Shown here one piece after another: positions 1 to 64,000 of a stretch of DNA of 64,000 nucleotides. A program made the translations under genes and the position numbers. How positions within the stretch are numbered: the stretch's first letter is position 1; each line of letters begins with the position of its first letter. The stretch covers positions 124,001 through 188,000 of the forward strand of contig JAGCVS010000004.1 of the NCBI GenBank assembly GCA_017962235.1, given 5' to 3'. The notes beneath the pieces were generated by a model. It saw only the letters and a list, made by a program, of their open reading frames with translations, did not search any database and had not been told where the DNA came from. The DNA is from Bacteroidales bacterium (GTDB taxonomy: Bacteria; Bacteroidota; Bacteroidia; Bacteroidales; UBA932).

Positions 1-753
1 CACCAGCTTGTGGCAGACGGCCGCATCCATCCCGCACGCATTGAAGAGGTTGTGGCAAAGGTTAGCAAGCAGCTGGACGAAGAGATTATGGAGACCGGCA
101 AGCGTACCTGTATCGACCTTGGCATTCACGGGCTCAACGCCCAGCTGGTAAAGATGGTGGGCCGCATGAAGTATCGTTCTTCGTACGGTCAGAACCTGTT
201 GCAGCACTCCCGTGAGGTGGCCAACATATCTGCGATTCTGGCGGCAGAGTTGGGGCTCAATCCTAAGCTTGCAAAGCGCGCCGGTCTGCTGCATGATATC
301 GGCAAAGTGGCAGAAGAGGAATATGAACTGCCGCACGCAATTGTGGGTATGCAGATAGCAGAGAAGTGCAAGGAGAAGCCTGAAATCTGCAACGCAATCG
401 GTGCTCACCACGAGGAGGTTGAGATGCAGACGCTCATAGCTCCCATCGTGCTTGTTGCCGATGCAATCTCCGGTTCCCGTCCCGGCGCCCGCCGCGAGGT
501 GATCGAGAGTTATATCAAACGTCTCAAGGATATGGAGAACATCGCCGCTTCACATGAGGGCGTAGTTAAGGCATACGCCATCCAGGCGGGCCGTGAGCTG
601 CGCGTGATTGTGGGTGCCGACCAGGTGACCGACGCTGAATGTGATGAAATCTCTGCAGAGGTTGCACGCCGCATCCAGGACGAGATGACCTATCCCGGTC
701 AGGTTAAAGTAACGGTAATCCGCGAGGTGCGCAGCGTCGCATTCGCAAAATAA
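1..753 (+). CDS. rny: Ribonuclease Y, C-terminal part (5' truncated by window edge)
   Basis: Membrane-anchored endoribonuclease that initiates mRNA decay. The frame is open from base 1, so the N-terminal membrane segment, coiled coil and most of the KH domain lie outside the window. About 250 residues remain. They begin in the conserved [12 protein letters not shown] segment at the end of the KH domain and continue through the HD phosphohydrolase domain, with the metal-binding LLHDIGK motif and a following AHHEE motif. The GTG at base 10 is an internal Val codon, not a start. It ends 9 bases before the DUF3467 gene and is probably co-transcribed with it. Family assignment is very secure. Confidence 0.95.
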
Positions 754-762
754 AACAGCAAT

Positions 763-1071
763 ATGGAAAACCAGAATCCCAACCAGAAGCAGATCAACAT
801 TGAGATTTCTCCCGACATGGCGGGAGGCACCTATTCCAACCTCGCGGTTATCACTCACTCCCAGAGCGAGTTCATAGTTGACTTTGTGCAGATGATGCCC
901 GGCATCCCCAAACCCAAGGTGGCCAGCCGTATTGTGATGACCCCGGAACATGCAAAACGCCTTTTGATGGCGCTTCACGACAATATTTCTAAATACGAAT
1001 CGGAGAACGGCGAGATAAAGATCCGCAAGCAGGGGATGACTATCGCGCCGCTGGGGCTGGGTGACGCTTAA
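763..1071 (+). CDS. DUF3467 domain protein
   Basis: Small soluble protein of 102 residues with no signal peptide or membrane segment. The core reads like the DUF3467 family: an N-terminal strand ending in a YSNLA motif, then an FxxDF segment (FIVDF), a conserved SRIVM segment and a helix beginning TPEHAKRLL. The family is widespread and has no firmly assigned biochemical function. It sits 9 bases after RNase Y and 11 before the DUF4301 gene, so all three probably share a transcript. A role linked to RNase Y can only be inferred from position. Confidence 0.85.
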   Translation: MENQNPNQKQINIEISPDMAGGTYSNLAVITHSQSEFIVDFVQMMPGIPKPKVASRIVMTPEHAKRLLMALHDNISKYESENGEIKIRKQGMTIAPLGLGDA

Positions 1072-1082
1072 AATCTTCAGCT

Positions 1083-2570
1083 ATGTTTACAAAAGATGAC
1101 ATCCGTCAGATAGAGAGCCGCGGTGCCTCTGTCGCTCAGGTAGAAGAGCAGGTAGAACGCTTCAAGAAGGGCTTTCCCGCCCTCAAGATTGTGAACGCCG
1201 CCGTGCCCGGTCGCGGCATAAAGGTGCTCACAGATACAGAAGTTACAGCTGCCGCAGATTACTACAACAAGGCTACTGTGAATGGCCGCTGCAAGTTTGT
1301 ACCCGCCTCGGGTGCCGCATCGCGCATGTTCAAGGATATGTTCGCCGGCCTGGATAAGCTGGAGGGTGGCGAAGACCTCCCTGCTGATGTACCCGGGTCA
1401 CGTCTGGCAGCCCATATCAAAGAGTTCGCATTCTATACACCGGAGATGTTCGGCGAGCCGGAAGACAGCGCTGCTTATCGCAAATCGGCATTGTCTCATC
1501 TGCTTCGCGAGCCTGGTCTCGGCTACGGTTCAAAACCCAAGGGTGTGCTCAAGTTCCACCGTTATGCTAATGAAATCCGCACTGCGATGGCAGAGCATCT
1601 GGTGGAGGCTGCCGATTATATGCGCGAAGGAGATGTATGCCACCTTGTGTTCACCATTTCGCCGGAACATCAGCAGCTGTTCGAGGCTGCCCTGGCAGAG
1701 GTGAAGGATAAATTTGAGGCGCGCTACGGCGTGAAATACGATATCACCTTTACATATCAGGATAAGGCCACCGATACCATTGCGGTGGATGCTGCAAACG
1801 AGCCCTTCCGCACAGAGGACGGTTCGCTGCTGTTCCGTCCCGCCGGCCACGGCGCCCTGATTTACAACCTGAACAATGTGGATGCCGAGCTGGTATCCAT
1901 CAAGAACATAGACAACGTGGCGCACGAGAAACTGCTCGTTACCACTTCGCTTTACAAGCGTGTGCTGATGGGCGAGGCGCTGCGCCTGCGCGACGCGATC
2001 TTTGCTTATCTGCACCGTCTGGACGAAAATCCAACACCGGAGCTCTGCACCGAGATAGAGATATTCCTGGACCGCGAACTTTGTGTGAAGATGCCTGCAG
2101 CGGCCTCTTTCGAGGCCCGTGTAGCTGCCATCCGTGCTAAACTTGACAGGCCGATTCGTGCCTGCGGCATGGTGCGCAACGAAGGTGAGCCTGGCGGCGG
2201 CCCGTATGTAATCATGAATGCCGACGGCAGCACATCGCTCCAGATTCTGGAGAGCGTCCAGATTAATAAGGACGACCCCGCAGCCATGGCTGCGATGGGC
2301 GGTGCCACCCACTTTAATCCGGTGGACCTGGTGTGCCTGCTGCGCGACAGCAAGGGGCGCAAGTTTGACTTGTTGAAACGGGTGGATCCCGATGCCGGCT
2401 TCATGAGCAGCAAGAGCTATCAGGGACGCGAACTAAAGGCGCTGGAGATGCCTGGCCTCTGGAACGGCGCGATGAGCGACTGGAACACCCTCTTTGTAGA
2501 GGTGCCCGTGGAGACTTTCAATCCCGTAAAAGTTGTTCTGGATCTGTTAAGACCGGCTCATCAGGGGTAA
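1083..2570 (+). CDS. DUF4301 family protein
   Basis: A 495-residue soluble protein typical in length and sequence of the Bacteroidota-specific DUF4301 family. The recognisable region is the ASGAASRMFK segment near residue 78, which resembles a nucleotide or sugar-phosphate binding loop, followed by large alpha/beta regions with no membrane segment. The biochemical role of the family is not established. The 3' end overlaps the convergent HAD phosphatase gene by 24 bases. It is the last gene of the apparent rny, DUF3467, DUF4301 run. Confidence 0.85.
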   Translation: MFTKDDIRQIESRGASVAQVEEQVERFKKGFPALKIVNAAVPGRGIKVLTDTEVTAAADYYNKATVNGRCKFVPASGAASRMFKDMFAGLDKLEGGEDLPADVPGSRLAAHIKEFAFYTPEMFGEPEDSAAYRKSALSHLLREPGLGYGSKPKGVLKFHRYANEIRTAMAEHLVEAADYMREGDVCHLVFTISPEHQQLFEAALAEVKDKFEARYGVKYDITFTYQDKATDTIAVDAANEPFRTEDGSLLFRPAGHGALIYNLNNVDAELVSIKNIDNVAHEKLLVTTSLYKRVLMGEALRLRDAIFAYLHRLDENPTPELCTEIEIFLDRELCVKMPAAASFEARVAAIRAKLDRPIRACGMVRNEGEPGGGPYVIMNADGSTSLQILESVQINKDDPAAMAAMGGATHFNPVDLVCLLRDSKGRKFDLLKRVDPDAGFMSSKSYQGRELKALEMPGLWNGAMSDWNTLFVEVPVETFNPVKVVLDLLRPAHQG

Positions 2571-3200
2571 CAGTTCTTCCATGCTGTCTATGATGAAATC
2601 GGCTCCGGCTTCTGCAAGCTGGGGCCGTTTTCCGTTACCCCACGTCACGCCGCAGGTGGGAGCTCCGGCGCTGCGGCCCATCTGGATGTCAACTGCCATG
2701 TCGCCAACTACAAGTGCATCGCGGGCGGCGACGCCAAAGTGCTCCAGACATTGCAGCACCGGTTCGGGTGCCGGCTTGGGTTTAATCTGATGGTCTACCC
2801 CCAGTACGTAGCTAATGTACTTACCAAGGCCCATATCGTTTACAAATGCATCCAGAGAGAGGGAAAGCCGGGAAGAGGCCACGCTCATCATTATCCCCTG
2901 TTCCTGCAGTCGTGCCAGTGTCTCCTTGACTTCGGGGAAAGGTTGCGGCTTGAGCATCGCCTTGTATTCGTCGAATACCACGCGGTATAGGTCGGCGCAT
3001 TCCAAGCACTTCTCGCGCGAAATGCCGGGCACCATTATCTCGAACCCCGTCTCCAGCGGCAGACCGATTGTGGAAGCAATGGTGGCCTCGTCCGGAACGG
3101 AAAAATGCATCCGGCGCATGGTTTCCTGCATTGTCTTCACTATGTTCTCTTTGGTGTCGCCCAGCGTGCCGTCAAAGTCAAATACTATCAGCCGTGTCAT
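2547..3200 (-). CDS. HAD-superfamily hydrolase, phosphoglycolate phosphatase-like
   Basis: A 217-residue cytoplasmic phosphatase of the HAD superfamily. Motif I is FDFDGTLGD, with the nucleophile Asp8 and acid/base Asp10 counted from the ATG at 3200. Motif II is the VASSR region, motif III the Lys in IKPKPAPEP, and motif IV is GDMAVDIQMG. A helical cap lies between motifs I and II, as in Gph or PpaX-type enzymes. The substrate cannot be fixed; phosphoglycolate or pyrophosphate are the usual family substrates. An upstream in-frame codon at 3233 was rejected because the family begins directly with the MTRLIVFDFD segment. It converges on and overlaps the DUF4301 gene. Confidence 0.88.
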   Translation of the reverse strand: MTRLIVFDFDGTLGDTKENIVKTMQETMRRMHFSVPDEATIASTIGLPLETGFEIMVPGISREKCLECADLYRVVFDEYKAMLKPQPFPEVKETLARLQEQGIMMSVASSRLSLSLDAFVNDMGLGKYISYVLGVDHQIKPKPAPEPVLQCLEHFGVAARDALVVGDMAVDIQMGRSAGAPTCGVTWGNGKRPQLAEAGADFIIDSMEELLPLMSRS

Positions 3201-3220
3201 AATAATTCTGTTTGCGGCGC

Positions 3221-3228
3221 CAAATGTA
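3221..3228 (-). promoter_or_regulatory. -7 type promoter element of the HAD gene
   Basis: Reading the minus strand, TACATTTG matches the Bacteroidota TAnnTTTG element exactly, 20 bases before the start codon. No clear TTTG is seen at the -33 position. Confidence 0.45.
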
Positions 3229-3250
3229 CGCAAATGCGGCGATTTCTTTC

Positions 3251-3258
3251 TACATTTG
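3251..3258 (+). promoter_or_regulatory. -7 type promoter element of the DUF2207 gene
   Basis: TACATTTG matches TAnnTTTG exactly and lies 9 bases before the first ATG (3268) of the DUF2207 gene, divergent from the HAD promoter. The predicted 5' leader would be only a few bases if the first ATG is used. No good -33 element is visible. Confidence 0.45.
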
Positions 3259-3267
3259 TAATATTAT

Positions 3268-4932
3268 ATGTCGCTTATGAAAAAGATACTGCTTTGCCTT
3301 TTCGCTGCACTTGCCACCGTGAGCCTTTCTGCTCTGGAGGTGGACAGTGTAAACATCACCGCCAAAATCAATCCCGACGGCAGCGCCCATATCACCCAAG
3401 TGTGGGATGCGGAGGTGACTTCCGGTACTGAGTTTTACATCCCCGTGGAGAACCTTGGCAAGATGAGGATAACCGACTTGCAGGTTAGCGAGAACGGTCG
3501 CCAGTATCTCAGCGAGGGCAACCGCTGGAATGTGGACCGTTCCCTTGCACAGAAGGCGGGACGTTGTGGCATAGTGGATAAGGGCGACGGCGTTGAGCTC
3601 TGCTGGGGGCAGGGGAGCATCGGCCGCCATATATGGACTGCACAGTTTGACGCATCCAATCTCGTGCAGGGTTATGAAGATTATGACGGCTTCAACTTTA
3701 TGTTTGTCAACCCCGGTATCGCCCCCGTCGGGAGCGCGCGGATAACCATTGAAAATGCCACCGGCGGCGAAGAGTGGACCAGCGACAATGTAAAGGTTTG
3801 GGCGTTTGGTTTTAACGGAGAGATATATGTAGAGGATGGGAAGATAGTATGCTACTCCTCCGGCCAGATGGACAAGTCTCATAAGATCATCATTCTGGCG
3901 CGCTTTGACAAAGGTCTGGTGCAGCCGCTGGTGACTCACGACAACTCGTTTGACAAGTTGAAGAAGAAGGCGCTGCGCAAGAGCGACTACGATTCTGAAG
4001 ACGGCTTTGATCTGTTGAGCATCCTTCTGGCGCTGCTGCCGGTTATTCTGGGAGCATTCGGCGTGATATGGGCGTGCATCATCAAATTCACAGGTCGCAC
4101 TCTCTCAAAGAAGATATACGGCGTGAACAAAGTCACTGGGTGGTGGCGTGAACCGCCGCAGGAGGGGAGTCTGCCCGCATCGTATTACATTCTGGATAAA
4201 GGCGATATCCTCCAGCAGCACAAATACAACAAAGATCTGATTGGCGCATATTTCCTCAAGTGGGTGCTTGAGAAAAAGGCAGTTGCGGTAAAGGACGAGA
4301 AGCACCCCAAGCGTATCAATCTCAAACTGGAGCCTATGTCGATATTCTCCGACCCATGCGAAGGGGAACTGTTCCAGATGGTGCTGGAGGCCTCAGGAGA
4401 TAACGTGATCCTCGAGACCGGAGAGTTTGAGAAGTGGTCCCGCCGCAAATACACCCGCTTTATGGACTGGCCTTCCAAGGCTCTGTCAGACGGTAAGGCA
4501 TACCTGATTGCCAAGGACCGCCTTGACAGCCGCGGCCGCAGTACTGAAGAGGGCAAGGAAAAGGCGCAGCAGGTGATTCAGTTCAAGAACTTCCTCAAGG
4601 ATTTTACCCTGAACAATGAGCGCGAAGTGCCGGAGGTGACCCTCTGGAAAGATTATCTGGTATTCGCCCAGCTGTTTGGCATCGCAGACCAGGTGGCAGC
4701 GCAGCTCAAGAAACTGTTCCCCACCGACTTTGACCATTATGCAAGGTCGCTGAATATGGATTCCACATACCTGCCGCTCATTATTCACAATAACAGCGCC
4801 ATTGCCAATACCGCTTATACACGGGCGGCTGCCAGGATGAGCGGCGTGCGCGGCGCAGGTGGCGGCGGCTTCTCATCCCTTGGCGGTGGAGGTGGCTTTT
4901 CCGGCGGCGGCTTCGGCGGCGGAAGCAGGTAA
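3268..4932 (+). CDS. DUF2207 family membrane protein with Gly-rich tail
   Basis: A 554-residue predicted envelope protein. It has a signal peptide (positively charged start, then a Leu/Ala-rich stretch ending near SLSALE) and a large extracytoplasmic DUF2207 domain to about residue 240. A strong membrane span follows near residues 248-273, then a cytoplasmic-type region and a very Gly-rich C-terminus with GGGGF/GGGF repeats and a final SR. The Gly-rich tail is a usual family feature. Function is not established. ATGs at 3268 and 3277 are both possible; the second gives a classic MKKI signal start. It is followed after 2 bases by the convergent GH28-like gene. Confidence 0.82.
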   Translation: MSLMKKILLCLFAALATVSLSALEVDSVNITAKINPDGSAHITQVWDAEVTSGTEFYIPVENLGKMRITDLQVSENGRQYLSEGNRWNVDRSLAQKAGRCGIVDKGDGVELCWGQGSIGRHIWTAQFDASNLVQGYEDYDGFNFMFVNPGIAPVGSARITIENATGGEEWTSDNVKVWAFGFNGEIYVEDGKIVCYSSGQMDKSHKIIILARFDKGLVQPLVTHDNSFDKLKKKALRKSDYDSEDGFDLLSILLALLPVILGAFGVIWACIIKFTGRTLSKKIYGVNKVTGWWREPPQEGSLPASYYILDKGDILQQHKYNKDLIGAYFLKWVLEKKAVAVKDEKHPKRINLKLEPMSIFSDPCEGELFQMVLEASGDNVILETGEFEKWSRRKYTRFMDWPSKALSDGKAYLIAKDRLDSRGRSTEEGKEKAQQVIQFKNFLKDFTLNNEREVPEVTLWKDYLVFAQLFGIADQVAAQLKKLFPTDFDHYARSLNMDSTYLPLIIHNNSAIANTAYTRAAARMSGVRGAGGGGFSSLGGGGGFSGGGFGGGSR

Positions 4933-4934
4933 GA

Positions 4935-6245
4935 CTATTCGTTAAATACAGTATTGTTAAGCACCAGTCCTTTGACACCCACGATGCGTGAGCCACGGGT
5001 GTCACCTTCTCCCATCTTGGCGCGTCGGCGCCGGGTATCTTCGTTCATCTCGAAGGTTTCAGGCGGAACCTTGGTGAATGTACAGTTTGTGAATACCAGA
5101 TTCTCGAAAGGGTGCTCCTCCGGGGAGAAGATTTCAGCGCCGCACAGGCTACGAGCGTGAACGTCTGTGAAATAGATGTTGCGGATACCCTTGAACATCA
5201 CATCCTCAGGAAAAACATACATATGAAGTGGGCATTCGTAAATCTCGTCCATAATGATGTTGGAGAATATGATATTCTCTATGAAGCTGGCCTCGCGTCC
5301 GAAATCGTTCCGGAATGCGGGCGGGAAGTCCATCCCGATGCCCAGCCAGCTTTTGGTGATAACCAAATTGGAGAAGATGCAGTTGCGTATTTCGCCGTCC
5401 TGGCACCATCCAAGGCGGATGGCATAGGCCCATGATTTCAGGGTGCAGTTGCTGACCACGACCCGCTCGCAGGCCTTGTTCTCCGGCAGGGAGCGGCTGT
5501 TGGCGCGAACTATCACTGCATCGTCACCGGCTTCTATGATACAGTTTGATACCGTAACATCCCTGGAGCAGTTGATGTGGATCCCGTCATTGTTGGGAAA
5601 GCGCAGGTCTGCCAGAATCTTGCACCGGTCAAAGGTAACGTAGTCGCAGTCGTGTATCCAGTAACTCCACGCTGCCGGCTGGTTCTGCATGGTGACATCG
5701 GTTACCGATACATTTTTACATCCGGCAAAGAATACTACTCTGGGAAGTGATTTCTCCGGTTCGTAAATCCGCTCATAGGTCCAACCGCCCCGGTATTCGT
5801 TATCCGGAATCCTGCGGATATGATACTGGCCGTTGCCGTCAATTACGCCGCGGCCGCTTATGGCTATATTCTCCGCCTCATCAGCATATATGAATGCAGC
5901 GCTGCGGTTGCGGGGCATGGCAGAAGGGTCATAATGGCGCACGTCGGTCCGGTCGGGGAAATCGGCAATATCTGGGGATGCCAACAGCACCGCGTCGGCA
6001 TCAATGAAGAGTTCTACACCGCTCTTGAGCTCGATTGAGCCTGAAAGGAAAGTGCCTCCGGAGAGAATTACCTTGCCGCCTCCCGCAGCCGACACATTGT
6101 CAATAGCTTTCTGCAGAACCTTGGTGATCTTTGTTTTGCCGTCGGCCTTTGCGCCCGATTTGCGAAGGTCGATGTCTTTGGCCTGAAGCGGGCAGGTCAG
6201 TAGCGCGATGGCAAGTGCCAGTATTGCGGTACGATATTTATTCAT
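4935..6245 (-). CDS. GH28-like secreted beta-helix protein (polygalacturonase fold, atypical active site)
   Basis: A 436-residue exported protein with a signal peptide ending near residue 22 and a right-handed parallel beta-helix. The N-terminal DLRKSGAKADGKT segment is the usual start of GH28 and related helix enzymes. Two GH28 hallmarks are present: NND at about residues 218-220 and GDD at 240-242, supplying the acidic catalytic residues. The Gly-His-Gly motif is replaced by an SWAYAIRLG segment, and the Arg-Ile-Lys motif by LGIGMDF. It may be a divergent glycosidase acting on something other than polygalacturonate. The ATG at 6245 overlaps the end of the upstream beta-helix gene by 8 bases, so the two are probably translationally coupled. 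Confidence 0.8.
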   Translation of the reverse strand: MNKYRTAILALAIALLTCPLQAKDIDLRKSGAKADGKTKITKVLQKAIDNVSAAGGGKVILSGGTFLSGSIELKSGVELFIDADAVLLASPDIADFPDRTDVRHYDPSAMPRNRSAAFIYADEAENIAISGRGVIDGNGQYHIRRIPDNEYRGGWTYERIYEPEKSLPRVVFFAGCKNVSVTDVTMQNQPAAWSYWIHDCDYVTFDRCKILADLRFPNNDGIHINCSRDVTVSNCIIEAGDDAVIVRANSRSLPENKACERVVVSNCTLKSWAYAIRLGWCQDGEIRNCIFSNLVITKSWLGIGMDFPPAFRNDFGREASFIENIIFSNIIMDEIYECPLHMYVFPEDVMFKGIRNIYFTDVHARSLCGAEIFSPEEHPFENLVFTNCTFTKVPPETFEMNEDTRRRRAKMGEGDTRGSRIVGVKGLVLNNTVFNE

Positions 6246-7938
6246 TGCTAGTTTGCTCGTTTGGACGGCCGTCCACGGTGATGTTGTTGCAATGGATTTC
6301 GGTAATGCCAAAGTCCGGGCAGACGTTATCGTAGAACTGGCAGTTCTCGCAGTCGTTGAGCACTACGGTCTTGCCGTAGTTGTCGGCAAAGACGTTGTTG
6401 CGCACGATAAGGCCGGAATTGACGTACGGTCCGTGCTCCTCTACATCGGAGGTGACATATATCACGGAGCCGTCCCAATCGGGATAAGGCAGGAATTGGT
6501 AGAGGTAATTGCACTCCGAGATATAATTGTGCTCAACAACAATTTCGCGCATAGGGCCAGCCTCATGCCACCAGAGTTCTCCTCCCAGTTTGAGAGCCGA
6601 CATGGATGTCTTCATAATCTTGTTGTAGCCGACGTAGGCACGGGGCACCTTTACGTAGAATGCCCGGCCCGATTTGGAAATAACCGTGTTGTTTACTATT
6701 CTGGCGTAGGTGAAGGTGTTGTTGTAGAGGAAGCAGGTATCGCACTGGCCCTGGGTGATGGGCTTGTCAAGAGTCACAACCACTTTCCAATCTGCCCAGG
6801 AGGTGTCCACTGCCTGCACCACGTACTTGTCGAAATGCTCCAGCGTACGGCGGTGGATAAGGTTGAGCGTATCACCCTTATGGGGATAGTCCAGCGACTG
6901 GGCGTGCAGGTCGGCTTTCTCCACGCGGATTTCTACCTGTTTCTCATTTTCCTGAGCGTAAGGATACCAGTAGTAATTGTGGATGTTGGTGCAGTCGTCC
7001 AGACAGCCGCGGAAGATGCAGTTCTGGATGGTTATATTACCGCGGCAAGAGGTGAAGTGGGTAGCATCCGTAGTAGTGGTGGTGTATCGGCCGGGATAGG
7101 GGACTATCTGGATATGGTCCAGCAGGATATCGGTGGTTTCGTGGCCCACTACACCCATTCCGGGGAAGCTGTATATGATGATGTCCTTCAGGGTCATATT
7201 CTCGCTCTCGCGCAGCATATAGCACGGGCGGTAGTGCCCGCCGTGACGGATTATCAGCAGGTCGCCCACCTTGGCGTTGTTCCTGGTGTATTTGAACAGA
7301 ACCTTGCCGGGTTCGGGGCTGCCTGTCATGCCGCCGTCGCAGTCAAAGAACTGCCCCGCCACGGGGTCGTAGAATTCCGTGCGCCCCTGTACCAGCTTGT
7401 CGCTGTATTTGTAGTATTCGGGATCGAATTCCGCCACTATGGTGTCGGAGGTTATATCTGTGATTACCGCCTCGATATTGTTGTGACGCTTGTAGTCTAT
7501 CTGAAGGCCTTTAACTGTGACGTTCTTGCAGCGGATAAATGCCAGTACCTCCATCCATCCTTCTACCATCAGCTTGGCTCCGTAGGCCTCAATGGTAAGG
7601 TTCTTGGCTCCGGTGAAGTCGAGGCCGGTTACATATGGTTTGGTGGGGATGAACAGGTAGCGTTGAACCTGCAGCCCGTATCCGTAGGTGCCGTTTATCG
7701 CCTCACGCTCTATCTTTGCCGCCACAGGGTCGCTGAAATCATACACGCCAGCGGGGAAAACCAGGATGGTGTTGGGGTGCTCACGGCAGTATTTGGCCGC
7801 ATCGCGCAGAGCTTCGGCATCGTTTATGCCGTCGTCCGGAACGGCTCCGAAATCTGCTACGGAAACTGTGGTGGAAGAATTGCAGCTGCAAAGCAGCGCG
7901 GTGATGATTGCAAACAGTGCGAAGATAGACTTTTTCAT
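6238..7938 (-). CDS. GH110-like beta-helix lipoprotein (putative alpha-1,3-galactosidase type)
   Basis: A 566-residue outer-envelope lipoprotein. The signal peptide ends in a lipobox with candidate Cys17 or Cys19. A pectate-lyase-superfamily beta-helix starts with a VADFGAVPDDG segment. In the central helix, DATHFTSCRG (291-300) and LDDCTNIH (313-320) resemble the acidic catalytic regions of GH110 alpha-1,3-galactosidases, which remove terminal galactose from blood-group-B-type or linear glycans. This assignment is from remembered family motifs and is moderately sure; a general beta-helix glycan-binding or lyase function is the alternative. The ATG at 7938 was chosen because it begins a classic lipoprotein signal; the longer frame lacks one. 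It precedes the GH28-like gene in one transcript. Confidence 0.7.
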   Translation of the reverse strand: MKKSIFALFAIITALLCSCNSSTTVSVADFGAVPDDGINDAEALRDAAKYCREHPNTILVFPAGVYDFSDPVAAKIEREAINGTYGYGLQVQRYLFIPTKPYVTGLDFTGAKNLTIEAYGAKLMVEGWMEVLAFIRCKNVTVKGLQIDYKRHNNIEAVITDITSDTIVAEFDPEYYKYSDKLVQGRTEFYDPVAGQFFDCDGGMTGSPEPGKVLFKYTRNNAKVGDLLIIRHGGHYRPCYMLRESENMTLKDIIIYSFPGMGVVGHETTDILLDHIQIVPYPGRYTTTTTDATHFTSCRGNITIQNCIFRGCLDDCTNIHNYYWYPYAQENEKQVEIRVEKADLHAQSLDYPHKGDTLNLIHRRTLEHFDKYVVQAVDTSWADWKVVVTLDKPITQGQCDTCFLYNNTFTYARIVNNTVISKSGRAFYVKVPRAYVGYNKIMKTSMSALKLGGELWWHEAGPMREIVVEHNYISECNYLYQFLPYPDWDGSVIYVTSDVEEHGPYVNSGLIVRNNVFADNYGKTVVLNDCENCQFYDNVCPDFGITEIHCNNITVDGRPNEQTSNE

Positions 7939-7950
7939 ATAATCAGTTAT

Positions 7951-7982
7951 TTTGACAAAGCTAATAAAAATAAGTAAATTCG
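7951..7982 (+). promoter_or_regulatory. Promoter of maf (and possibly valS)
   Basis: TTTG at 7951-7954, a 20-base spacer, then TAAATTCG at 7975-7982, which differs from TAnnTTTG at one position. The maf ATG follows 7 bases later, implying a very short leader. It overlaps the oppositely oriented element of the beta-helix operon. Confidence 0.45.
7956..7963 (-). promoter_or_regulatory. -7 type promoter element of the beta-helix operon
   Basis: On the minus strand TAGCTTTG matches TAnnTTTG exactly, 17 bases before the lipoprotein ATG. It lies inside the divergent promoter region shared with maf. Confidence 0.45.
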
Positions 7983-7989
7983 CAGCCCT

Positions 7990-8574
7990 ATGGATCTCAA
8001 CGGAAAACGCGTGATACTGGCCAGCAACTCGCCCCGACGCAGGCAACTGCTTGCGGGACTTGACGTTGAATTTGCCGTGGATACCGGGACAGATTTTGAG
8101 GAAGTTTTTCCGGACGATATGCCCCACTGCGATGTGCCGGCGCTGATGTCAGAGGGCAAGTCCCGCTGCTTCCACCGTTCGCTGGACGAGGGGGAGATAC
8201 TGATTACTTCCGATACGATGGTGCTGCTGGACAGCTATATCATGGGCAAACCCCACAGCCGCGAAGAGGCGATAGATATGCTGCGCCGCCTGTCGGGACG
8301 CACACACGAGGTGATTACCGCAGTAACGGTGCGCGACCGAAACCATTCAGAGACGGTGACCGATACCACTCTGGTGACCTTCCGGGAAATGACTCTGAGC
8401 GAAATTGAATACTATGTGGATACCCGCAAGCCCTATGACAAGGCGGGTGCCTACGGTATTCAGGAATGGCTGGGTTACGCAGCATGCACCGGCATCGAAG
8501 GCTCTTTTTACAACGTGATGGGCTTTCCGGTGCACAAAGTTTATGATGAATTGATTAAATTTGCAAGATATTAG
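7990..8574 (+). CDS. maf: Maf family nucleotide pyrophosphatase
   Basis: A 194-residue cytoplasmic house-cleaning enzyme that hydrolyses non-canonical or methylated nucleoside triphosphates (dTTP, UTP and modified forms) to monophosphates. The N-terminal ILASNSPRRRQLL signature is diagnostic. The conserved acidic region reads ITSDTMV, with Ser where many members have Ala. A conserved C-terminal KAGAYGIQ segment is present. Length is normal. It is 11 bases upstream of valS on the same strand, so co-transcription is likely. Confidence 0.93.
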   Translation: MDLNGKRVILASNSPRRRQLLAGLDVEFAVDTGTDFEEVFPDDMPHCDVPALMSEGKSRCFHRSLDEGEILITSDTMVLLDSYIMGKPHSREEAIDMLRRLSGRTHEVITAVTVRDRNHSETVTDTTLVTFREMTLSEIEYYVDTRKPYDKAGAYGIQEWLGYAACTGIEGSFYNVMGFPVHKVYDELIKFARY

Positions 8575-8585
8575 ATTTTAGACAG

Positions 8586-11219
8586 ATGGAGCTCGAAGCA
8601 AAGTATAATCCTACAAGTGTTGAAGACAAGTGGTACGCCTATTGGCTGGACCATAAGTTTTTCCATTCTGAACCCGACGGCCGCGAGCCGTTTACCATAG
8701 TTATCCCGCCGCCCAATGTGACCGGAATCCTGCACATGGGCCACGTGCTCAACAACACCATAAACGATGTGCTGGTGCGCAAGGCTCGCATGGACGGCAA
8801 GAACGCCTGCTGGGTGCCCGGCACGGACCACGCATCCATCGCCACCGAGAACAAGGTTGTGGCCAAGCTTCGCGACATGGGCATCAGCAAGGAGACCCTT
8901 ACCCGCGAGGAGTTCCTCAAATATGCCTGGGAGTGGAAAGAAGAGCACGGCGGCATAATCCTCAAACAGCTGCGCAAGCTTGGCGCAAGCTGCGACTGGG
9001 ACCGCACCAAGTTCACAATGGATCCAGAGCTCAGCGAGGCAGTGATTAACACCTTCTGCTACTTCTACGAGAAGGGATACATATACCGCGGCGCCCGAAT
9101 GGTCAACTGGGACCCAGTTGGCCTGACAGCCGTAAGTGATGAGGAGGTGATCCACCGCGACACCCAGAGCAAGTTCTACCATCTGAGATATTTTGTAAGC
9201 GACGGCCACGGCAATCCCACCGACAAGTTCCTGGTGATTGCCACTACACGTCCTGAGACCATTATGGCTGATGCCGCAATCTGCGTTAATCCCGCCGACG
9301 TGCGCCACAGATGGCTGCACGACAAGAAGGTGCTGATTCCCCTTATCAACAAGGAGATTCCCGTGATTGAGGATGATTATGTTGAGATGGATTTTGGTAC
9401 CGGCTGCCTCAAGGTGACCCCTGCCCATGATGTGAACGACTATGAAATCGGCCTCCGTCACAATCTTGAGGTACTGGATATCATAGACGACCACGGTCGC
9501 CTGAACGAGAAGGCCCAGATACTTGTTGGCGAAGACCGCTTTGACGCCCGCCGCAAGATAGAGAAGATGCTGGAAGAGGCCGGCAATCTGGTCAAGACAG
9601 AGGATTATACATCTCCGATTGGCTACTCAGAGCGCACCAACGCCGTGATTGAGCCCCGCCTTTCCACACAGTGGTTCCTCAAGATGGATGCCCTGGCTAA
9701 GGATGCCCTTGAAAGCGTTGAGAGCGGCAAGGTTAAACTGATTCCGGACAAGTACCGCAATACATATCGTCACTGGATGGAGAATGTGCGCGACTGGTGC
9801 ATCTCCCGCCAGCTTTGGTGGGGACAGCGCATACCCGCTTATTATTTGCCTGACGGCAGCTTTGTGGTTGCTCCGAATGCAGAGGAGGCACTCCGCAAGG
9901 CACAGGCTAAGGATGCTTCAGTGACCGCTGCGGACCTGAAGCAGGATTCCGATGTGCTGGACACCTGGTTCAGCAGCTGGCTGTGGCCCATCAGCGTGTT
10001 TGACACCCGCCGCCCCGGCCATCCTGCAGTAAAGCCCAATGCTGATCTGGCATACTATTATCCCACCAACGACCTAGTTACGGGTCCCGATATCCTCTTC
10101 TTCTGGGTTGCCAGAATGATTATGGCGGGCAACGAGTTTATGGGTGACATACCGTTCCGCAACGTATTCCTCACAGGTATCGTGCGCGACAAGCTGGGAC
10201 GCAAGATGTCCAAGCAGCTTGGCAACTCGCCCAACCCCCTGGATCTGATTGCAAAATACGGTGCAGATGCAGTACGTCTGGGCATGATGCTTTGCACCAG
10301 CGCCGGCAACGACATCCTGTTTGACGAGAGTCAGATAGAGCAGGGGCGCAACTTCTGCAATAAGGTTTGGAACGCATACCGCCTCACGGAGATGTGGACC
10401 GTTGAGGATAAACCCGCTCCTGAGGTCAACAAGATTGCGGTGTCGTGGTTCCGCTCCAAGCTTAGCGAGGCGATTGCCACTGTAGAAGACCACTACGGCA
10501 AATACCGCATCAGCGACGCCATAATGACCACATACAAGCTATTCTGGGACGATTTCTGCGCCTGGTATCTGGAGCTTGTGAAGCCCGCCTTCGGTGAAGC
10601 TATTGACCGTGAGACTTACAATGCCACCGTCGGTTTCTTTGAGGACCTGCTCAAGATGCTGCACCCGTTCACCCCGTTCATTACGGAGGAACTCTGGCAG
10701 CACATTGCAGAGCGCAAGGAAGGCGAGACCATAATGTTTGCCGCAACACCCAAGGCGGCCGGTTTTGACAGGCAGGTGATTGCAGATTTCAACATCGCCT
10801 CCGGCGCTGTGGTTGAAATCCGCGCACTGCGTCAGAAGAAGAACATATCGCCCAAGGAGGCGCTCTCACTCAGGTTCAAGGGAGCCTTTCCGGCAGCGAT
10901 GGCGCCGGTAGTCGTCAAGATGGCAAATATCTCTGATATCTCTGCTGCAGATGAAAGCACCTCGGGTGAATCGTTCATGGTTGGCACAGTACAGTTCTTC
11001 GTGCCGCTGGAGGGGATGATAGATGTGGAGGCGGAGCGCGAAAAGATTCTGGCAGAAATCACCCGCTACGAGGGCTTCCTCAAAGGTGTCAATGCCAAGC
11101 TTGGCAACGAGCGGTTTGTAGCAAACGCCCCCGCTGCAGTGGTGGAGAACGAACGCAAAAAACAATCCGACGCCATAGCCAAGCTGGCTGCCCTCAAAGA
11201 GCGTCTGGCAAAACTTTAA
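8586..11219 (+). CDS. valS: Valyl-tRNA synthetase
   Basis: Class I aminoacyl-tRNA synthetase charging tRNA-Val, 877 residues. The PPPNVTGILHMGH motif (HIGH type) is near residue 41, and the KMSKQLGNSP motif binds ATP in the second half of the Rossmann core. Between them lies the CP1 editing domain, with TTRPETIMAD, that clears mis-charged Thr. The C-terminal part holds the anticodon-binding helices and a terminal coiled coil (from about residue 810) that contacts tRNA. Length and motif order are normal. It is the second gene after maf and is followed 30 bases later by tatA. Confidence 0.97.
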   Translation: MELEAKYNPTSVEDKWYAYWLDHKFFHSEPDGREPFTIVIPPPNVTGILHMGHVLNNTINDVLVRKARMDGKNACWVPGTDHASIATENKVVAKLRDMGISKETLTREEFLKYAWEWKEEHGGIILKQLRKLGASCDWDRTKFTMDPELSEAVINTFCYFYEKGYIYRGARMVNWDPVGLTAVSDEEVIHRDTQSKFYHLRYFVSDGHGNPTDKFLVIATTRPETIMADAAICVNPADVRHRWLHDKKVLIPLINKEIPVIEDDYVEMDFGTGCLKVTPAHDVNDYEIGLRHNLEVLDIIDDHGRLNEKAQILVGEDRFDARRKIEKMLEEAGNLVKTEDYTSPIGYSERTNAVIEPRLSTQWFLKMDALAKDALESVESGKVKLIPDKYRNTYRHWMENVRDWCISRQLWWGQRIPAYYLPDGSFVVAPNAEEALRKAQAKDASVTAADLKQDSDVLDTWFSSWLWPISVFDTRRPGHPAVKPNADLAYYYPTNDLVTGPDILFFWVARMIMAGNEFMGDIPFRNVFLTGIVRDKLGRKMSKQLGNSPNPLDLIAKYGADAVRLGMMLCTSAGNDILFDESQIEQGRNFCNKVWNAYRLTEMWTVEDKPAPEVNKIAVSWFRSKLSEAIATVEDHYGKYRISDAIMTTYKLFWDDFCAWYLELVKPAFGEAIDRETYNATVGFFEDLLKMLHPFTPFITEELWQHIAERKEGETIMFAATPKAAGFDRQVIADFNIASGAVVEIRALRQKKNISPKEALSLRFKGAFPAAMAPVVVKMANISDISAADESTSGESFMVGTVQFFVPLEGMIDVEAEREKILAEITRYEGFLKGVNAKLGNERFVANAPAAVVENERKKQSDAIAKLAALKERLAKL

Positions 11220-11249
11220 AAGATTATTAATCAATAAAACTGCAATAAT

Positions 11250-11480
11250 ATGACTGCATTATCAATGTTGATCCTTCCCCTGGGCGTAGTAGGCCCCTGG
11301 CAGTGGGTTATCATCGCACTGGTTGTCCTCCTTCTGTTTGGCGGCAAGAAGATTCCCGAGCTCATGCGCGGACTTGGCAAAGGTGTCAAGGAGTTCAAGA
11401 CCGGCATGAAAGAGGCCGAGAAAGAGATTAACGACATCAAGAGCGACATAGAGAAGGAAGAGCCCAAGAAGGCGGAGTAA
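11250..11480 (+). CDS. tatA: Sec-independent translocase protein TatA
   Basis: A 76-residue subunit of the twin-arginine translocase, which exports folded proteins. One N-terminal membrane helix (about residues 14-30) is followed by the diagnostic LFGGKKIPELMRGLG hinge and amphipathic helix, then a charged Lys/Glu-rich tail. The next gene, 6 bases downstream, is tatC. No TatB is seen nearby, in line with minimal TatA-TatC systems. Confidence 0.95.
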   Translation: MTALSMLILPLGVVGPWQWVIIALVVLLLFGGKKIPELMRGLGKGVKEFKTGMKEAEKEINDIKSDIEKEEPKKAE

Positions 11481-11486
11481 CATCCC

Positions 11487-12308
11487 ATGGCAGAGGAAGA
11501 AGAGAAGCTGGACGAATCTAAGGACATGAGCTTCTGGGACCACCTGGAAGACTTGCGCCATGCCCTGTTCCGGGTAGTGATTGCACTGCTCGCGGCCTTT
11601 GTTGTGCTGTTCTTCTTCAAGGAGTTCCTGTTTGACAAGCTGATACTGGCACCCACCAGGTCCGATTTCTTCTTTTACAAGTGGTTCGGCATGTCCACGG
11701 GGCTGCAGCTGGTTAACATAGAACTCTCCACACAGTTCATGGTGCATATGAGGGTTACATTCATGTGCGCCTTCATAGTGTGCTGCCCGTACGTACTCTT
11801 TGAAATCTGGAAGTTCATTGCTCCGGCGCTCTACAGGCATGAGAAGAAGGCCACCCGCAGGGCGTTTCTCTTTGCTTCCTTCCTGTTCTATCTGGGAATC
11901 GCCGTTGGATACAGCATTATCCTGCCGTTGATGATAAACTTCTTTGACGGGTACAAGGTGAGCCAGGAGGTTGTGAACACCATCTCACTGAACTCCTACA
12001 TCTCAACCGTCAATTCCACCGTAATTATCTTCGGCATAGTGTTCGAAGTGCCCACCGTGGTGGCGATACTCTCTTCGATCGGCTTGCTTACCCGCGAGTC
12101 ACTTGTTGGCGGGTGGAAGTACGCAGTGGTTGCGATAGCGGTGCTGGCGGCCATAATTACCCCTGCCGACCCGTTCTCAATGCTGATTGCAGCCATCCCG
12201 CTGGCGTTGCTTTACGGCCTCAGCATACTTGTCTGCAAGCCGGCTGAGCCGGAATTTGAAGAGGCGGGGGTTGTGGAAGAGACATCTTCCGCAGGAGGCA
12301 GGAAATGA
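11487..12308 (+). CDS. tatC: Sec-independent translocase protein TatC
   Basis: A 273-residue polytopic membrane receptor for twin-arginine signal peptides. The conserved N-terminal FWDHLEDLRHALFR segment (usually written SHLxELRxR) precedes six predicted membrane spans, and a conserved Pro-rich YVLFEIWKFIAPALY loop lies between spans. The start gives a charged cytoplasmic N-terminus. It lies directly downstream of tatA, and its stop overlaps the ABC-F start by 4 bases (ATGA), so the genes are translationally coupled. Confidence 0.95.
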   Translation: MAEEEEKLDESKDMSFWDHLEDLRHALFRVVIALLAAFVVLFFFKEFLFDKLILAPTRSDFFFYKWFGMSTGLQLVNIELSTQFMVHMRVTFMCAFIVCCPYVLFEIWKFIAPALYRHEKKATRRAFLFASFLFYLGIAVGYSIILPLMINFFDGYKVSQEVVNTISLNSYISTVNSTVIIFGIVFEVPTVVAILSSIGLLTRESLVGGWKYAVVAIAVLAAIITPADPFSMLIAAIPLALLYGLSILVCKPAEPEFEEAGVVEETSSAGGRK

Positions 12309-14263
12309 TTTCCCTTACAGATCTTACAGTATCGTTTGGCGGCACCACGCTGCTGAACGATATTTCTTTACATATTAGCGAGAAGGACCGCATAGGCCTC
12401 ACCGGACGCAACGGCGCCGGTAAATCAACGCTTTTGAAGCTGATAGTGGGGGAGCAGCACCCCACATCGGGCAGCGTTATGGTGCCGCAGAATCTCACAA
12501 TAGGTTATCTGCCGCAGCAGATGCAGCATCACAAGGGGCGCACCGTGATGGAGGAGACCATGACGGTGTTTGAGGACTTCTTTGCCCTGCACCGCCGTGT
12601 GGACGAGATATCGGCTGAGCTGGCCGCGCGCGACGATTACGACTCCAAGGAGTATTCGCGATTGATAGTGGAACTGAACACCATCAACGACCGTCTGGCG
12701 ATGGCCGGCAGCGAATCACCCGAGGTGGCGGCGGTGAAGACATTGCACGGCCTCGGCTTCAAAGATAACGAACTGGGACGCAACACAGAGACCTTCAGCC
12801 AGGGTTGGAACATGCGCATAGAGCTGGCCAAGATACTGCTGCGCAAACCGGATGTGCTGCTGCTGGACGAGCCCACCAACCATCTTGACATAGAGTCGAT
12901 TCAGTGGCTGGAGGATTATCTGCAGACCTTTGGCGGATCCATGGTGCTGATTTCCCACGACCGCCGATTCCTGGACAATACCACCAACCGTACGGTGGAG
13001 ATAATGCTTGGCCGCATTCACGATTACAAAGTGCCGTACAGCAAATATCTGGTGCTGCGCGCAGAGCGCATAGAGCAGCAGAAGGCAGCATACGAGAACC
13101 AGCAGCGCACCATAGAGAAGACGGAAGAGTTCATTGAGCGTTTCCGCTACAAACCGACCAAGAGCAACCAGGTACAGAGCCGCATCAAGCAGTTGGAGCG
13201 CATGGAACGCATCGAGCTGGAGGTGGAGGACAAGAGCGCGCTCAGCGTCAAGTTCCCTCCCGCACCCCGCAGCGGCGACGTTGCTTTCAAGGTGACAGAC
13301 GCCAGCATCAGCTATCCCGATGCCCCTCAGAAGAGAATCCTCTCCGGCGCCAACATAGAGATAAAGCGCGGTGAGAAAGTAGCATTTGTTGGACGTAACG
13401 GCGAAGGCAAGACAACCATGATGAAGACTCTGATGGGTACGCTGACTCCCGTCAAGGGTTCCGCCACGGTTGGATATAACGTTAAGATTGGATACTACGC
13501 GCAGAACCAGGAGGATGTCCTGAACCGCGAAGATACCGTATATGAAACGCTGGACAAGATTGCCGTGGGCGATATCCGCATGAAACTGCGCGATATCCTG
13601 GGCGCCTTCCTATTCCGCGGCGAGGATATAGACAAGAAGGTGGCAGTGCTCTCCGGCGGCGAAAGGGCGCGCCTTTCCATGGCCCGTCTGATGCTGGAGC
13701 CCTACAACCTGCTGGCGCTTGACGAGCCCACCAACCATATGGATATCCGCAGCAAGGATGTCCTCAAGCAGGCCCTTGTCAAATACGACGGCACTCTGAT
13801 TGTGGTGAGCCACGACCGTGACTTTTTGACCGGCCTGGTAGATAAGATATACGAGTATGGCGACGGCAAGGTGCGCGAGCATCTGGGTGGAGTGGACGAT
13901 TTCCTGCGCCGCAAGAAGATAGAAGGATTCGAGGCGCTGGAGCGCAAAAGCCCTCAGCCGGCCGCGTCTCAGGCACAGCCCGCAGCCGCTTCACAGCAGG
14001 CAGTCAAGGAGAAACCCGCCGCACAGTCGCAGCAGGATCGTGAGGCCCGCCGCGAGATGGCCCGCCTCAAGAACCGCTTCTCCAACCTTGAGAAGGCCAT
14101 AGCCGATATTGAGGGCAAGATGGCGGAGATAGAAAAGGTGCTCTCTGCCCCCGGCGAAAAAGACGACATTATGGAACTTACGCGCACCTACCTTGAACAC
14201 AAGCGCGAACTTGATATTAAGATGGACGAATGGGCCACTCTGGCCGAAAAGATAGAACAGTAA
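12305..14263 (+). CDS. ABC-F family ribosome-associated ATPase
   Basis: A 652-residue soluble protein with two ATP-binding cassettes and no membrane segment, as in ABC-F translation factors (EttA, Uup, YbiT group). NBD1 has Walker A GRNGAGKST and Walker B LLLDEPTNHLD; NBD2 has GRNGEGKTT, LSGGERARLS and ALDEPTNHMD. A charged linker (P-site tRNA interaction motif) joins them around residues 240-320. A C-terminal Gln/Ala-rich stretch and coiled coil follow from about residue 545. The NBD1 signature reads FSQGW, where the close family has FSGGW, so the second Gly is a Gln. It starts within the tatC stop and ends sharing one base with the rlmB start. Confidence 0.93.
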   Translation: MISLTDLTVSFGGTTLLNDISLHISEKDRIGLTGRNGAGKSTLLKLIVGEQHPTSGSVMVPQNLTIGYLPQQMQHHKGRTVMEETMTVFEDFFALHRRVDEISAELAARDDYDSKEYSRLIVELNTINDRLAMAGSESPEVAAVKTLHGLGFKDNELGRNTETFSQGWNMRIELAKILLRKPDVLLLDEPTNHLDIESIQWLEDYLQTFGGSMVLISHDRRFLDNTTNRTVEIMLGRIHDYKVPYSKYLVLRAERIEQQKAAYENQQRTIEKTEEFIERFRYKPTKSNQVQSRIKQLERMERIELEVEDKSALSVKFPPAPRSGDVAFKVTDASISYPDAPQKRILSGANIEIKRGEKVAFVGRNGEGKTTMMKTLMGTLTPVKGSATVGYNVKIGYYAQNQEDVLNREDTVYETLDKIAVGDIRMKLRDILGAFLFRGEDIDKKVAVLSGGERARLSMARLMLEPYNLLALDEPTNHMDIRSKDVLKQALVKYDGTLIVVSHDRDFLTGLVDKIYEYGDGKVREHLGGVDDFLRRKKIEGFEALERKSPQPAASQAQPAAASQQAVKEKPAAQSQQDREARREMARLKNRFSNLEKAIADIEGKMAEIEKVLSAPGEKDDIMELTRTYLEHKRELDIKMDEWATLAEKIEQ

Positions 14264-14997
14264 TGAGCAACTATTTGTATGGAATCCACCCCGTGACCGA
14301 GGCAATCACCTCAGGTCGCAAGATAGAGAAGGTACTCCTTAAACAGGGATTTGAAGGGCCTCAGGCCAGGGCTTTGATGACTCTTCTCAAAGAGCATGAC
14401 ATTCCCTATAGCTGGGTCCCGCTGCAGAAACTCTCTTCTATAGCAAAAGGCGCCCATCAAGGGGTAGTAGCATATATTTCCGAGGTGGAATATGTCCCCT
14501 TTGAAGAGATGGTGGAGACTGCTCTTAGTCACAAGTCTGCGCCGCTGTTCGTGCTGCTGGACGGTGTGAGCGACGTCCGCAATCTGGGCGCCATAGCCCG
14601 TACTGCAGAGTGCGCCGGATTCGACGGTATAATCCTCCCAGCAAAGGGAGGTGCACCGCTTAACGCCGATGCCGTAAAGACCAGCGCCGGGGCACTGATG
14701 AGGGTGCCGGTGGCAAAGGTGCAGAATCTTCGCATACCGATATTCTATCTGCTGGAATCGGGTTTCCAGGTGGTGGCAGCCACCGAGAAGGGTGCGGATG
14801 ATATATATGAAATCAATCTGAAGAAACCCACCGCCATTGTGATGGGGAGCGAAGGGAAGGGTATTTCACCCTCCGTGCTCGATTTGTGCGACATACAGGC
14901 GCGCATACCCATGGCAGGGGAGATTGGCTCCCTGAACGTCTCCGTAGCGGCGGCTGTGTTTATGTACGAGGCGCTGAGGCAGCGCCAGGGCCGTTAG
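14263..14997 (+). CDS. rlmB: TrmH/SpoU family 23S rRNA 2'-O-methyltransferase, RlmB type
   Basis: A 244-residue SPOUT methyltransferase, likely for the 2'-O position of a 23S rRNA guanosine. An N-terminal substrate-binding domain begins YGIHPVTEAI. The SPOUT knot carries VRNLGAIARTAECAG (motif 1), VMGSEGKGIS (motif 2) and SLNVSVAAAVFMYEA (motif 3). The ATG at 14263 sits in TAATG with the ABC-F stop; an upstream in-frame codon at 14230 would lie inside the ABC-F gene and was rejected. It converges on the DUF2807 gene with a 4-base overlap. Confidence 0.92.
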   Translation: MSNYLYGIHPVTEAITSGRKIEKVLLKQGFEGPQARALMTLLKEHDIPYSWVPLQKLSSIAKGAHQGVVAYISEVEYVPFEEMVETALSHKSAPLFVLLDGVSDVRNLGAIARTAECAGFDGIILPAKGGAPLNADAVKTSAGALMRVPVAKVQNLRIPIFYLLESGFQVVAATEKGADDIYEINLKKPTAIVMGSEGKGISPSVLDLCDIQARIPMAGEIGSLNVSVAAAVFMYEALRQRQGR

Positions 14998-15827
14998 TCA
15001 ATCCTCTTGAGACTGGAGGCGCGGTTTATTGTGGGGATTACCCTGATCATGTTGTTCCTGGTGCGGTAGCGGCAGGTGCTTGCGCCCGACAGTTCTACGT
15101 CAAGAACTTCGTTTACCTCTATGGTAGCCTTGGAGGCACCGGAGCATACAATCTTTGCCTCGTCTACGGCAAGGGAAGAACCGTCCAGACGGGAAGAGCC
15201 GTGACAATCAGCATCAATGCTCTCAGCCTCACCTATGATGGTGGCCTTGGAAGCACCGTTGGCGGTGAGGGTTATATCGTTGCAGTTGCCGCTCACGGTG
15301 GCTGCGGAAGCTCCTTCAAGCAGCAGTTCCACTGAACCAAAGTCGCCGATTACTCCGCAGTTTGATGCGCCGGAAATCTCTGCCTTTAGTTCTGGACCCT
15401 CGATGTGCAGGCGTTCTGCCTTGGAAGCTCCCTTGAGGTTCAGGGTGAACCGCTCCATGGGATTTTCCCATTTGGCATCGCTGCGTACTGATGCTGCACC
15501 GGTGAGGTAGAGACGGTTGAGGGTAGGGGTGCAAATGGTGACCTCCATGGTCTTCTTGGCCAGATTACGGAGTTTCTTGGGAACATCCTTGAGACGGACG
15601 TAGAGCACTGTGCCGATTACCTTGACATCCAAGAATACCTCGTAATCTGTATCTATGGTTACGGTGGCGGTGTATGCTTCGCCTTGGATAATGGTGGCCT
15701 TGAAGGAGTTGCCCACCTGGATTCCGCTGAATTCGCCAAGATTGCTGAAACTCTTTGTGATGGTTCCTGCGTTGGCAGAGCAGACAGCCATGAGTGCTGC
15801 TGCGAAGATTGTCAATATCTTTTTCAT
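14994..15827 (-). CDS. Secreted DUF2807 (head GIN domain) protein
   Basis: A 277-residue exported protein with a signal peptide ending near residue 20 (AVCSANAG). The body is a beta-rich putative auto-transporter-adhesin-like domain (DUF2807) with a repeated G-A-S pattern every 15-20 residues (TGAASV, KGASKA, SGASNC, EGASAA, NGASKA, SGASKA, SGASTC), expected for a beta-helix or beta-solenoid. Function is unknown; a cell-surface or periplasmic role is inferred. It lies 15 bases downstream of the asparaginase gene on the same strand and may share its transcript. Confidence 0.85.
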   Translation of the reverse strand: MKKILTIFAAALMAVCSANAGTITKSFSNLGEFSGIQVGNSFKATIIQGEAYTATVTIDTDYEVFLDVKVIGTVLYVRLKDVPKKLRNLAKKTMEVTICTPTLNRLYLTGAASVRSDAKWENPMERFTLNLKGASKAERLHIEGPELKAEISGASNCGVIGDFGSVELLLEGASAATVSGNCNDITLTANGASKATIIGEAESIDADCHGSSRLDGSSLAVDEAKIVCSGASKATIEVNEVLDVELSGASTCRYRTRNNMIRVIPTINRASSLKRID

Positions 15828-15842
15828 TGTAATAAGATTAAT

Positions 15843-16868
<1,026 letters not shown>

Positions 16869-16886
16869 ACCGCGAAATTAGTATTT

Positions 16887-16917
16887 TTTGCTATTTCAAA
16901 AAAATGTTATAGCTTTG
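16887..16917 (+). promoter_or_regulatory. Promoter of tRNA-Glu (and probably gltX)
   Basis: TTTG at 16887-16890, a 19-base spacer and TAGCTTTG at 16910-16917 match the Bacteroidota consensus with no mismatch. The mature tRNA 5' end lies 21 bases further on. It is one of the two best promoters seen in the window. Confidence 0.75.
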
Positions 16918-16938
16918 CAATCCCAAAAGGAACTATCC

Positions 16939-17013
16939 GGTCGATTCGTCTAACGGTTAGGACAAGAGATTCTCAATCTCTAAATAGGAGTTCGATTCTC
17001 CTATCGACTACCA
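16939..17013 (+). tRNA. tRNA-Glu (anticodon CTC), CCA encoded
   Basis: A full cloverleaf can be drawn. The acceptor stem GGTCGAT pairs with ATCGACT (positions 1 and 72 form a G-U pair). The D stem is GTCT/GGAC, the anticodon stem AGAGA/TCTCT with loop TTCTCAA, giving anticodon CTC. The T stem is AGGAG/CTCCT with loop TTCGATT. The discriminator A and an encoded CCA (17011-17013) follow. It reads GAG codons. A terminator hairpin and then gltX, whose product charges this tRNA, follow directly. Confidence 0.95.
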
Positions 17014-17020
17014 AAACCCA

Positions 17021-17049
17021 AGCTGCCCAATCGTTGGGTGGCTTTTTTT
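17021..17049 (+). terminator. Intrinsic terminator or attenuator between tRNA-Glu and gltX
   Basis: A 10-pair stem (AGCTGCCCAA against TTGGGTGGCT, two G-U pairs) with a 3-base loop is followed by seven T residues. Only 12 bases separate the T-run from the gltX start, so it either ends the tRNA transcript or must be read through to make gltX mRNA. Confidence 0.75.
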
Positions 17050-17061
17050 GTTGAAGCAAAT

Positions 17062-18588
17062 ATGAGAAAAGTCCGTGTACGTTTTGCACCCAGCCCCACC
17101 GGAGCACTTCATATCGGTGGCGTGCGCACCGCCCTTTACAACTATCTGTTTGCCCGCAACCATGGCGGCGATTTTATCCTCCGTATAGAGGATACAGACA
17201 GCCAGCGCTTTGTGCCAGGCGCAGAAGAGTATATAATTGAGGCGCTTGAATGGTGCGGCATAAAGGTAGACGAAGGTGTCGGAGTGGGCGGCCCCCATGC
17301 CCCTTATCGCCAGAGCGAGCGGCGCGACATCTATCTCAAATATGCCCTTCAGCTGGTGGAGAGCGGCAACGCCTATTATGCATTCGACAGCGCTGAGGAA
17401 CTTTCCAAGCTGCGCGCGGAGTGCGAGGCAAAGGGCGAGACCTTCTCATACGATGCCAAGAGCCGCGGGAGTCTGTGCAACTCGCTTTCACTGCCCACAG
17501 AGGAGGTGAAGCGCCGCATAGACGCCGGCGACCAGTGGGTCATCCGCTTCAAGATGCCGGAGAACGAGAATGTTGAGATGGACGACATTATTCGCGGCCA
17601 CATCACCATAAACACCTCCACTCTGGACGACAAGGTGCTTTACAAGAGCACCGATGCGCTGCCCACATACCATTTGGCAAACATTGTGGACGACCACCTG
17701 ATGGAGATATCCCACGTGATCCGAGGGGAGGAGTGGCTGCCCAGCCTGCCGCTTCACTTCCTGCTTTACAGGGCCTTCGGATGGACCGATACGCAGCCGC
17801 TGTTCGCACACCTGCCGCTTCTGCTCAAACCTCAGGGTCAGGGCAAGCTTAGCAAACGCGACGGCGACAAGTTCGGTTTCCCGGTGTTCCCGCTGGAGTG
17901 GCATGCTCCCGACGGAGAAGTCTCCATGGGCTACCGCGAGAGCGGCTATCTTCCCCAGGCTTTTGTTAACATGCTGGCACTGCTGGGATGGAACCCCGGT
18001 ACTGAGCAGGAAATCTTCAGTATGGAGGAGCTCTGCGAACAGTTCTCGCTGGACAAGGTGAGCAAGAGTGGGGCCCGCTTCAACGCAGAGAAGGCAAAGT
18101 GGTTCAACGCCCAGTATATGCGCGCCGCCAGCGACGAGTTCCTGGCAGGCCTGCTGGTGCCCCAGCTTGCAGCTGTGGGTATAGAGACCACCCCTGAACG
18201 TGCTGCAGACGCCGTTGCTATAATCAAAGAGAGGGCAACTTTTCCCAAGGATTTACTGGACCTCACTCTTTATATGTTCCGCGCTCCCGAGTGCTTTGAC
18301 GAAAAGAGCGTGAACAAGTTCTGGAAGGCGGAGAATGTGGAATACATGCGCGACCTGCGGGGCATTATCGCTGACTTGGAAGTATTCGAGAAAGAGAGTG
18401 CAGAGCACATCGTGCGCGAATGGATAGAGGCGGGGCAGCTCCCCATGGGCAAGATAATGAACTGCCTGCGCATCGCCATCATGGGCATAGGGCAGGGCCC
18501 CGACATCTTCTCTATCTGTGAGTTCATAGGCCGTGACGAGACACTGCGGCGCATAGACCATGCGCTGGAGTCACTGCCGGTTGCTTAA
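17062..18588 (+). CDS. gltX: Glutamyl-tRNA synthetase
   Basis: Class I synthetase of 508 residues charging tRNA-Glu. The N-terminal RFAPSPTGALHIGG segment contains the HIGH-type motif, and GKLSKRDGDK is the KMSKS-type motif. The anticodon-binding helical region fills the C-terminal third. The ATG at 17062 was chosen because the conserved VRVRFAPSPTG starts right after it; the upstream GTG at 17038 lies within the terminator stem. It sits immediately downstream of a tRNA-Glu gene and a terminator with no separate promoter visible between them, suggesting coupled expression of enzyme and substrate tRNA. Confidence 0.96.
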   Translation: MRKVRVRFAPSPTGALHIGGVRTALYNYLFARNHGGDFILRIEDTDSQRFVPGAEEYIIEALEWCGIKVDEGVGVGGPHAPYRQSERRDIYLKYALQLVESGNAYYAFDSAEELSKLRAECEAKGETFSYDAKSRGSLCNSLSLPTEEVKRRIDAGDQWVIRFKMPENENVEMDDIIRGHITINTSTLDDKVLYKSTDALPTYHLANIVDDHLMEISHVIRGEEWLPSLPLHFLLYRAFGWTDTQPLFAHLPLLLKPQGQGKLSKRDGDKFGFPVFPLEWHAPDGEVSMGYRESGYLPQAFVNMLALLGWNPGTEQEIFSMEELCEQFSLDKVSKSGARFNAEKAKWFNAQYMRAASDEFLAGLLVPQLAAVGIETTPERAADAVAIIKERATFPKDLLDLTLYMFRAPECFDEKSVNKFWKAENVEYMRDLRGIIADLEVFEKESAEHIVREWIEAGQLPMGKIMNCLRIAIMGIGQGPDIFSICEFIGRDETLRRIDHALESLPVA

Positions 18589-18599
18589 TGCCGCCGGGG

Positions 18600-19427
18600 C
18601 TAGATAGCCTTAACAATATCGTCGTAGTAAGTTTTGCTGATGGGTATCAGCGTGTTGTCGTTGGTATCCATCTCGGCCACTATTATGTTCTCCTTGTCTT
18701 TGCGCAGCGCCTTGATGTGGGCGGGGTTCACAAAGTAAGAACGGTGGCAGCGGAGGATGCCGTTCCCTGTACAGATGTCCTCTATGCTCTTCATGGAGGC
18801 TCTCAGTTCATAGAACTTTTTGCTCTCACCCTCCAGATAATGCACGGTGATGTAATTCTCGTCTGCCTTTATGTAAAGCACATGCTCTGCAGATACCACG
18901 AATTTGAGGTTGTGGCTGCTGTCTTTCAGGTGCAGTTTCTTGTCTGTCTGGGAGGCGTAGATAGTGGCTTTGCGGGCGGAGGCCAGGCTGAACGCGAGTT
19001 CCAGGAACAGATAGGGGAATACCAGTATCAGCGCCAGATAACCGAATGTGCGAATCAGAATCTCAAGATACTGCAAACCGTGTCCGCAGGTAAGGGTCAC
19101 ATACAGGGCCACGAAGAAAGAGCATACCAGTATTTCCCCAACGCACCACATTCTGTACCAGTTCAGCGAGAGGTGTCTGACGATTCTGGTAAAGTACAGT
19201 ATCATTCTCAAGGAGAACACCACAAGCAGCACAATGCACATTATCATTGCAATGTTGAACGAATACGAGAGCTTGGGGGTCTCCAAGATGGAACTCATCC
19301 CAAAGGGTTTATAGAGTGCGGCGAACACCAGCAGGAAAAACGGAATCACGCTGAAATAGAAGGCGTGGGTAGAGAATTTCTTGAAGCTGTCCGGCAGTGG
19401 TTGTGACGGGAACTGTACTTGCATCAT
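18600..19427 (-). CDS. Membrane-anchored LytTR-type transcription regulator
   Basis: A 275-residue protein with about four predicted membrane helices in the first 150 residues and a C-terminal LytTR DNA-binding domain from roughly residue 175. That domain contains the typical ILYIKADENYITVHY segment and the RCHRSYFVNPAHIKAL motif. There is no receiver domain, so any signal is probably sensed through the membrane part. Tandem ATG codons at 19427 and 19424 are possible starts; an upstream TTG was rejected. It lies downstream of the fimbrial operon on the same strand but beyond a strong terminator, so it is separately transcribed. Control of the fimbriae is an inference from proximity only. Confidence 0.87.
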   Translation of the reverse strand: MMQVQFPSQPLPDSFKKFSTHAFYFSVIPFFLLVFAALYKPFGMSSILETPKLSYSFNIAMIMCIVLLVVFSLRMILYFTRIVRHLSLNWYRMWCVGEILVCSFFVALYVTLTCGHGLQYLEILIRTFGYLALILVFPYLFLELAFSLASARKATIYASQTDKKLHLKDSSHNLKFVVSAEHVLYIKADENYITVHYLEGESKKFYELRASMKSIEDICTGNGILRCHRSYFVNPAHIKALRKDKENIIVAEMDTNDNTLIPISKTYYDDIVKAI

Positions 19428-19442
19428 TATCGGTTTGGAGTG

Positions 19443-19450
19443 CAAATCTA
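19443..19450 (-). promoter_or_regulatory. -7 type promoter element of the LytTR gene
   Basis: Minus-strand TAGATTTG matches TAnnTTTG exactly, 15 bases before the tandem ATG starts and directly downstream of the fimbrial terminator. Confidence 0.45.
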
Positions 19451-19463
19451 CAAATTTCAGCCC

Positions 19464-19498
19464 ACAAATAAAAGGACCGGCCCTTTTGAGGCCGGTCC
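19464..19498 (-). terminator. Intrinsic terminator of the fimbrial operon
   Basis: On the minus strand a perfect 9-pair GC-rich stem (GGACCGGCC with GGCCGGTCC) and a 7-base loop are followed by TTTTATTT. It follows the fimbrillin stop codon and separates the operon from the LytTR gene. Confidence 0.85.
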
Positions 19499-19535
19499 GG
19501 TTGCGTAGGATTTGTGAATGATTAGAGTGGAGTGT

Positions 19536-20597
19536 TTAGAAAGTGATGGGCTGTTCGCTGACTGTGATGTAGTCCGCCACAGTCAGAGTAAAGCTCATAT
19601 CTTTGAGTGTGAGGTCGTCATCGTCTTCAAGGTCGTCGTCGCCAAAGTCGTTGGGATCTTCAGGGTCTGGCGCGGAACCGTCGTCGGGCACACCGGCACG
19701 GGTGATGGTGATGTCATAGGAATAGGAGTGGTTGCGCTTCACGCCGTAGTGGGAATCGCCTGCGCTGAACGCGCCCGCCTTCCAGCTGCCGCCGTTGTTC
19801 ACAGGGATGGACCAGTAATAGGTCTGGCCGTTGATGTCGCCCTTGATGCAGAGGCGGATGGCATTGCTGCCGGTAGAGGAGGTGGCAGTGGGACGCTCGT
19901 AGCAGAAGAAGCTGTGTCCGGTTACTGCGCTGCCGCCGCTCACCATGGTGCCGAGCATGTCATATACCTCAAAGCTCTCCCTGTTTGCGCTGAACAGACC
20001 GGAGGTGTAGGTGTTGCCTGCGGTACCGGAGTAACTCATGCTGGTGGGGTAGTTCTTCAGATAAACCGCCACGTTGCTTACCGTTTTGCCGGCAAGGGCT
20101 CCGGTGAGCTGGAACTTGAGGGAACTGAGGTTAATCTTGCTCACCAGTCGGGTTACCTGGATGGATACGTTGGTGGTGCTGGAAGTAATCGTTACGGTGT
20201 TCTCACCAATCATCACCATGTCGGCGATGCCCTCGCTGCTAAGCTGGGATACCATTGACATGAGCGATGCGGGTGTGGTAACGCTGTTGAATGTGAATTC
20301 GCTGTTGGGGTTGATAACAGCAATGAAACGGCGGCTGCCCGGAGTTACGTTGATAGTTCCGGTCGATGCCGACGATACGAACGCCGACCCGTCGAGGCGG
20401 TTGCCGTCAAAAGCAAACACATAGGCGGTGTTCACCGCATCGTCGTTGATGCCGGTGGTCGCCTTGGTCTGATATCCCAGCGAAAAGTTCACCACTACTT
20501 CGCCATCTCTCTGCTGAGCCTGCTGCCCTTCCATCTTGCCGCACGAGGTCACTGTGATACCCAATGCAAGCGCCAAAAACAAAATTTGTCTTTTCAT
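19536..20597 (-). CDS. FimA/Mfa1-like fimbrillin lipoprotein
   Basis: A 353-residue predicted fimbrial subunit of the Bacteroidota type V pilus system. The signal peptide ends in a lipobox (TVTSCG), so the precursor is lipidated and sorted to the outer membrane. The fold is predicted beta-sandwich, with early strands such as VNTAYVFAFDG, typical of the N-terminal domain of FimA/Mfa1. A conserved NHSYSYDITIT segment is followed by an Asp/Glu-rich stretch. The C-terminal strand region (SFTLTVADYITV) could donate strands in polymerisation. As last gene of the operon and the one most like a major subunit, it may form the shaft. Which family member it is cannot be settled by eye. Confidence 0.8.
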   Translation of the reverse strand: MKRQILFLALALGITVTSCGKMEGQQAQQRDGEVVVNFSLGYQTKATTGINDDAVNTAYVFAFDGNRLDGSAFVSSASTGTINVTPGSRRFIAVINPNSEFTFNSVTTPASLMSMVSQLSSEGIADMVMIGENTVTITSSTTNVSIQVTRLVSKINLSSLKFQLTGALAGKTVSNVAVYLKNYPTSMSYSGTAGNTYTSGLFSANRESFEVYDMLGTMVSGGSAVTGHSFFCYERPTATSSTGSNAIRLCIKGDINGQTYYWSIPVNNGGSWKAGAFSAGDSHYGVKRNHSYSYDITITRAGVPDDGSAPDPEDPNDFGDDDLEDDDDLTLKDMSFTLTVADYITVSEQPITF

Positions 20598-20632
20598 TGT
20601 ACTGTTGTTTTAAAAAGTTAATAGGTGTGTAT

Positions 20633-22801
20633 TTAGTTAAAAGGTTCGTAGTATATGTAGTGGCCGTTCTCCACACAATAACCCTCAAAGAGTTCATTGC
20701 CGTCGCGGTCGTAGTTGAAGCGGTATTCGCGGTAGTCCTGCATCTGCTGCACTATGTTAACATCGAACCATGTGTAATAGAAGTAGATGTCGGTAAGGTC
20801 TCCGTTCTGGTCGTATGATGCAGGATAGAAGTATTCGAATTGAAGCTGGTTTGCGGCTCCGGTGCATATCAGATAGCACCTTACGCTCACTTTATCTGGT
20901 TCTTCCTGTGAGCCGAAGCTGGTATCCATGTGGTCTCGGACGGATGTGTTGATCTCCAGCTGATAGTAGCGCTGTTTAGGAATGTATACGTCCGTGGTGC
21001 AGTTCGCATATTTGGTTATGATATTGTAAAAATCATCTTCCATGCTGCCGGTTATCACATAGTTGAGCGGTCCGTCGGCGGTGTGGCTCGCCTTTATGCG
21101 GTATCCTCCGGATACTGTTTCAATGCTGCCGCTGGTGGTGCCGATGGTGATGTTGCCGGGGTTAACCTGCACGCCGCGGATGGTGTTGGGAACATTCACC
21201 TGAACTATCCGCTCTCCGCTTCCCAGAAGCGTCCTGGGCAGTACGGAATATGTGAACAGATCGTCCGGAATGAATATTGAGCCGTCTGAGGTAAAGCTGA
21301 TATAGGTGGAATTCTCCATGTATTCCAGATATAGTTCGGCATATTGGCCGTCGAATCCTCCGCCAAGATTGTTGGCAATGAGTTTTCCGTTCGATACTGA
21401 GAAATGGCTGTTCTCCGTGTCCACTGTTGCCAGAGCTTCTGCCCCGGTGAGCAGCCGGCTGGAGCCGTCGCTGTAGTGAATTGTCACCTCAAAGTCGCTC
21501 ACGCTGCTGCCGGCAGCCACCAGCCACTCGTCAAAATCGATATAGTTGGGCTCCATGCTCACCGGTATCGCTGCCGGATTTACCACATTGATGGTACTTG
21601 TGCCGTATACTCCGCTGCCGTCGGTGGCGGTGGCTTTGATTATGGCGGTGCCATAACCTGCCGGAGTAACGACGCCTGAGGCGCTGACAGTTGCCACTGA
21701 GGGGTTGCTGCTGGTCCATGTCACAGTCTGGCTGGCACTGGCCGGCAAAACGGTTGCATTCAGGTTGCAGGTGCCCGATATCCCGCTGAAGGTATATGAT
21801 GATGGAGTTACACTCACCGATGTGGCATACGGAGTAAGATCTTCCTCAACACGCCAACTGGTCTCGTCCACGCCACCGTCGGTGACTCTCACCACAATGT
21901 AATAGTGATGGTTGCGCACCAGACTGAAGTCGCTTGTGTTGTCGCCTCCCAGATAGAACCTGTAGGTGAAATCGCCGTAGCGGGGATTGGCGCCGGAAGG
22001 GTCGTCGTAATAGCCGGTGAGCTCAACATAGCTGCATATATCCTCGTATATGTTGCCGGAAGAGAAGTATTTGCCGGCGCAGGTATGGTTATACGGCAGC
22101 AGATTGCCCTGGCAGTTTTCAAACATGTAGAAGCCCAGCGATTCGCCGCTGTTGAAAGCGGCCAGTTCTATGGTGTTTGCATAATCGCCGTTACTGGCGC
22201 AGTCAGATGCGGTGTCGGCGGCCGACGTACTGAACAGACCCACTTTGGTTGGGACATTCTTGAGCCGTAACGATTCTATCTCCAGAGACGCGTTCTGCAG
22301 GCCGCTCTCGTCTATCCTGATGGTGACCAGCGCCACGCACCGGGTGAGATCTATGTATACGTTCATCCCGTCGCTCACCTGCAGGGAACTGCTGCTGCCG
22401 CTCATGGGCACCGCTCCGTTGCTGTCTATGATATCGGTGTAATTCCCCACGGAGTACTGATAGTTTGCCAGATAGGTCTCCCGCCGGAACGCGGAGGTGC
22501 CGGTTATGTCGCCTATGTTGCACACGCAGTAGAATTTGTAGTACTTGTCTGCGTCACACGCAAAGCTCAGGGAGGGAATCACTCCGCTGTTGTTGTAGCT
22601 GCTGGCCACAAGGTCGCCCAGCTGGTCATAGACCATTATGCAGCAGTTGGAGATATGTTCGTCGTTCACCACCAGCGAACGGCTGGCCACCGTGTCAAAG
22701 ACAAAGTAGACGGTGGATAGTGGCCGGTCGCCAAGATGGTCCCGGCTCTGACAGCAGCTCAACAGCAGAGCCAGTGTCAAGTATTGCAGGATTCTTTTCA
22801 T
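20633..22801 (-). CDS. Fimbrial-operon lipoprotein with BIG2 domain (DUF4906-like)
   Basis: A 722-residue lipoprotein (signal ending LLLSCC). The N-terminal half resembles Mfa2/DUF4906-type fimbrial accessory proteins, with beta-rich segments such as YYKFYCVCNIGD and RNHHYYIVVRV. A bacterial Ig-like group 2 (BIG2) domain lies around residues 340-425, with the hallmark VTWTSSNPSVATVSASGVVT. The C-terminal 300 residues are beta-rich and end in a Tyr-rich segment. A tip adhesin or accessory pilin role is inferred from position between the anchor and fimbrillin genes. The ATG at 22801 gives a proper lipoprotein signal; the longer frame does not. Confidence 0.75.
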   Translation of the reverse strand: MKRILQYLTLALLLSCCQSRDHLGDRPLSTVYFVFDTVASRSLVVNDEHISNCCIMVYDQLGDLVASSYNNSGVIPSLSFACDADKYYKFYCVCNIGDITGTSAFRRETYLANYQYSVGNYTDIIDSNGAVPMSGSSSSLQVSDGMNVYIDLTRCVALVTIRIDESGLQNASLEIESLRLKNVPTKVGLFSTSAADTASDCASNGDYANTIELAAFNSGESLGFYMFENCQGNLLPYNHTCAGKYFSSGNIYEDICSYVELTGYYDDPSGANPRYGDFTYRFYLGGDNTSDFSLVRNHHYYIVVRVTDGGVDETSWRVEEDLTPYATSVSVTPSSYTFSGISGTCNLNATVLPASASQTVTWTSSNPSVATVSASGVVTPAGYGTAIIKATATDGSGVYGTSTINVVNPAAIPVSMEPNYIDFDEWLVAAGSSVSDFEVTIHYSDGSSRLLTGAEALATVDTENSHFSVSNGKLIANNLGGGFDGQYAELYLEYMENSTYISFTSDGSIFIPDDLFTYSVLPRTLLGSGERIVQVNVPNTIRGVQVNPGNITIGTTSGSIETVSGGYRIKASHTADGPLNYVITGSMEDDFYNIITKYANCTTDVYIPKQRYYQLEINTSVRDHMDTSFGSQEEPDKVSVRCYLICTGAANQLQFEYFYPASYDQNGDLTDIYFYYTWFDVNIVQQMQDYREYRFNYDRDGNELFEGYCVENGHYIYYEPFN

Positions 22802-22812
22802 ATCGTTTGGTT

Positions 22813-23631
22813 TTAATAAGTAATGTCTATGACGTCGTGTTGTTTCCACTCTTCTATCTCTATCGTGAGAAAGATATTGCCGCGTCCCAGCATAAGATTC
22901 AGCAGAATCGGATGGCCGTCGGCCAGGGAGATGTCTTCACCCTCTTCCAGGAGCATCTTTCCCAACGGGTAGCTGGCTTTGCGGATGAGCCCGTCCTCTG
23001 AGTATGACAGTTCCAGACCGGCATCGGTGGCGTTCTGCTGGGTGAGCAGCACCGATTCAAACTGATAGTAATCTTCCGGCGTCTTTGGCTTTACCGTCAT
23101 CTTTGGATAGCTGGCCACCAGTTTGCCCATGGGATTGCCGTTATAATCAAAGCTCTGGCTGATCCGCGTCAGAGTGGGTGTGACTTCCGAGATGTTGTTG
23201 ATCATGCCGCGCACAATTATGGTGACGGGCACATACCGACGCTGCGGAACCACCGTTATATATCGGTCTTCACATTTTGCCGATACCCTCTGATAGCTGC
23301 TCCAGAGCGTGTCGGGCTCGCCGGCGGTGAGTATGGCGCCGGTGCGCTGGTCAACTATGGATTCGCGCAGGTTGCCCCAGGCGCAAAAGTCAAAGTCGCT
23401 CTTGTCTACCTTCATTACCAGGGTGTCGCCTATATACCGGTCGTCCACATCGTACCATTGGGCACGGGTGCCGTCGGGGTCGCTGAGCACCAGGTCCAGC
23501 TTATCCACATAGGCGGCGTCTATCCGGCTCAGGTCCACATGCAGGTGGCAGGGACACTGGCTGCGGTCTTCCTTGATGCAGCCCGCCGTTACCATTGCGG
23601 CAGTGAGAAGTATTATTGCAGTCCGTTTCAT
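22813..23631 (-). CDS. FimB/Mfa2 family fimbrial anchor lipoprotein
   Basis: A 272-residue lipoprotein with signal MKRTAIILLTAAMVTAGC. The CPCHLHVDLS segment just after the lipidated Cys, and the overall two-domain beta-sandwich pattern, are typical of FimB/Mfa2 proteins, which anchor the fimbria to the outer membrane and limit its length. The end (IFLTIEIEEWKQHDVIDITY) has the family's usual Trp-containing C-terminus. Its ATG overlaps the stop of the upstream DUF3575 gene by 4 bases, and it lies 11 bases before the BIG2 gene, so the operon is tightly coupled. Confidence 0.85.
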   Translation of the reverse strand: MKRTAIILLTAAMVTAGCIKEDRSQCPCHLHVDLSRIDAAYVDKLDLVLSDPDGTRAQWYDVDDRYIGDTLVMKVDKSDFDFCAWGNLRESIVDQRTGAILTAGEPDTLWSSYQRVSAKCEDRYITVVPQRRYVPVTIIVRGMINNISEVTPTLTRISQSFDYNGNPMGKLVASYPKMTVKPKTPEDYYQFESVLLTQQNATDAGLELSYSEDGLIRKASYPLGKMLLEEGEDISLADGHPILLNLMLGRGNIFLTIEIEEWKQHDVIDITY

Positions 23632-24206
23632 TTCTTGAGCATTATCATCAGTGAAACAATCAGGTCGCTGGGGAATACAACCCAGTCGCGTTTGTGGCCG
23701 CTGATCTGGCCGCACACCGGTCCCATATAGTATGTGGAGTTGTGCCGTGCCGCCGCGATGCCGGCGCCCACGTTCATGTAAATCCGCTCTGCAACTGGGA
23801 AGCAGCAGCCAAAGCCGGCGCCCGCGCCCCACAGGAATCCGTCAAAGTAGTGTTCGCGAGGCGGGTAGGAGACGCTGTATTCACTTGCCAGCAGGAATCC
23901 TTCAAAGAAGAACCCGTCGTAGACTCCGTCCAGCCACCAGCGCGCACCTATCTCGGGTGTCAGTTGCCTCAGTTGTGTCTGAGCCCAGCTCCCTTTAGAA
24001 TAGGTAAACGGATTATACCTTAAATTTGCATAGCAACTCCAGCGGGGACTCACCGGCATCTGGACTTCGCAGTTCATGGTGAGCAGCGACCCCCATGTGG
24101 GGAGATTGGTTGAGAGTGCTATTGTCTTGTCTGACCCGCCTGCGAACGCGGGGGTGCACGATGCCATTAATAATGCGGCAGCGGCGATAAGAAACTTTCC
24201 CTTCAT
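23628..24206 (-). CDS. DUF3575 family outer-membrane protein
   Basis: A 192-residue exported beta-barrel-like protein with a signal peptide ending around ASCTPAFA. Features shared with DUF3575 proteins, which commonly head fimbrial operons in this phylum, are the early ALSTNLPTWG segment, a YNPFTY motif, the EIGARWWLDG strand and a Gly-rich barrel strand (GAGAGFG). A transport or assembly role for pilins is only inferred from context. The ATG at 24206 gives a clean signal peptide; the ATG at 24218 is an alternative. It is the first gene of the fimbrial operon. Confidence 0.8.
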   Translation of the reverse strand: MKGKFLIAAAALLMASCTPAFAGGSDKTIALSTNLPTWGSLLTMNCEVQMPVSPRWSCYANLRYNPFTYSKGSWAQTQLRQLTPEIGARWWLDGVYDGFFFEGFLLASEYSVSYPPREHYFDGFLWGAGAGFGCCFPVAERIYMNVGAGIAAARHNSTYYMGPVCGQISGHKRDWVVFPSDLIVSLMIMLKK

Positions 24207-24237
24207 ATCTTCGAGCATCACTTTTGGTTTGCAAATG

Positions 24238-24245
24238 CAAAATTA
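24238..24245 (-). promoter_or_regulatory. -7 type promoter element of the fimbrial operon
   Basis: Minus-strand TAATTTTG matches TAnnTTTG exactly, 19 bases upstream of the ATG at 24218. No clear TTTG at -33 is visible, which would fit an activator-dependent promoter. Confidence 0.45.
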
Positions 24246-24353
24246 TGGCGCCGGTACACCTGAAACGGAAATTGCCGGACTTTGTGCCGATATTTGTCCG
24301 TTTCCAAAATGAAATAATTGCTAACTTAGCGTTCCCAAAATGATACAGACGAT

Positions 24354-25493
24354 ATGAAACAGACACCCATACTGCTACTTACAGGCTACCTTGGCAGCGG
24401 CAAGACCACCCTGGTGAACCGCATTCTTGCAAACAGAAAAGGAATCAAATTTGCCGTTATCGTAAACGACATCGGCGAAGTGAACATAGATGCCAGCCTG
24501 ATTGCCAAAGGGGGAGTGGTTGGCAGCAAAGACGACAGCCTTGTGGCGCTGCAGAACGGCTGCATCTGCTGTACCCTCAAGATGGACCTTGTGGAGCAGA
24601 TAAGCTCGCTTGTAGAGCAGCAGACATTCGATTATATAGTTATTGAGGCCAGTGGCATCTGCGAGCCGGTGCCCATCGCACAGACAATTTGCTCCATACC
24701 TTCCCTGGGACCGCAGTACAACCGTGGCGGCAGCTGCTATCTGGACTGCATAGTCTCCGTTGTGGATGCCCTCAGGCTGAAGGATGAATTCGAGTGCGGC
24801 GGCGCCCTGCAGCGCGACAATATTGAAGAGGACGATATAGAGAACCTGCTGATTCAGCAGATTGAATTCTGCAATATAATACTGCTCAACAAAGCGAGCG
24901 ACTTGACCCCCACCGAACTTGGGCGCGTGAAGGCCATCGTGCGAGCCATCCAACCCACTGCGCAGATAATAGAGTGCGATTATGCCGATGTGGACTTGGA
25001 CAAGCTGCTCTCCACCAGGAGTTTTGACTTTGAGAAAGCGGCGACCTCAGCGGCGTGGGTGCGCGAGCTGGAAGGCGGTGAAGAAGAGGAACTTGAGAAT
25101 GAAGAGGAAGGGGAGAGCGAAGAATACAACATCGGCACTTTTGTTTATTACCGCCGTCTGCCGTTTGACATGAACCGCTTTGATTATTTCATCGCTCACA
25201 ATTTTACTTCAAACATTATCCGCGTGAAAGGAGTCTGCTGGTTCAAGGACGATTATGACATGTCATATCTGTTTGAGAGCGCCGGCCGTGAGAAGAAACT
25301 TTCCGAGGCTGGATACTGGTATGCAACCGCTCCTGAAGAGGACCTGAAGCGGATTGCGGAGCAGGATCCCAACTTCTTGAGAGACTGGGACAGTAAGGTC
25401 GGTGACAGAATGCAGAAGCTGGTGTTCATAGGTCAGAACCTGGATAAAGAAAAAATTACTAAAGATTTGGATTTCTGTCTTGTTGTTAATTAA
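24354..25493 (+). CDS. COG0523/CobW-family G3E GTPase (putative metal chaperone)
   Basis: A 379-residue P-loop GTPase with Walker A GYLGSGKTT (11-19), the metal-binding GCICC motif (Cys70, Cys72, Cys73), a VIEASG switch and an NKASD guanine-specificity motif. A C-terminal CobW_C domain lies beyond about residue 265. Members insert metals, often zinc or cobalt, into client proteins. Before the C-terminal domain lies an unusually acidic insert (residues about 240-262) dominated by Glu, where several relatives have a His-rich metal-binding stretch. No zinc-regulon site could be identified upstream. It is monocistronic, divergent from the fimbrial operon. Confidence 0.88.
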   Translation: MKQTPILLLTGYLGSGKTTLVNRILANRKGIKFAVIVNDIGEVNIDASLIAKGGVVGSKDDSLVALQNGCICCTLKMDLVEQISSLVEQQTFDYIVIEASGICEPVPIAQTICSIPSLGPQYNRGGSCYLDCIVSVVDALRLKDEFECGGALQRDNIEEDDIENLLIQQIEFCNIILLNKASDLTPTELGRVKAIVRAIQPTAQIIECDYADVDLDKLLSTRSFDFEKAATSAAWVRELEGGEEEELENEEEGESEEYNIGTFVYYRRLPFDMNRFDYFIAHNFTSNIIRVKGVCWFKDDYDMSYLFESAGREKKLSEAGYWYATAPEEDLKRIAEQDPNFLRDWDSKVGDRMQKLVFIGQNLDKEKITKDLDFCLVVN

Positions 25494-25513
25494 TTTTTTG
25501 TTTTCTAACTTTG
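25482..25513 (+). promoter_or_regulatory. Promoter of the DUF1508 gene
   Basis: TTG at 25483-25485, a 20-base spacer and a perfect TAACTTTG at 25506-25513. It overlaps the end of the upstream GTPase gene. The ATG is 41 bases downstream, leaving a normal-length leader. Confidence 0.6.
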
Positions 25514-25554
25514 TGAAAACAGAAGGCTTACACAATTTTTAAATAATTACAACA

Positions 25555-25887
25555 ATGGGTAAATTCGTTATCACACTCCGCAAAAATGGCGACCCTCAGT
25601 TCGTCCTCAAAGCTGCCAACGGCCGCGTAATTCTCGCAAGCCAGGGCTACAAATCAAAGAAATCCTGCCTCGAGGGAATCGAGTCCGTTAAGAAGAACGG
25701 TGCTCTGGAAGAGCGCTTCGAGCGTCTTAACGCAAAGAACGGCCAGCCTTACTTCAACCTGAAGGCTTCCAACGGCCAGGTAGTAGGTACCAGCGAGATG
25801 TATTCCAGCGCTACCGCAATGGAAAAGGGCATCGAGTCGGTTAAGAAAAATGCTCCCGATGCAGTTGTAGAGGACCTCACTGTATAA
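25555..25887 (+). CDS. Tandem DUF1508 (YegP-like) protein
   Basis: A 110-residue soluble protein made of two copies of the roughly 50-residue DUF1508 module. Repeat one has DPQFVLKAANGRVILASQGY and repeat two QPYFNLKASNGQVVGTSEMY. Each is followed by a similar helix ending GIESVKKN. The family is small, basic and of unknown function, often induced under stress. It has its own consensus promoter and a strong bidirectional terminator, so it is a single-gene transcript, possibly highly expressed. Confidence 0.92.
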   Translation: MGKFVITLRKNGDPQFVLKAANGRVILASQGYKSKKSCLEGIESVKKNGALEERFERLNAKNGQPYFNLKASNGQVVGTSEMYSSATAMEKGIESVKKNAPDAVVEDLTV

Positions 25888-25904
25888 GGTAACATCTATT
25901 AATT

Positions 25905-25942
25905 AAAAAATGGGTGACTCTGTTGAGCCACCCATTTTTTTT
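25905..25942. terminator. Bidirectional intrinsic terminator
   Basis: Stem ATGGGTG-A-CTC against GAG-C-CACCCAT with a TGTT loop and one A-C mismatch, flanked by an A-run on the left and a T-run on the right. It serves both the DUF1508 gene and the convergent zinc metallopeptidase gene. Confidence 0.85.
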
Positions 25943-25956
25943 GTCTGTCTCGAATC

Positions 25957-26814
25957 CTAGAGCTCAGAATACTTGGGAGAGAAGGTGTCGCCAAGGGCGG
26001 GGTTGCCGGTGGTGAGGCCCTTCTTGAGCCATTTTGAACGCTGGGCTGAGGTGCCGTGGGTGAATGAATCGGGCACCGTGCGTCCGTAGGCTTTCTTCTG
26101 CAGATAGTCATCGCCAATCTTGGAGGCGCAGTTAAGGCCCTCTTCAATGTCTCCCTCTTCGAGTGACTTATAGTTCTTGTTGTCATAATAAGCCCAGATT
26201 CCGGCATAGAAATCGGCCTGAAGCTCCAGACGCACCGTGAGTTGGTTGGCCTCTTTCTCGCTGACACGCTGGCGCTTGTTGTTCACTTCTGTGAGGGTGC
26301 CCAGCAGATACTGCACGTGGTGACCCACCTCATGCGCGATTACATAAGCCCATGCAAAGTCGCCGTCGGCCCCCAGCTGCTGCTTCATCGACTTGAAGAA
26401 CGACAAGTCAAGATAAACCGACTGGTCTGCGCTGCAGTAGAAGGGTCCCGACTGAGAAGTGGCTCCGCCGCAGCCCGACTGTACGCTGCCGTTGAAGATG
26501 ACCAGCTTGGGAGGGACATAAGTCAGATTGTTGCGTTTGAATATCTCTGTCCAGACATCCTCTGTGCCGGCCAGGATGGTGGATGCAAAGTCGAACAGCT
26601 CCTTATCCTGTTCGGTCTCTACATATTCGCCGGTCTGGGCGCTCCCCTCCATGCCGCCAAGCATCCCCTCCAGGTCTGACGGATTGCCGCCGAACAGCAT
26701 ATACAAGGCAATTATGATAATACCGCCGAGGCCGATGCCTCCGCCTACCATCGCGCCGCTGCTGCGGCGCCTGTCCTCTACATTGGAACTTTTTCTTCTG
26801 CCTTCAAGTTGCAT
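25957..26814 (-). CDS. YpfJ-type neutral zinc metallopeptidase
   Basis: A 285-residue membrane-anchored protein of the putative neutral zinc metallopeptidase family (PF04228). A positively charged N-terminus is followed by one Gly/Ile-rich membrane helix (about residues 22-42) and a C-terminal catalytic domain. The zinc-binding motif is HEVGHHVQ, preceded by the family's AYVIAHE segment. The downstream LELQADFYAG segment carries the third ligand region, and a SFTHGTSAQRSKWLKKG segment closes the domain. Natural substrates of this family are unknown. It is convergent with the DUF1508 gene and shares its terminator. Confidence 0.9.
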   Translation of the reverse strand: MQLEGRRKSSNVEDRRRSSGAMVGGGIGLGGIIIIALYMLFGGNPSDLEGMLGGMEGSAQTGEYVETEQDKELFDFASTILAGTEDVWTEIFKRNNLTYVPPKLVIFNGSVQSGCGGATSQSGPFYCSADQSVYLDLSFFKSMKQQLGADGDFAWAYVIAHEVGHHVQYLLGTLTEVNNKRQRVSEKEANQLTVRLELQADFYAGIWAYYDNKNYKSLEEGDIEEGLNCASKIGDDYLQKKAYGRTVPDSFTHGTSAQRSKWLKKGLTTGNPALGDTFSPKYSEL

Positions 26815-26828
26815 AGTTGTAATTGTTG

Positions 26829-26863
26829 TTTGACTACAAATTTACATTTTTCTTCTAATTTTG
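26829..26863 (+). promoter_or_regulatory. Promoter of the fabZ-fabI operon
   Basis: TTTG at 26829-26832, a 23-base spacer (slightly long) and TAATTTTG at 26856-26863. The fabZ ATG follows 22 bases later. The site interleaves with the divergent metallopeptidase element. Confidence 0.45.
26837..26844 (-). promoter_or_regulatory. -7 type promoter element of the metallopeptidase gene
   Basis: Minus-strand TAAATTTG matches TAnnTTTG exactly, 22 bases before the start codon. Confidence 0.45.
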
Positions 26864-26885
26864 TAATTAGAAATGTGATGCTTTT

Positions 26886-27311
26886 ATGAATCGCGAAGAG
26901 ATTAAAGACCATCTTCCGCACCGGGAACCGATGCTGTTGATTGACAAGACTGTGCAGGAGGGCGATACGACCTATTCCAGCTACACCGTCCGCGGCGATG
27001 AATTTTTCCTGCAGGGACATTTTCCCGGCAAACCGGTGGTGCCAGGAGTTATCTTGTGCGAAATTATGGCGCAGGCATCGGCTATGCTCATGTCAGATCT
27101 GATGGACCGCTCCGTGCCGCTTTACGCCGCCATAGACGATGCCCGCTTCAAAAGGGTGGTGGTACCGGGAGATAAGGTGGAGGTCAAGGCCCACCTGACT
27201 GCCCATAGGGCAAACGTCTATCTGATAGATGCCATTTCAACGGTTCAGGGAGAGATGTGCTGCAAGGCCAAGCTCACATTCATGCTTATACCTAAAGACA
27301 AACAACAGTAA
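26886..27311 (+). CDS. fabZ: FabZ-type 3-hydroxyacyl-ACP dehydratase
   Basis: A 141-residue hot-dog-fold enzyme that dehydrates 3-hydroxyacyl-ACP to trans-2-enoyl-ACP in fatty acid elongation. The LPHREPMLLIDK start is the family N-terminal signature. GHFPGKPVVPGV holds the catalytic His, and the following LCEIMAQAS holds the catalytic Glu. In many Bacteroidota the main FabZ is fused to LpxC; this copy is stand-alone, so it could be an additional dehydratase. It is 4 bases upstream of fabI, which carries out the next step. Confidence 0.87.
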   Translation: MNREEIKDHLPHREPMLLIDKTVQEGDTTYSSYTVRGDEFFLQGHFPGKPVVPGVILCEIMAQASAMLMSDLMDRSVPLYAAIDDARFKRVVVPGDKVEVKAHLTAHRANVYLIDAISTVQGEMCCKAKLTFMLIPKDKQQ

Positions 27312-27315
27312 CGAT

Positions 27316-28137
27316 ATGTACGACCTGCTCAAAGGGAAGAAGGGAATCATCTTTGGGGCACTGAACCAACGCTCAATTGCATGGCAGACGGCCCTGCGCG
27401 CACATGAAGAGGGGGCGCGGCTGCTACTTTCAAACACTCCGGCGGCGCTCAGGATGGGCGATATACAGACCCTTGCCGACATCTGCAAGGCGGAGGTGAT
27501 TGCCGCCGATGCAACCAGTATTGAAGACCTCCTGACCCTTGTTGACCGCGCTGTGGAGCATTTTGGCGGCAAGGTGGATTTTGTGCTGCACAGCATTGCA
27601 ATGTCACCCAACGTCCGCAAAGCGGTGCCCTACGAAGATATAGATTACGCCTTCATGCAGAAGACGCTGGATATCTCCGCGCTTTCCTTCCACAAGATGA
27701 TGAATGTGCTCTACAACAAAGACGCAATGGCTCAGGGCGGTTCTATTGTGGCTCTGACATATATCGCTGGCGAACGGGCTTTTCCACTTTACGGTGACAT
27801 GGCGGAGGCCAAGGCTATGCTGGAGTCGGTGGCACGCAGTTTCGGCGTTAAATTCGCCCGCAAATGCGGCGTACGTGTCAATACCGTATCACAGTCGCCC
27901 ACACTCACCACTGCGGGCGACGGTATCAAAGGGATGAATGAGATATATCGTTATGCAGACAAGCTCTCTCCGCTGGGCAATGCCTCCGCAGAAGAGTGTG
28001 CCGGCTATATCGTCTCTCTGTTCAGCGACCTCACAAAGAAGGTCACCATGCAGAATCTCTATCACGACGGCGGCTTCTCCGCTACCGGCATCACAGAAGA
28101 GGCCCTGGATATCTTTAATAAAGGTCTGGAGAAATAA
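27316..28137 (+). CDS. fabI: Enoyl-[acyl-carrier-protein] reductase
   Basis: A 273-residue short-chain dehydrogenase fold enzyme that reduces enoyl-ACP with NAD(P)H, the last step of each fatty acid elongation cycle. The start KKGIIFGALNQRSIAW is the FabI version of the cofactor loop. The SIAMSP segment and the Tyr..Lys catalytic pair in PLYGDMAEAKAMLES are present, and the C-terminal GVRVNTVSQSPTLTTAG segment is typical. The ATG at 27316 was preferred to an upstream in-frame ATG inside fabZ. It follows fabZ by 4 bases and precedes the serine hydrolase gene by 3. Confidence 0.93.
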   Translation: MYDLLKGKKGIIFGALNQRSIAWQTALRAHEEGARLLLSNTPAALRMGDIQTLADICKAEVIAADATSIEDLLTLVDRAVEHFGGKVDFVLHSIAMSPNVRKAVPYEDIDYAFMQKTLDISALSFHKMMNVLYNKDAMAQGGSIVALTYIAGERAFPLYGDMAEAKAMLESVARSFGVKFARKCGVRVNTVSQSPTLTTAGDGIKGMNEIYRYADKLSPLGNASAEECAGYIVSLFSDLTKKVTMQNLYHDGGFSATGITEEALDIFNKGLEK

Positions 28138-28140
28138 ACA

Positions 28141-29292
28141 ATGGGACGCATCTTCAGAATGACTGTTGCGGCGGTGATTGCGCTGATCGCAACGGGGTGT
28201 GTAAGCCGTTCAGCAAAGCTGGACGGGCTCTGCCGTGCCCTTTTTCCGGCAGACGAGCCGGGGGCGGCAGTGCTGGTGATGCAGGGCGACAGTATTCTGT
28301 TTGACCGCGGCTATGGCATAGCCGACATGAGCACAGGTGCGCAGATAAACGGTGATACATTCTTCAACATTGCTTCAGTTTCCAAACAGTTCACCGCTGT
28401 GGCGGTACTTCAGCTGGCATCACAGGGACTGCTTTCGCTGGAAGATCCGGTTAGCAAGTATTATCCTGACTTTGAAGCGGGCTTCTGGAAGGATATAAGA
28501 ATCCGCCATCTGATGTCACATTCTTCAGGTATTCCGGATGCGAGGAACTATCCCCGTGAAGTGAAGATCCATGGCGACGAGACGCTCTCGATGGCCTATT
28601 TGGACACTCTCAGTTTTCTCCATTTTGAACCCGGTACAGCATACGAGTATATCAATCCTACGTTTGTGCTGCTTGGCAGCATCGTAGAGAAGGTGAGCGG
28701 CCAGCCCTTCACTGATTATGTTCGGGAGCATATTTTCACCCCGGCCGGGATGGCGCAGACCCTCTATTTTGACCGCGACCGGCAGGAACTGATACCAAAT
28801 ATGGCGCACGGATATGAATATACCGATGTGGAGGATATGCCTGAGGAGCGCACCGCCGGCAACCCCGACGCCGCACCCAGAAACTGGTACGAATACGACT
28901 TTGGAGAGGAGACCTTCTTTGCAACGCGTCCCGACGGCGGCATCTATACATCTACTCACGAATTCGTACAGTGGGAGAGGGCTCTGCGCGAGGCGGAAGT
29001 GTTGCCGGAAGAGTATTTGCAAGATTCATGGACCCCTCACACCCTTGTGAGTGACAGCCCCTGGAGCGACTATCAGAACCGCCCCAAGACCTGGTACGGA
29101 TACGGCTGGTTCATTGAGCCCGCAACCGATTCCACCAATAAGGTGATTTATCATACCGGCGACAACGGAGGCTTCAAGATTCTGGCCGCACGCTATCCTG
29201 AAAGCAATGCTCTGGTTCTGGTATTTGCAAACCGCGCCGACTGGGACCGGTACGGTCTCATGCAACAAATAGAAAAAATCTACGGATTCTAG
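28141..29292 (+). CDS. Beta-lactamase-family serine hydrolase lipoprotein
   Basis: A 383-residue exported protein of the class C beta-lactamase/esterase superfamily (PF00144). A lipobox with Cys20 follows the signal peptide (LIATGC). The active-site motifs are SVSK (nucleophile Ser and Lys), YIN (Tyr-x-Asn type) and HTG near the C-terminus in place of KTG. This combination suggests an esterase, D-aminopeptidase or cell-wall hydrolase rather than a resistance beta-lactamase. It starts 3 bases after fabI and ends overlapping the convergent guaD-like gene by 4 bases (CTAG serves both stops). Confidence 0.88.
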   Translation: MGRIFRMTVAAVIALIATGCVSRSAKLDGLCRALFPADEPGAAVLVMQGDSILFDRGYGIADMSTGAQINGDTFFNIASVSKQFTAVAVLQLASQGLLSLEDPVSKYYPDFEAGFWKDIRIRHLMSHSSGIPDARNYPREVKIHGDETLSMAYLDTLSFLHFEPGTAYEYINPTFVLLGSIVEKVSGQPFTDYVREHIFTPAGMAQTLYFDRDRQELIPNMAHGYEYTDVEDMPEERTAGNPDAAPRNWYEYDFGEETFFATRPDGGIYTSTHEFVQWERALREAEVLPEEYLQDSWTPHTLVSDSPWSDYQNRPKTWYGYGWFIEPATDSTNKVIYHTGDNGGFKILAARYPESNALVLVFANRADWDRYGLMQQIEKIYGF

Positions 29293-29795
29293 TACTCAGT
29301 CTTGTCGCTCTTGGCGCTCCAATTGCTGAAAGTGTGCAGCGCCTCGTCCCTCAGAAGTGGAATTATAGGGACAGCACGGCGGTATTTGGGCCGGTCTATT
29401 TCCTTATAAATGAAATCGTCTGAGAAACTGATGCGGGCAGCATCCTTGCGGTTGTTCCCGTAAAAGATGCGGTCTATCTTGGCCCAATAGATGGCACCCA
29501 GACACATGGGGCAGGGTTCACATGAACTGTATATGGTACAACCGGATAGGTCGAAAGTGTTCAGCTGGCGGCAGGCGGTGCGGATGGCGTTCACCTCCGC
29601 GTGCGCTGTGGGGTCAAAGTCCAGCGTAACGCTGTTGGAGGTGGCTGCAACAATCTTCCCGTCCTTTACGATTACGGCTCCAAACGGGCCTCCGCCGTGC
29701 TCTACGCTATCGTCTGCAATGCGGATTGCCTCGCGCATGAAATTGCGGTCTTGTTCCGTTGCGGAGTGACTGCTGAATCTTCTGTATATCTTCAT
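29289..29795 (-). CDS. guaD: Guanine deaminase-like CDA-fold enzyme
   Basis: A 168-residue zinc-dependent deaminase of the cytidine deaminase fold. The HAEVNAIR motif supplies the zinc His and catalytic Glu, and SCEPCPMCLGA supplies the two Cys ligands. The C-terminal pattern (IYWAKIDRIFYG, DDFIYKEID, ending in KTEY) closely resembles small GuaD-type guanine deaminases, which turn guanine into xanthine. A tRNA adenosine deaminase is less likely given that C-terminus. It is the last gene of the aromatic amino acid operon, sharing one base with the DAHP synthase stop (TAATG). Confidence 0.85.
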   Translation of the reverse strand: MKIYRRFSSHSATEQDRNFMREAIRIADDSVEHGGGPFGAVIVKDGKIVAATSNSVTLDFDPTAHAEVNAIRTACRQLNTFDLSGCTIYSSCEPCPMCLGAIYWAKIDRIFYGNNRKDAARISFSDDFIYKEIDRPKYRRAVPIIPLLRDEALHTFSNWSAKSDKTEY

Positions 29796-30823
29796 TATCT
29801 CAGTTCTGCTATATCGTAAATAAGCCTTTCTGTCTTCTCCCAGCCCAGGCAGGGATCTGTGATGGACTTGCCGTATACGCCTCCGTCACCGCTCTGGCAC
29901 CCGTCTTCAAGATACGATTCGATCATGAGACCCTTGAGCAGTTTGCCGATATCGGCGGAGTGCCTTGCAGAATGAAGCACCTCTTTGGCAATGCGGATCT
30001 GCTGCTCGAACTGCTTACCGGAGTTGGAGTGGTTTGTATCAACTATAAGAGCCTGGTTGGGGAGCTGTGACTGCGCATATTTCTCGCACAGCAGCATCAT
30101 ATCCTCGTAATGGTAGTTGGGTATGTTCCGGCCATTTTTGCTCACGCTGCCGCGCAGGATAGCGTGGGTGAGGGGATTGCCCTTGCTGGTGACCTCCCAG
30201 CCGCGATATATGAAGGTGTGCGACAGCATGGCCGCATGTATAGAGTTCAGCATCACATTCATGTCGCCGCTGGTGGGGTTTTTCATACCAACCGGGATGT
30301 CCAGTCCGCTGGCTGTGAGACGGTGAATCTGGCTCTCCACGCTGCGGGCACCCACAGCCACGTAAGAGAGCATATCGGAGAGATAGGTGTGGTTCTCAGG
30401 ATAAAGCATCTCGTCCGCGCCGGAGAAGCCGCTCTCGGAGAGGACGTGCATGTGCAGCTGGCGGATGGCCACCAGGCCGCCCAGCATGTCGGCATGGCGG
30501 TGCGGGTCGGGCTGATGCAGCATTCCCTTGTAGCCTTCTCCGGTGGTGCGGGGCTTATTTGTGTAGATGCGCGGCACAATAGTTATCACATCGGCAACCT
30601 TATCCTGAACCTTTCTCAGGCGGTTTACATAATCCAGCACCGCATCTTCGCGATCTGCGGAGCAGGGACCTATAATGAGCAACAACTTGTTGCTGCGACC
30701 GCATATTATGTCTTTGATAGCAGCATCGTTGGCTTTCTTTATCTTATCCAGGCCTTCAGGCAGGGGATACATCTTCTTTATCTCCTCTGCAGAGGGCAGC
30801 TCTCTCTTGATTTCCAGGTTCAT
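29795..30823 (-). CDS. aroF: 3-deoxy-7-phosphoheptulonate (DAHP) synthase, class I
   Basis: First enzyme of the shikimate pathway: condenses phosphoenolpyruvate and erythrose 4-phosphate to DAHP. At 342 residues it matches the AroF/G/H (type I alpha) length. Visible motifs are LLIIGPCSADRE, the KPRTTGEGYKG loop, GARSVESQIHR and a C-terminal metal-site region DTNHSNSGK. No chorismate mutase domain is attached here; in this operon that domain is on AroB. Which of the aroF, aroG or aroH regulatory types applies cannot be told. It sits 2 bases after tyrA. Confidence 0.93.
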   Translation of the reverse strand: MNLEIKRELPSAEEIKKMYPLPEGLDKIKKANDAAIKDIICGRSNKLLLIIGPCSADREDAVLDYVNRLRKVQDKVADVITIVPRIYTNKPRTTGEGYKGMLHQPDPHRHADMLGGLVAIRQLHMHVLSESGFSGADEMLYPENHTYLSDMLSYVAVGARSVESQIHRLTASGLDIPVGMKNPTSGDMNVMLNSIHAAMLSHTFIYRGWEVTSKGNPLTHAILRGSVSKNGRNIPNYHYEDMMLLCEKYAQSQLPNQALIVDTNHSNSGKQFEQQIRIAKEVLHSARHSADIGKLLKGLMIESYLEDGCQSGDGGVYGKSITDPCLGWEKTERLIYDIAELR

Positions 30824-30825
30824 GG

Positions 30826-31674
30826 CTATTTATTGAATAGTTTTCTCCTTTCGGTAGAAGTAATCATCATTTGTTTTACTGTATCGATATCGTCTGCTGC
30901 GATAGCATCTTTCAGGCGGTCAAATTCCTTCTCAAACAGCTCCATCTGCTCCAGCAGCTGGATTTTGTTCATGGAGAACAGCTCCGGCCACATATTCTCG
31001 TTTATATTGGCGATACGTGTCAGATCGCGGAAAGAATCGCCGGTATAATCTACCAGATGAGCTGAATCTTTACTGCACATGAGCGATACTGCGATGCAGT
31101 GAGTCAGCTGAGAGAGGAATGCAATCATCTCGTCGTGTTCTTCCGGGGAGAGGATTGATATATTCCCGAAGCCCAGAATCCGCCCAATCTCGCACGCAGT
31201 ATCTATCGCTTTTTGCGTGTTTGCCGGGGTGGGAGTGACAATGAAATTGGCCCCTTCGAACACCTTTGTGTTGCGGTTGTCGATGCCGGAAAGTTCGCGG
31301 CCGGCCATCGGATGCGCCGCTATGAATTCCACGTCGCTGCGGAGCATTTTCTGGATACGATATACCACAGAACACTTGACTCCAGTTACATCTGTAATCG
31401 TAGCACCGCTTTTCAGACAATCCTGATGCTCCTGAACCCATTTTATGAACAATTTTGGATATAAAGCGAACACCACGATGTCGAACTGACTTACAAACTC
31501 TTTTGTTACATCTACAGTACCACAATCTATTATGCCGGAATCAAGGGCTTTTTTAACGGTGCTCTCGCGAGCGGAGATTCCGCCCGTAAACCAGCCGCAG
31601 GAATGCAATTTTTCTGCGTATGAGGCCCCAATCATGCCCAATCCCACTATCAATATCTTCTTGTCCTTATCCAT
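30826..31674 (-). CDS. tyrA: Prephenate dehydrogenase
   Basis: Oxidatively decarboxylates prephenate to 4-hydroxyphenylpyruvate with NAD(P)+, the committed tyrosine branch. The 282 residues begin with a Rossmann dinucleotide motif, VGLGMIGASYA, and contain AAHPMAGRELSG, the catalytic and substrate-binding His segment typical of the family. A C-terminal helical dimerisation domain follows. No chorismate mutase or ACT domain is attached. Its start overlaps the aroA stop by 8 bases. Confidence 0.93.
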   Translation of the reverse strand: MDKDKKILIVGLGMIGASYAEKLHSCGWFTGGISARESTVKKALDSGIIDCGTVDVTKEFVSQFDIVVFALYPKLFIKWVQEHQDCLKSGATITDVTGVKCSVVYRIQKMLRSDVEFIAAHPMAGRELSGIDNRNTKVFEGANFIVTPTPANTQKAIDTACEIGRILGFGNISILSPEEHDEMIAFLSQLTHCIAVSLMCSKDSAHLVDYTGDSFRDLTRIANINENMWPELFSMNKIQLLEQMELFEKEFDRLKDAIAADDIDTVKQMMITSTERRKLFNK

Positions 31675-32884
31675 TGTTTACAACGATGTTCAATTTTGTA
31701 ATATCGTCAAAAAAGCGGGGATAACTCTTGGCAACTGCCTCAAAACCGTCAATATCCGCCCCGAATAGAGATGCGATTGCGGTCAGGCTCATGGCCAGCC
31801 GGTGGTCGTTGTGAGAGTCAAAACAAACGCCTTTGCCGGAGAGTTGAAGTATATGTTCAAGTGATGCGGGGTGTATTTCAACCCAATCATCGCCTGAAGC
31901 CAAAGTAGCTCCTATCTTTTCCAGTTCACAAGCTATATCATTTATGCGGTCGCTCTCTTTTATACGAAGGCGCCCGGTGCCGGTAAAATGTGCTCCGTGC
32001 TTCACAGCAGCCAGTGAGAAGAGTACGGGACCCAGATCTATGCAGTTTGCGATATCTACGGTGCTGAACCCATCAGAAAGCATGCTGAATAGTTCTCTGT
32101 ACACTTTATCGCCCTGTTTGGAGTCCGGATTCAGCCCTTCTAAGGAAACGGAACCTCCCAGCCAGTTGTATATGTCAAGGAGTGCGGCGTTGGACCAGTC
32201 GCCTTCTACTCTGCAATCTGGCAGAGCAAAGCGCTGGCTGCCGGGCACCGATATACGGTTCTCCTTGAATTCGGCACGGATTCCGGCTAGATGCAGGACA
32301 TCCAAAGTAATATCGATATACGGGCGGCTGTTTACCGGTAGCTCAATTATTATTTCGCTGTCACCTTCCAGCAGCGGCAGGGCAAACAGAAGGCCGGTGA
32401 TAAACTGGCTGCTGGTGGCGCCGCTGATGTGATATGAGCCACTTGTAAGCCGCCCCTCAACATTCAATGACTCTTCGTCAAATAGATACGATATGCCCTG
32501 AGAGGCAAAGATCTTTTCATATTCGCCGATACCGCGCGAGAAGAGGCGTGCACTGCCGCCAAAGCGGGCACGGCCGGTAAGCGAGAGCGCCACCGGTATC
32601 ATAAAACGCAGTGTGGAGCCGCTTTCGCGGCAGGGGAGAAATACTTCTGTAGGAACAGGACCGGCAGAAACAATGGCCTTGTCACCTTCTATTTGTACCC
32701 TTCCACCTAAAGCGGTGATGCAGTCGATTGTGGCGGCGATATCGTTAGACAGTGCGATATTGCTCACAGTGGTTGTCTTGCCACTCAGAAAGGCGGCCAG
32801 AAGCAACCGGTGCGCATAGCTCTTTGAGGGAGGTGCGCTAACGGTGCCGCGGGCGGTGCTCTTCTCTATGTGGCATCGGCTCAT
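31667..32884 (-). CDS. aroA: 3-phosphoshikimate 1-carboxyvinyltransferase (EPSP synthase)
   Basis: Transfers the enolpyruvyl group of PEP to shikimate 3-phosphate. At 405 residues it is a little shorter than the 420-430 common in enterobacteria. Motifs are PPSKSYAHRLLL near the N-terminus, ESGSTLRF in the PEP site, and RIKESDRI and a DHRLAMS segment near the C-terminus. The two-domain inside-out barrel is inferred from homology. It overlaps aroQ upstream by 4 bases and tyrA downstream by 8. Confidence 0.95.
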   Translation of the reverse strand: MSRCHIEKSTARGTVSAPPSKSYAHRLLLAAFLSGKTTTVSNIALSNDIAATIDCITALGGRVQIEGDKAIVSAGPVPTEVFLPCRESGSTLRFMIPVALSLTGRARFGGSARLFSRGIGEYEKIFASQGISYLFDEESLNVEGRLTSGSYHISGATSSQFITGLLFALPLLEGDSEIIIELPVNSRPYIDITLDVLHLAGIRAEFKENRISVPGSQRFALPDCRVEGDWSNAALLDIYNWLGGSVSLEGLNPDSKQGDKVYRELFSMLSDGFSTVDIANCIDLGPVLFSLAAVKHGAHFTGTGRLRIKESDRINDIACELEKIGATLASGDDWVEIHPASLEHILQLSGKGVCFDSHNDHRLAMSLTAIASLFGADIDGFEAVAKSYPRFFDDITKLNIVVNNG

Positions 32885-33309
32885 CTGTCAAGCAGTAAAT
32901 CTATTGCCTCCAGATATCCCTGTGTGCCGTGACCGGCGATGGTGGCTATGCAGGCGGGGCGGATATAGCTCACGCGGCGGAAAGGCTCCCGCTCGTCGGG
33001 ATTGGTGATATGCACCTCCACGCATGGTATCTTGACCGCCTTGAGAGCGTCGTAGAGAGCAATGCTGGTGTGGGTATACGCGCCGGGGTTGAACACTATG
33101 CCGTCAAAGTCGTGGAAAAAGGCCTCCTGTATCTTATCTACAAGTTCCCCCTCGTGGTTGCTCTGGTAATACTCCAGCTCAAAACCGCGCTTGAGCGCAT
33201 AATCCTTGATTTTGATTATCAGGGAAGCGTATGTCTCGCGGCCGTAAAGATCGGGCTCGCGTATGCCCAGCATGTTCAGGTTGGGGCCGTTAAGAACCAG
33301 CAGTTTCAT
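32881..33309 (-). CDS. aroQ: 3-dehydroquinate dehydratase, type II
   Basis: Catalyses the third shikimate-pathway step. A small 142-residue flavodoxin-like fold typical of the dodecameric type II enzyme. GPNLNMLGIREPDLYG carries the conserved N-terminal segment with the active-site Tyr. YTHTSIALYDAL, VEVHITNP with REPFR, and the C-terminal GHGTQGY complete the active site. The ATG at 33309 was chosen over a TTG at 33318. It overlaps the end of aroC by 20 bases and the start of aroA by 4. Confidence 0.94.
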   Translation of the reverse strand: MKLLVLNGPNLNMLGIREPDLYGRETYASLIIKIKDYALKRGFELEYYQSNHEGELVDKIQEAFFHDFDGIVFNPGAYTHTSIALYDALKAVKIPCVEVHITNPDEREPFRRVSYIRPACIATIAGHGTQGYLEAIDLLLDR

Positions 33310-34420
33310 CTTTCTCAAAGATTAAGTTGGAGAAGGCGCTCTTAAGGGCGTCACAAATCACGATTGCGGTCATGGCAGTTACAACCGGGCAGATGCGGCG
33401 GATAATGGCGGGATCGTGGCGGCCGGTAACCTTGATTGTGGCATTTTCTCCGGTTGCCAGGTCCACCGTATGCTGCTCTGCAGCGATAGACGGGGTGGGC
33501 TTGACTGCGCAGTTGAATACCACAGGCATCCCGTTGGAATAACCGCCGTTGATGCCGCCGTTGTTGTTAGTGCGGGTCTTTATTGTGCCGCCCTCGTTAT
33601 AAAACTCATCGTTGCAGCTGCGGCCGGTGGAGCCTTGTGCGCCAAAGCCGAAGCCCATACCGAACTCGATGCCCTTGATGCCGCCTATGGAGAGCATGGC
33701 GTTGGCCAGCTGCCCCTCCAGGCTGCCGAACCATGGCTCGCCGATACCCACCGGCAGGTGGTTAATGGCGGTCTGGATTATGCCGCCAATGGAATCCTGA
33801 TTCATGCGGGCAGCCTCTATCGCAGTTTTCATCTGGCCTTCGACATCATCCTTCAAAACCGGGAAGTGCTTTGCGGCCAGGGCGTCAATCTGTTTGTCCA
33901 GCGCAGCATCGTCTGTATCGCAGAACTTATCGTCCTGAACGCCGCCGCAGCTTAAGATATGTGTGCCCACCTTTACTCCGACATTTTCCAGCGCCTTGGC
34001 GCAGATGGCTCCCAGCGCAACTATGGGTGCAGTGAGACGGCCGGAGAAGTGTCCGCCGCCGCGCCAGTCTTCATACCCTTGATGCACAATGTGCGATACA
34101 AAATCGGCGTGAGAAGGGCGCGCCAGAAAGCGGTTGGCATCATAATCGGCGCTGCGGGTGTTGCTGTTTTCTATAATGATGCAGATGGGTTCTCCGGTGG
34201 TGAAACCTTCAAACACGCCGCTCACAATCTTGAAGCTGTCTTTCTCAACGCGAGCGGTTTCACCGCTGCCTGAAGGGCGACGTTTGGAAAGCGCTTCTGC
34301 AATGTATGCTTCGCTGACCTCAATGCCGCAGGGCATGCCGTCCAGAACTGCACCCACTGCATCGCCGTGGCTTTCGCCAAACAGGGTCAGGGTTATATTC
34401 TTGCCAAGGATGTTGCTCAT
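33290..34420 (-). CDS. aroC: Chorismate synthase
   Basis: Converts 5-enolpyruvylshikimate 3-phosphate to chorismate with reduced FMN. It is 376 residues, a normal length. The N-terminal LTLFGESHGDAVGAVLDG and the RPSHAD...GGGHFSGR region are family signatures, and the C-terminal RHDPAIIRR segment closes the FMN site. It follows the chorismate mutase-AroB gene with a 4-base overlap and overlaps aroQ by 20 bases, so translation is coupled through this whole block. Confidence 0.96.
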   Translation of the reverse strand: MSNILGKNITLTLFGESHGDAVGAVLDGMPCGIEVSEAYIAEALSKRRPSGSGETARVEKDSFKIVSGVFEGFTTGEPICIIIENSNTRSADYDANRFLARPSHADFVSHIVHQGYEDWRGGGHFSGRLTAPIVALGAICAKALENVGVKVGTHILSCGGVQDDKFCDTDDAALDKQIDALAAKHFPVLKDDVEGQMKTAIEAARMNQDSIGGIIQTAINHLPVGIGEPWFGSLEGQLANAMLSIGGIKGIEFGMGFGFGAQGSTGRSCNDEFYNEGGTIKTRTNNNGGINGGYSNGMPVVFNCAVKPTPSIAAEQHTVDLATGENATIKVTGRHDPAIIRRICPVVTAMTAIVICDALKSAFSNLIFEKDETAGS

Positions 34421-35664
34421 AATGCCAGATCTTGGATGTTTACTTTTTCAAAACGGTAGCTGCCGATAGTATCTACCTTTACCACAGTGATATCGCCGCC
34501 GGAGGCCTTTTTGTCGTGCGCTATAAGGGAGCGTATCGCCTCGGGATCAATATCGTGTCTCACGGGCAGGTTGTATTTCGCCAGCACGCTGGCAATCCGT
34601 TCGCGGGTGGCGCCGCTGCAGAAATACATCATTCCCATGGCCACCGCCTCGCCGTGCAGATATCTGCCGCAGCCCAGCGCCTCAATGGCATGTCCCACGG
34701 TGTGCCCAAAGTTGAGCACGCGGCGCAGATCTTTTTCGCGGGGGTCGGCCTTTACCACCGCCTGCTTGTAATTCACGCTGCGGCGGATAATCTCGCCGGC
34801 GTCGGCCAGCAAATCATCAGAGCGCTCTATCAAGGCGAACAATTCGGCATCGCCGGTGGCGCCCACCTTTATCGCCTCCACCAGCCCGTTGTGCAGCTGG
34901 CGCTGCGGCAGGGAGGCCAGCGTGTCGGGGTCAATCAGCACCTTTAACGGCATGTGAAACGCCCCCACTATGTTCTTGACTCTGCCAAAGTCGATGGCGG
35001 TTTTGCCTCCTACGGAAGAATCTACCTGAGATAGGAGGGTGGTGGGGATATTGCAGAAACGGATGCCGCGCATGAACGTGGCCGCCACAAAGCCGGCAAG
35101 GTCGCCGGGGACGCCGCCTCCCACCGCTACCACAGTGTCGGTGCGGGTGAAGCCGCAGCTCACCAGCGCCTCCATAACGGTGCGGTAGCTGTCTAAATTC
35201 TTGCTGGCTTCTCCTTGCGGAATGGTTACGGTGAACACTTCGCAGCCCGCCGCCTTGAGAGAATTTTCCACTGCCTGTGGATACTTTACAGGCACGCCGC
35301 TGTCGGTTACAATCATCACCTTGCCGCCGGGAATGCCCAGGAGGGAGCCCGCTTTAGCCAGTGCGTCGCGCTCAATTATAATCTGGTGGCCGGGCATCTC
35401 ACAGCCCGCTATGATATCGTTCTGATAATCTTTGGATACGCCAATCACGCCGCGCAGGAAATCGGCATAATGGCCGCGCAACTGCTCGTTTTCAATGGCC
35501 GCGCACCGCCGCTCAATCATCTCCTTTTCCCGCTGCAAATCCTCTACAGGGGCGCCGGAGGCTTTCTTCTCCAGGGCGATTTCATGTACCGCTTCCATCC
35601 GCTCTTTGAACAGACGGGCCATCTCGGCATCAATCGCATCTATCTTTTGGCGTTCTTTTATCAT
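34417..35664 (-). CDS. aroB: Fused chorismate mutase - 3-dehydroquinate synthase
   Basis: A 415-residue bifunctional protein. Residues 1 to about 85 form a type II (all-helical) chorismate mutase domain, recognised by the spaced RQKIDAIDAEMARLF, K33-K34 and DLQREKE elements, which would convert chorismate to prephenate. Residues about 90-415 form 3-dehydroquinate synthase, with the NAD-binding GGGVPGDLAGF, the TTLLSQVDSSVGGK segment and zinc ligands Glu263, His321 (NFGHTVGHAIE) and His337 (HGEAVAMG). It is the first gene of the operon. The ATG at 35664 begins directly with the mutase helix. Either activity could be lost; the motifs look intact. Confidence 0.92.
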   Translation of the reverse strand: MIKERQKIDAIDAEMARLFKERMEAVHEIALEKKASGAPVEDLQREKEMIERRCAAIENEQLRGHYADFLRGVIGVSKDYQNDIIAGCEMPGHQIIIERDALAKAGSLLGIPGGKVMIVTDSGVPVKYPQAVENSLKAAGCEVFTVTIPQGEASKNLDSYRTVMEALVSCGFTRTDTVVAVGGGVPGDLAGFVAATFMRGIRFCNIPTTLLSQVDSSVGGKTAIDFGRVKNIVGAFHMPLKVLIDPDTLASLPQRQLHNGLVEAIKVGATGDAELFALIERSDDLLADAGEIIRRSVNYKQAVVKADPREKDLRRVLNFGHTVGHAIEALGCGRYLHGEAVAMGMMYFCSGATRERIASVLAKYNLPVRHDIDPEAIRSLIAHDKKASGGDITVVKVDTIGSYRFEKVNIQDLAL

Positions 35665-35670
35665 AATCTG

Positions 35671-35678
35671 CAAAGATA
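35671..35678 (-). promoter_or_regulatory. -7 type promoter element of the aro operon
   Basis: Minus-strand TATCTTTG matches TAnnTTTG exactly but lies only 6 bases before the start codon, implying an almost leaderless transcript. A TTTG lies 24 bases further upstream (35703-35706), more distant than usual. Confidence 0.4.
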
Positions 35679-35692
35679 GAGTGAATTTTTCA

Positions 35693-35700
35693 TAATTTTG
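35693..35700 (+). promoter_or_regulatory. -7 type promoter element of the yitT-like operon
   Basis: TAATTTTG matches TAnnTTTG exactly, 13 bases before the YitT-family start, divergent from the aro element. No clear -33 element is present. Confidence 0.4.
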
Positions 35701-35713
35701 GGCAAATTTACAG

Positions 35714-36631
35714 ATGATGAAAAGAAAACGAGCCGTAGATTATCTGCTGATTCTTCTCGGCGCCCTGCTGCAGGCGGTGGCGTATGTGCTCTTCTTTGCC
35801 CCGCACCACATTGTGCCGGGCGGCGTCTACGGTATCACCATAATCCTGCACTTCCTCACAAAGGGGATTTTCTCCTTTGCTCCGGACGGCCTGCCTATAG
35901 GTATCATGGCGTTGTGCTTTAACATCCCGCTCATGATTCTGGCCACCCGCAAGCTTGGGCTCCGCAGCGGCGCGCGCACCGTGGTGGCGTTTGTCTCCAT
36001 TGCGGTGTTCACCGATGTGATAGAGGCCCTTTCCGGCGGTAAACCGCTCATCGAAAATGATATCCTGCTCTCCGCACTGTTCGGCGGAATACTGCTGGGC
36101 ATTGGCGTATATCTGGTGATAAGCAGCAACGGCACCAATGCCGGCACCGATGTGTTGGCCCGCGTGATTTCGCGATCCTGGGGGCTGAACCTGAGCAGTG
36201 TGATTCTGGTGATAGATTCCATTGTGGTGATTCTGGGTATGATTGCATTCCAGGACTGGCTGGTGCCCATCTATTCTCTCATGACCATCCTGGCCTATTC
36301 GGTAACAGTTGATAAGCTCAATATAACCACCCCCAACTGCATGCTCACCATTGTTACGGACAAGCTGGAAGATGTGCGGCAGTTCATACTCTATGAAACG
36401 GGGCACGGCGGCTCTTATGTGGATGCCAAAGGGCTTTATACCGATAATGATAAGAAGCTTATCATAGCCGTGGTTAGCAAGCGCGAGGCATTGGCGTGCG
36501 AGATGCGCATCCGCAAGATTGACCCGGCGGCATTTGTGGTGATTACCGATGCTCACGACGTGAACGGCAACGGCTTCTTCTCCGTGCCTCACTGGGACTA
36601 CCGCAAAGAGAACGAATCGGCTCCGCTGTAA
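35714..36631 (+). CDS. YitT family membrane protein (DUF161 and DUF2179)
   Basis: A 305-residue integral membrane protein. The first two-thirds contain about five to six hydrophobic spans with the DUF161 hallmarks, including the PHHIVPGGVYGI segment and SSNGTNAGTDVLARVI. The C-terminal 80 residues form the soluble DUF2179 domain, including the THGGS-like HGGSYVDAKGLYT segment. Function is unproven. It precedes the MATE transporter by 18 bases and starts the four-gene run ending in the acid phosphatase. Confidence 0.9.
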   Translation: MMKRKRAVDYLLILLGALLQAVAYVLFFAPHHIVPGGVYGITIILHFLTKGIFSFAPDGLPIGIMALCFNIPLMILATRKLGLRSGARTVVAFVSIAVFTDVIEALSGGKPLIENDILLSALFGGILLGIGVYLVISSNGTNAGTDVLARVISRSWGLNLSSVILVIDSIVVILGMIAFQDWLVPIYSLMTILAYSVTVDKLNITTPNCMLTIVTDKLEDVRQFILYETGHGGSYVDAKGLYTDNDKKLIIAVVSKREALACEMRIRKIDPAAFVVITDAHDVNGNGFFSVPHWDYRKENESAPL

Positions 36632-36649
36632 TCAACAACCGGCCATCTC

Positions 36650-38071
36650 ATGACAAAGAAGGACATCCTGCTGGAAGGTATCCGTGGCGGAATAGCGCTT
36701 TCTCTGAAGGAGCGAATCCGACTTGTGCTGCTTCTATGCGGCCCGGCGATACTTGCGCAGGTGGCATCCACGCTGCTACAGTTCATAGACGCCTCTATGG
36801 TGGGGAGCCTCGGGGCCGGCCCGTCCGCCTCAATCGGACTGGTCTCCACCAGCACGTGGCTGTTCGGCGGCTTCTGTATGGCAATTGCGCAGGGCTTCTC
36901 TGTGCAGGTGGCGCACTACATTGGTGCGAACGATTTCACCGCTGCCCGCAACGTAATGCGCCAGGGGCTGCTCACAGTGCTCGCATTCTCCCTTGCGCTG
37001 GGTACCATCGGCTTAGTGATTGCCGGCCCGCTGCCGCACTGGCTGGGTGGCGAAGCGGCCATCTGCGATGATGCCGGCGCCTATTTTATGATATTCTCTG
37101 CATTTGTCCCCATGATGCAGATCACCTTCTTTGGGGCCACTATGCTTCAATGCAGCGGCGATATGAAGATACCGGCGCTGCTGGACATACTGATGTGCGT
37201 GCTGGATGTTATCTTCAACTTTCTGCTGATATTTCCCACACGCGAGATGACGATGTTTGGCGCGACCTTCACCATGCCCGGCGCCGGGATGGGGGTGAGA
37301 GGCGCCGCCCTTGGCACCGGTATCGCAGAGACTGTGACAGCGCTGGTTATGATGTACTTCCTGCTGGTGCGCAACCGCGAACTCTCCATCGTTGGCCGCA
37401 AAGAGGCGTTCACGCCATCCAAATCATATTTCAAGAAGGGGTGGGGCATCACCGGCCCGCTGTGGATACAGAATCTGGTGATGCGCGGCGCATATATAGC
37501 CAGCACGCTGATTGTGGCGCCGCTGGGGGCCGTGGCCATCGCCGCCAATTCATTCGCAATTATCGCGGAGAGTTTCTGCTACATGCCGGGTTACGGTATG
37601 GCCGATGCCGCCACCACGCTGGTGGGGCAGAGTCTGGGCGCCACCAGCAAGAGCTTGGCGCGCAGTTTTGCCAACATCACGCTGCTGATGGGCATCGGGA
37701 TGATGGTGGCGCTGGCGGTGGTGATGTATCTGCTGGCCGGCCCTATCATGGGGCTGCTGAGTGTGGATGCGGAGGTTGTCAGGCTTGGAGCGCGATGTCT
37801 CCGTCTGGAGGCCTTTGCAGAGGCGGGTTATGCCGCATCCATAGTCGCCTTCGGAGCATGCGTAGGCGCAGGTGACACAAAGATTCCGACTTTGCTTAAC
37901 TTTGTAAGCGTCTGGGCGGTACGCATCGTTCTGGCAATCCTGCTCACGCCCAAATATGGCCTTATGGGATACTGGATCGCCATGTGTATAGAGCTCAACG
38001 TCCGCGGCGCGTTGTTTGTAGGACGTATCACCGGCAAGCGGTGGATGGAAACCAAATTAACCACAACATGA
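36650..38071 (+). CDS. MATE family efflux transporter
   Basis: A 473-residue polytopic protein with about twelve predicted spans in two homologous halves, as in the MATE (NorM/DinF) multidrug and metabolite exporters. Characteristic features are the ASMVGSLG segment in span 1, PAILAQVASTLLQFIDASMVG near the N-terminus and YMPGYGMADAATTLVGQSLG in the second half. The substrate is unknown. It follows the YitT gene by 18 bases and precedes the DUF3737 gene by one base, so they probably share an mRNA. Confidence 0.93.
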   Translation: MTKKDILLEGIRGGIALSLKERIRLVLLLCGPAILAQVASTLLQFIDASMVGSLGAGPSASIGLVSTSTWLFGGFCMAIAQGFSVQVAHYIGANDFTAARNVMRQGLLTVLAFSLALGTIGLVIAGPLPHWLGGEAAICDDAGAYFMIFSAFVPMMQITFFGATMLQCSGDMKIPALLDILMCVLDVIFNFLLIFPTREMTMFGATFTMPGAGMGVRGAALGTGIAETVTALVMMYFLLVRNRELSIVGRKEAFTPSKSYFKKGWGITGPLWIQNLVMRGAYIASTLIVAPLGAVAIAANSFAIIAESFCYMPGYGMADAATTLVGQSLGATSKSLARSFANITLLMGIGMMVALAVVMYLLAGPIMGLLSVDAEVVRLGARCLRLEAFAEAGYAASIVAFGACVGAGDTKIPTLLNFVSVWAVRIVLAILLTPKYGLMGYWIAMCIELNVRGALFVGRITGKRWMETKLTTT

Positions 38072-38072
38072 G

Positions 38073-38918
38073 ATGAAGATAATAAAGGATAAAACGTTCG
38101 GCGGGGAGCGGCCGCTGTTTGAGACGCACGGAGCGTATCTGGACAACATTGTTGTTACAGACGGCGAATCGGCGCTGAAGCACTGCAGCGACATCGAGGC
38201 GGTGAATTGCAGGTTCCATGGCAAATATCCCCTCTGGCACATAGACGGCTGTAAGGTGCGCGACTGCTATTTTGCCCCCGAGTCCCGTTCTGCCATCTGG
38301 TATACCAATCACCTTCAGATGAAAGATTGCGTGATAGACGGCCCCAAGTTTTTCCGCGAGATGCACGATGTCTCACTTGAAAGGGTGGTGATAAATGATG
38401 CGGACGAGGTGTTTTGGAATGTGGACGGCCTTAAACTGAAAGATGTTACCCTTCGCGGCGGCACATATCCGTTCATGTACTCCCGCAACATTGAGGTGGA
38501 TAATCTGGACAGCGACTCCAAATATGTGTTCCAGTACTGCAAGGATGTGGTGGTGCGCAATTCAAAGATTATCACCAAGGATTCGTTCTGGGAGTGCGAG
38601 AATGTCACCATATATGATTCTGTTCTGGACGGTGAATATCTGGCTTGGCACTCAAAGAACGTGCGACTGGTGAACTGCCACCTTGCTGGCGAGCAACTGC
38701 TCTGTTACGTGGATAATCTGGTGCTGGAGAACTGCACCTTTGACGCCGCCTGCGACCGGGTATTTGAGTACTCAGATGTGCAAGCCGATATCCGCGGACA
38801 CATTACCAATATAAAGAATCCCACCACCGGGCGGATTGTTGCCGACAGCATTGGCAGCGTCACCATAGACGATAATATCCGCCAGCCGGCCAATTGTGAA
38901 ATAATCATACGGAAATGA
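38073..38918 (+). CDS. DUF3737 family beta-helix protein
   Basis: A 281-residue soluble protein with no signal peptide. It is made of short strand repeats about 22 residues long typical of a right-handed beta-helix, such as the ALKHCSDIEAVNCRF and NVRLVNCHLAGE units. The N-terminal FGGERPLFETHG and the internal SRSAIWYTNH segment are hallmarks of DUF3737, which occurs widely in gut bacteria with no assigned function. Its stop overlaps the acid phosphatase start by 4 bases. Confidence 0.87.
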   Translation: MKIIKDKTFGGERPLFETHGAYLDNIVVTDGESALKHCSDIEAVNCRFHGKYPLWHIDGCKVRDCYFAPESRSAIWYTNHLQMKDCVIDGPKFFREMHDVSLERVVINDADEVFWNVDGLKLKDVTLRGGTYPFMYSRNIEVDNLDSDSKYVFQYCKDVVVRNSKIITKDSFWECENVTIYDSVLDGEYLAWHSKNVRLVNCHLAGEQLLCYVDNLVLENCTFDAACDRVFEYSDVQADIRGHITNIKNPTTGRIVADSIGSVTIDDNIRQPANCEIIIRK

Positions 38919-39637
38919 AAAAGATACTAGTTTTGGCAGCGGCATTGCTGCTTACCTGCGGCGCGTATGCGCAGGATTTGGACGACATCTGGAACTATCC
39001 CGCCTTGCTGCCTGTAGACGAATGCCCCAACAGTTTGTATATCCTGCCGGAGGCACCTATGCCCAACGATGCGATATTCACATACGATTATTCCCAGTAT
39101 CTGTGGGGAAAGCTCCAGCGTAAGACAGAACGCGGAGAGCAGGCTGCTCAGGATGCCAAGCTGGACATAGACAATGTGCTGGCCAATTTCTCGCCGTATA
39201 TGGGAGTTACTCTGTCTCGGGATGCTACTCCAAATCTGGCTCATCTGCTGGCTGGTCTGCTTAACTGCGGAGCCACCACAACCGCAAAGAAGCATTACAT
39301 GCGGGTGCGTCCGTTCGTAATGTTCAACGAGGGGTCGCTTACTCCTGAAGATGAGCCATATCTTGTTACCGACGGTTCCTATCCTTCAGGCCATGCCGCA
39401 TACGGCTGGGCGGTGGCGCTGATACTTACAGAAATAAATCCGGCGCGTCAGGACGAACTGCTCAAGTACGGCTATGAATTCGGACAGAGCCGCGTGATCT
39501 GCGGCGTGCACTTCCAGAGCGATGTGGATGCCGGCCGCGTGATGGGCGCCGCCATGGTGGCCCGTCTCCACGCCGACAAAGCCTTCATGCGCCGCCTCTG
39601 CAAAGCCAAAAAAGAAATCCGGCGCCTAACTAAGTAG
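38915..39637 (+). CDS. Class A (PhoN/PAP2-type) acid phosphatase
   Basis: A 240-residue exported phosphatase with a signal peptide ending AYAQ. The vanadium-haloperoxidase-like tripartite motif is present: KKHYMRVRP (KxxxxxxRP), PSGHA and SRVICGVHFQSDVDAGR (SRxxxxxHxxxD). The specific substrate is unknown; periplasmic phosphomonoester hydrolysis is typical. It is last in the yitT, MATE, DUF3737 run. About 290 bases of non-coding sequence with hairpins and tRNA-Lys follow. Confidence 0.92.
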   Translation: MKKILVLAAALLLTCGAYAQDLDDIWNYPALLPVDECPNSLYILPEAPMPNDAIFTYDYSQYLWGKLQRKTERGEQAAQDAKLDIDNVLANFSPYMGVTLSRDATPNLAHLLAGLLNCGATTTAKKHYMRVRPFVMFNEGSLTPEDEPYLVTDGSYPSGHAAYGWAVALILTEINPARQDELLKYGYEFGQSRVICGVHFQSDVDAGRVMGAAMVARLHADKAFMRRLCKAKKEIRRLTK

Positions 39638-39670
39638 GGAGCACGAGAAAGGCCAGGCCGGGTTCTGGTC

Positions 39671-39739
39671 GGCACTTTGTGCCGCGGGGGTCTTAGGGGG
39701 CAGAGCCCCCTAGTAAAATAAGCGCTCCCATGGGAGCGC
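39671..39739. repeat. Cluster of three palindromic hairpins
   Basis: Three inverted repeats lie in a row after the acid phosphatase gene: GGCAC-TTT-GTGCC (39671-39683); GGGGGC-AGA-GCCCCC with extended flanks (39693-39713); and a perfect 18-base palindrome GCGCTCCCATGGGAGCGC (39722-39739). The third has no loop and only a minus-strand T-rich flank. They could be backup terminators or a small dispersed repeat of this genome; copy number is unknown. Confidence 0.6.
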
Positions 39740-39740
39740 A

Positions 39741-39770
39741 AAAAAGCCAGACTTTCCTGTCTGGCTTTTT
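39741..39770. terminator. Bidirectional intrinsic terminator of tRNA-Lys
   Basis: Stem AAAAAGCCAGAC against GTCTGGCTTTTT with a six-base loop, followed by T-runs on both strands. On the minus strand it lies 2 bases after the tRNA-Lys 3' end. Confidence 0.9.
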
Positions 39771-39772
39771 TG

Positions 39773-39845
39773 TGCTCCCTCAGGGTCTCGAACCCTGGCC
39801 CCCAACATTAAGAGTGTCGTGCTCTACCAACTGAGCTAAGGAAGC
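39773..39845 (-). tRNA. tRNA-Lys (anticodon CTT), CCA not encoded
   Basis: The minus strand folds into a complete cloverleaf: acceptor GCTTCCT with AGGGAGC (one G-U), D stem GCTC/GAGC, anticodon stem CGACA/TGTTG with loop CTCTTAA giving anticodon CTT, and T stem CAGGG/CCCTG with loop TTCGAGA. The discriminator is A, followed by CAA, so CCA must be added post-transcriptionally. It reads AAG codons. Confidence 0.95.
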
Positions 39846-39856
39846 GTTTGGGACTG

Positions 39857-39887
39857 CAAATGTAGTGATATTTTTTTAATCGCCAAA
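39857..39887 (-). promoter_or_regulatory. Promoter of tRNA-Lys
   Basis: On the minus strand TTTG (39887-39884), a 19-base spacer and TACATTTG (39864-39857) match the consensus perfectly, with the same spacing as the tRNA-Glu promoter. The tRNA 5' end is 11 bases downstream. Confidence 0.75.
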
Positions 39888-39890
39888 TTT

Positions 39891-39921
39891 TCTGCGTCCG
39901 TTTGTATTTTGCTTATATTTG
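39891..39921 (+). promoter_or_regulatory. Promoter of clpC
   Basis: TCTG (one mismatch to TTTG) at 39891-39894, a 19-base spacer and a perfect TATATTTG at 39914-39921. The clpC ATG is only 9 bases further on, so the leader would be very short. Confidence 0.5.
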
Positions 39922-39930
39922 TCCTCTGAT

Positions 39931-42402
39931 ATGGCAAAAGATTTCACAAAAGATTTACAGCGTATTTTCTCCTATGCAAGGGAGGAGGCGGCAAGGCTGG
40001 GGAACCGCGTTGCGGGTGCGGATCACATATTCCTGGGTCTGCTCAGGGACGGAGAGAATGAGGCGACAGCCGCTCTGGATGCTATGGGGGCCGATAAGGC
40101 GATGGTTCGCGCAGAGATAGAGAGCGTTCTGAAAGAGGCGGAGAGCATTCCTTACGAAGAGTCCAAGGACATTAAGTTTTCACAGGATATAGAAGATTTC
40201 TACCGCAATGTCTCCATGGAGATTGCGGCTCTGCATACCTTCTCACCATCGCTTGAGGTGGTTTTGCTGGCGGTGCTGAAGGATACAAGTACCACGGTAG
40301 CGCCCATTCTGGCGCGCAGCGGCATTACATACGACACCCTGCGCGATTACATAGAGAATAAGGTAAATGGATCCGCAAAGAAGAAATCCATTAACGATAT
40401 CCTGGCGGAAAGACAGCCGCAGGAGCCCTTTCCCTATGAAGAAGAGCCCAATCCGACCCCAGAGTTCAAGATAAATCAGAACGAACAGAAACCCAGACAG
40501 GCGCAGCCGATGAAGACTCCCAACCTGGACAAGTTCGGCACCGACCTCACTGCACAGGCAGCCGCCGGCCGTCTGGATCCGGTGGTTGGACGCGAAAAGG
40601 AGATAGAGCGCCTGTTGCAGGTGCTTGTCCGCCGCAAGAAGAACAACCCGGTGCTGGTTGGAGAAGCGGGCGTGGGCAAAAGCGCCATTGTGGAAGGTCT
40701 GGCACAGCGCATCGTTAATCACGACGTGCCGCCGGCATTGCAGAACAAGCGACTGCTCACCATAGACATGGGCAGCGTGGTGGCCGGCACCAAATACCGC
40801 GGTCAGTTTGAAGAGCGCATGCGCGGCATCGTTGAAGAGCTGAAGGCCTCCACTGACACCATAATCTTTATAGACGAGCTTCACACTCTGGTGGGAGCAG
40901 GAGCGCAGGCTGGCAGTCTGGACGCCGCCAATCTGCTTAAACCGGCGCTGGCCCGCGGTGAACTGCAGTGCATAGGCGCCACTACACTTGATGAATATCG
41001 GCAGGTGATTGAGAAGGACGGCGCCCTGGAACGCCGTTTCCAGAAGATTCTGGTGGAACCCACAGACTATGAGCAAACACTGGCGATATTGCAAGCACTG
41101 AAGTCCAAATACGAGCAGCATCATAATGTTACCTATACAGAAGAAGCGCTTAAGGCGTGCGTGATGCTCTCCAGCCGATATATAACCGACCGTATGCAGC
41201 CAGACAAGGCCATCGACGTGATGGACGAGGCTGGTGCGCGAACCAATGCCAATCTGGACCTTCTCAAGCAGAAATCCACCGATGCACTCTCACAGCTGGA
41301 AACTATCCGCGAGCAGAAGCGTCTGGCGGCGAGCGGCGGTGACTTCCAGCAGGCTGCTATCCTGAAAGAGAAAGAGGAATCGCTGCTGAAAGAGATGGAC
41401 GCAAAGGCTGCGGCAGATGCGGAAAACTCTTCCAAGGTATTGGGCGAAGAGCAGATTGCTTCTGTTGTGTCAATGATGACCAACATCCCCGTGCACCGCG
41501 TGAGTGCCAGCGAAGGGGAGAGGCTGCTCACCATGGCCGCCAATCTCAAGAAGCAGATAGTTGGGCAGGACGATGCCGTGGAGGCGGTGGTAAAAGCTAT
41601 CCAACGCAACCGCGCCGGACTGCGCGACCCCGGCAAACCGGTGGGCTCCTTCATATTCCTGGGCCCTACAGGCGTGGGTAAGACCTATCTGGCAAAGAAG
41701 ATTGCTGAGTATATGTTCGACAGCGAAGACAATCTTATCCGCATAGACATGAGCGAATACATGGAGCGATACTCCGTCAGCTCGCTGATTGGGGCGCCTC
41801 CGGGCTATGTTGGTTATGACCAGGGCGGCCAGCTGAGCGAACAGGTGCGCCGCAAGCCGTACTCCGTGGTTCTGTTCGACGAGATTGAGAAGGCGCATCA
41901 GTATATCTTCAACCTGCTGCTGCAGGTGCTGGACGAAGGTCGCCTAACCGATGCCGCCGGCCGTCACGTGGATTTCCGCAACACCATCCTCATAATGACA
42001 TCCAACATCGGCAGTAAGCAGGCCAGCGAACTGGGCGCCGGCATCGGCTTCAAAACCGCAACCGACGATGCCCCGCACCGCAAGAATGTCATCATAGAAA
42101 AGGCGCTGCGCCGCAAGTTCTCGCCGGAATTTCTCAACCGAATTGACGACCGCATCCTGTTCAATCCTCTTACAAAGGAGGACGTGGAGAAGATACTGGA
42201 TATCGAACTTGGCAAGTTCAACAAGCGGGTGGCACAGATGGGCTTTGACATCAAGGTGAGCGCCGCCACAAAGGCGAAGATTATTGAAGAGGGTTATGAC
42301 CCCGAATACGGTGCAAGACCTCTCAAGCGGGCCATCCAGAAGTATCTCGAGGACCCTCTGGCAGAGAAGATCATAGCCGGCAAAAAGCCTTCCAAGTGTT
42401 AA
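39931..42402 (+). CDS. clpC: ATP-dependent Clp protease ATP-binding subunit, ClpC type
   Basis: An 823-residue AAA+ unfoldase that feeds substrates to ClpP. It has a Clp N-domain (residues 1-145, two repeats) and an AAA1 domain with Walker A GEAGVGKS and Walker [10 protein letters not shown] middle domain with a UVR-like helical hairpin (around residues 430-470, [13 protein letters not shown]) marks ClpC rather than ClpA. AAA2 has [19 protein letters not shown] and the sensor region [10 protein letters not shown]. The ATG at 39931 was preferred over a TTG at 39919, which lies inside the promoter element. Confidence 0.95.
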
Positions 42403-42406
42403 TCGG

Positions 42407-43237
42407 TTACTGCCCGCAGTAGCAACCGCCTGTATCCGTACAGATGAAGCTTGCGTGTATCTTGCGCTTGTCTTCTGGCGGCAGCTGCATGTAATCGCCC
42501 CACATATCTTTCAGTCGGCGGTCGGGGTCGCCGGGGCAGGGGAACACGTGTCCTTCGAACTCAATCTCCTTGAGCGGATATATTGCCGTGCGAGGAGAAG
42601 GATAGCCGTAGAGCACGCGCGTCATGGGGGTGAATTCGCAATCCTTCTTGCTGAACAGGCAGATGGTGCGCCAGATTACGGTGTGGAAGATGAAGAAAGA
42701 CACCGGGAACACGAACCAGCGGATTATGTTGCCAAAGTTGATGCGCTTGTTGTAGTGCATGAAGCCGTGGGCCTTGCTGATGCGGCGGACCAGGAACTTG
42801 AACACCTTTGGGTTTATGGCGGGGGTGGGGACACTCTCGAAAATATCAATGAAGATGCCCTTGTTGTAATACTGGGCAAAATCGTCGTGAGGCATTATGT
42901 ACAGGGTGTCTTTCATGCGCACCTTGAACATGCCGTCACCCTGCTTGGAAGAGGGTTCCGTGACCTCTGTCTGTAGTAGGAAGCCTTCCGAGAGCTCCTG
43001 AGGAGCGATCTTTTTGAAGCGGCGGTAATCCTCCGGCGGCATGGAGAGGTCAATGTCATCGTCCCAAGGGATGAAACCGCCGTGGCGGACTGCTCCCAGC
43101 AGCGTGCCGAAGTCAATCCAATATGTGAGGCCGTTTTTCTTGCAGACCCGGTCAAACTCCAGCAGGATGTCCAGCATCTTGAGCTGTGCCTTGCGCAGCG
43201 GGGTCCCTTCTCCGTTATATCTTGAGAAATCTTCCAT
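42407..43237 (-). CDS. LicD family phosphotransferase
   Basis: A 276-residue nucleotidyltransferase-fold protein of the LicD family, which transfers phosphocholine or related phospho-polyol groups from CDP donors onto surface glycans. Visible are the conserved LGAVRHGGFIPWDDDIDLSM segment with the metal-binding aspartates, and a YWIDFGTLLGA lead-in. The C-terminus is rich in Cys (CTDTGGCYCGQ), unusual for the family and perhaps metal-binding or disulfide-forming. It is the last gene of a GT4, IspD/TarI, LicD run, which suggests surface polysaccharide or lipopolysaccharide decoration. The acceptor is unknown. Confidence 0.88.
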   Translation of the reverse strand: MEDFSRYNGEGTPLRKAQLKMLDILLEFDRVCKKNGLTYWIDFGTLLGAVRHGGFIPWDDDIDLSMPPEDYRRFKKIAPQELSEGFLLQTEVTEPSSKQGDGMFKVRMKDTLYIMPHDDFAQYYNKGIFIDIFESVPTPAINPKVFKFLVRRISKAHGFMHYNKRINFGNIIRWFVFPVSFFIFHTVIWRTICLFSKKDCEFTPMTRVLYGYPSPRTAIYPLKEIEFEGHVFPCPGDPDRRLKDMWGDYMQLPPEDKRKIHASFICTDTGGCYCGQ

Positions 43238-43240
43238 GGT

Positions 43241-43927
43241 TTACAATATCAGTGTCAGGGCCTGCATATCCTCTGCCGTGGTTATCTTGAAATTCTGCTC
43301 TGCACCCGATATCAGTTTCACTTTGAGTCCGGCACGGAAGGCCAACTCTGAGCAGCCGCGGATAGCGGCGATTTCATCTTCTGAGAATTGCGCCTGCGCC
43401 TTCATGAACGCGCCGTATTTGAGGCACTCAGGGGATTGCCCGGAATATAGCTCTGTGCGGGGCAGGATGGCGGTGAGGTTATCGCCATCTACGCTACGAT
43501 ATGTTGCATCTTTCACGGAAATTACCGGCAGTGTCATATCTGCTGTTGTGCAGCCAGCAATTGAATCGTCAATTATGGATACGGGGAAGAGGGGCCTCAC
43601 TGAATCGTGCACAAATACCAGATCGTCTTTTGAAGCGATAGAAGCGAGCGCCTCTAAGCCACTGCGGACCGAATGCTGACGGGACGCTCCGGAAGCTGCG
43701 TAAATAACCTTCTGCGCAATTGTTTCCTTCTCCAGTGTCTCCTGCACAAATGAGCGCCACTGCGCTGCCACCACCAAAACGATGGTCTTGATGCGGGCAT
43801 CTGCGGCGAACTTGCGAACAGAATATACAAACAGCGGCGTATCCTTTACCGGAAGATACTGCTTGGGAATCTCCGATTTCATACGGCTGCCAACGCCGCC
43901 GGCTAGTATTATTGCGTGACAATCCAT
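43241..43927 (-). CDS. IspD/TarI family CTP-dependent cytidylyltransferase
   Basis: A 228-residue GT-A-fold cytidylyltransferase. The N-terminal AIILAGGVGSRM with PKQYLPV is the CTP-binding signature, followed by VFVHDSVRPL and a VKLISGAEQNFKIT region. It could be IspD (4-diphosphocytidyl-methylerythritol synthase in the MEP isoprenoid route) or a TarI-like enzyme making CDP-ribitol or another CDP-polyol. The GGVGSRM form and its position between a glycosyltransferase and a LicD protein favour the second reading, but I cannot exclude it being the sole IspD of the organism. Confidence 0.85.
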   Translation of the reverse strand: MDCHAIILAGGVGSRMKSEIPKQYLPVKDTPLFVYSVRKFAADARIKTIVLVVAAQWRSFVQETLEKETIAQKVIYAASGASRQHSVRSGLEALASIASKDDLVFVHDSVRPLFPVSIIDDSIAGCTTADMTLPVISVKDATYRSVDGDNLTAILPRTELYSGQSPECLKYGAFMKAQAQFSEDEIAAIRGCSELAFRAGLKVKLISGAEQNFKITTAEDMQALTLIL

Positions 43928-43928
43928 G

Positions 43929-45050
43929 CTAAATCTGCTTGATAAGGTCCGTGAGGGCGGCAGTGAGGCGGCTCCAGCTGAACTGCTGTTTCTGCTCTGC
44001 TATGCCCTGGCTGAAGTCGGGACGGTTGGCATAGAACTCCGCTATGGCGATAGCTATGGCGCTTGGCACGGGGTCAACCACATAGCCGCACTTGCCGTCA
44101 GGAACTATCTCTGCCAGACCGCCCACGCGGGTTACTATCATAGGTTTCTCAAAATGATATGCTATCTGGGTGATGCCGCTCTGGGTCGCAGTCCTGTATG
44201 GCTGCACCACCAAGTCCGCCACGTTGAAGAAGTGCCGCACCTTATCGTCAGGAATGAACTCCGGGAACCAGTGGATGCGCCCCTTAAGGCCCAGATAGCG
44301 TTCTTTCTCATAATATTTTGCGCTGTCGCCGTAGAATTCACCCGCCACAATCAGTTGCGCCTTGCTGTCTCGCAAATCATCGCAGGCCATGGCATCCAGC
44401 AGCAGGTCCAGCCCCTTGTAATCGCGTATCAATCCAAAGAAGAGGAAATAATCAACGGTGGGGTCAAGGCCCAGCGCCGCGGCGGCATCGGCCTTGCTCT
44501 CCTTGCTGCCGTAATGGTCGTAGAGAGGGTGTGGCGCGAACGCCACCGGCTTGGATGCGTCAAACGCCTTGAGCTCATCTATAACCGACTGAGACATCAC
44601 CAGAAATCCGTCCACGCTCTTCACAAAGTAACGCGCAAACGCCTTGTCACCCGGCTTGTGCTCGTGCGGGATAATGTTATCCACCAGAGAGACGACCTTG
44701 ATGCCGCGGCGACGCAGATATCGCCCTAAGCGTCCCAGACAGGGGGCAAAGTAGGGCATCCAGAAGCGCAGCATCACAGCATCGGGCTTCTCTGCCGCAA
44801 TCAGACGCGCCGTGCGGGTCCAGCTGAATGGGTTTATGCTGCTCAGCGTGCGCACAATCTCCACACCTTCCGGGGCCGGATCAGAAGAAAATTGCGTCTT
44901 ACCAGGGAACAGCAGCTTGGGATACTGCAGGGTGAAGGTATACACCTTTACCTGGTGCCCCTCTGCGAGCAACTGCCGGGCCAGGCGGTTGTTATGGGTG
45001 GCGATCCCCCCGCGGTATGGCCATGCCGGTCCTACGATTATTATTTTCAT
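43929..45050 (-). CDS. Glycosyltransferase family 4 protein
   Basis: A 373-residue retaining GT-B glycosyltransferase. The N-terminal IIVGPAWPYRGGIATH with its Gly-rich loop binds the acceptor side. The C-terminal lobe has FFGLIRDYKGLDLLLDA and the typical donor-site EX7E region reduced to the QSGITQIAYHFEKPMIVT segment. The sugar donor and acceptor are not predictable. It is the first gene of the minus-strand surface-glycan run, one base from the cytidylyltransferase gene. Confidence 0.9.
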   Translation of the reverse strand: MKIIIVGPAWPYRGGIATHNNRLARQLLAEGHQVKVYTFTLQYPKLLFPGKTQFSSDPAPEGVEIVRTLSSINPFSWTRTARLIAAEKPDAVMLRFWMPYFAPCLGRLGRYLRRRGIKVVSLVDNIIPHEHKPGDKAFARYFVKSVDGFLVMSQSVIDELKAFDASKPVAFAPHPLYDHYGSKESKADAAAALGLDPTVDYFLFFGLIRDYKGLDLLLDAMACDDLRDSKAQLIVAGEFYGDSAKYYEKERYLGLKGRIHWFPEFIPDDKVRHFFNVADLVVQPYRTATQSGITQIAYHFEKPMIVTRVGGLAEIVPDGKCGYVVDPVPSAIAIAIAEFYANRPDFSQGIAEQKQQFSWSRLTAALTDLIKQI

Positions 45051-45054
45051 ACCT

Positions 45055-45062
45055 CAAAAATA
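45055..45062 (-). promoter_or_regulatory. -7 type promoter element of the GT4 operon
   Basis: Minus-strand TATTTTTG matches TAnnTTTG exactly but only 4 bases before the GT4 ATG, so transcription would start almost at the start codon. No -33 element is seen; the strong terminator of glnN lies just upstream. Confidence 0.4.
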
Positions 45063-45074
45063 GTCAAAAATGAC

Positions 45075-45121
45075 GTAAAAAGAAATACCGCAGGCGGATG
45101 TCCGTCTGCGGTATTTCTTTT
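45075..45121 (-). terminator. Intrinsic terminator of the dapF-dapL-glnN operon
   Basis: A very long near-perfect hairpin (about 19 pairs, 2-base loop) around the GC core CCGCAGGCGGA, followed on the minus strand by TTTTTACG. The A-rich and T-rich flanks suggest it can also work in the opposite direction. Confidence 0.9.
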
Positions 45122-45155
45122 GTGCCCTGTCTGGGCATGGTTCATGCACTGCCGG

Positions 45156-47393
45156 CTATCTGATGAACAGCAGCTCGCGGTATTTGGGCAGCGGCCAGCA
45201 GGAGTCGTCTACCAGGAGCTCCAGCTTGTCTATCTGATAGCGGATTTCGTCCATCTTGGGCGCTACAGTGTCGTGGTAAGCGATCGCCTTTGCATGTTCG
45301 TCGGCTATCTTGTTAGCCTTCTTGCGTGCCTCCACCAGTTCGTCTACCATGGTCTCTATCTTGGAGGTGCGTTCTGCAATCTCCTCAATAATCTTCACGT
45401 TGCGCTCTGAGAGCTTGTCCGCCTTAGCGGCGTCAAAGGTAGCGTGCATGTTGCGCACGTTCTCCAGCAGCTGGCTCTGATAGCGGGTTGCCACGGGGAT
45501 TATGTGGTTCATGGAGAGGTCGCCAAGTACGCGGGCCTCAATCTGTATCTTCTTGGTGTAGGTCTCCCATTTGACTTCGTTGCGGGCTTCAAGCTCTTTC
45601 TTGCTCAATACGCCAAGCTTGCTGAACATGGCAATGCTGCTCTCGTCCAGGAAGCGCTCGAAGATAACGGGGCAGGACTTCTCAGTGTCCAGACCGCGCT
45701 TCTCTGCCTCAACCACCCATTCGTCGCTGTAGCCGTTGCCGTCAAAGCGGATGGGCTTGCAGGTAGCGATATCCTCGCGGATTACATCCAGGATAGCGTG
45801 GAACTTAGCGGAGTGTGAGGCAGGGGTGCCGTCTGCAGCGGGGGCGAAGCGCTTGTCACCGCTGATGGCCTCTATGCGTTTGTCTACTCTCTCCTTGAAG
45901 CTTGCCAGTGCCTCTGCAACTGCGCAGTTGAGGGCAATCATGGCCGATGCGCAGTTTGCCTCGCTGCCCACGGCGCGGAACTCAAAGCGGTTACCGGTGA
46001 AAGCGAACGGGCTGGTGCGGTTGCGGTCTGTATTGTCTATCATGATCTCCGGAATCTCCGGGATATCCAGCTTCATGCCCTGTTTGCCGGCCATGGAAAG
46101 GGCGTCAAAATCGGCCTTCTCTATGTGGTCCAGCAGTTCTGTAACCTGCTTGCCAAGGAACGACGATATGATTGCTGGCGGCGCCTCGTTCGCGCCCAGA
46201 CGATGGGCGTTGGAGGCTGACATAATGCTGGCCTTGATGAGGCCGTTGTGACGATAAACACCCATGAGGGTCTCAACAATGAAGACTACAAATCTCAATG
46301 TATCCTCAGTGGTCTTGCCGGGGGCGTGCAGTCTCACGCCGGTGTCGGTAGAGAGGCTCCAGTTGTTGTGCTTGCCGCTGCCATTGATGCCGGCAAACGG
46401 TTTCTCGTGCAGCAGCACGCGGAACCCGTGCTTGCGGGCCACCTTTTTCATGAGACTCATGAGCAGCATGTTGTGGTCCACTGCAAGGTTGGTCTCCTCG
46501 AATATCGGGGCCAGCTCAAACTGGTTGGGAGCGACCTCGTTGTGACGGGTCTTACAGGGGATACCCAGTTCCAAAGCCTGTATCTCAAGGTCTTTCATGA
46601 AGGCCTGTACGCGATCCGGAATTGTACCGAAGTAGTGGTCGTCCATCTGCTGGTTCTTGGCAGAATCGTGACCCATAAGGGTACGTCCGGTGAGCAGCAG
46701 GTCGGGGCGGGCGCTGTAGAGTTCTTCATCTACAAGGAAGTACTCCTGCTCCCAGCCGAGGGTGCTGATAACCTTCTTAACATCGGGATAGAAATAATGG
46801 CAGACATCTGTGGCGGCAATGTTCACGGCGTGCAGTGATTTTAGCAGGGGAGCCTTGTAGTCCAAAGCCTCACCGCTGTAAGAAATGAACACCGTGGGGA
46901 TACACAGGGTGTCGTCTATGATAAACACAGGCGATGTGGGATCCCATGCAGAATAGCCGCGAGCCTCAAAAGTAGAGCGGATGCCGCCGCTGGGGAAAGA
47001 GCTTGCGTCGGGTTCCTGCTGAACCAGCAATTTGCCGCTGAATTCCTCAATCATTCCACCCTTACCGTCATGCTCTATGAAAGAGTCGTGCTTCTCTGCC
47101 GTACCTTCGGTAAGAGGCTGGAACCAGTGTGTATAGTGTGTGACTCCATTCTCGCTGGCCCACTGCTGCATCCCGGCGGCAACTGCGTCAGCCACCTTGA
47201 GGTCAAGCTGGGCGCCGTTGTCAATCACATCCATCATCTTTTCGTATACCTGCTTGGGCAGATATTTGTACATCTTTTCTCGGTTGAATACTTTCTTGGC
47301 GAAGTATTCACACGGTCTCTCTGCCGGAGCCTTGATGTCGAGCGGTCTCTTTTTGAACGCCTCCGCTACGACCTGGAATCTTAAGTTTGCCAT
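45156..47393 (-). CDS. glnN: Glutamine synthetase type III
   Basis: ATP-dependent synthesis of glutamine from glutamate and ammonia, the main nitrogen entry enzyme in many Bacteroidota. The 745 residues match the long type III enzyme, not the 450-residue type I. Visible elements are ERPCEYF near the start, LGWEQEYFLVDEELY, KTRHNEVAPNQFELAPIFEE and the KPFAGINGSGKHNNWS catalytic region. A C-terminal GSIII-specific helical extension includes AEKRGLDTEKS. It lies 19 bases after dapL on the same strand and shares the operon with dapF and dapL. Confidence 0.96.
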   Translation of the reverse strand: MANLRFQVVAEAFKKRPLDIKAPAERPCEYFAKKVFNREKMYKYLPKQVYEKMMDVIDNGAQLDLKVADAVAAGMQQWASENGVTHYTHWFQPLTEGTAEKHDSFIEHDGKGGMIEEFSGKLLVQQEPDASSFPSGGIRSTFEARGYSAWDPTSPVFIIDDTLCIPTVFISYSGEALDYKAPLLKSLHAVNIAATDVCHYFYPDVKKVISTLGWEQEYFLVDEELYSARPDLLLTGRTLMGHDSAKNQQMDDHYFGTIPDRVQAFMKDLEIQALELGIPCKTRHNEVAPNQFELAPIFEETNLAVDHNMLLMSLMKKVARKHGFRVLLHEKPFAGINGSGKHNNWSLSTDTGVRLHAPGKTTEDTLRFVVFIVETLMGVYRHNGLIKASIMSASNAHRLGANEAPPAIISSFLGKQVTELLDHIEKADFDALSMAGKQGMKLDIPEIPEIMIDNTDRNRTSPFAFTGNRFEFRAVGSEANCASAMIALNCAVAEALASFKERVDKRIEAISGDKRFAPAADGTPASHSAKFHAILDVIREDIATCKPIRFDGNGYSDEWVVEAEKRGLDTEKSCPVIFERFLDESSIAMFSKLGVLSKKELEARNEVKWETYTKKIQIEARVLGDLSMNHIIPVATRYQSQLLENVRNMHATFDAAKADKLSERNVKIIEEIAERTSKIETMVDELVEARKKANKIADEHAKAIAYHDTVAPKMDEIRYQIDKLELLVDDSCWPLPKYRELLFIR

Positions 47394-47412
47394 AATTGCT
47401 TGTTTTATTGAG

Positions 47413-48642
47413 TTAGAACCATCTTTCTATTCGTTTCAGCGCCTCTTCAGTATTGGCATGACTGCCGAATGCCGTGAAGCGTACATATCCTTCGCCTGAA
47501 GGGCCGAATCCCGAGCCGGGGGTGCATACCACATGGGCGCGGTTCAGCAGGTCGTTGAATACCTTCCAGCTGGGGGCGCCGTGAGGGGTCTTCATCCAGA
47601 TGTAGGGGGCATTCTCGCCGCCGTAGACCTCGTATCCCAGCGTGCGGAAGCGCTCCAGCATCATGGCCGCGTTCTGCATGTAGTAATTGATTGTATCGCG
47701 CACCTGCGCTTTGCCTTCAGGTGTATATATCGCCTCCGCCGCCCTCTGGCTTAGGTAGCTTGTCCCGTTGAACTTGGTGGACTGACGGCGGAACCAGAGC
47801 GGGTTCAGATAAATTCGTTCGCCCTCTATCGTGGCGGCGCTGACCTCTTCCGGCACAATCGTATAACCGCACCTGAGTCCGGTGAATCCCGCCGTCTTGG
47901 AATAACTGCGGAACTCTATCGCGCACTTGCGGGCACCGCGGATCTCATAGATGGAGTGGGGGATGTCGGGATGCTGGATATATGCCTCGTATGCTGCGTC
48001 AAAGAATATCAGCACATCGTTGCGGAGGGCGTAATTGACCCATTTGCGAAGCTCATCCTTGGTAAGAACCGTGCCGGTGGGATTGTTGGGATAACACAGG
48101 TAAACCACATCCACACGGCGGTCCGGGATTGCGGGTATGAAGCCGTTCTCTGCGGTGCACGGGAAGTATACCACGTTGGACCACCTGTCATGGTCGTCTT
48201 TAACGCCGGAACGACCAATCATGGAGTTGGAGTCCAGGTAAACGGGATAAATCGGATCTGTCACGCCAATGGAATTGTCCCAGCGTATCAGCTCCTGGAT
48301 ATTGCCGGTATCGCTCTTGGCACCATCGTTTATAAACACCTCGTTTATATCCAGATGGATACCGCGCGGCAGATAATCGTTCTTGATGATGGCCTCCCTG
48401 AGGAATTGATATCCCTGCTCCGGGCCATAGCCGCGGAAACTCTCTTCCCGACCCATCTCATCAGCAGCCTTGTGAAGCGCCTCCACAACCGCGGGCGCCA
48501 GAGGACGGGTAACGTCGCCGGTGCCCAGGCTGATTACGCTGGCATTCTTGTGTGCCGATTTGAATGCCGCCACCTTGCGGGCGACATCGGCAAACAGGTA
48601 ATTGCCGGGTAACTTAAGGAAGTGTTCGTTAACAAGTGCCAT
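47413..48642 (-). CDS. dapL: LL-diaminopimelate aminotransferase
   Basis: PLP-dependent aminotransferase converting tetrahydrodipicolinate to LL-diaminopimelate with glutamate as amino donor, a one-step route that replaces the succinylase or acetylase pathways. It is 409 residues. The signature regions are SLGTGDVTRPLAP at the N-terminus, PNNPTGTV in the PLP site and FRSYSKTAGFTGLRCGY with the Schiff-base Lys. The ATG at 48642 was chosen because it leads into ALVNEHFLKL; the longer frame adds unrelated residues. It overlaps the dapF stop by 14 bases. Confidence 0.95.
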   Translation of the reverse strand: MALVNEHFLKLPGNYLFADVARKVAAFKSAHKNASVISLGTGDVTRPLAPAVVEALHKAADEMGREESFRGYGPEQGYQFLREAIIKNDYLPRGIHLDINEVFINDGAKSDTGNIQELIRWDNSIGVTDPIYPVYLDSNSMIGRSGVKDDHDRWSNVVYFPCTAENGFIPAIPDRRVDVVYLCYPNNPTGTVLTKDELRKWVNYALRNDVLIFFDAAYEAYIQHPDIPHSIYEIRGARKCAIEFRSYSKTAGFTGLRCGYTIVPEEVSAATIEGERIYLNPLWFRRQSTKFNGTSYLSQRAAEAIYTPEGKAQVRDTINYYMQNAAMMLERFRTLGYEVYGGENAPYIWMKTPHGAPSWKVFNDLLNRAHVVCTPGSGFGPSGEGYVRFTAFGSHANTEEALKRIERWF

Positions 48643-49489
48643 ATTCGATATTGCCTTCAAATACAAATTCGGCCGGACCCGACAGGTACACATGTCCCGA
48701 AGGGGGATTCCAGTCTATTTCAAGGTCACCGCCGTCCATCGCAACCGTCACCTTCTTGGATGCGCGGCCGGTGAGTGATGCCGCCACCGCAGTTGCGCAG
48801 GCGCCGGTTCCGCACGCTTTGGTAACACAGCTGCCGCGCTCCCATACCCGGGTCACAATCCGCTCCGGAGAGGCCACCGTTGCAAATTCAATGTTGCAGC
48901 GGCGGGGGAATACCGGGCTTTTCTCAAGCGCCGCACCGTACTTTTCTACATCCAGGGTAGCCGCATCGGTCACAAAGGTAACAAAATGTGGATTACCCAT
49001 AGATATGAACATCCCTTTAAATGTGCGGCCTTCTGCATCAATCGTGAATTCCTTGCCCGGGACGCCGCAGAACTGCTCCCGGCATTCAAAGGCAGGCTCT
49101 AGCATATCCACGGTGACACTCTCCACGCGGGTTGGATCAACGCCGTTCACCTTTATCCAGAGGTTTTTGATTCCCGATGCCGTCTGCAGCAGTATCAAGG
49201 TTTTGCGACAGAGCCCTTTTTCGTAGAGATATTTACCTATGCATCTGGCAGCATTGCCGCACATATCGGCTTCACTGCCGTCGGCATTGAATATCCGCAT
49301 GGAAAAGTCTGCCTTCTTGCCGTCGCCCTTCGCTATCAGCACCAGCCCGTCGCCTCCGATGCCTTTGTTACGGTCGCTCCACTCCACCGCCAGACGTGCC
49401 GGATCGGGGATATCGATACCGGTGGCATCGATGTAGATGTAGTCGTTTCCGGCGCCTTGCATCTTGGTAAAATGGAGAGTCCGCTTCAT
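48629..49489 (-). CDS. dapF: Diaminopimelate epimerase
   Basis: Cofactor-free epimerase producing meso-diaminopimelate for peptidoglycan and lysine. It has 286 residues and two pseudo-symmetric halves. The two catalytic Cys motifs are DMCGNAARC and KACGTGACA, and KMQGAGNDY opens the protein. It is first in the dapF, dapL, glnN operon and divergent from gltB, with which it shares a 260-base control region. Confidence 0.96.
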   Translation of the reverse strand: MKRTLHFTKMQGAGNDYIYIDATGIDIPDPARLAVEWSDRNKGIGGDGLVLIAKGDGKKADFSMRIFNADGSEADMCGNAARCIGKYLYEKGLCRKTLILLQTASGIKNLWIKVNGVDPTRVESVTVDMLEPAFECREQFCGVPGKEFTIDAEGRTFKGMFISMGNPHFVTFVTDAATLDVEKYGAALEKSPVFPRRCNIEFATVASPERIVTRVWERGSCVTKACGTGACATAVAASLTGRASKKVTVAMDGGDLEIDWNPPSGHVYLSGPAEFVFEGNIEYGTC

Positions 49490-49507
49490 GGTTTAATTAT
49501 CCGGTTG

Positions 49508-49538
49508 CAAGTTTAAGCAGTTGGATGTTATTATCAAA
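49508..49538 (-). promoter_or_regulatory. Promoter of the dapF-dapL-glnN operon
   Basis: On the minus strand TTTG (49538-49535), a 19-base spacer and TAAACTTG (49515-49508, one mismatch to TAnnTTTG). The dapF ATG follows 18 bases later. The -33 box lies inside the left arm of the ATTATCAA inverted repeat. Confidence 0.6.
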
Positions 49539-49568
49539 TGAAAAGGCCCGGTTTCTTTCCTTGATAAT
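49530..49568. repeat. Inverted repeat ATTATCAA-N23-TTGATAAT
   Basis: Perfect 8-base arms at 49530-49537 and 49561-49568, separated by 23 bases, in the dapF/gltB divergent region. The left arm covers the dapF -33 box. The arrangement suggests two operator half-sites one or two helical turns apart for a regulator, possibly of nitrogen metabolism. Confidence 0.5.
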
Positions 49569-49578
49569 CATCAATTGT

Positions 49579-49597
49579 TTTCAGTTTGTAACTGAAA
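49579..49597. repeat. Small perfect hairpin TTTCAGTT-TGT-AACTGAAA
   Basis: An 8-pair stem with a 3-base loop in the dapF/gltB intergenic region, without a T-run. It could be a second operator dyad upstream of gltB. Confidence 0.4.
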
Positions 49598-49714
49598 TGG
49601 CACTAATCGTTTAAAATCGGATGTCAGGATATCGTTATAATTCAGAATTTCTTCATACTCAAAAATGGTTGATAATTAATGCGTACACGCGGGAGGGCGC
49701 GATACACTATTGTT

Positions 49715-49722
49715 TATTTTTG
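49715..49722 (+). promoter_or_regulatory. -7 type promoter element of the gltB operon
   Basis: TATTTTTG matches TAnnTTTG exactly, 27 bases before the gltB ATG. The expected -33 position is GC-rich with no TTTG, which fits activator-dependent transcription. Confidence 0.5.
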
Positions 49723-49749
49723 CAGCGGTTAACCAGATTGCGGACGATT

Positions 49750-52700
49750 ATGAGCAGTAGTTTTCAAGGTCTTTACAACAGCAGCTGGGAACACGACAGC
49801 TGCGGCGTCGGGATGGTTGTCAATATCCACGGCGGCAAAACCCATCAACTTGTAGATGATGCACTCAAAGTGCTGGAGAACATGCGCCACCGCGGCGCCG
49901 AGATTGGCAAGGACGGCGACGGCGCCGGTATCATGGTGCAGATTCCGCACGAGTTTATCCTCCTCTCCGGCATCCCGGTTCCGGAAAAGGGAAAGTACGC
50001 CACCGGACTGGTGTTTCTCCCCAAGGAGAGCAAACGGCAGCAGGAGATACTCGCAATAATCATTGAAGAGATTGAGCGGGACGGCCTGCTGCTTATGCAT
50101 CTGCGTCAGGTTCCCACAAACCCGGAGTGCCTGGGAGAAAGGGCGCTGGCCACCGAGCCGGATATCAAGCAGATATTTATAACAGGCGTGCCGGACGATA
50201 AGGTGGAAGTATTCCCGCGAATCCTGTACGTGCTACGCAAAAGAATAGAGAAGCGGGTAAAAGACAAGGATTTCTATTTCTGTTCCCTGAGCAATTCCAG
50301 TATAGTGTACAAAGGTATGTTCTCCAGCATACAGTTGCGGCAGTTCTATCCCGACCTTACCAGCCCATATTTCACAAGCGGACTGACCGTGGTGCACTCC
50401 AGGTTCAGCACCAATACTTTCCCTACATGGTCGCTGGCACAGCCGTTCCGCCTGTTGGCGCACAACGGCGAAATCAACACCATCAGGGGGAACAGGGGAT
50501 GGATGAAGGCGAGAGAGAGCGTGCTGAGCAGCGAGGCGCTGGGCGATATAAGCGTAATCTCCCCGGTTATTCAGCCGGGCATGTCAGACTCCGCAAGTCT
50601 GGACAATGTACTGGAATTCTTCATGATGAGCGGCATGAGTCTGCCGCATGCAATGGCGCTGCTGATACCCGAATCTTTCAACGACAAGAACCCTATTCCG
50701 GAGGATCTTAAGGCGTTTTATGAATATTACTCCATACTGATGGAGCCATGGGACGGCCCCGCGGCGCTGCTGTTCTCCGACGGCCGGTTTGCCGGCGGAA
50801 TGCTAGACCGCAACGGCTTGCGTCCGGCCCGTTACACCATCACCAAGAGCGACACCATGGTGGTGGCCTCTGAAGTTGGCGTGATGGATTTTGACCCCGC
50901 GCAGGTGGTGGAGAAAGGGCGGCTTCAGCCGGGCAAGATACTGCTGATAGATACGCAGGAGGGAAAGATTTACTACGACGGCGAGATAAAGCGCACCCTG
51001 GCGGCGGAACATCCCTACCGGCAGTGGCTCTCAACCAACCGCATCCAGCTTGAAAAGCTGCACAGCGGCCGTCATGCAGACAACTCCGTGCCCGACCTGC
51101 TCTCCAAAGAGCTGATGTTCGGTTTTGGAGAGGAAGACGTATCGGCAACAATAATCCCGATGGCCACCACTGCACAGGAGCCTACCGCATCCATGGGTAA
51201 CGATACTCCGCTTGCAGTGATATCCAAGAAGCCGCAGATTTTCTTCGACTACTTCCGCCAACAGTTTGCCCAGGTTACCAACCCCGCCATAGACTCCATC
51301 CGTGAAAGCCTGGTGATGAGCCTTCAGGAATACATCGGCAGGGTAGGCGCAGGCATCCTGAACCCCGACGAGAGCAACTGCAAGATGGTGCGGCTGCCCC
51401 ATCCGATACTGAACAACAACCAGCTGGATATCCTCTGCAACATCAGATACAAAGGCTTCAACACCATCAAGCTCCCCATGACCTTCACCGGCGATCTGGG
51501 CAGTGCCCTGGACAAGCTTTGCAGGGATGCCGAACGCAGCGTGGACGAAGGTTACAACTACATTATCCTCTCTGACCGTACTGTTGATGAGACCCACATC
51601 GCCATCCCCAGTCTGCTGGCGGTATCGGCCGTGCACCACTATCTGATTGCCGCCGGCAAACGCGTGCAAACTGCGCTGATTGTGGAGAGCGGAGAAATCA
51701 AAGAGACGATGCACGCGGCTCTGCTGCTGGGATACGGCGCATCCGCCCTCTGTCCATATATGGTATTTGCCGTACTGGACGATTTGGTAAAGCAGGGCAA
51801 GATACAGGAGGATTACAATACGGCTGAGGCAAATTACATCAAGGCTGTATGCAAGGGTCTGCTCAAGATAATGGCCAAGATGGGCATCTCCACCATCCGC
51901 AGTTACCGCGGCGCAAAGATATTTGAGAGTGTCGGGCTTGGCGAAGCTTTGCTCCGCAAGTATTTCGGCACCGAAATCAGCACAGTGGGAGGCGCCGGCC
52001 TGGAGAAGATAGCCGACGATGCAAAAGCCTTCCACGCTCTGGCTTACCAGCCCCCGATGAACGGACTGCTGCCCAACATGGGACGCTTCCACTGGCGTAA
52101 AGACGGTATCCGTCACGCCTGGAACCCGGAGACAATAGCAAAGCTGCAGCTGGCCTGCCGCACCGGCAGTTACAGTCGTTTCAAAGAGTTCTCTGCCCTT
52201 GCAGATAACAAGACAGAACCGATATTCATAAGGGATTTCATGGGCATCAAGTCCAATCCCATTCCAGTAGATGAAGTGGAACCGGTAGAGAGCATCGTAA
52301 AGCATTTTGTAACCGGAGCCATGTCGTTTGGCGCGCTGAGCATTGAGGCGCACGAGACAATTGCGCTGGCAATGAACAAGCTGGGCGCCCGCAGCAACAC
52401 CGGCGAGGGAGGAGAGGATTCCACCCGTTACCACTCAGAAGTTGACGGGGTGAGCCTCAGCAGCAAAACCAAGCAGATTGCTTCCGGCCGCTTTGGCGTC
52501 ACCACAGAATATCTTGTCAATGCAGAAGAGCTGCAGATAAAGGTTGCACAGGGGGCAAAGCCCGGCGAGGGCGGTCAGCTGCCCGGCTTCAAGGTGAACG
52601 AGATTATTGCAAAGACGCGTAATTCCATCCCCGGAATCTCCCTGATTTCACCGCCGCCCCACCATGATATCTACTCTATAGAAGATCTGGCACAGCTGAT

Positions 52701-54180
52701 ATTCGACCTGAAGAATGTCAATCCAAAGGCCAAGGTCAGCGTAAAGCTTGTATGTGAAAGCGGGGTGGGCACCATCGCCGCCGGTGTGGCAAAGGCCAAG
52801 GCAGACCTGATTGTGCTCAGCGGCGCGGAGGGTGGCACCGGCGCAAGTCCCGCCTCAAGCATGCGGTACGCCGGCATCCCGCCCGAGATTGGCCTTTCTG
52901 AGGCGCAGCAGACTCTGGTGCGCAACGGCCTGCGCGGCCAGGTGCGCCTTCAGGTGGACGGCCAGATAAAGACGGGTCGCGACGTAATTCTGATGGCCCT
53001 TCTGGGCGCCGACGAGTTCGGCTTCGGTACCGCCGCCCTGATAGTGCTGGGGTGCGTGATGATGCGCAAATGCAGCCTGAATACCTGCCCTATGGGTGTC
53101 GCCACCCAAGATCCCAAACTGCGGGGGCACTTCATGGGAAAGGTAGAACATCTGGTAAACTATTTCACTTTCCTGGCACAGGAGGTCCGCGAGTATCTCG
53201 CACAGATGGGCCTGCATTCCATAGACGAAGCTGTGGGCCGCACAGACCTGATAGAGGCTGCGCCGTCCCCGCTTGATTTCGGACGGCTGCTATATAAGGA
53301 GAGCGGTATTGGACATCATACAGAAGACAAGCCGTTTGTTCTGGACAGCGTGTTGGACAGAAGGCTGATTGCTTCATGCTCCGGCGCTATTGAAAAGGGA
53401 GAAGAGGTCTCGCTGGACTTTGCGATCAAGAACACCGACCGCGCTACCGGAGCGATGCTTTCCGGCGAAATCGCTTCCAAATACGGCAGTGCCGGTTTGG
53501 CAGACGAAACCATCAATATAAAGTTCAAGGGTTCCGCCGGCCAGTCGTTCGGGGCCTTCCTGGTAAAGGGGGTGAACTTCAAGCTGGAAGGTGAAACCAA
53601 TGACTATTTTGGCAAAGGGCTCAGCGGTGGCAGGATAGCCATTTTGCCGCCCCGTGGCAGCAGTTTTGCCGCAGAGGACAATATCATAGCGGGCAACACA
53701 GGCCTCTACGGAGCCACCTCCGGCGAACTTTATGTGAACGGCAAGGTTGGCGAAAGGTTTGCCGTGCGCAACTCGGGCGCCATCGCAGTGATAGAGGGAG
53801 CCGGCGACCACTGCTGCGAATACATGACCGGAGGCCGCGTTGTGGTGCTTGGCGAGACCGGGCGCAACTTCGCAGCCGGTATGAGCGGCGGCGTGGCCTA
53901 CGTCTGGAACAAGAAGGGCGACTTTGACTACTTCTGCAACATGGATATGGTTGAAATCAATCTGGTTGAAGAGGCGCAGTACCGCAAGGAACTGCACGAA
54001 CTCATCCGGCAGCATTACCGGTATACAGGTTCCATGCTGGCTCGCACCATGCTGGACAACTGGCCGCGGTATGTGGATGAATTCATCCAGATAGTGCCCA
54101 TCGAATACAAACGGGTTCTGCAGGAAGAGCAGATGCGCAAACTGCAGCAGAAGATTGCAGAAGTTCAACGCGATTATTAA
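49750..54180 (+). CDS. gltB: Glutamate synthase, large subunit
   Basis: NAD(P)H-type GOGAT alpha subunit of 1476 residues that makes glutamate from glutamine and 2-oxoglutarate. The class II amidotransferase domain begins after an 17-residue propeptide at the nucleophile Cys18 in HDSCGVG. The central domain and the FMN-binding synthase domain follow, with GEGGEDSTRY, KPGEGGQLPG and the CVMMRKCSLNTCPMG cluster ligating the 3Fe-4S centre. A C-terminal beta-helix domain (GGDxEx-type repeats, GAGDHCCEYMTGG) completes it. The ATG at 49750 places Cys near the start; a longer frame from 49621 lacks any known homology. It starts the gltB-gltD-pyrG-asnB-purF run. Confidence 0.97.
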   Translation: MSSSFQGLYNSSWEHDSCGVGMVVNIHGGKTHQLVDDALKVLENMRHRGAEIGKDGDGAGIMVQIPHEFILLSGIPVPEKGKYATGLVFLPKESKRQQEILAIIIEEIERDGLLLMHLRQVPTNPECLGERALATEPDIKQIFITGVPDDKVEVFPRILYVLRKRIEKRVKDKDFYFCSLSNSSIVYKGMFSSIQLRQFYPDLTSPYFTSGLTVVHSRFSTNTFPTWSLAQPFRLLAHNGEINTIRGNRGWMKARESVLSSEALGDISVISPVIQPGMSDSASLDNVLEFFMMSGMSLPHAMALLIPESFNDKNPIPEDLKAFYEYYSILMEPWDGPAALLFSDGRFAGGMLDRNGLRPARYTITKSDTMVVASEVGVMDFDPAQVVEKGRLQPGKILLIDTQEGKIYYDGEIKRTLAAEHPYRQWLSTNRIQLEKLHSGRHADNSVPDLLSKELMFGFGEEDVSATIIPMATTAQEPTASMGNDTPLAVISKKPQIFFDYFRQQFAQVTNPAIDSIRESLVMSLQEYIGRVGAGILNPDESNCKMVRLPHPILNNNQLDILCNIRYKGFNTIKLPMTFTGDLGSALDKLCRDAERSVDEGYNYIILSDRTVDETHIAIPSLLAVSAVHHYLIAAGKRVQTALIVESGEIKETMHAALLLGYGASALCPYMVFAVLDDLVKQGKIQEDYNTAEANYIKAVCKGLLKIMAKMGISTIRSYRGAKIFESVGLGEALLRKYFGTEISTVGGAGLEKIADDAKAFHALAYQPPMNGLLPNMGRFHWRKDGIRHAWNPETIAKLQLACRTGSYSRFKEFSALADNKTEPIFIRDFMGIKSNPIPVDEVEPVESIVKHFVTGAMSFGALSIEAHETIALAMNKLGARSNTGEGGEDSTRYHSEVDGVSLSSKTKQIASGRFGVTTEYLVNAEELQIKVAQGAKPGEGGQLPGFKVNEIIAKTRNSIPGISLISPPPHHDIYSIEDLAQLIFDLKNVNPKAKVSVKLVCESGVGTIAAGVAKAKADLIVLSGAEGGTGASPASSMRYAGIPPEIGLSEAQQTLVRNGLRGQVRLQVDGQIKTGRDVILMALLGADEFGFGTAALIVLGCVMMRKCSLNTCPMGVATQDPKLRGHFMGKVEHLVNYFTFLAQEVREYLAQMGLHSIDEAVGRTDLIEAAPSPLDFGRLLYKESGIGHHTEDKPFVLDSVLDRRLIASCSGAIEKGEEVSLDFAIKNTDRATGAMLSGEIASKYGSAGLADETINIKFKGSAGQSFGAFLVKGVNFKLEGETNDYFGKGLSGGRIAILPPRGSSFAAEDNIIAGNTGLYGATSGELYVNGKVGERFAVRNSGAIAVIEGAGDHCCEYMTGGRVVVLGETGRNFAAGMSGGVAYVWNKKGDFDYFCNMDMVEINLVEEAQYRKELHELIRQHYRYTGSMLARTMLDNWPRYVDEFIQIVPIEYKRVLQEEQMRKLQQKIAEVQRDY

Positions 54181-54181
54181 C

Positions 54182-54188
54182 AAGGAGG
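54182..54188 (+). promoter_or_regulatory. Perfect Shine-Dalgarno before gltD
   Basis: AAGGAGG lies 7 bases before the gltD ATG. Starts of neighbouring genes such as pyrG, asnB, purF, glnN and tatA have no such motif, as usual in Bacteroidota, so this is an exception. Confidence 0.7.
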
Positions 54189-54195
54189 CAAGGCA

Positions 54196-55542
54196 ATGGG
54201 AAATCCGAAAGCATTCATGGAGGTTGCTCGGCAGGAGGCCGGGTACCGTCCCTTACACGACAGGGTTCTGGATTTTGGAGAGGTAGAGCAGACACTCAAC
54301 ACCAAGGACCGCCGCACGCAGGCATCGCGTTGCATGGACTGCGGTGTGCCGTTCTGTCACTGGGCCTGCCCCCTGGGGAACAAGGCTCCCGAATGGAACG
54401 ACGCGCTATACAAGGGGGAATGGGAACTTGCATACCGCTTGCTTTCTTCAACCAATCCCTTCCCGGAGTTTACAGGCAGGGTATGTCCCGCACTGTGCGA
54501 GAAAGCATGTGTTCTGAATCTGTTCAACCATGAACCCACCACCAACCGCGAGAATGAAGCGGCCATTACGGAGGGCGCATTCAGGGAGGGGTTCGTGCCG
54601 GTCCGCACTCCGGTCAGGAACGGCAAGAATGTCGTCGTGATAGGTGCAGGCCCTTCCGGCCTGGCGGCTGCGGACGCCCTGAACATGAAAGGATACACCG
54701 TAACGGTGTTTGACCGCAACGAAGCCCCCGGCGGACTGCTGCGCTACGGCATCCCCAACTTCAAACTGAACAAGGCGATAATTGACCGTCGTCTGGATAT
54801 CCTCCGCAAAGAGGGAATCGAGTTCAAGTGCGGCAGTACCGTTGAATGCAACGAGGCGTTTGCTTCTCAGTACGATGCGGTTGTGATAGCCACCGGCACT
54901 CCCGTACCGCGCGATCTGAAAGTGCCCGGACGCGAACTTAAGGGGGTTCATTTCGCACTTGAAATCCTCTCGCAGCAGAACCGCGTACTGGCAGGTATGG
55001 AGTTCTCCAAGGACGAGCGTATCACCGCCAAGGGCAAGGATGTGTTGGTAATTGGCGGCGGTGACACCGGCAGCGACTGTATCGGTACGGCCCATCGTCA
55101 GGGGGCGAAGAGCGTCACCCAGATAGAGATAATGCCGCGCCCGGCAGAAGGTCCGGATGACCCGAATAATCCATGGCCAAACTTCCCGCGCACATTCAAG
55201 ACGACATCGTCTCATGAAGAGGGCTGTGTCCGCCGCTGGAATATCAATACGCTGGAATTCCTTGGAGAAAACGGCGCTCTCACCGGAGTAAAGGTGCAGG
55301 AAATAGACTGGAAACCCAATCCGGAGGGAGACAGGCCGCTGATGGTAGAGAAGGGTGAGCCGGAGATAATCAAGGCAGAGCTGGTGCTGCTGGCAATGGG
55401 CTTCTTCAAGCCGGAGCATCCTGCATATCCGGAAAACGTATTTATCTGCGGCGATGCCGCCAACGGTCCGTCCCTGGTAGTGAGGGCCATGTCCAGCGGC
55501 AGGGAGGCTGCGAACAAAGTAGAATCGTACTTGAGCAAATAA
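54196..55542 (+). CDS. gltD: Glutamate synthase, small subunit
   Basis: The 448-residue NAD(P)H- and FAD-binding beta subunit that passes electrons to GltB. The N-terminal iron-sulfur region CMDCGVPFCHWACPLGN and CPALCEKAC supplies 4Fe-4S ligands. Next come the FAD-binding GAGPSGLAAAD, the NAD(P)H-binding GGGDTGSDC and a C-terminal CGDAANGPSLVV flavin motif. It begins 15 bases after the gltB stop with a perfect Shine-Dalgarno, and pyrG follows 6 bases after its end. A longer chain from the 5' direction is excluded by the gltB stop. Confidence 0.97.
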   Translation: MGNPKAFMEVARQEAGYRPLHDRVLDFGEVEQTLNTKDRRTQASRCMDCGVPFCHWACPLGNKAPEWNDALYKGEWELAYRLLSSTNPFPEFTGRVCPALCEKACVLNLFNHEPTTNRENEAAITEGAFREGFVPVRTPVRNGKNVVVIGAGPSGLAAADALNMKGYTVTVFDRNEAPGGLLRYGIPNFKLNKAIIDRRLDILRKEGIEFKCGSTVECNEAFASQYDAVVIATGTPVPRDLKVPGRELKGVHFALEILSQQNRVLAGMEFSKDERITAKGKDVLVIGGGDTGSDCIGTAHRQGAKSVTQIEIMPRPAEGPDDPNNPWPNFPRTFKTTSSHEEGCVRRWNINTLEFLGENGALTGVKVQEIDWKPNPEGDRPLMVEKGEPEIIKAELVLLAMGFFKPEHPAYPENVFICGDAANGPSLVVRAMSSGREAANKVESYLSK

Positions 55543-55548
55543 TATTAT

Positions 55549-57156
55549 ATGGCATCCACAAAGTATATATTCGTCACCGGCGGTGTGGTAAGCAGCCTTG
55601 GCAAAGGCATTATATCGTCTTCCATAGGCAAACTGCTGCAGGCCCGCGGGTTCAAGATCACCATCCAGAAGTTTGACCCTTACATAAACATCGATCCCGG
55701 CACCCTGAACCCATATGAGCACGGCGAGTGCTACGTGACCGCAGACGGTATGGAGACCGATTTGGACCTGGGTCATTACGAACGCTTTACCGGCATCCGC
55801 ACCACCCGCCACAACACCCAGACCACCGGCCGCATTTACAAGGCTGTGATAGACAAGGAGCGCAGCGGAGAGTATCTGGGTCACACTATCCAGGTAGTGC
55901 CCCATATCACAGACGAAATCAAGCGGCGCATCCGCTATCTTGGAGAAACCGCCGGCTACGACTTTGTGATAACCGAGATTGGCGGCACAATAGGCGATAT
56001 AGAGAGCGCGCCGTTTTTGGAGGCGATACGACAGATGAAGTGGGAGATGGGGTGCGATGCGGTGTGCATCCACCTTACCTACGTGCCTTACATCAAGGCG
56101 GCAGACGAGCTCAAGACCAAGCCCACGCAGCACAGCGTGAAGGAGCTGCAGGCCAACGGAATCCAGCCCGACATACTGATCCTGCGCACGGAGAAACATC
56201 TGGACGACCATCTTCGCGCAAAGGTGGCCGGTTTCTGCAATGTGGACCTGGAGTGCGTGATTCAAAGCGAAGACCTCCCCAGTATTTATGAGGTGCCGGT
56301 GAACATGCAGAAGCAGGGACTGGATGCCGCCATTATGCGTAAGATGGGCATCCCGGTGGGGGAGACTCCGCAGCTGGGGGCTTGGAACCGCTTCCTGCAG
56401 ATGCGCCGCGAAGCCACCGAAACCGTCAATATCGGTCTGGTGGGTAAATACGACCTTCAGGATGCATACAAGAGCATCAGCGAGAGCCTGAGCCATGCCG
56501 CCACTTACAATAACAGAAAAATACACATCACATTTATCAATTCGGAACGACTGGAAGAAGATGACGCCCCTTCATGGGATACGCTTAAGAATCAGGACGG
56601 TCTGGTAATCTGTCCCGGTTTCGGACAGCGCGGCATCCAGGGCAAGATAATGGCTGCGAGATATGCCCGGGAGCACGATGTGCCTTGCTTTGGCATCTGT
56701 TTGGGAATGCAAATGATGGTTATAGAGTTCGCCCGCGACGTGCTGGGCTATGCCGATGCTGATAGCACCGAGATGAATCCTGACACCTCTCACAATGTAA
56801 TAGATTTGATGGAAGAGCAGAAGAGCGTCACCCAGATGGGCGGCACCATGCGTCTTGGAGAATATCCCTGCGTGATACGTCCCGGCAGCCGCGCGGCTGA
56901 GGCATACGAGGGTGCAGACAATATCCGCGAGCGCCACCGCCATCGCTACGAATTCAACAACGCCTATCGCAAAAAATACGAGTCGGCAGGTATGCAGTGC
57001 GTGGGTGTCAACCCTGATGCGGACTTGGTGGAGATGGTGGAGATACCGCAGCATAAGTGGTATATCGGCACCCAGTTCCACCCTGAATATTCATCCACAG
57101 TGCTCCATCCGCACCCGCTCTTCATGAGCTTCATAAAGGCCTCAATCAAAGAATAA
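55549..57156 (+). CDS. pyrG: CTP synthase (glutamine-hydrolysing)
   Basis: Amidates UTP to CTP with ATP and glutamine. 535 residues, the normal length. The amino ligase domain starts KYIFVTGGVVSSLGKGI, with GTLNPYEHGECYVTADG and KIQFKDPYINIDPG-type segments. The C-terminal class I glutamine amidotransferase domain has the nucleophile Cys in FGICLGMQMMVIE and the His-Glu pair in QFHPEYSS. It lies 6 bases after gltD and 12 before asnB. Confidence 0.97.
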   Translation: MASTKYIFVTGGVVSSLGKGIISSSIGKLLQARGFKITIQKFDPYINIDPGTLNPYEHGECYVTADGMETDLDLGHYERFTGIRTTRHNTQTTGRIYKAVIDKERSGEYLGHTIQVVPHITDEIKRRIRYLGETAGYDFVITEIGGTIGDIESAPFLEAIRQMKWEMGCDAVCIHLTYVPYIKAADELKTKPTQHSVKELQANGIQPDILILRTEKHLDDHLRAKVAGFCNVDLECVIQSEDLPSIYEVPVNMQKQGLDAAIMRKMGIPVGETPQLGAWNRFLQMRREATETVNIGLVGKYDLQDAYKSISESLSHAATYNNRKIHITFINSERLEEDDAPSWDTLKNQDGLVICPGFGQRGIQGKIMAARYAREHDVPCFGICLGMQMMVIEFARDVLGYADADSTEMNPDTSHNVIDLMEEQKSVTQMGGTMRLGEYPCVIRPGSRAAEAYEGADNIRERHRHRYEFNNAYRKKYESAGMQCVGVNPDADLVEMVEIPQHKWYIGTQFHPEYSSTVLHPHPLFMSFIKASIKE

Positions 57157-57168
57157 AACAAAGCTGTT

Positions 57169-58863
57169 ATGTGTGGTATAGTTGGTTTGTTCAACATCGC
57201 CGGACAGTCGGAGGCCTTGAGGGGGAAAGCTCTGGAGATGAGCCGCAGGATAAGGCACCGCGGCCCCGACTGGAGCGGTATCTGGTGCGGCGGCAGCGCA
57301 ATCCTGGCACACGAACGCCTCAGCATTGTGGATCCCGAAAGCGGCCGGCAGCCACTGTTTTCGCCCGATGGCACTCTGGTGCTGGCGGTAAACGGCGAGA
57401 TATACAATCACAAGGATATCCGCCGACGTTTTGCCGGCAGGTACTGCTTTCAGACCGGCAGCGACTGCGAGGTGATACTTGCCCTGTACAACGAGATAGC
57501 CTGTGAAAATGACTTCTCACACGGGCGAATCACCGCGATGCTGGAGTCGCTCAGCGGCATATTTGCCTTTGCACTATATGACAGCAATACCAACCGTTTT
57601 CTAATTGCAAGAGACCCCATCGGCGTAATACCGCTTTATATCGGATACGATTCCGATGGTAAAGTATACATCGCTTCCGAGTTGAAGGCCCTTGAAGGCA
57701 ACTGCGAAAGATATGAGTCCTTCCTGCCGGGACACTATTACTGGAGCGGCGAAGAGGGCATGAAGCGTTGGTACACCCGTGACTGGATGGAATATGACGC
57801 CGTGAAAGAGAATCCCGCCAGCAGCGAAGACATCCGTCAGGCCCTGCGGGAATCGGTGAAGCGCCAGCTAATGTCAGATGTACCGTACGGCGTGCTGCTC
57901 TCCGGAGGGCTGGATTCAAGCATAGTATCGGCAATCGCAGAGAGCTATTGCGCCAACAGGATTGAAGATGACGGCCGCAGTCGCGCCTGGTGGCCGCGTC
58001 TCCACAGTTTTGCCGTCGGGCTGAAAGGAGCGCCCGATCTGGCTAAGGCCCGCCTTGTGGCAGAGCATATCGGCACTGTCCATCATGAAATCAATTACAC
58101 CGTGCAGGAGGGTTTGGACGCCATCCGCGATGTAATTTATTATATTGAGACTTACGATGTAACCACGGTTCGCGCCTCTACGCCAATGTATCTACTTGCC
58201 AGGGTAATCAAATCCATGGGTATCAAAATGGTGCTTTCCGGAGAAGGGGCGGATGAGATTTTTGGCGGATATCTGTATTTTCACAAGGCGCCGTCGGTGC
58301 GCGATTTTCACGAGGAGACGGTCCGCAAGATCTCCAAGCTGCACATGTACGACTGTCTGCGTGCCAACAAGAGCCTTTCTGCTTGGGGCGTGGAGGGTCG
58401 TGTACCGTTCCTGGACAAAGAGTTCCTGGACGTGGCCATGCGCACCAATCCCGCTGCAAAGATGTGCCCGGGGGACACAATAGAGAAGAAAATACTCCGA
58501 GAGGCCTTCACCGATATGCTGCCTGAAGAGATTGTATGGCGGCAGAAAGAGCAGTTCAGCGACGGGGTTGGTTATTCCTGGATAGATTCGCTCAAGCAGA
58601 TGACTTCAGAAGCGGTGAGCGACAATCAGATGGCCCATGCTGCGCAAAGGTTCCCCATAAACCCGCCGGCCACCAAAGAGGAGTATTACTACCGAAGCAT
58701 ATTCGAGGAGCATTTCCCTTCCGAATCGGCTGCCCGCAGCGTGCCCCAGGAGGCCAGCGTGGCATGCTCAACCGCCATCGCCCGAGAATGGGACGAGGCC
58801 TTCAAGAAACTGAACGACCCCAGCGGCAGAGCCGTGGCTGGAGTCCACAATCAGGCATATTGA
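57169..58863 (+). CDS. asnB: Asparagine synthetase B (glutamine-hydrolysing)
   Basis: Amidates aspartate using glutamine nitrogen and ATP. 564 residues. The N-terminal class II amidotransferase domain opens MCGIVGLFNI, with Cys2 as nucleophile after Met removal, plus RHRGPDWSG and AVNGEIYNH. The C-terminal synthetase domain has the ATP-pyrophosphatase loop LLSGGLDSSIVSAIA and the SGEGADEIFGGYLYFH segment. It is one base before the PurF-like gene, so translation is probably coupled. Confidence 0.96.
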   Translation: MCGIVGLFNIAGQSEALRGKALEMSRRIRHRGPDWSGIWCGGSAILAHERLSIVDPESGRQPLFSPDGTLVLAVNGEIYNHKDIRRRFAGRYCFQTGSDCEVILALYNEIACENDFSHGRITAMLESLSGIFAFALYDSNTNRFLIARDPIGVIPLYIGYDSDGKVYIASELKALEGNCERYESFLPGHYYWSGEEGMKRWYTRDWMEYDAVKENPASSEDIRQALRESVKRQLMSDVPYGVLLSGGLDSSIVSAIAESYCANRIEDDGRSRAWWPRLHSFAVGLKGAPDLAKARLVAEHIGTVHHEINYTVQEGLDAIRDVIYYIETYDVTTVRASTPMYLLARVIKSMGIKMVLSGEGADEIFGGYLYFHKAPSVRDFHEETVRKISKLHMYDCLRANKSLSAWGVEGRVPFLDKEFLDVAMRTNPAAKMCPGDTIEKKILREAFTDMLPEEIVWRQKEQFSDGVGYSWIDSLKQMTSEAVSDNQMAHAAQRFPINPPATKEEYYYRSIFEEHFPSESAARSVPQEASVACSTAIAREWDEAFKKLNDPSGRAVAGVHNQAY

Positions 58864-58864
58864 C

Positions 58865-60640
58865 ATGGAACAGCTTAAACACGAATGCGGAGTTGCGATG
58901 ATCCGGCTGCTGAAGCCGGCCGGATACTATCAGGAGAAATACGGCAGCAGCCAGTGGGGCCTGGAGAAGCTCTATCTGATGATGGAGAAGCAGCACAACC
59001 GCGGGCAGGAGGGGGCCGGCATCGCATCCGTCCATCTGAATGCAGAACCGGGAGAGGAGTACATGTTCCGCCACAAGGCCACCGGTAACGATGCGATAAG
59101 CGAGATATTCTCCAAGGCGGGCGATGAGTTTGCCGGCGAGCTGCTGATGGGGCATCTGCGCTATTCCACCACCGGGAAGAAGGGACTCACATACGTGCAT
59201 CCGTTCCTTCGCCGCAACAACTGGCGGGCAAAGAACCTGTGCATCTGCGGCAACTTCAACATTACCAACATAGACGAGGTATTCAACACGCTGGCGGAAC
59301 AGGGGCAGTATCCCCGCACCGGCAGCGATTCCTACATAATGCTGGAGGAGATGGGGCACCGTCTGGACCGCGAAGTGGAGCGCAACTTCTCCATCGCTCA
59401 CCTGAGCGGCTACGAGGGGCGTCAGATCACCGAATACATAGATTCTCACGTGGATATCGCCAAAGTGCTCAAGACCTCCATGCCCATGTTCGACGGCGGC
59501 TATGTGGTGTGCGGCCTCACCGGCAGCGGGGAGTTCTTCGCCATGCGCGACCCTTGGGGCATCCGTCCAGCGTTCTACTATCAGAGCGAAGATGTGGTGG
59601 CGCTGGCTTCGGAGCGTCCCGTGCTGCAGACCACCTTTGACCTTTCAGACGACGATATCCATGAACTGGAACCCGGCTGTGCCCTGATAGTGCGCCGCAG
59701 CGGGGAGATATCGTTCCGACAGATAATTCCCGCCGCACGGCAGAGGAGCGCATGCTCTTTTGAAAGGATCTACTTCAGCCGTGGCAACGATACCGATATA
59801 TACCGCGAGCGCAAGCGGCTGGGAGAGCAGCTGGTGCCGGCTATTGAGGCGGCTGTGGACGGAGATATCGCCAATACGGTATTCTCATACATCCCCAACA
59901 CGGCGGAGGTGGCATACTACGGTCTGCTCCAGGGACTGATGCGCCGCGGGTACGACGTCCGCTTTGAAAAGATTGCGTGGAAAGACATCAAGATGCGCAC
60001 CTTCATCACCCAGGGGCAGCAGCGGCGCGACCTGGCTGCCCACGTGTACGATGTCACTTACGGCGTCGTGAGGCCTGGAGAAGACAACCTGGTGGTGATA
60101 GACGACTCCATAGTGCGCGGCACAACGCTGAAAGAGAGCATCATCAAGATTCTGGACCGGCTGCATCCAAAGAAGATAGTGGTGGTGAGCAGCGCGCCTC
60201 AGATCCGCTATCCCGACTTTTACGGCATCGACATGCCCGACCTGGACGAATTCATCGCCTTCCGTGCATGCATCGCCCTGCTTTGCGAAAGCGGCCGTCT
60301 GGGGCTGATTGAAGAGGTTTATCAGGATTGCAGGTTGCAGCTCAGCAAACCGGCGGCAGAACAGACGTTACCCGTAAAACGTCTGTATGAGCCTTTTACA
60401 GATGAGCAGCTGAACAGTAAGATGGTGGAACTGCTGCGGCCCGAATCGGCCGGCGCCCATGTGGAACTGGTATTCCAAACTATTGAAGGGCTGCACAATG
60501 CATGCCCCGGACATAGCGGCGACTGGTATTTTACTGGGAATTATCCCACTCCGGGGGGAATCAGACTTTGCAATGCGGCACTGGTCCGCTATATTGAAAA
60601 AAATGTATCTTTGCTATCCGTATGCAAAGATACTTTATGA
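58865..60640 (+). CDS. purF: Amidophosphoribosyltransferase-like protein (PurF family, long form)
   Basis: A 591-residue class II amidotransferase fused to a type I phosphoribosyltransferase domain, as in the enzyme that makes 5-phosphoribosylamine in purine synthesis. The nucleophile is Cys8 in HECGVAM; EKQHNRGQEGAG and HLRYSTTG are glutaminase segments. The PRPP-binding motif is VVIDDSIVRGTT near residue 420. It is about 120 residues longer than a standard PurF, a form that occurs in Bacteroidota alongside the normal one, so it may be a paralogue. Its last bases overlap the next gene by 4. Confidence 0.88.
   Translation: MEQLKHECGVAMIRLLKPAGYYQEKYGSSQWGLEKLYLMMEKQHNRGQEGAGIASVHLNAEPGEEYMFRHKATGNDAISEIFSKAGDEFAGELLMGHLRYSTTGKKGLTYVHPFLRRNNWRAKNLCICGNFNITNIDEVFNTLAEQGQYPRTGSDSYIMLEEMGHRLDREVERNFSIAHLSGYEGRQITEYIDSHVDIAKVLKTSMPMFDGGYVVCGLTGSGEFFAMRDPWGIRPAFYYQSEDVVALASERPVLQTTFDLSDDDIHELEPGCALIVRRSGEISFRQIIPAARQRSACSFERIYFSRGNDTDIYRERKRLGEQLVPAIEAAVDGDIANTVFSYIPNTAEVAYYGLLQGLMRRGYDVRFEKIAWKDIKMRTFITQGQQRRDLAAHVYDVTYGVVRPGEDNLVVIDDSIVRGTTLKESIIKILDRLHPKKIVVVSSAPQIRYPDFYGIDMPDLDEFIAFRACIALLCESGRLGLIEEVYQDCRLQLSKPAAEQTLPVKRLYEPFTDEQLNSKMVELLRPESAGAHVELVFQTIEGLHNACPGHSGDWYFTGNYPTPGGIRLCNAALVRYIEKNVSLLSVCKDTL
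60606..60613 (+). promoter_or_regulatory. -7 type promoter element inside the purF end
   Basis: TATCTTTG matches TAnnTTTG exactly, 23 bases before the hydrolase ATG at 60637. It may let the two hydrolase genes be transcribed apart from the glutamine operon. Confidence 0.4.
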
Positions 60641-61674
60641 AAAGAGTCTGTTTATCCCTTATTTTTATTCTATGCGCCTTCGCGGCGTTTGCCCAGGCAC
60701 AATATCAGCCCCTGATTGACCTTAAGCCCGGCAAGACGGTGTTCCTCTATGCCAACGATGCTGCAGAGGCACTCAAGGCCATTGATGACCCCGTTGTAGC
60801 CAAGGATGTGGAATGCCTTGGCCTGCAAATTAAAGAGGAGTGCGAAATTGCAGAGCCGGAAGTTATGGTGGGCAATCTGGGTCAGATAGCCAGGATTAAC
60901 CATACCGCCCGCTTTGACCTGTATCTCCCGGAGAAACCCAACGGCAAGATGGTGGTTATGTGCCCCGGCGGCGGATATGCCGTGGTTTGCACATACGGAG
61001 AAGGCCTATATGCAGCCAAATGGCTGCTTGACCGCGGTTACGCGGTTGCAGTGGCAAAACACCGCATGCCCAACGGTCACTGGACTGTGCCGCTGGAGGA
61101 TATGCAGAATATATTCCGCTACTGCCGTTCACGTGCCATCCTGTGGGGCGTTTCAAAGATAGGGGTGATGGGCTATTCCGCCGGCGGACATCTGGCGGCC
61201 AGCGTATCCACATTATATGTAGATGCCGCCACCCGTCCCGACTTCAGCATCCTTTTCTATCCCGTAATAACATTTGTGGGACCTTTTGTTGAGCCCGGCA
61301 CCCGCCGCTGCCTGCTGGGCAACGAGGATTATTGGAACAACCGCCGCGACTATACTGCAGACGAGTATATCCAGCGTCAGGAGCAGTACGCAAAACTCAA
61401 GGCGCACTACAGCCTGGAGCAGAGGGTGGATGCAAACACTCCTCCGACATTTATAGTCCATGGTCAGGCAGATGATGTGGTACCCGTTCAGAACAGCCTG
61501 GTATATTACAGCCGCCTTGTACAGTGCGGCGTGAAGAGCGAACTGCAGATATACGATTCGCCCAAGCACGGCTTCTGCTTCTTCCCGGAAGAAATCAGCC
61601 AGCACGACTGGCTTGCGCCCGAAATCAGGAATTCCCTTAACAACAGCCTCGAACGCTGGCTCAATAATCTGTAA
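60637..61674 (+). CDS. Secreted alpha/beta hydrolase, esterase-like
   Basis: A 345-residue exported alpha/beta hydrolase. It has a signal peptide (MKRVCLSLIFILCAFAAFAQ), an oxyanion segment CPGGGY, the nucleophile elbow MGYSAGGHLAAS, an acidic residue in GQADDVVP and the catalytic His in SPKHGFCF. These features fit the acetyl-esterase/BD-FAE group (COG0657) that removes acyl groups from plant or host glycans. The start at 60637 gives a clean signal peptide and an ATGA overlap with the PurF-like gene; a start at 60622 is less likely. A paralogue follows 5 bases downstream. Confidence 0.85.
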   Translation: MKRVCLSLIFILCAFAAFAQAQYQPLIDLKPGKTVFLYANDAAEALKAIDDPVVAKDVECLGLQIKEECEIAEPEVMVGNLGQIARINHTARFDLYLPEKPNGKMVVMCPGGGYAVVCTYGEGLYAAKWLLDRGYAVAVAKHRMPNGHWTVPLEDMQNIFRYCRSRAILWGVSKIGVMGYSAGGHLAASVSTLYVDAATRPDFSILFYPVITFVGPFVEPGTRRCLLGNEDYWNNRRDYTADEYIQRQEQYAKLKAHYSLEQRVDANTPPTFIVHGQADDVVPVQNSLVYYSRLVQCGVKSELQIYDSPKHGFCFFPEEISQHDWLAPEIRNSLNNSLERWLNNL

Positions 61675-61679
61675 TCGTC

Positions 61680-62669
61680 ATGAAAAAGATAGTACTCATT
61701 TTATCGATGATTTGCATGGTGCTTGGCGCAGAGGCTAAGACCAAATACAAATATTACCCCAATACCGATTTGCGCCCCGACAGGACCATATTCCTGTACG
61801 TTCCCACCGTTAAGGAGGCAAAGCAGGGACTCAAGGCTATACCTGATCCCACCCATGCCAAGAAGGCGGAGACGCTGGCGCTCACTCCCGTGGGCGACAA
61901 CGGCTATCGTGGAGAAGAGAATATGTTTGACCCCAACGGCGCCACCACCGGCATCAACGAGTGGGCCCGCTTTGACCTCTACTTCCCCAAGGAGAGCAAC
62001 GGCAAGATGATAATAGTGACCCCCGGCGGCGGATACAACTGCGTTTGCCATTACATAGAGGGCATCTATGCCGCAGACTGGTTTGTAGAGCGCGGCTACA
62101 CCGTGGCAGTGGTCAAATACCGCCTGCCCAACGGCGACTGCCGAATCCCCCTGAGCGACGTGCATAACGTATTCCGCTATGCACGCGAGCATCAGCAGGA
62201 GTGGGGTGTGAGCAAGATAGGAATCATCGGCTTCTCTGCCGGCGGCCATCTGGCTGCCAGCGCATCGGTGTTGTATGACGATGCGGTTACCCGCCCGGAC
62301 TTCAGCATACTGGTATATCCGGTCATCTCCATCACCAAACCGTTCGGTCACGAATACACCGGTCACAAGCTGGTGGGCGAATACACCGAGCAGAACACCT
62401 TCAAGTACAATCTGTACAACATGGTGACCCCCGACACACCGCCCACATTCATGGTGCTCACCGCAGACGATGCCGAGGTGAATCCAATGAACAGCATATC
62501 GTATTACGAGTCGCTGGTGCACAACAAAGTGCCCTCCGAACTCCACATCTACCAGCACGGCATCCACGGCTTCGGCTTTAACTACTATAAGTATACCGAC
62601 AACGACTGGCTCTACGACGCCCGCGACAACTACTTTGAGGCGCTGGAGCGCTGGCTGAACAACCGATAG
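61680..62669 (+). CDS. Secreted alpha/beta hydrolase, paralogue of the preceding gene
   Basis: A 329-residue exported hydrolase with signal peptide MKKIVLILSMICMVLGAEA. It shares the same layout as its neighbour: FDLYFPKESNGKM, TPGGGYNCVC, nucleophile elbow IGFSAGGHLAAS, acidic residue in LTADDAEVNP and His in YQHGIHGFGF, ending in a nearly identical ALERWLNNR. Tandem duplication with divergence is the simplest reading. Substrates are unknown. It ends 3 bases before the glycerate kinase-RNase HII gene. Confidence 0.85.
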   Translation: MKKIVLILSMICMVLGAEAKTKYKYYPNTDLRPDRTIFLYVPTVKEAKQGLKAIPDPTHAKKAETLALTPVGDNGYRGEENMFDPNGATTGINEWARFDLYFPKESNGKMIIVTPGGGYNCVCHYIEGIYAADWFVERGYTVAVVKYRLPNGDCRIPLSDVHNVFRYAREHQQEWGVSKIGIIGFSAGGHLAASASVLYDDAVTRPDFSILVYPVISITKPFGHEYTGHKLVGEYTEQNTFKYNLYNMVTPDTPPTFMVLTADDAEVNPMNSISYYESLVHNKVPSELHIYQHGIHGFGFNYYKYTDNDWLYDARDNYFEALERWLNNR

Positions 62670-62672
62670 CGC

Positions 62673-64000
62673 ATGATACTGCTGGTTCCAGACAAGTTCA
62701 AGGGGACATTCACTGCCCCGCAGATTGCGGAGATGTTCCGGGATGCCATACGGCGCTCCGGCAACACATCGGAGGAGATTGTCTCCATTCCGCTGGCGGA
62801 CGGCGGCGAAGGGTCGCTGGATGTCTTTCTGCAGAACTATCCCGGAGCCAGTGAGGTCTGGGTCGACACCAAGGACCCGCTTATGCGCGGCATAGTGGCG
62901 CCGATGGCTGTGTCAGACGATACCGTCTTCATAGAGATGGCTCGATGCTGCGGCCTGATAATGATAGACCAGTCGGAACGCAACCCCCTCAAGACAACCA
63001 CATACGGCCTCGGGCTGATGCTGCTGGCGGCGCTGGATTATTCGCCGCGCCGGATAATAGTTGGGGTAGGGGGCAGCGCAACCAACGACGGTGGCCGCGG
63101 CATGATAGAGGCCGTCGGTCTGGAAAATCTGCATCGTTTTGACGATATAGAAGTGCAGGTGGCGTGCGACGCCCGCAACCCTCTCACCGGGCCGCACGGG
63201 GCCACTTACACCTACGGTCCGCAGAAGGGCGCCGACGAAAAGATGCTGCCGGTACTTGAACAGCGCATGCTGGAGTGGGTGGATACCGCCCGCGAATGGC
63301 TGCATCAGATCGGTCACGACGACCGCTTTGACTTTGATACAGTTCCCGGCGGTGGCACTGCCGGCGGCACCGGAGCAGCATTGTACGCATTCTTCAGAGC
63401 TAAGCCCGTACACGGCTTTACCATGTTCTCAGAGATGGTATCACTGAAAGATAAGATTCGCGCATCGCGCATGGTAATCACTGGAGAGGGTTGTCTGGAC
63501 GCCTCCAGTATGAACGGCAAACTGGTGGGCAGCCTGGCGGAGATGTGCGAGAAGATTTGCCGCAGACTGTACGTAATCAGCGGACGCAACACCCTTGGCT
63601 CGCACCCGTCTATCTGCGATACGGCCTTGCTTGCCACCGATTTTGAAGAGAAAATAGGGAAGTGGTGCCGTGCCGACTGGCGCAGCGATTATCTTCCTTC
63701 GGAAGGGGCACTGTTTGGCGATACCGCCGCTGGCTATGGCGTGATTGCCGGCTGCGACGAGGCGGGCCGCGGCCCTCTGGCGGGTCCGGTGTATGCCGCC
63801 GCCGTTATCCTTCCGGAAGGGTTCTATCATCCTTTGCTGAAAGACTCCAAGAAGATGACCGCCGCCCAGCGCGAAACCATGTGCGAAATCATCATAAATG
63901 AAGCAGTCGCATGGGGCGTCGCCAGCGTTTCGGCAGCAGAGATAGACCGGATCAACATCCTCCAGGCCTCCATAAAAGCCATGCAGGAAGCACTCAAGGG
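62673..64000 (+). CDS. Glycerate kinase - RNase HII fusion (3' truncated by window edge)
   Basis: One uninterrupted frame of 442 codons runs to the window edge. Residues 1 to about 345 are a glycerate kinase (GlxK/GarK family): [12 protein letters not shown] at the start, LADGGEGS (Asp43), [25 protein letters not shown] (131-143), the [15 protein letters not shown] region, [12 protein letters not shown] and TGEGCLD (270-276). The kinase C-terminus is somewhat short. Without a stop, residues about 355 onward are RNase [18 protein letters not shown] with catalytic Asp362 and Glu363, then LKDSKKM and a [12 protein letters not shown] segment. The third and fourth catalytic acids lie outside the window. 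I checked the frame line by line and found no in-frame stop. The start is 3 bases after the hydrolase stop. Confidence 0.88.

Follow-up and report, generated by a model that had tools for sequence, protein, structure and literature searches.

The last gene of the window, the 64,000-nucleotide stretch of DNA analysed here, reads as a glycerate kinase running in frame into an RNase HII, which raises the questions of whether such a protein is genuine, how the two genes came to share one frame, and whether either half needs the other. An ATG at 62673 opens one uninterrupted frame up to the window end, and in the contig sequence this frame continues past the window to a stop that ends at 64313 (window numbering). 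The source genome is a 2.07-Mb draft of 22 contigs (99% complete), and the window lies on its contig C6. The features discussed below are as follows.

60622..61674, + strand, esterase-like gene, first of an upstream pair (named by eye)
61680..62669, + strand, esterase-like gene, second of the pair (named by eye); its stop lies 3 bp before the ATG of the fused gene
62673..64000, + strand, fused kinase-RNase HII gene, reaching 64313 on the contig (546 aa)
62676..63131, + strand, glycerate kinase N-terminal stretch (PF02595 positions 1-152)
63132..63596, + strand, glycerate kinase second stretch (PF02595 positions 179-326)
63597..63746, + strand, kinase tail and linker (residues 309-358)
63747..64000, + strand, RNase HII domain, first part; the domain runs to residue 544

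Pfam finds only Gly_kinase, in two stretches, and RNase_HII in the whole protein. The Gly_kinase match (PF02595) scores 292.8 bits against a cut-off of 23.3 over the 546-aa protein, and the 442-aa part inside the window matches the glycerate kinase model TIGR00045 at 261.3 against 168.45. RNase_HII (PF01351) covers residues 359-544 at 123.2 bits against a cut-off of 25.8, spanning positions 1-197 of the 199 in the profile. D362, E363, D458 and D482 align with the D-E-D-D residues, which we take to be catalytic, of the solved E. coli and T. maritima RNase HII; the first two are encoded at 63756-63761 and the other two beyond the window end. The in-frame fusion proposed by the sequence-only reading is thus borne out, with both families above their curated cut-offs in a 546-aa frame, and extension past 64000, which that reading had left as a check, brings in all four DEDD residues. 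The fused protein contains a complete RNase HII.

The kinase half lacks an internal loop of about 26 profile positions (PF02595 153-178). In the window's genus, the profile match ends at position 326 of 372 and about 30 diverged residues remain after it; fusions of a second genus (hereinafter designated g15) match the profile up to position 360-368 of 372. For this reason, the C-terminus of the window kinase, earlier described as shortened, looks diverged rather than cut. The linker is also longer than the 10-20 residues first estimated, as about 50 residues (309-358) separate the Gly_kinase and RNase_HII matches; they include the motif EG.LFG....[10 protein letters not shown], which is also present in unfused RNase HII of the same genus. 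The window protein keeps 47 of the 51 positions conserved in 32 standalone kinases, a reference set that favours some columns, having been picked from 68 loci found with peptide seeds from the window protein. Of the four departures, one falls in the absent loop and the others are A230T, D267R and Q279S. Across the fusions, 41-47 of the 51 columns are kept in 37 complete genes, 40 in G128, 35 in the cut gene of G023 and 4 in each eroded gene.

A structure model of L036, a 548-aa fused relative, has a mean pLDDT of 80.3 and a pTM of 0.69, and its low-confidence segments include 312-318, 320-323 and 328-356, matching part of the tail and linker. By fold, the kinase half corresponds to the solved glycerate kinase 3cwc (E 1.2e-30) and the other half to RNase HII 7uwe (E 5.8e-17), and the fold searches show no third known domain in the model.

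The fusion is real and common to dozens of uncultured Bacteroidales species, some of them from rumen. Within the window's genus, RNase HII is found in 22 of 26 genomes, namely 12 fused, one eroded (G024), eight unfused and one with a 33-aa fragment (G016); the fused gene of G023 lacks its 5' end because the contig stops there, and the kinase of G012 is cut. In a family-wide draw of 398 genomes, 26 of the 34 RNase HII-positive g15 genomes are fused among the matches listed. The remaining eight comprise two cut by contig ends (G271 and G280, each with a kinase tail upstream of RNase HII), G236 with its 531-aa kinase frame, which was left out, two eroded and three unfused. G248 is the sole fused genome of genus g4 among the matches listed, with a 598-aa frame. 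Four named MAG relatives carry the fusion, of which three were sampled from the reticulum of goat, the reticulum of sheep and the rumen of water buffalo. The search for the same fusion elsewhere, likewise left as a check, therefore succeeded in 12 of 26 genomes of the genus, in g15 and in G248; among the matches listed from 393 order-level genomes, no further fusion appears beyond that of the window itself. G457 (564 aa, with one TAG), G085 (364 aa) and G092 (978 aa) were rejected as fusions, their upstream overhangs containing no kinase. In G128 (L174), the N-terminal part of the kinase lies in a different frame from the rest of the fused gene, which may be either early decay or an assembly error. 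G298 has two RNase HII matches, one of them among the matches listed.

We also asked whether fused genomes hold separate copies of either gene. Neither a second RNase HII (PF01351) nor a second PF02595 gene was found in the 99%-complete source genome, both PF02595 stretches being the same ORF; the possibility of a separate rnhB or glycerate kinase elsewhere, raised with the original proposal, is answered in the negative for this genome. When PF02595 was searched in 60 genomes, its matches were confined to the fused gene in 39 of 39 fused genomes, a uniqueness weakened by the fact that some of these genomes are only 69-75% complete. The class II glycerate kinase (PF13660) is absent from the source genome and from all 53 genomes tested, including 39 fused ones. 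PF02595 matches elsewhere in the genome occur in the eight unfused genomes of the window's genus and in G024; those of G001, G002 and G005 are fragments only, and the kinases of G004, G008, G015, G020, G022 and G024 fall outside the fused-kinase clade, on the Bacteroides side of the tree.

Both halves are under purifying selection where the kinase is retained. Among 11 fused species of the window's genus (G023 left out; dS near saturation), the kinase core has a median dN/dS of 0.079 (from 47 usable pairs of 55) and RNase HII one of 0.069 (25 of 55), with 0.162 for the 50-residue junction (21 of 55). The kinase evolves faster than RNase HII in g15, at 0.162 vs 0.102 across nine species and 0.095 vs 0.052 across five. 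The conserved residues together with this selection suggest that the fused protein would be bifunctional, with glycerate kinase and RNase HII activities.

The arrangement of the genes in unfused relatives bears on how the fusion arose. In G035, G042, G253, G303 and G269, the order is peptidase (leftward), kinase (rightward), rnhB (leftward), regulator (leftward) and GTPase (rightward), with names given by eye; in two other unfused genomes, the genes are further apart, separated by about 3 kb and on opposite strands in G036, and by about 6 kb and on the same strand in G053. Because kinase and rnhB are convergent in the five mapped relatives, one gene must turn round before fusion. The small deletion of a kinase stop codon between same-strand neighbours, put forward earlier, consequently fails as a general origin, and G248 shows an inversion of rnhB instead: its flanks are collinear with those of G253, G303 and G269, and nothing but the segment with rnhB has changed direction (L295:8990-9579, compared with L296 of G253). 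The 3' ends of the kinase and the convergent rnhB overlap in G253. We therefore picture a tail-to-tail pair as the starting point, in which inversion of rnhB would let the kinase frame run into it. Inverted repeats were sought at the inversion, and a single 8-bp match at chance level was found in each of G253 and G248 and none in G269. Separately, L295:12510-12859 contains degenerate repeats of about 93 bp that match DNA at both contig ends of G253.

G248 thus fused by inversion in place. The g15 fusions occupy this position too, the GTPase gene following on the side of rnhB in the five mapped loci (with an extra ORF between in two), and probably took the same route. In the window's genus, the route may have been the same, the evidence being indirect because the fused gene has moved there, lying beside the esterase pair in G000, G006 and G010. 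The esterase-like pair stands upstream of the fused gene in G006 and G010 as in the window, and a similar esterase-like gene lies ahead of the fused gene in G014 and of the eroded one in G024. In the unfused G004, G008 and G020 of this genus, rnhB retains the ancestral orientation relative to the peptidase.

Phylogenies indicate that the fusion arose at least twice. In the kinase tree (60 rows), the fused kinases of the window's genus (12) and of g15 (26) form one clade with the cut kinase of G012 (support 100/99), and the G248 kinase pairs instead with the unfused kinases of genus g4, as their sister (100/100), which makes the G248 fusion a separate event. In the RNase HII tree (66 rows), all 21 rows of the window's genus form a clade (98/97), and a branch supported at 88/96 has the rows of other genera together on one of its sides. 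As the species marker we used RpoB, found in 29 of 41 genomes; its tree (29 rows) recovers g15 (10 rows, 96/94) and the window's genus (5 rows, 100/98), nests the eroded and unfused g15 genomes among the fused ones, and does not resolve the relation of g15 to the window's genus. CTP synthase was dropped as a marker, being present in only 28 of 45 genomes and in distant types within the genus. The CTP synthase of the window (55549-57156) shares about 90% identity with that of fused relatives vs 60% with that of unfused G008, G020 and G022, and 77% with that of G302 from another genus; these uneven identities suggest pyrG exchange.

The window's genus may represent a third, separate fusion. Its linker with the EG.LFG motif occurs in fused and unfused members alike, but not in g15, in which the kinase continues almost directly into RNase HII, and on this basis we lean towards a third fusion. 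Against it, the fused kinases of both genera group together, and a single fusion in their ancestor, later lost and re-inverted in the unfused members, is a possible history. In G140 and G255 (L180 and L186), which RpoB places in g15, RNase HII groups with that of G327 from genus g22; a transferred RNase HII has probably replaced that of the fused gene in both, leaving no PF02595 gene.

Purifying selection has continued on both parts after fusion wherever the kinase is kept, but loss of the kinase was possible. In two lineages and three genomes (G024; G039 with G226), the kinase is reduced to a remnant of 140-150 aa on an intact-looking RNase HII. The G024 remnant aligns to the first 37 residues of the kinase (33% identity, E 1.6e-4) and to its last 90 residues (39%, E 1e-22), the middle being missing, and this genome has an unrelated separate kinase in place of the eroded fused one. 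The C-terminal part of the G226 remnant matches fused kinases at best at 32% over 75 aa (E 1e-9). Between G039 and G226, dN/dS is 0.29 for the remnant and 0.07 for RNase HII; translation of the G226 remnant is unsure, as G226 has no ATG at the position of the G039 start. Kinase function has been lost entirely from three g15 genomes, of which two have eroded fusions and the third a shortened gene that is unfused, and the unfused G214 sits inside the fused clade of the RNase HII tree. PF02595 is absent from five eroded or unfused g15 genomes (G039, G140, G214, G226 and G255; 88-98% complete), implying that the kinase is dispensable.

Taken together, this is a genuine two-domain protein, probably of two independent enzymes made into one chain by inversion, with no necessary coupling between them. 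Each domain would most likely do its ordinary job, which for the RNase HII half would be nicking DNA at ribonucleotides, and neither would need the other; the absence of coupling is what we infer. Persistence in two genera and a second origin could nonetheless reflect a benefit of coupling. On that account, the kinase half would serve RNase HII as a structural, dimerising or ligand-sensing module, which would explain both the recurrence and the retained remnants: G248 fused independently in the same domain order, both erosions removed the middle of the kinase and spared its N- and C-terminal ends, and the eroded part of G039 and G226 still shows a dN/dS of 0.29. We consider this unlikely, since RNase HII works alone in unfused relatives, including G214 within the fused clade, the linker evolves fast and is mostly of low confidence in the model, and the remnants may simply be what remains in frame, G226 even being without an ATG. 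Distinctly unlikely, too, is a recurrent selected architecture with three origins (g15, the window's genus and G248), in which the two kinase ends would form an RNase HII module that twice outlasted the excised catalytic middle.

The erosion of G024, G039 and G226, the frameshift of G128 and the five g15 genomes without a PF02595 gene might instead mark the kinase half as an inactive, decaying passenger in most fused species, with RNase HII alone mattering. This is quite improbable given that kinase dN/dS equals that of RNase HII in the window's genus, that the conserved positions are retained in 37 complete fusions, and that no kinase other than the fused one was found in fused genomes. It is very improbable that two proteins are made from the fused frame by an internal start or cleavage near residues 340-358: residue 357 of the window protein is encoded by GTG, and the unfused RNase HII genes in this genus begin in this region, but the 12 fused genes of the genus have no fixed start (four have ATG at -15, four have ATG or GTG at -1, and four have neither), and G277 of g15 has no start codon in the stretch examined. 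An assembly or sequencing error joining separate genes, conceivable for a draft of 22 contigs, is refuted and keeps virtually no chance, because the same frame is conserved in 39 species-level genomes, among them four named MAG records that come from different samples.

The preferred reading, two independent enzymes in one chain, has consequences beyond this locus. One family offers a series of convergent genes, in-place inversion, intact fusion, eroded fusion and genes unfused again, against which one can test directly whether coupling or neutrality keeps fusions of unrelated enzymes in place. The RNase HII of many rumen Bacteroidales can be neither lost nor regulated separately from a metabolic enzyme, and automatic annotation by a single domain would miss the other half of the fusion. 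Full-text literature searches, which included fused or bifunctional RNase HII and in which some papers were judged by title, returned no paper on a glycerate kinase-RNase HII fusion, agreeing with the sequence-only reading that it was undescribed; the architecture is new as far as these searches show.

Compared with known systems, the C-terminal half resembles bacterial RNase HII (rnhB; E. coli 7uwe, T. maritima 3o3f) in its full domain, DEDD residues, Pfam match and fold; unlike RNase HII standing alone, the fused protein has a 358-residue N-terminal kinase. The N-terminal half resembles class III kinases of the GarK/GlxK type in PF02595 (3cwc, 1to6) by Pfam and TIGR00045, by fold and by 47 of 51 positions; unlike them, it is without loop 153-178, diverges at the C-terminus and leads on into RNase HII. 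The mycobacterial RNase HI-CobC comes nearest as a parallel (MSMEG_4305, Rv2228c), whose domains, according to the part of the report available to us, are dissociable in vivo and whose fixation the authors attribute preferentially to drift (PMC7466739). That part of the report does not mention, for RNase HI-CobC, a repeated origin through inversion or a partner eroded in parallel, as seen here (PMC7466739). The domain order differs as well, RNase HI being N-terminal there and joined to a B12-synthesis phosphatase, whereas here RNase HII is C-terminal and joined to glycerate kinase, and Pfam finds neither RNase HI nor a CobC-like phosphatase in the fused protein. The two systems are nevertheless similar in kind: as far as the same part of the report describes it, RNase HI-CobC likewise unites an RNase H and a small-molecule enzyme in one chain, in one lineage and with a variable linker, and both its domains are under purifying selection, the RNase evolving more slowly (PMC7466739).
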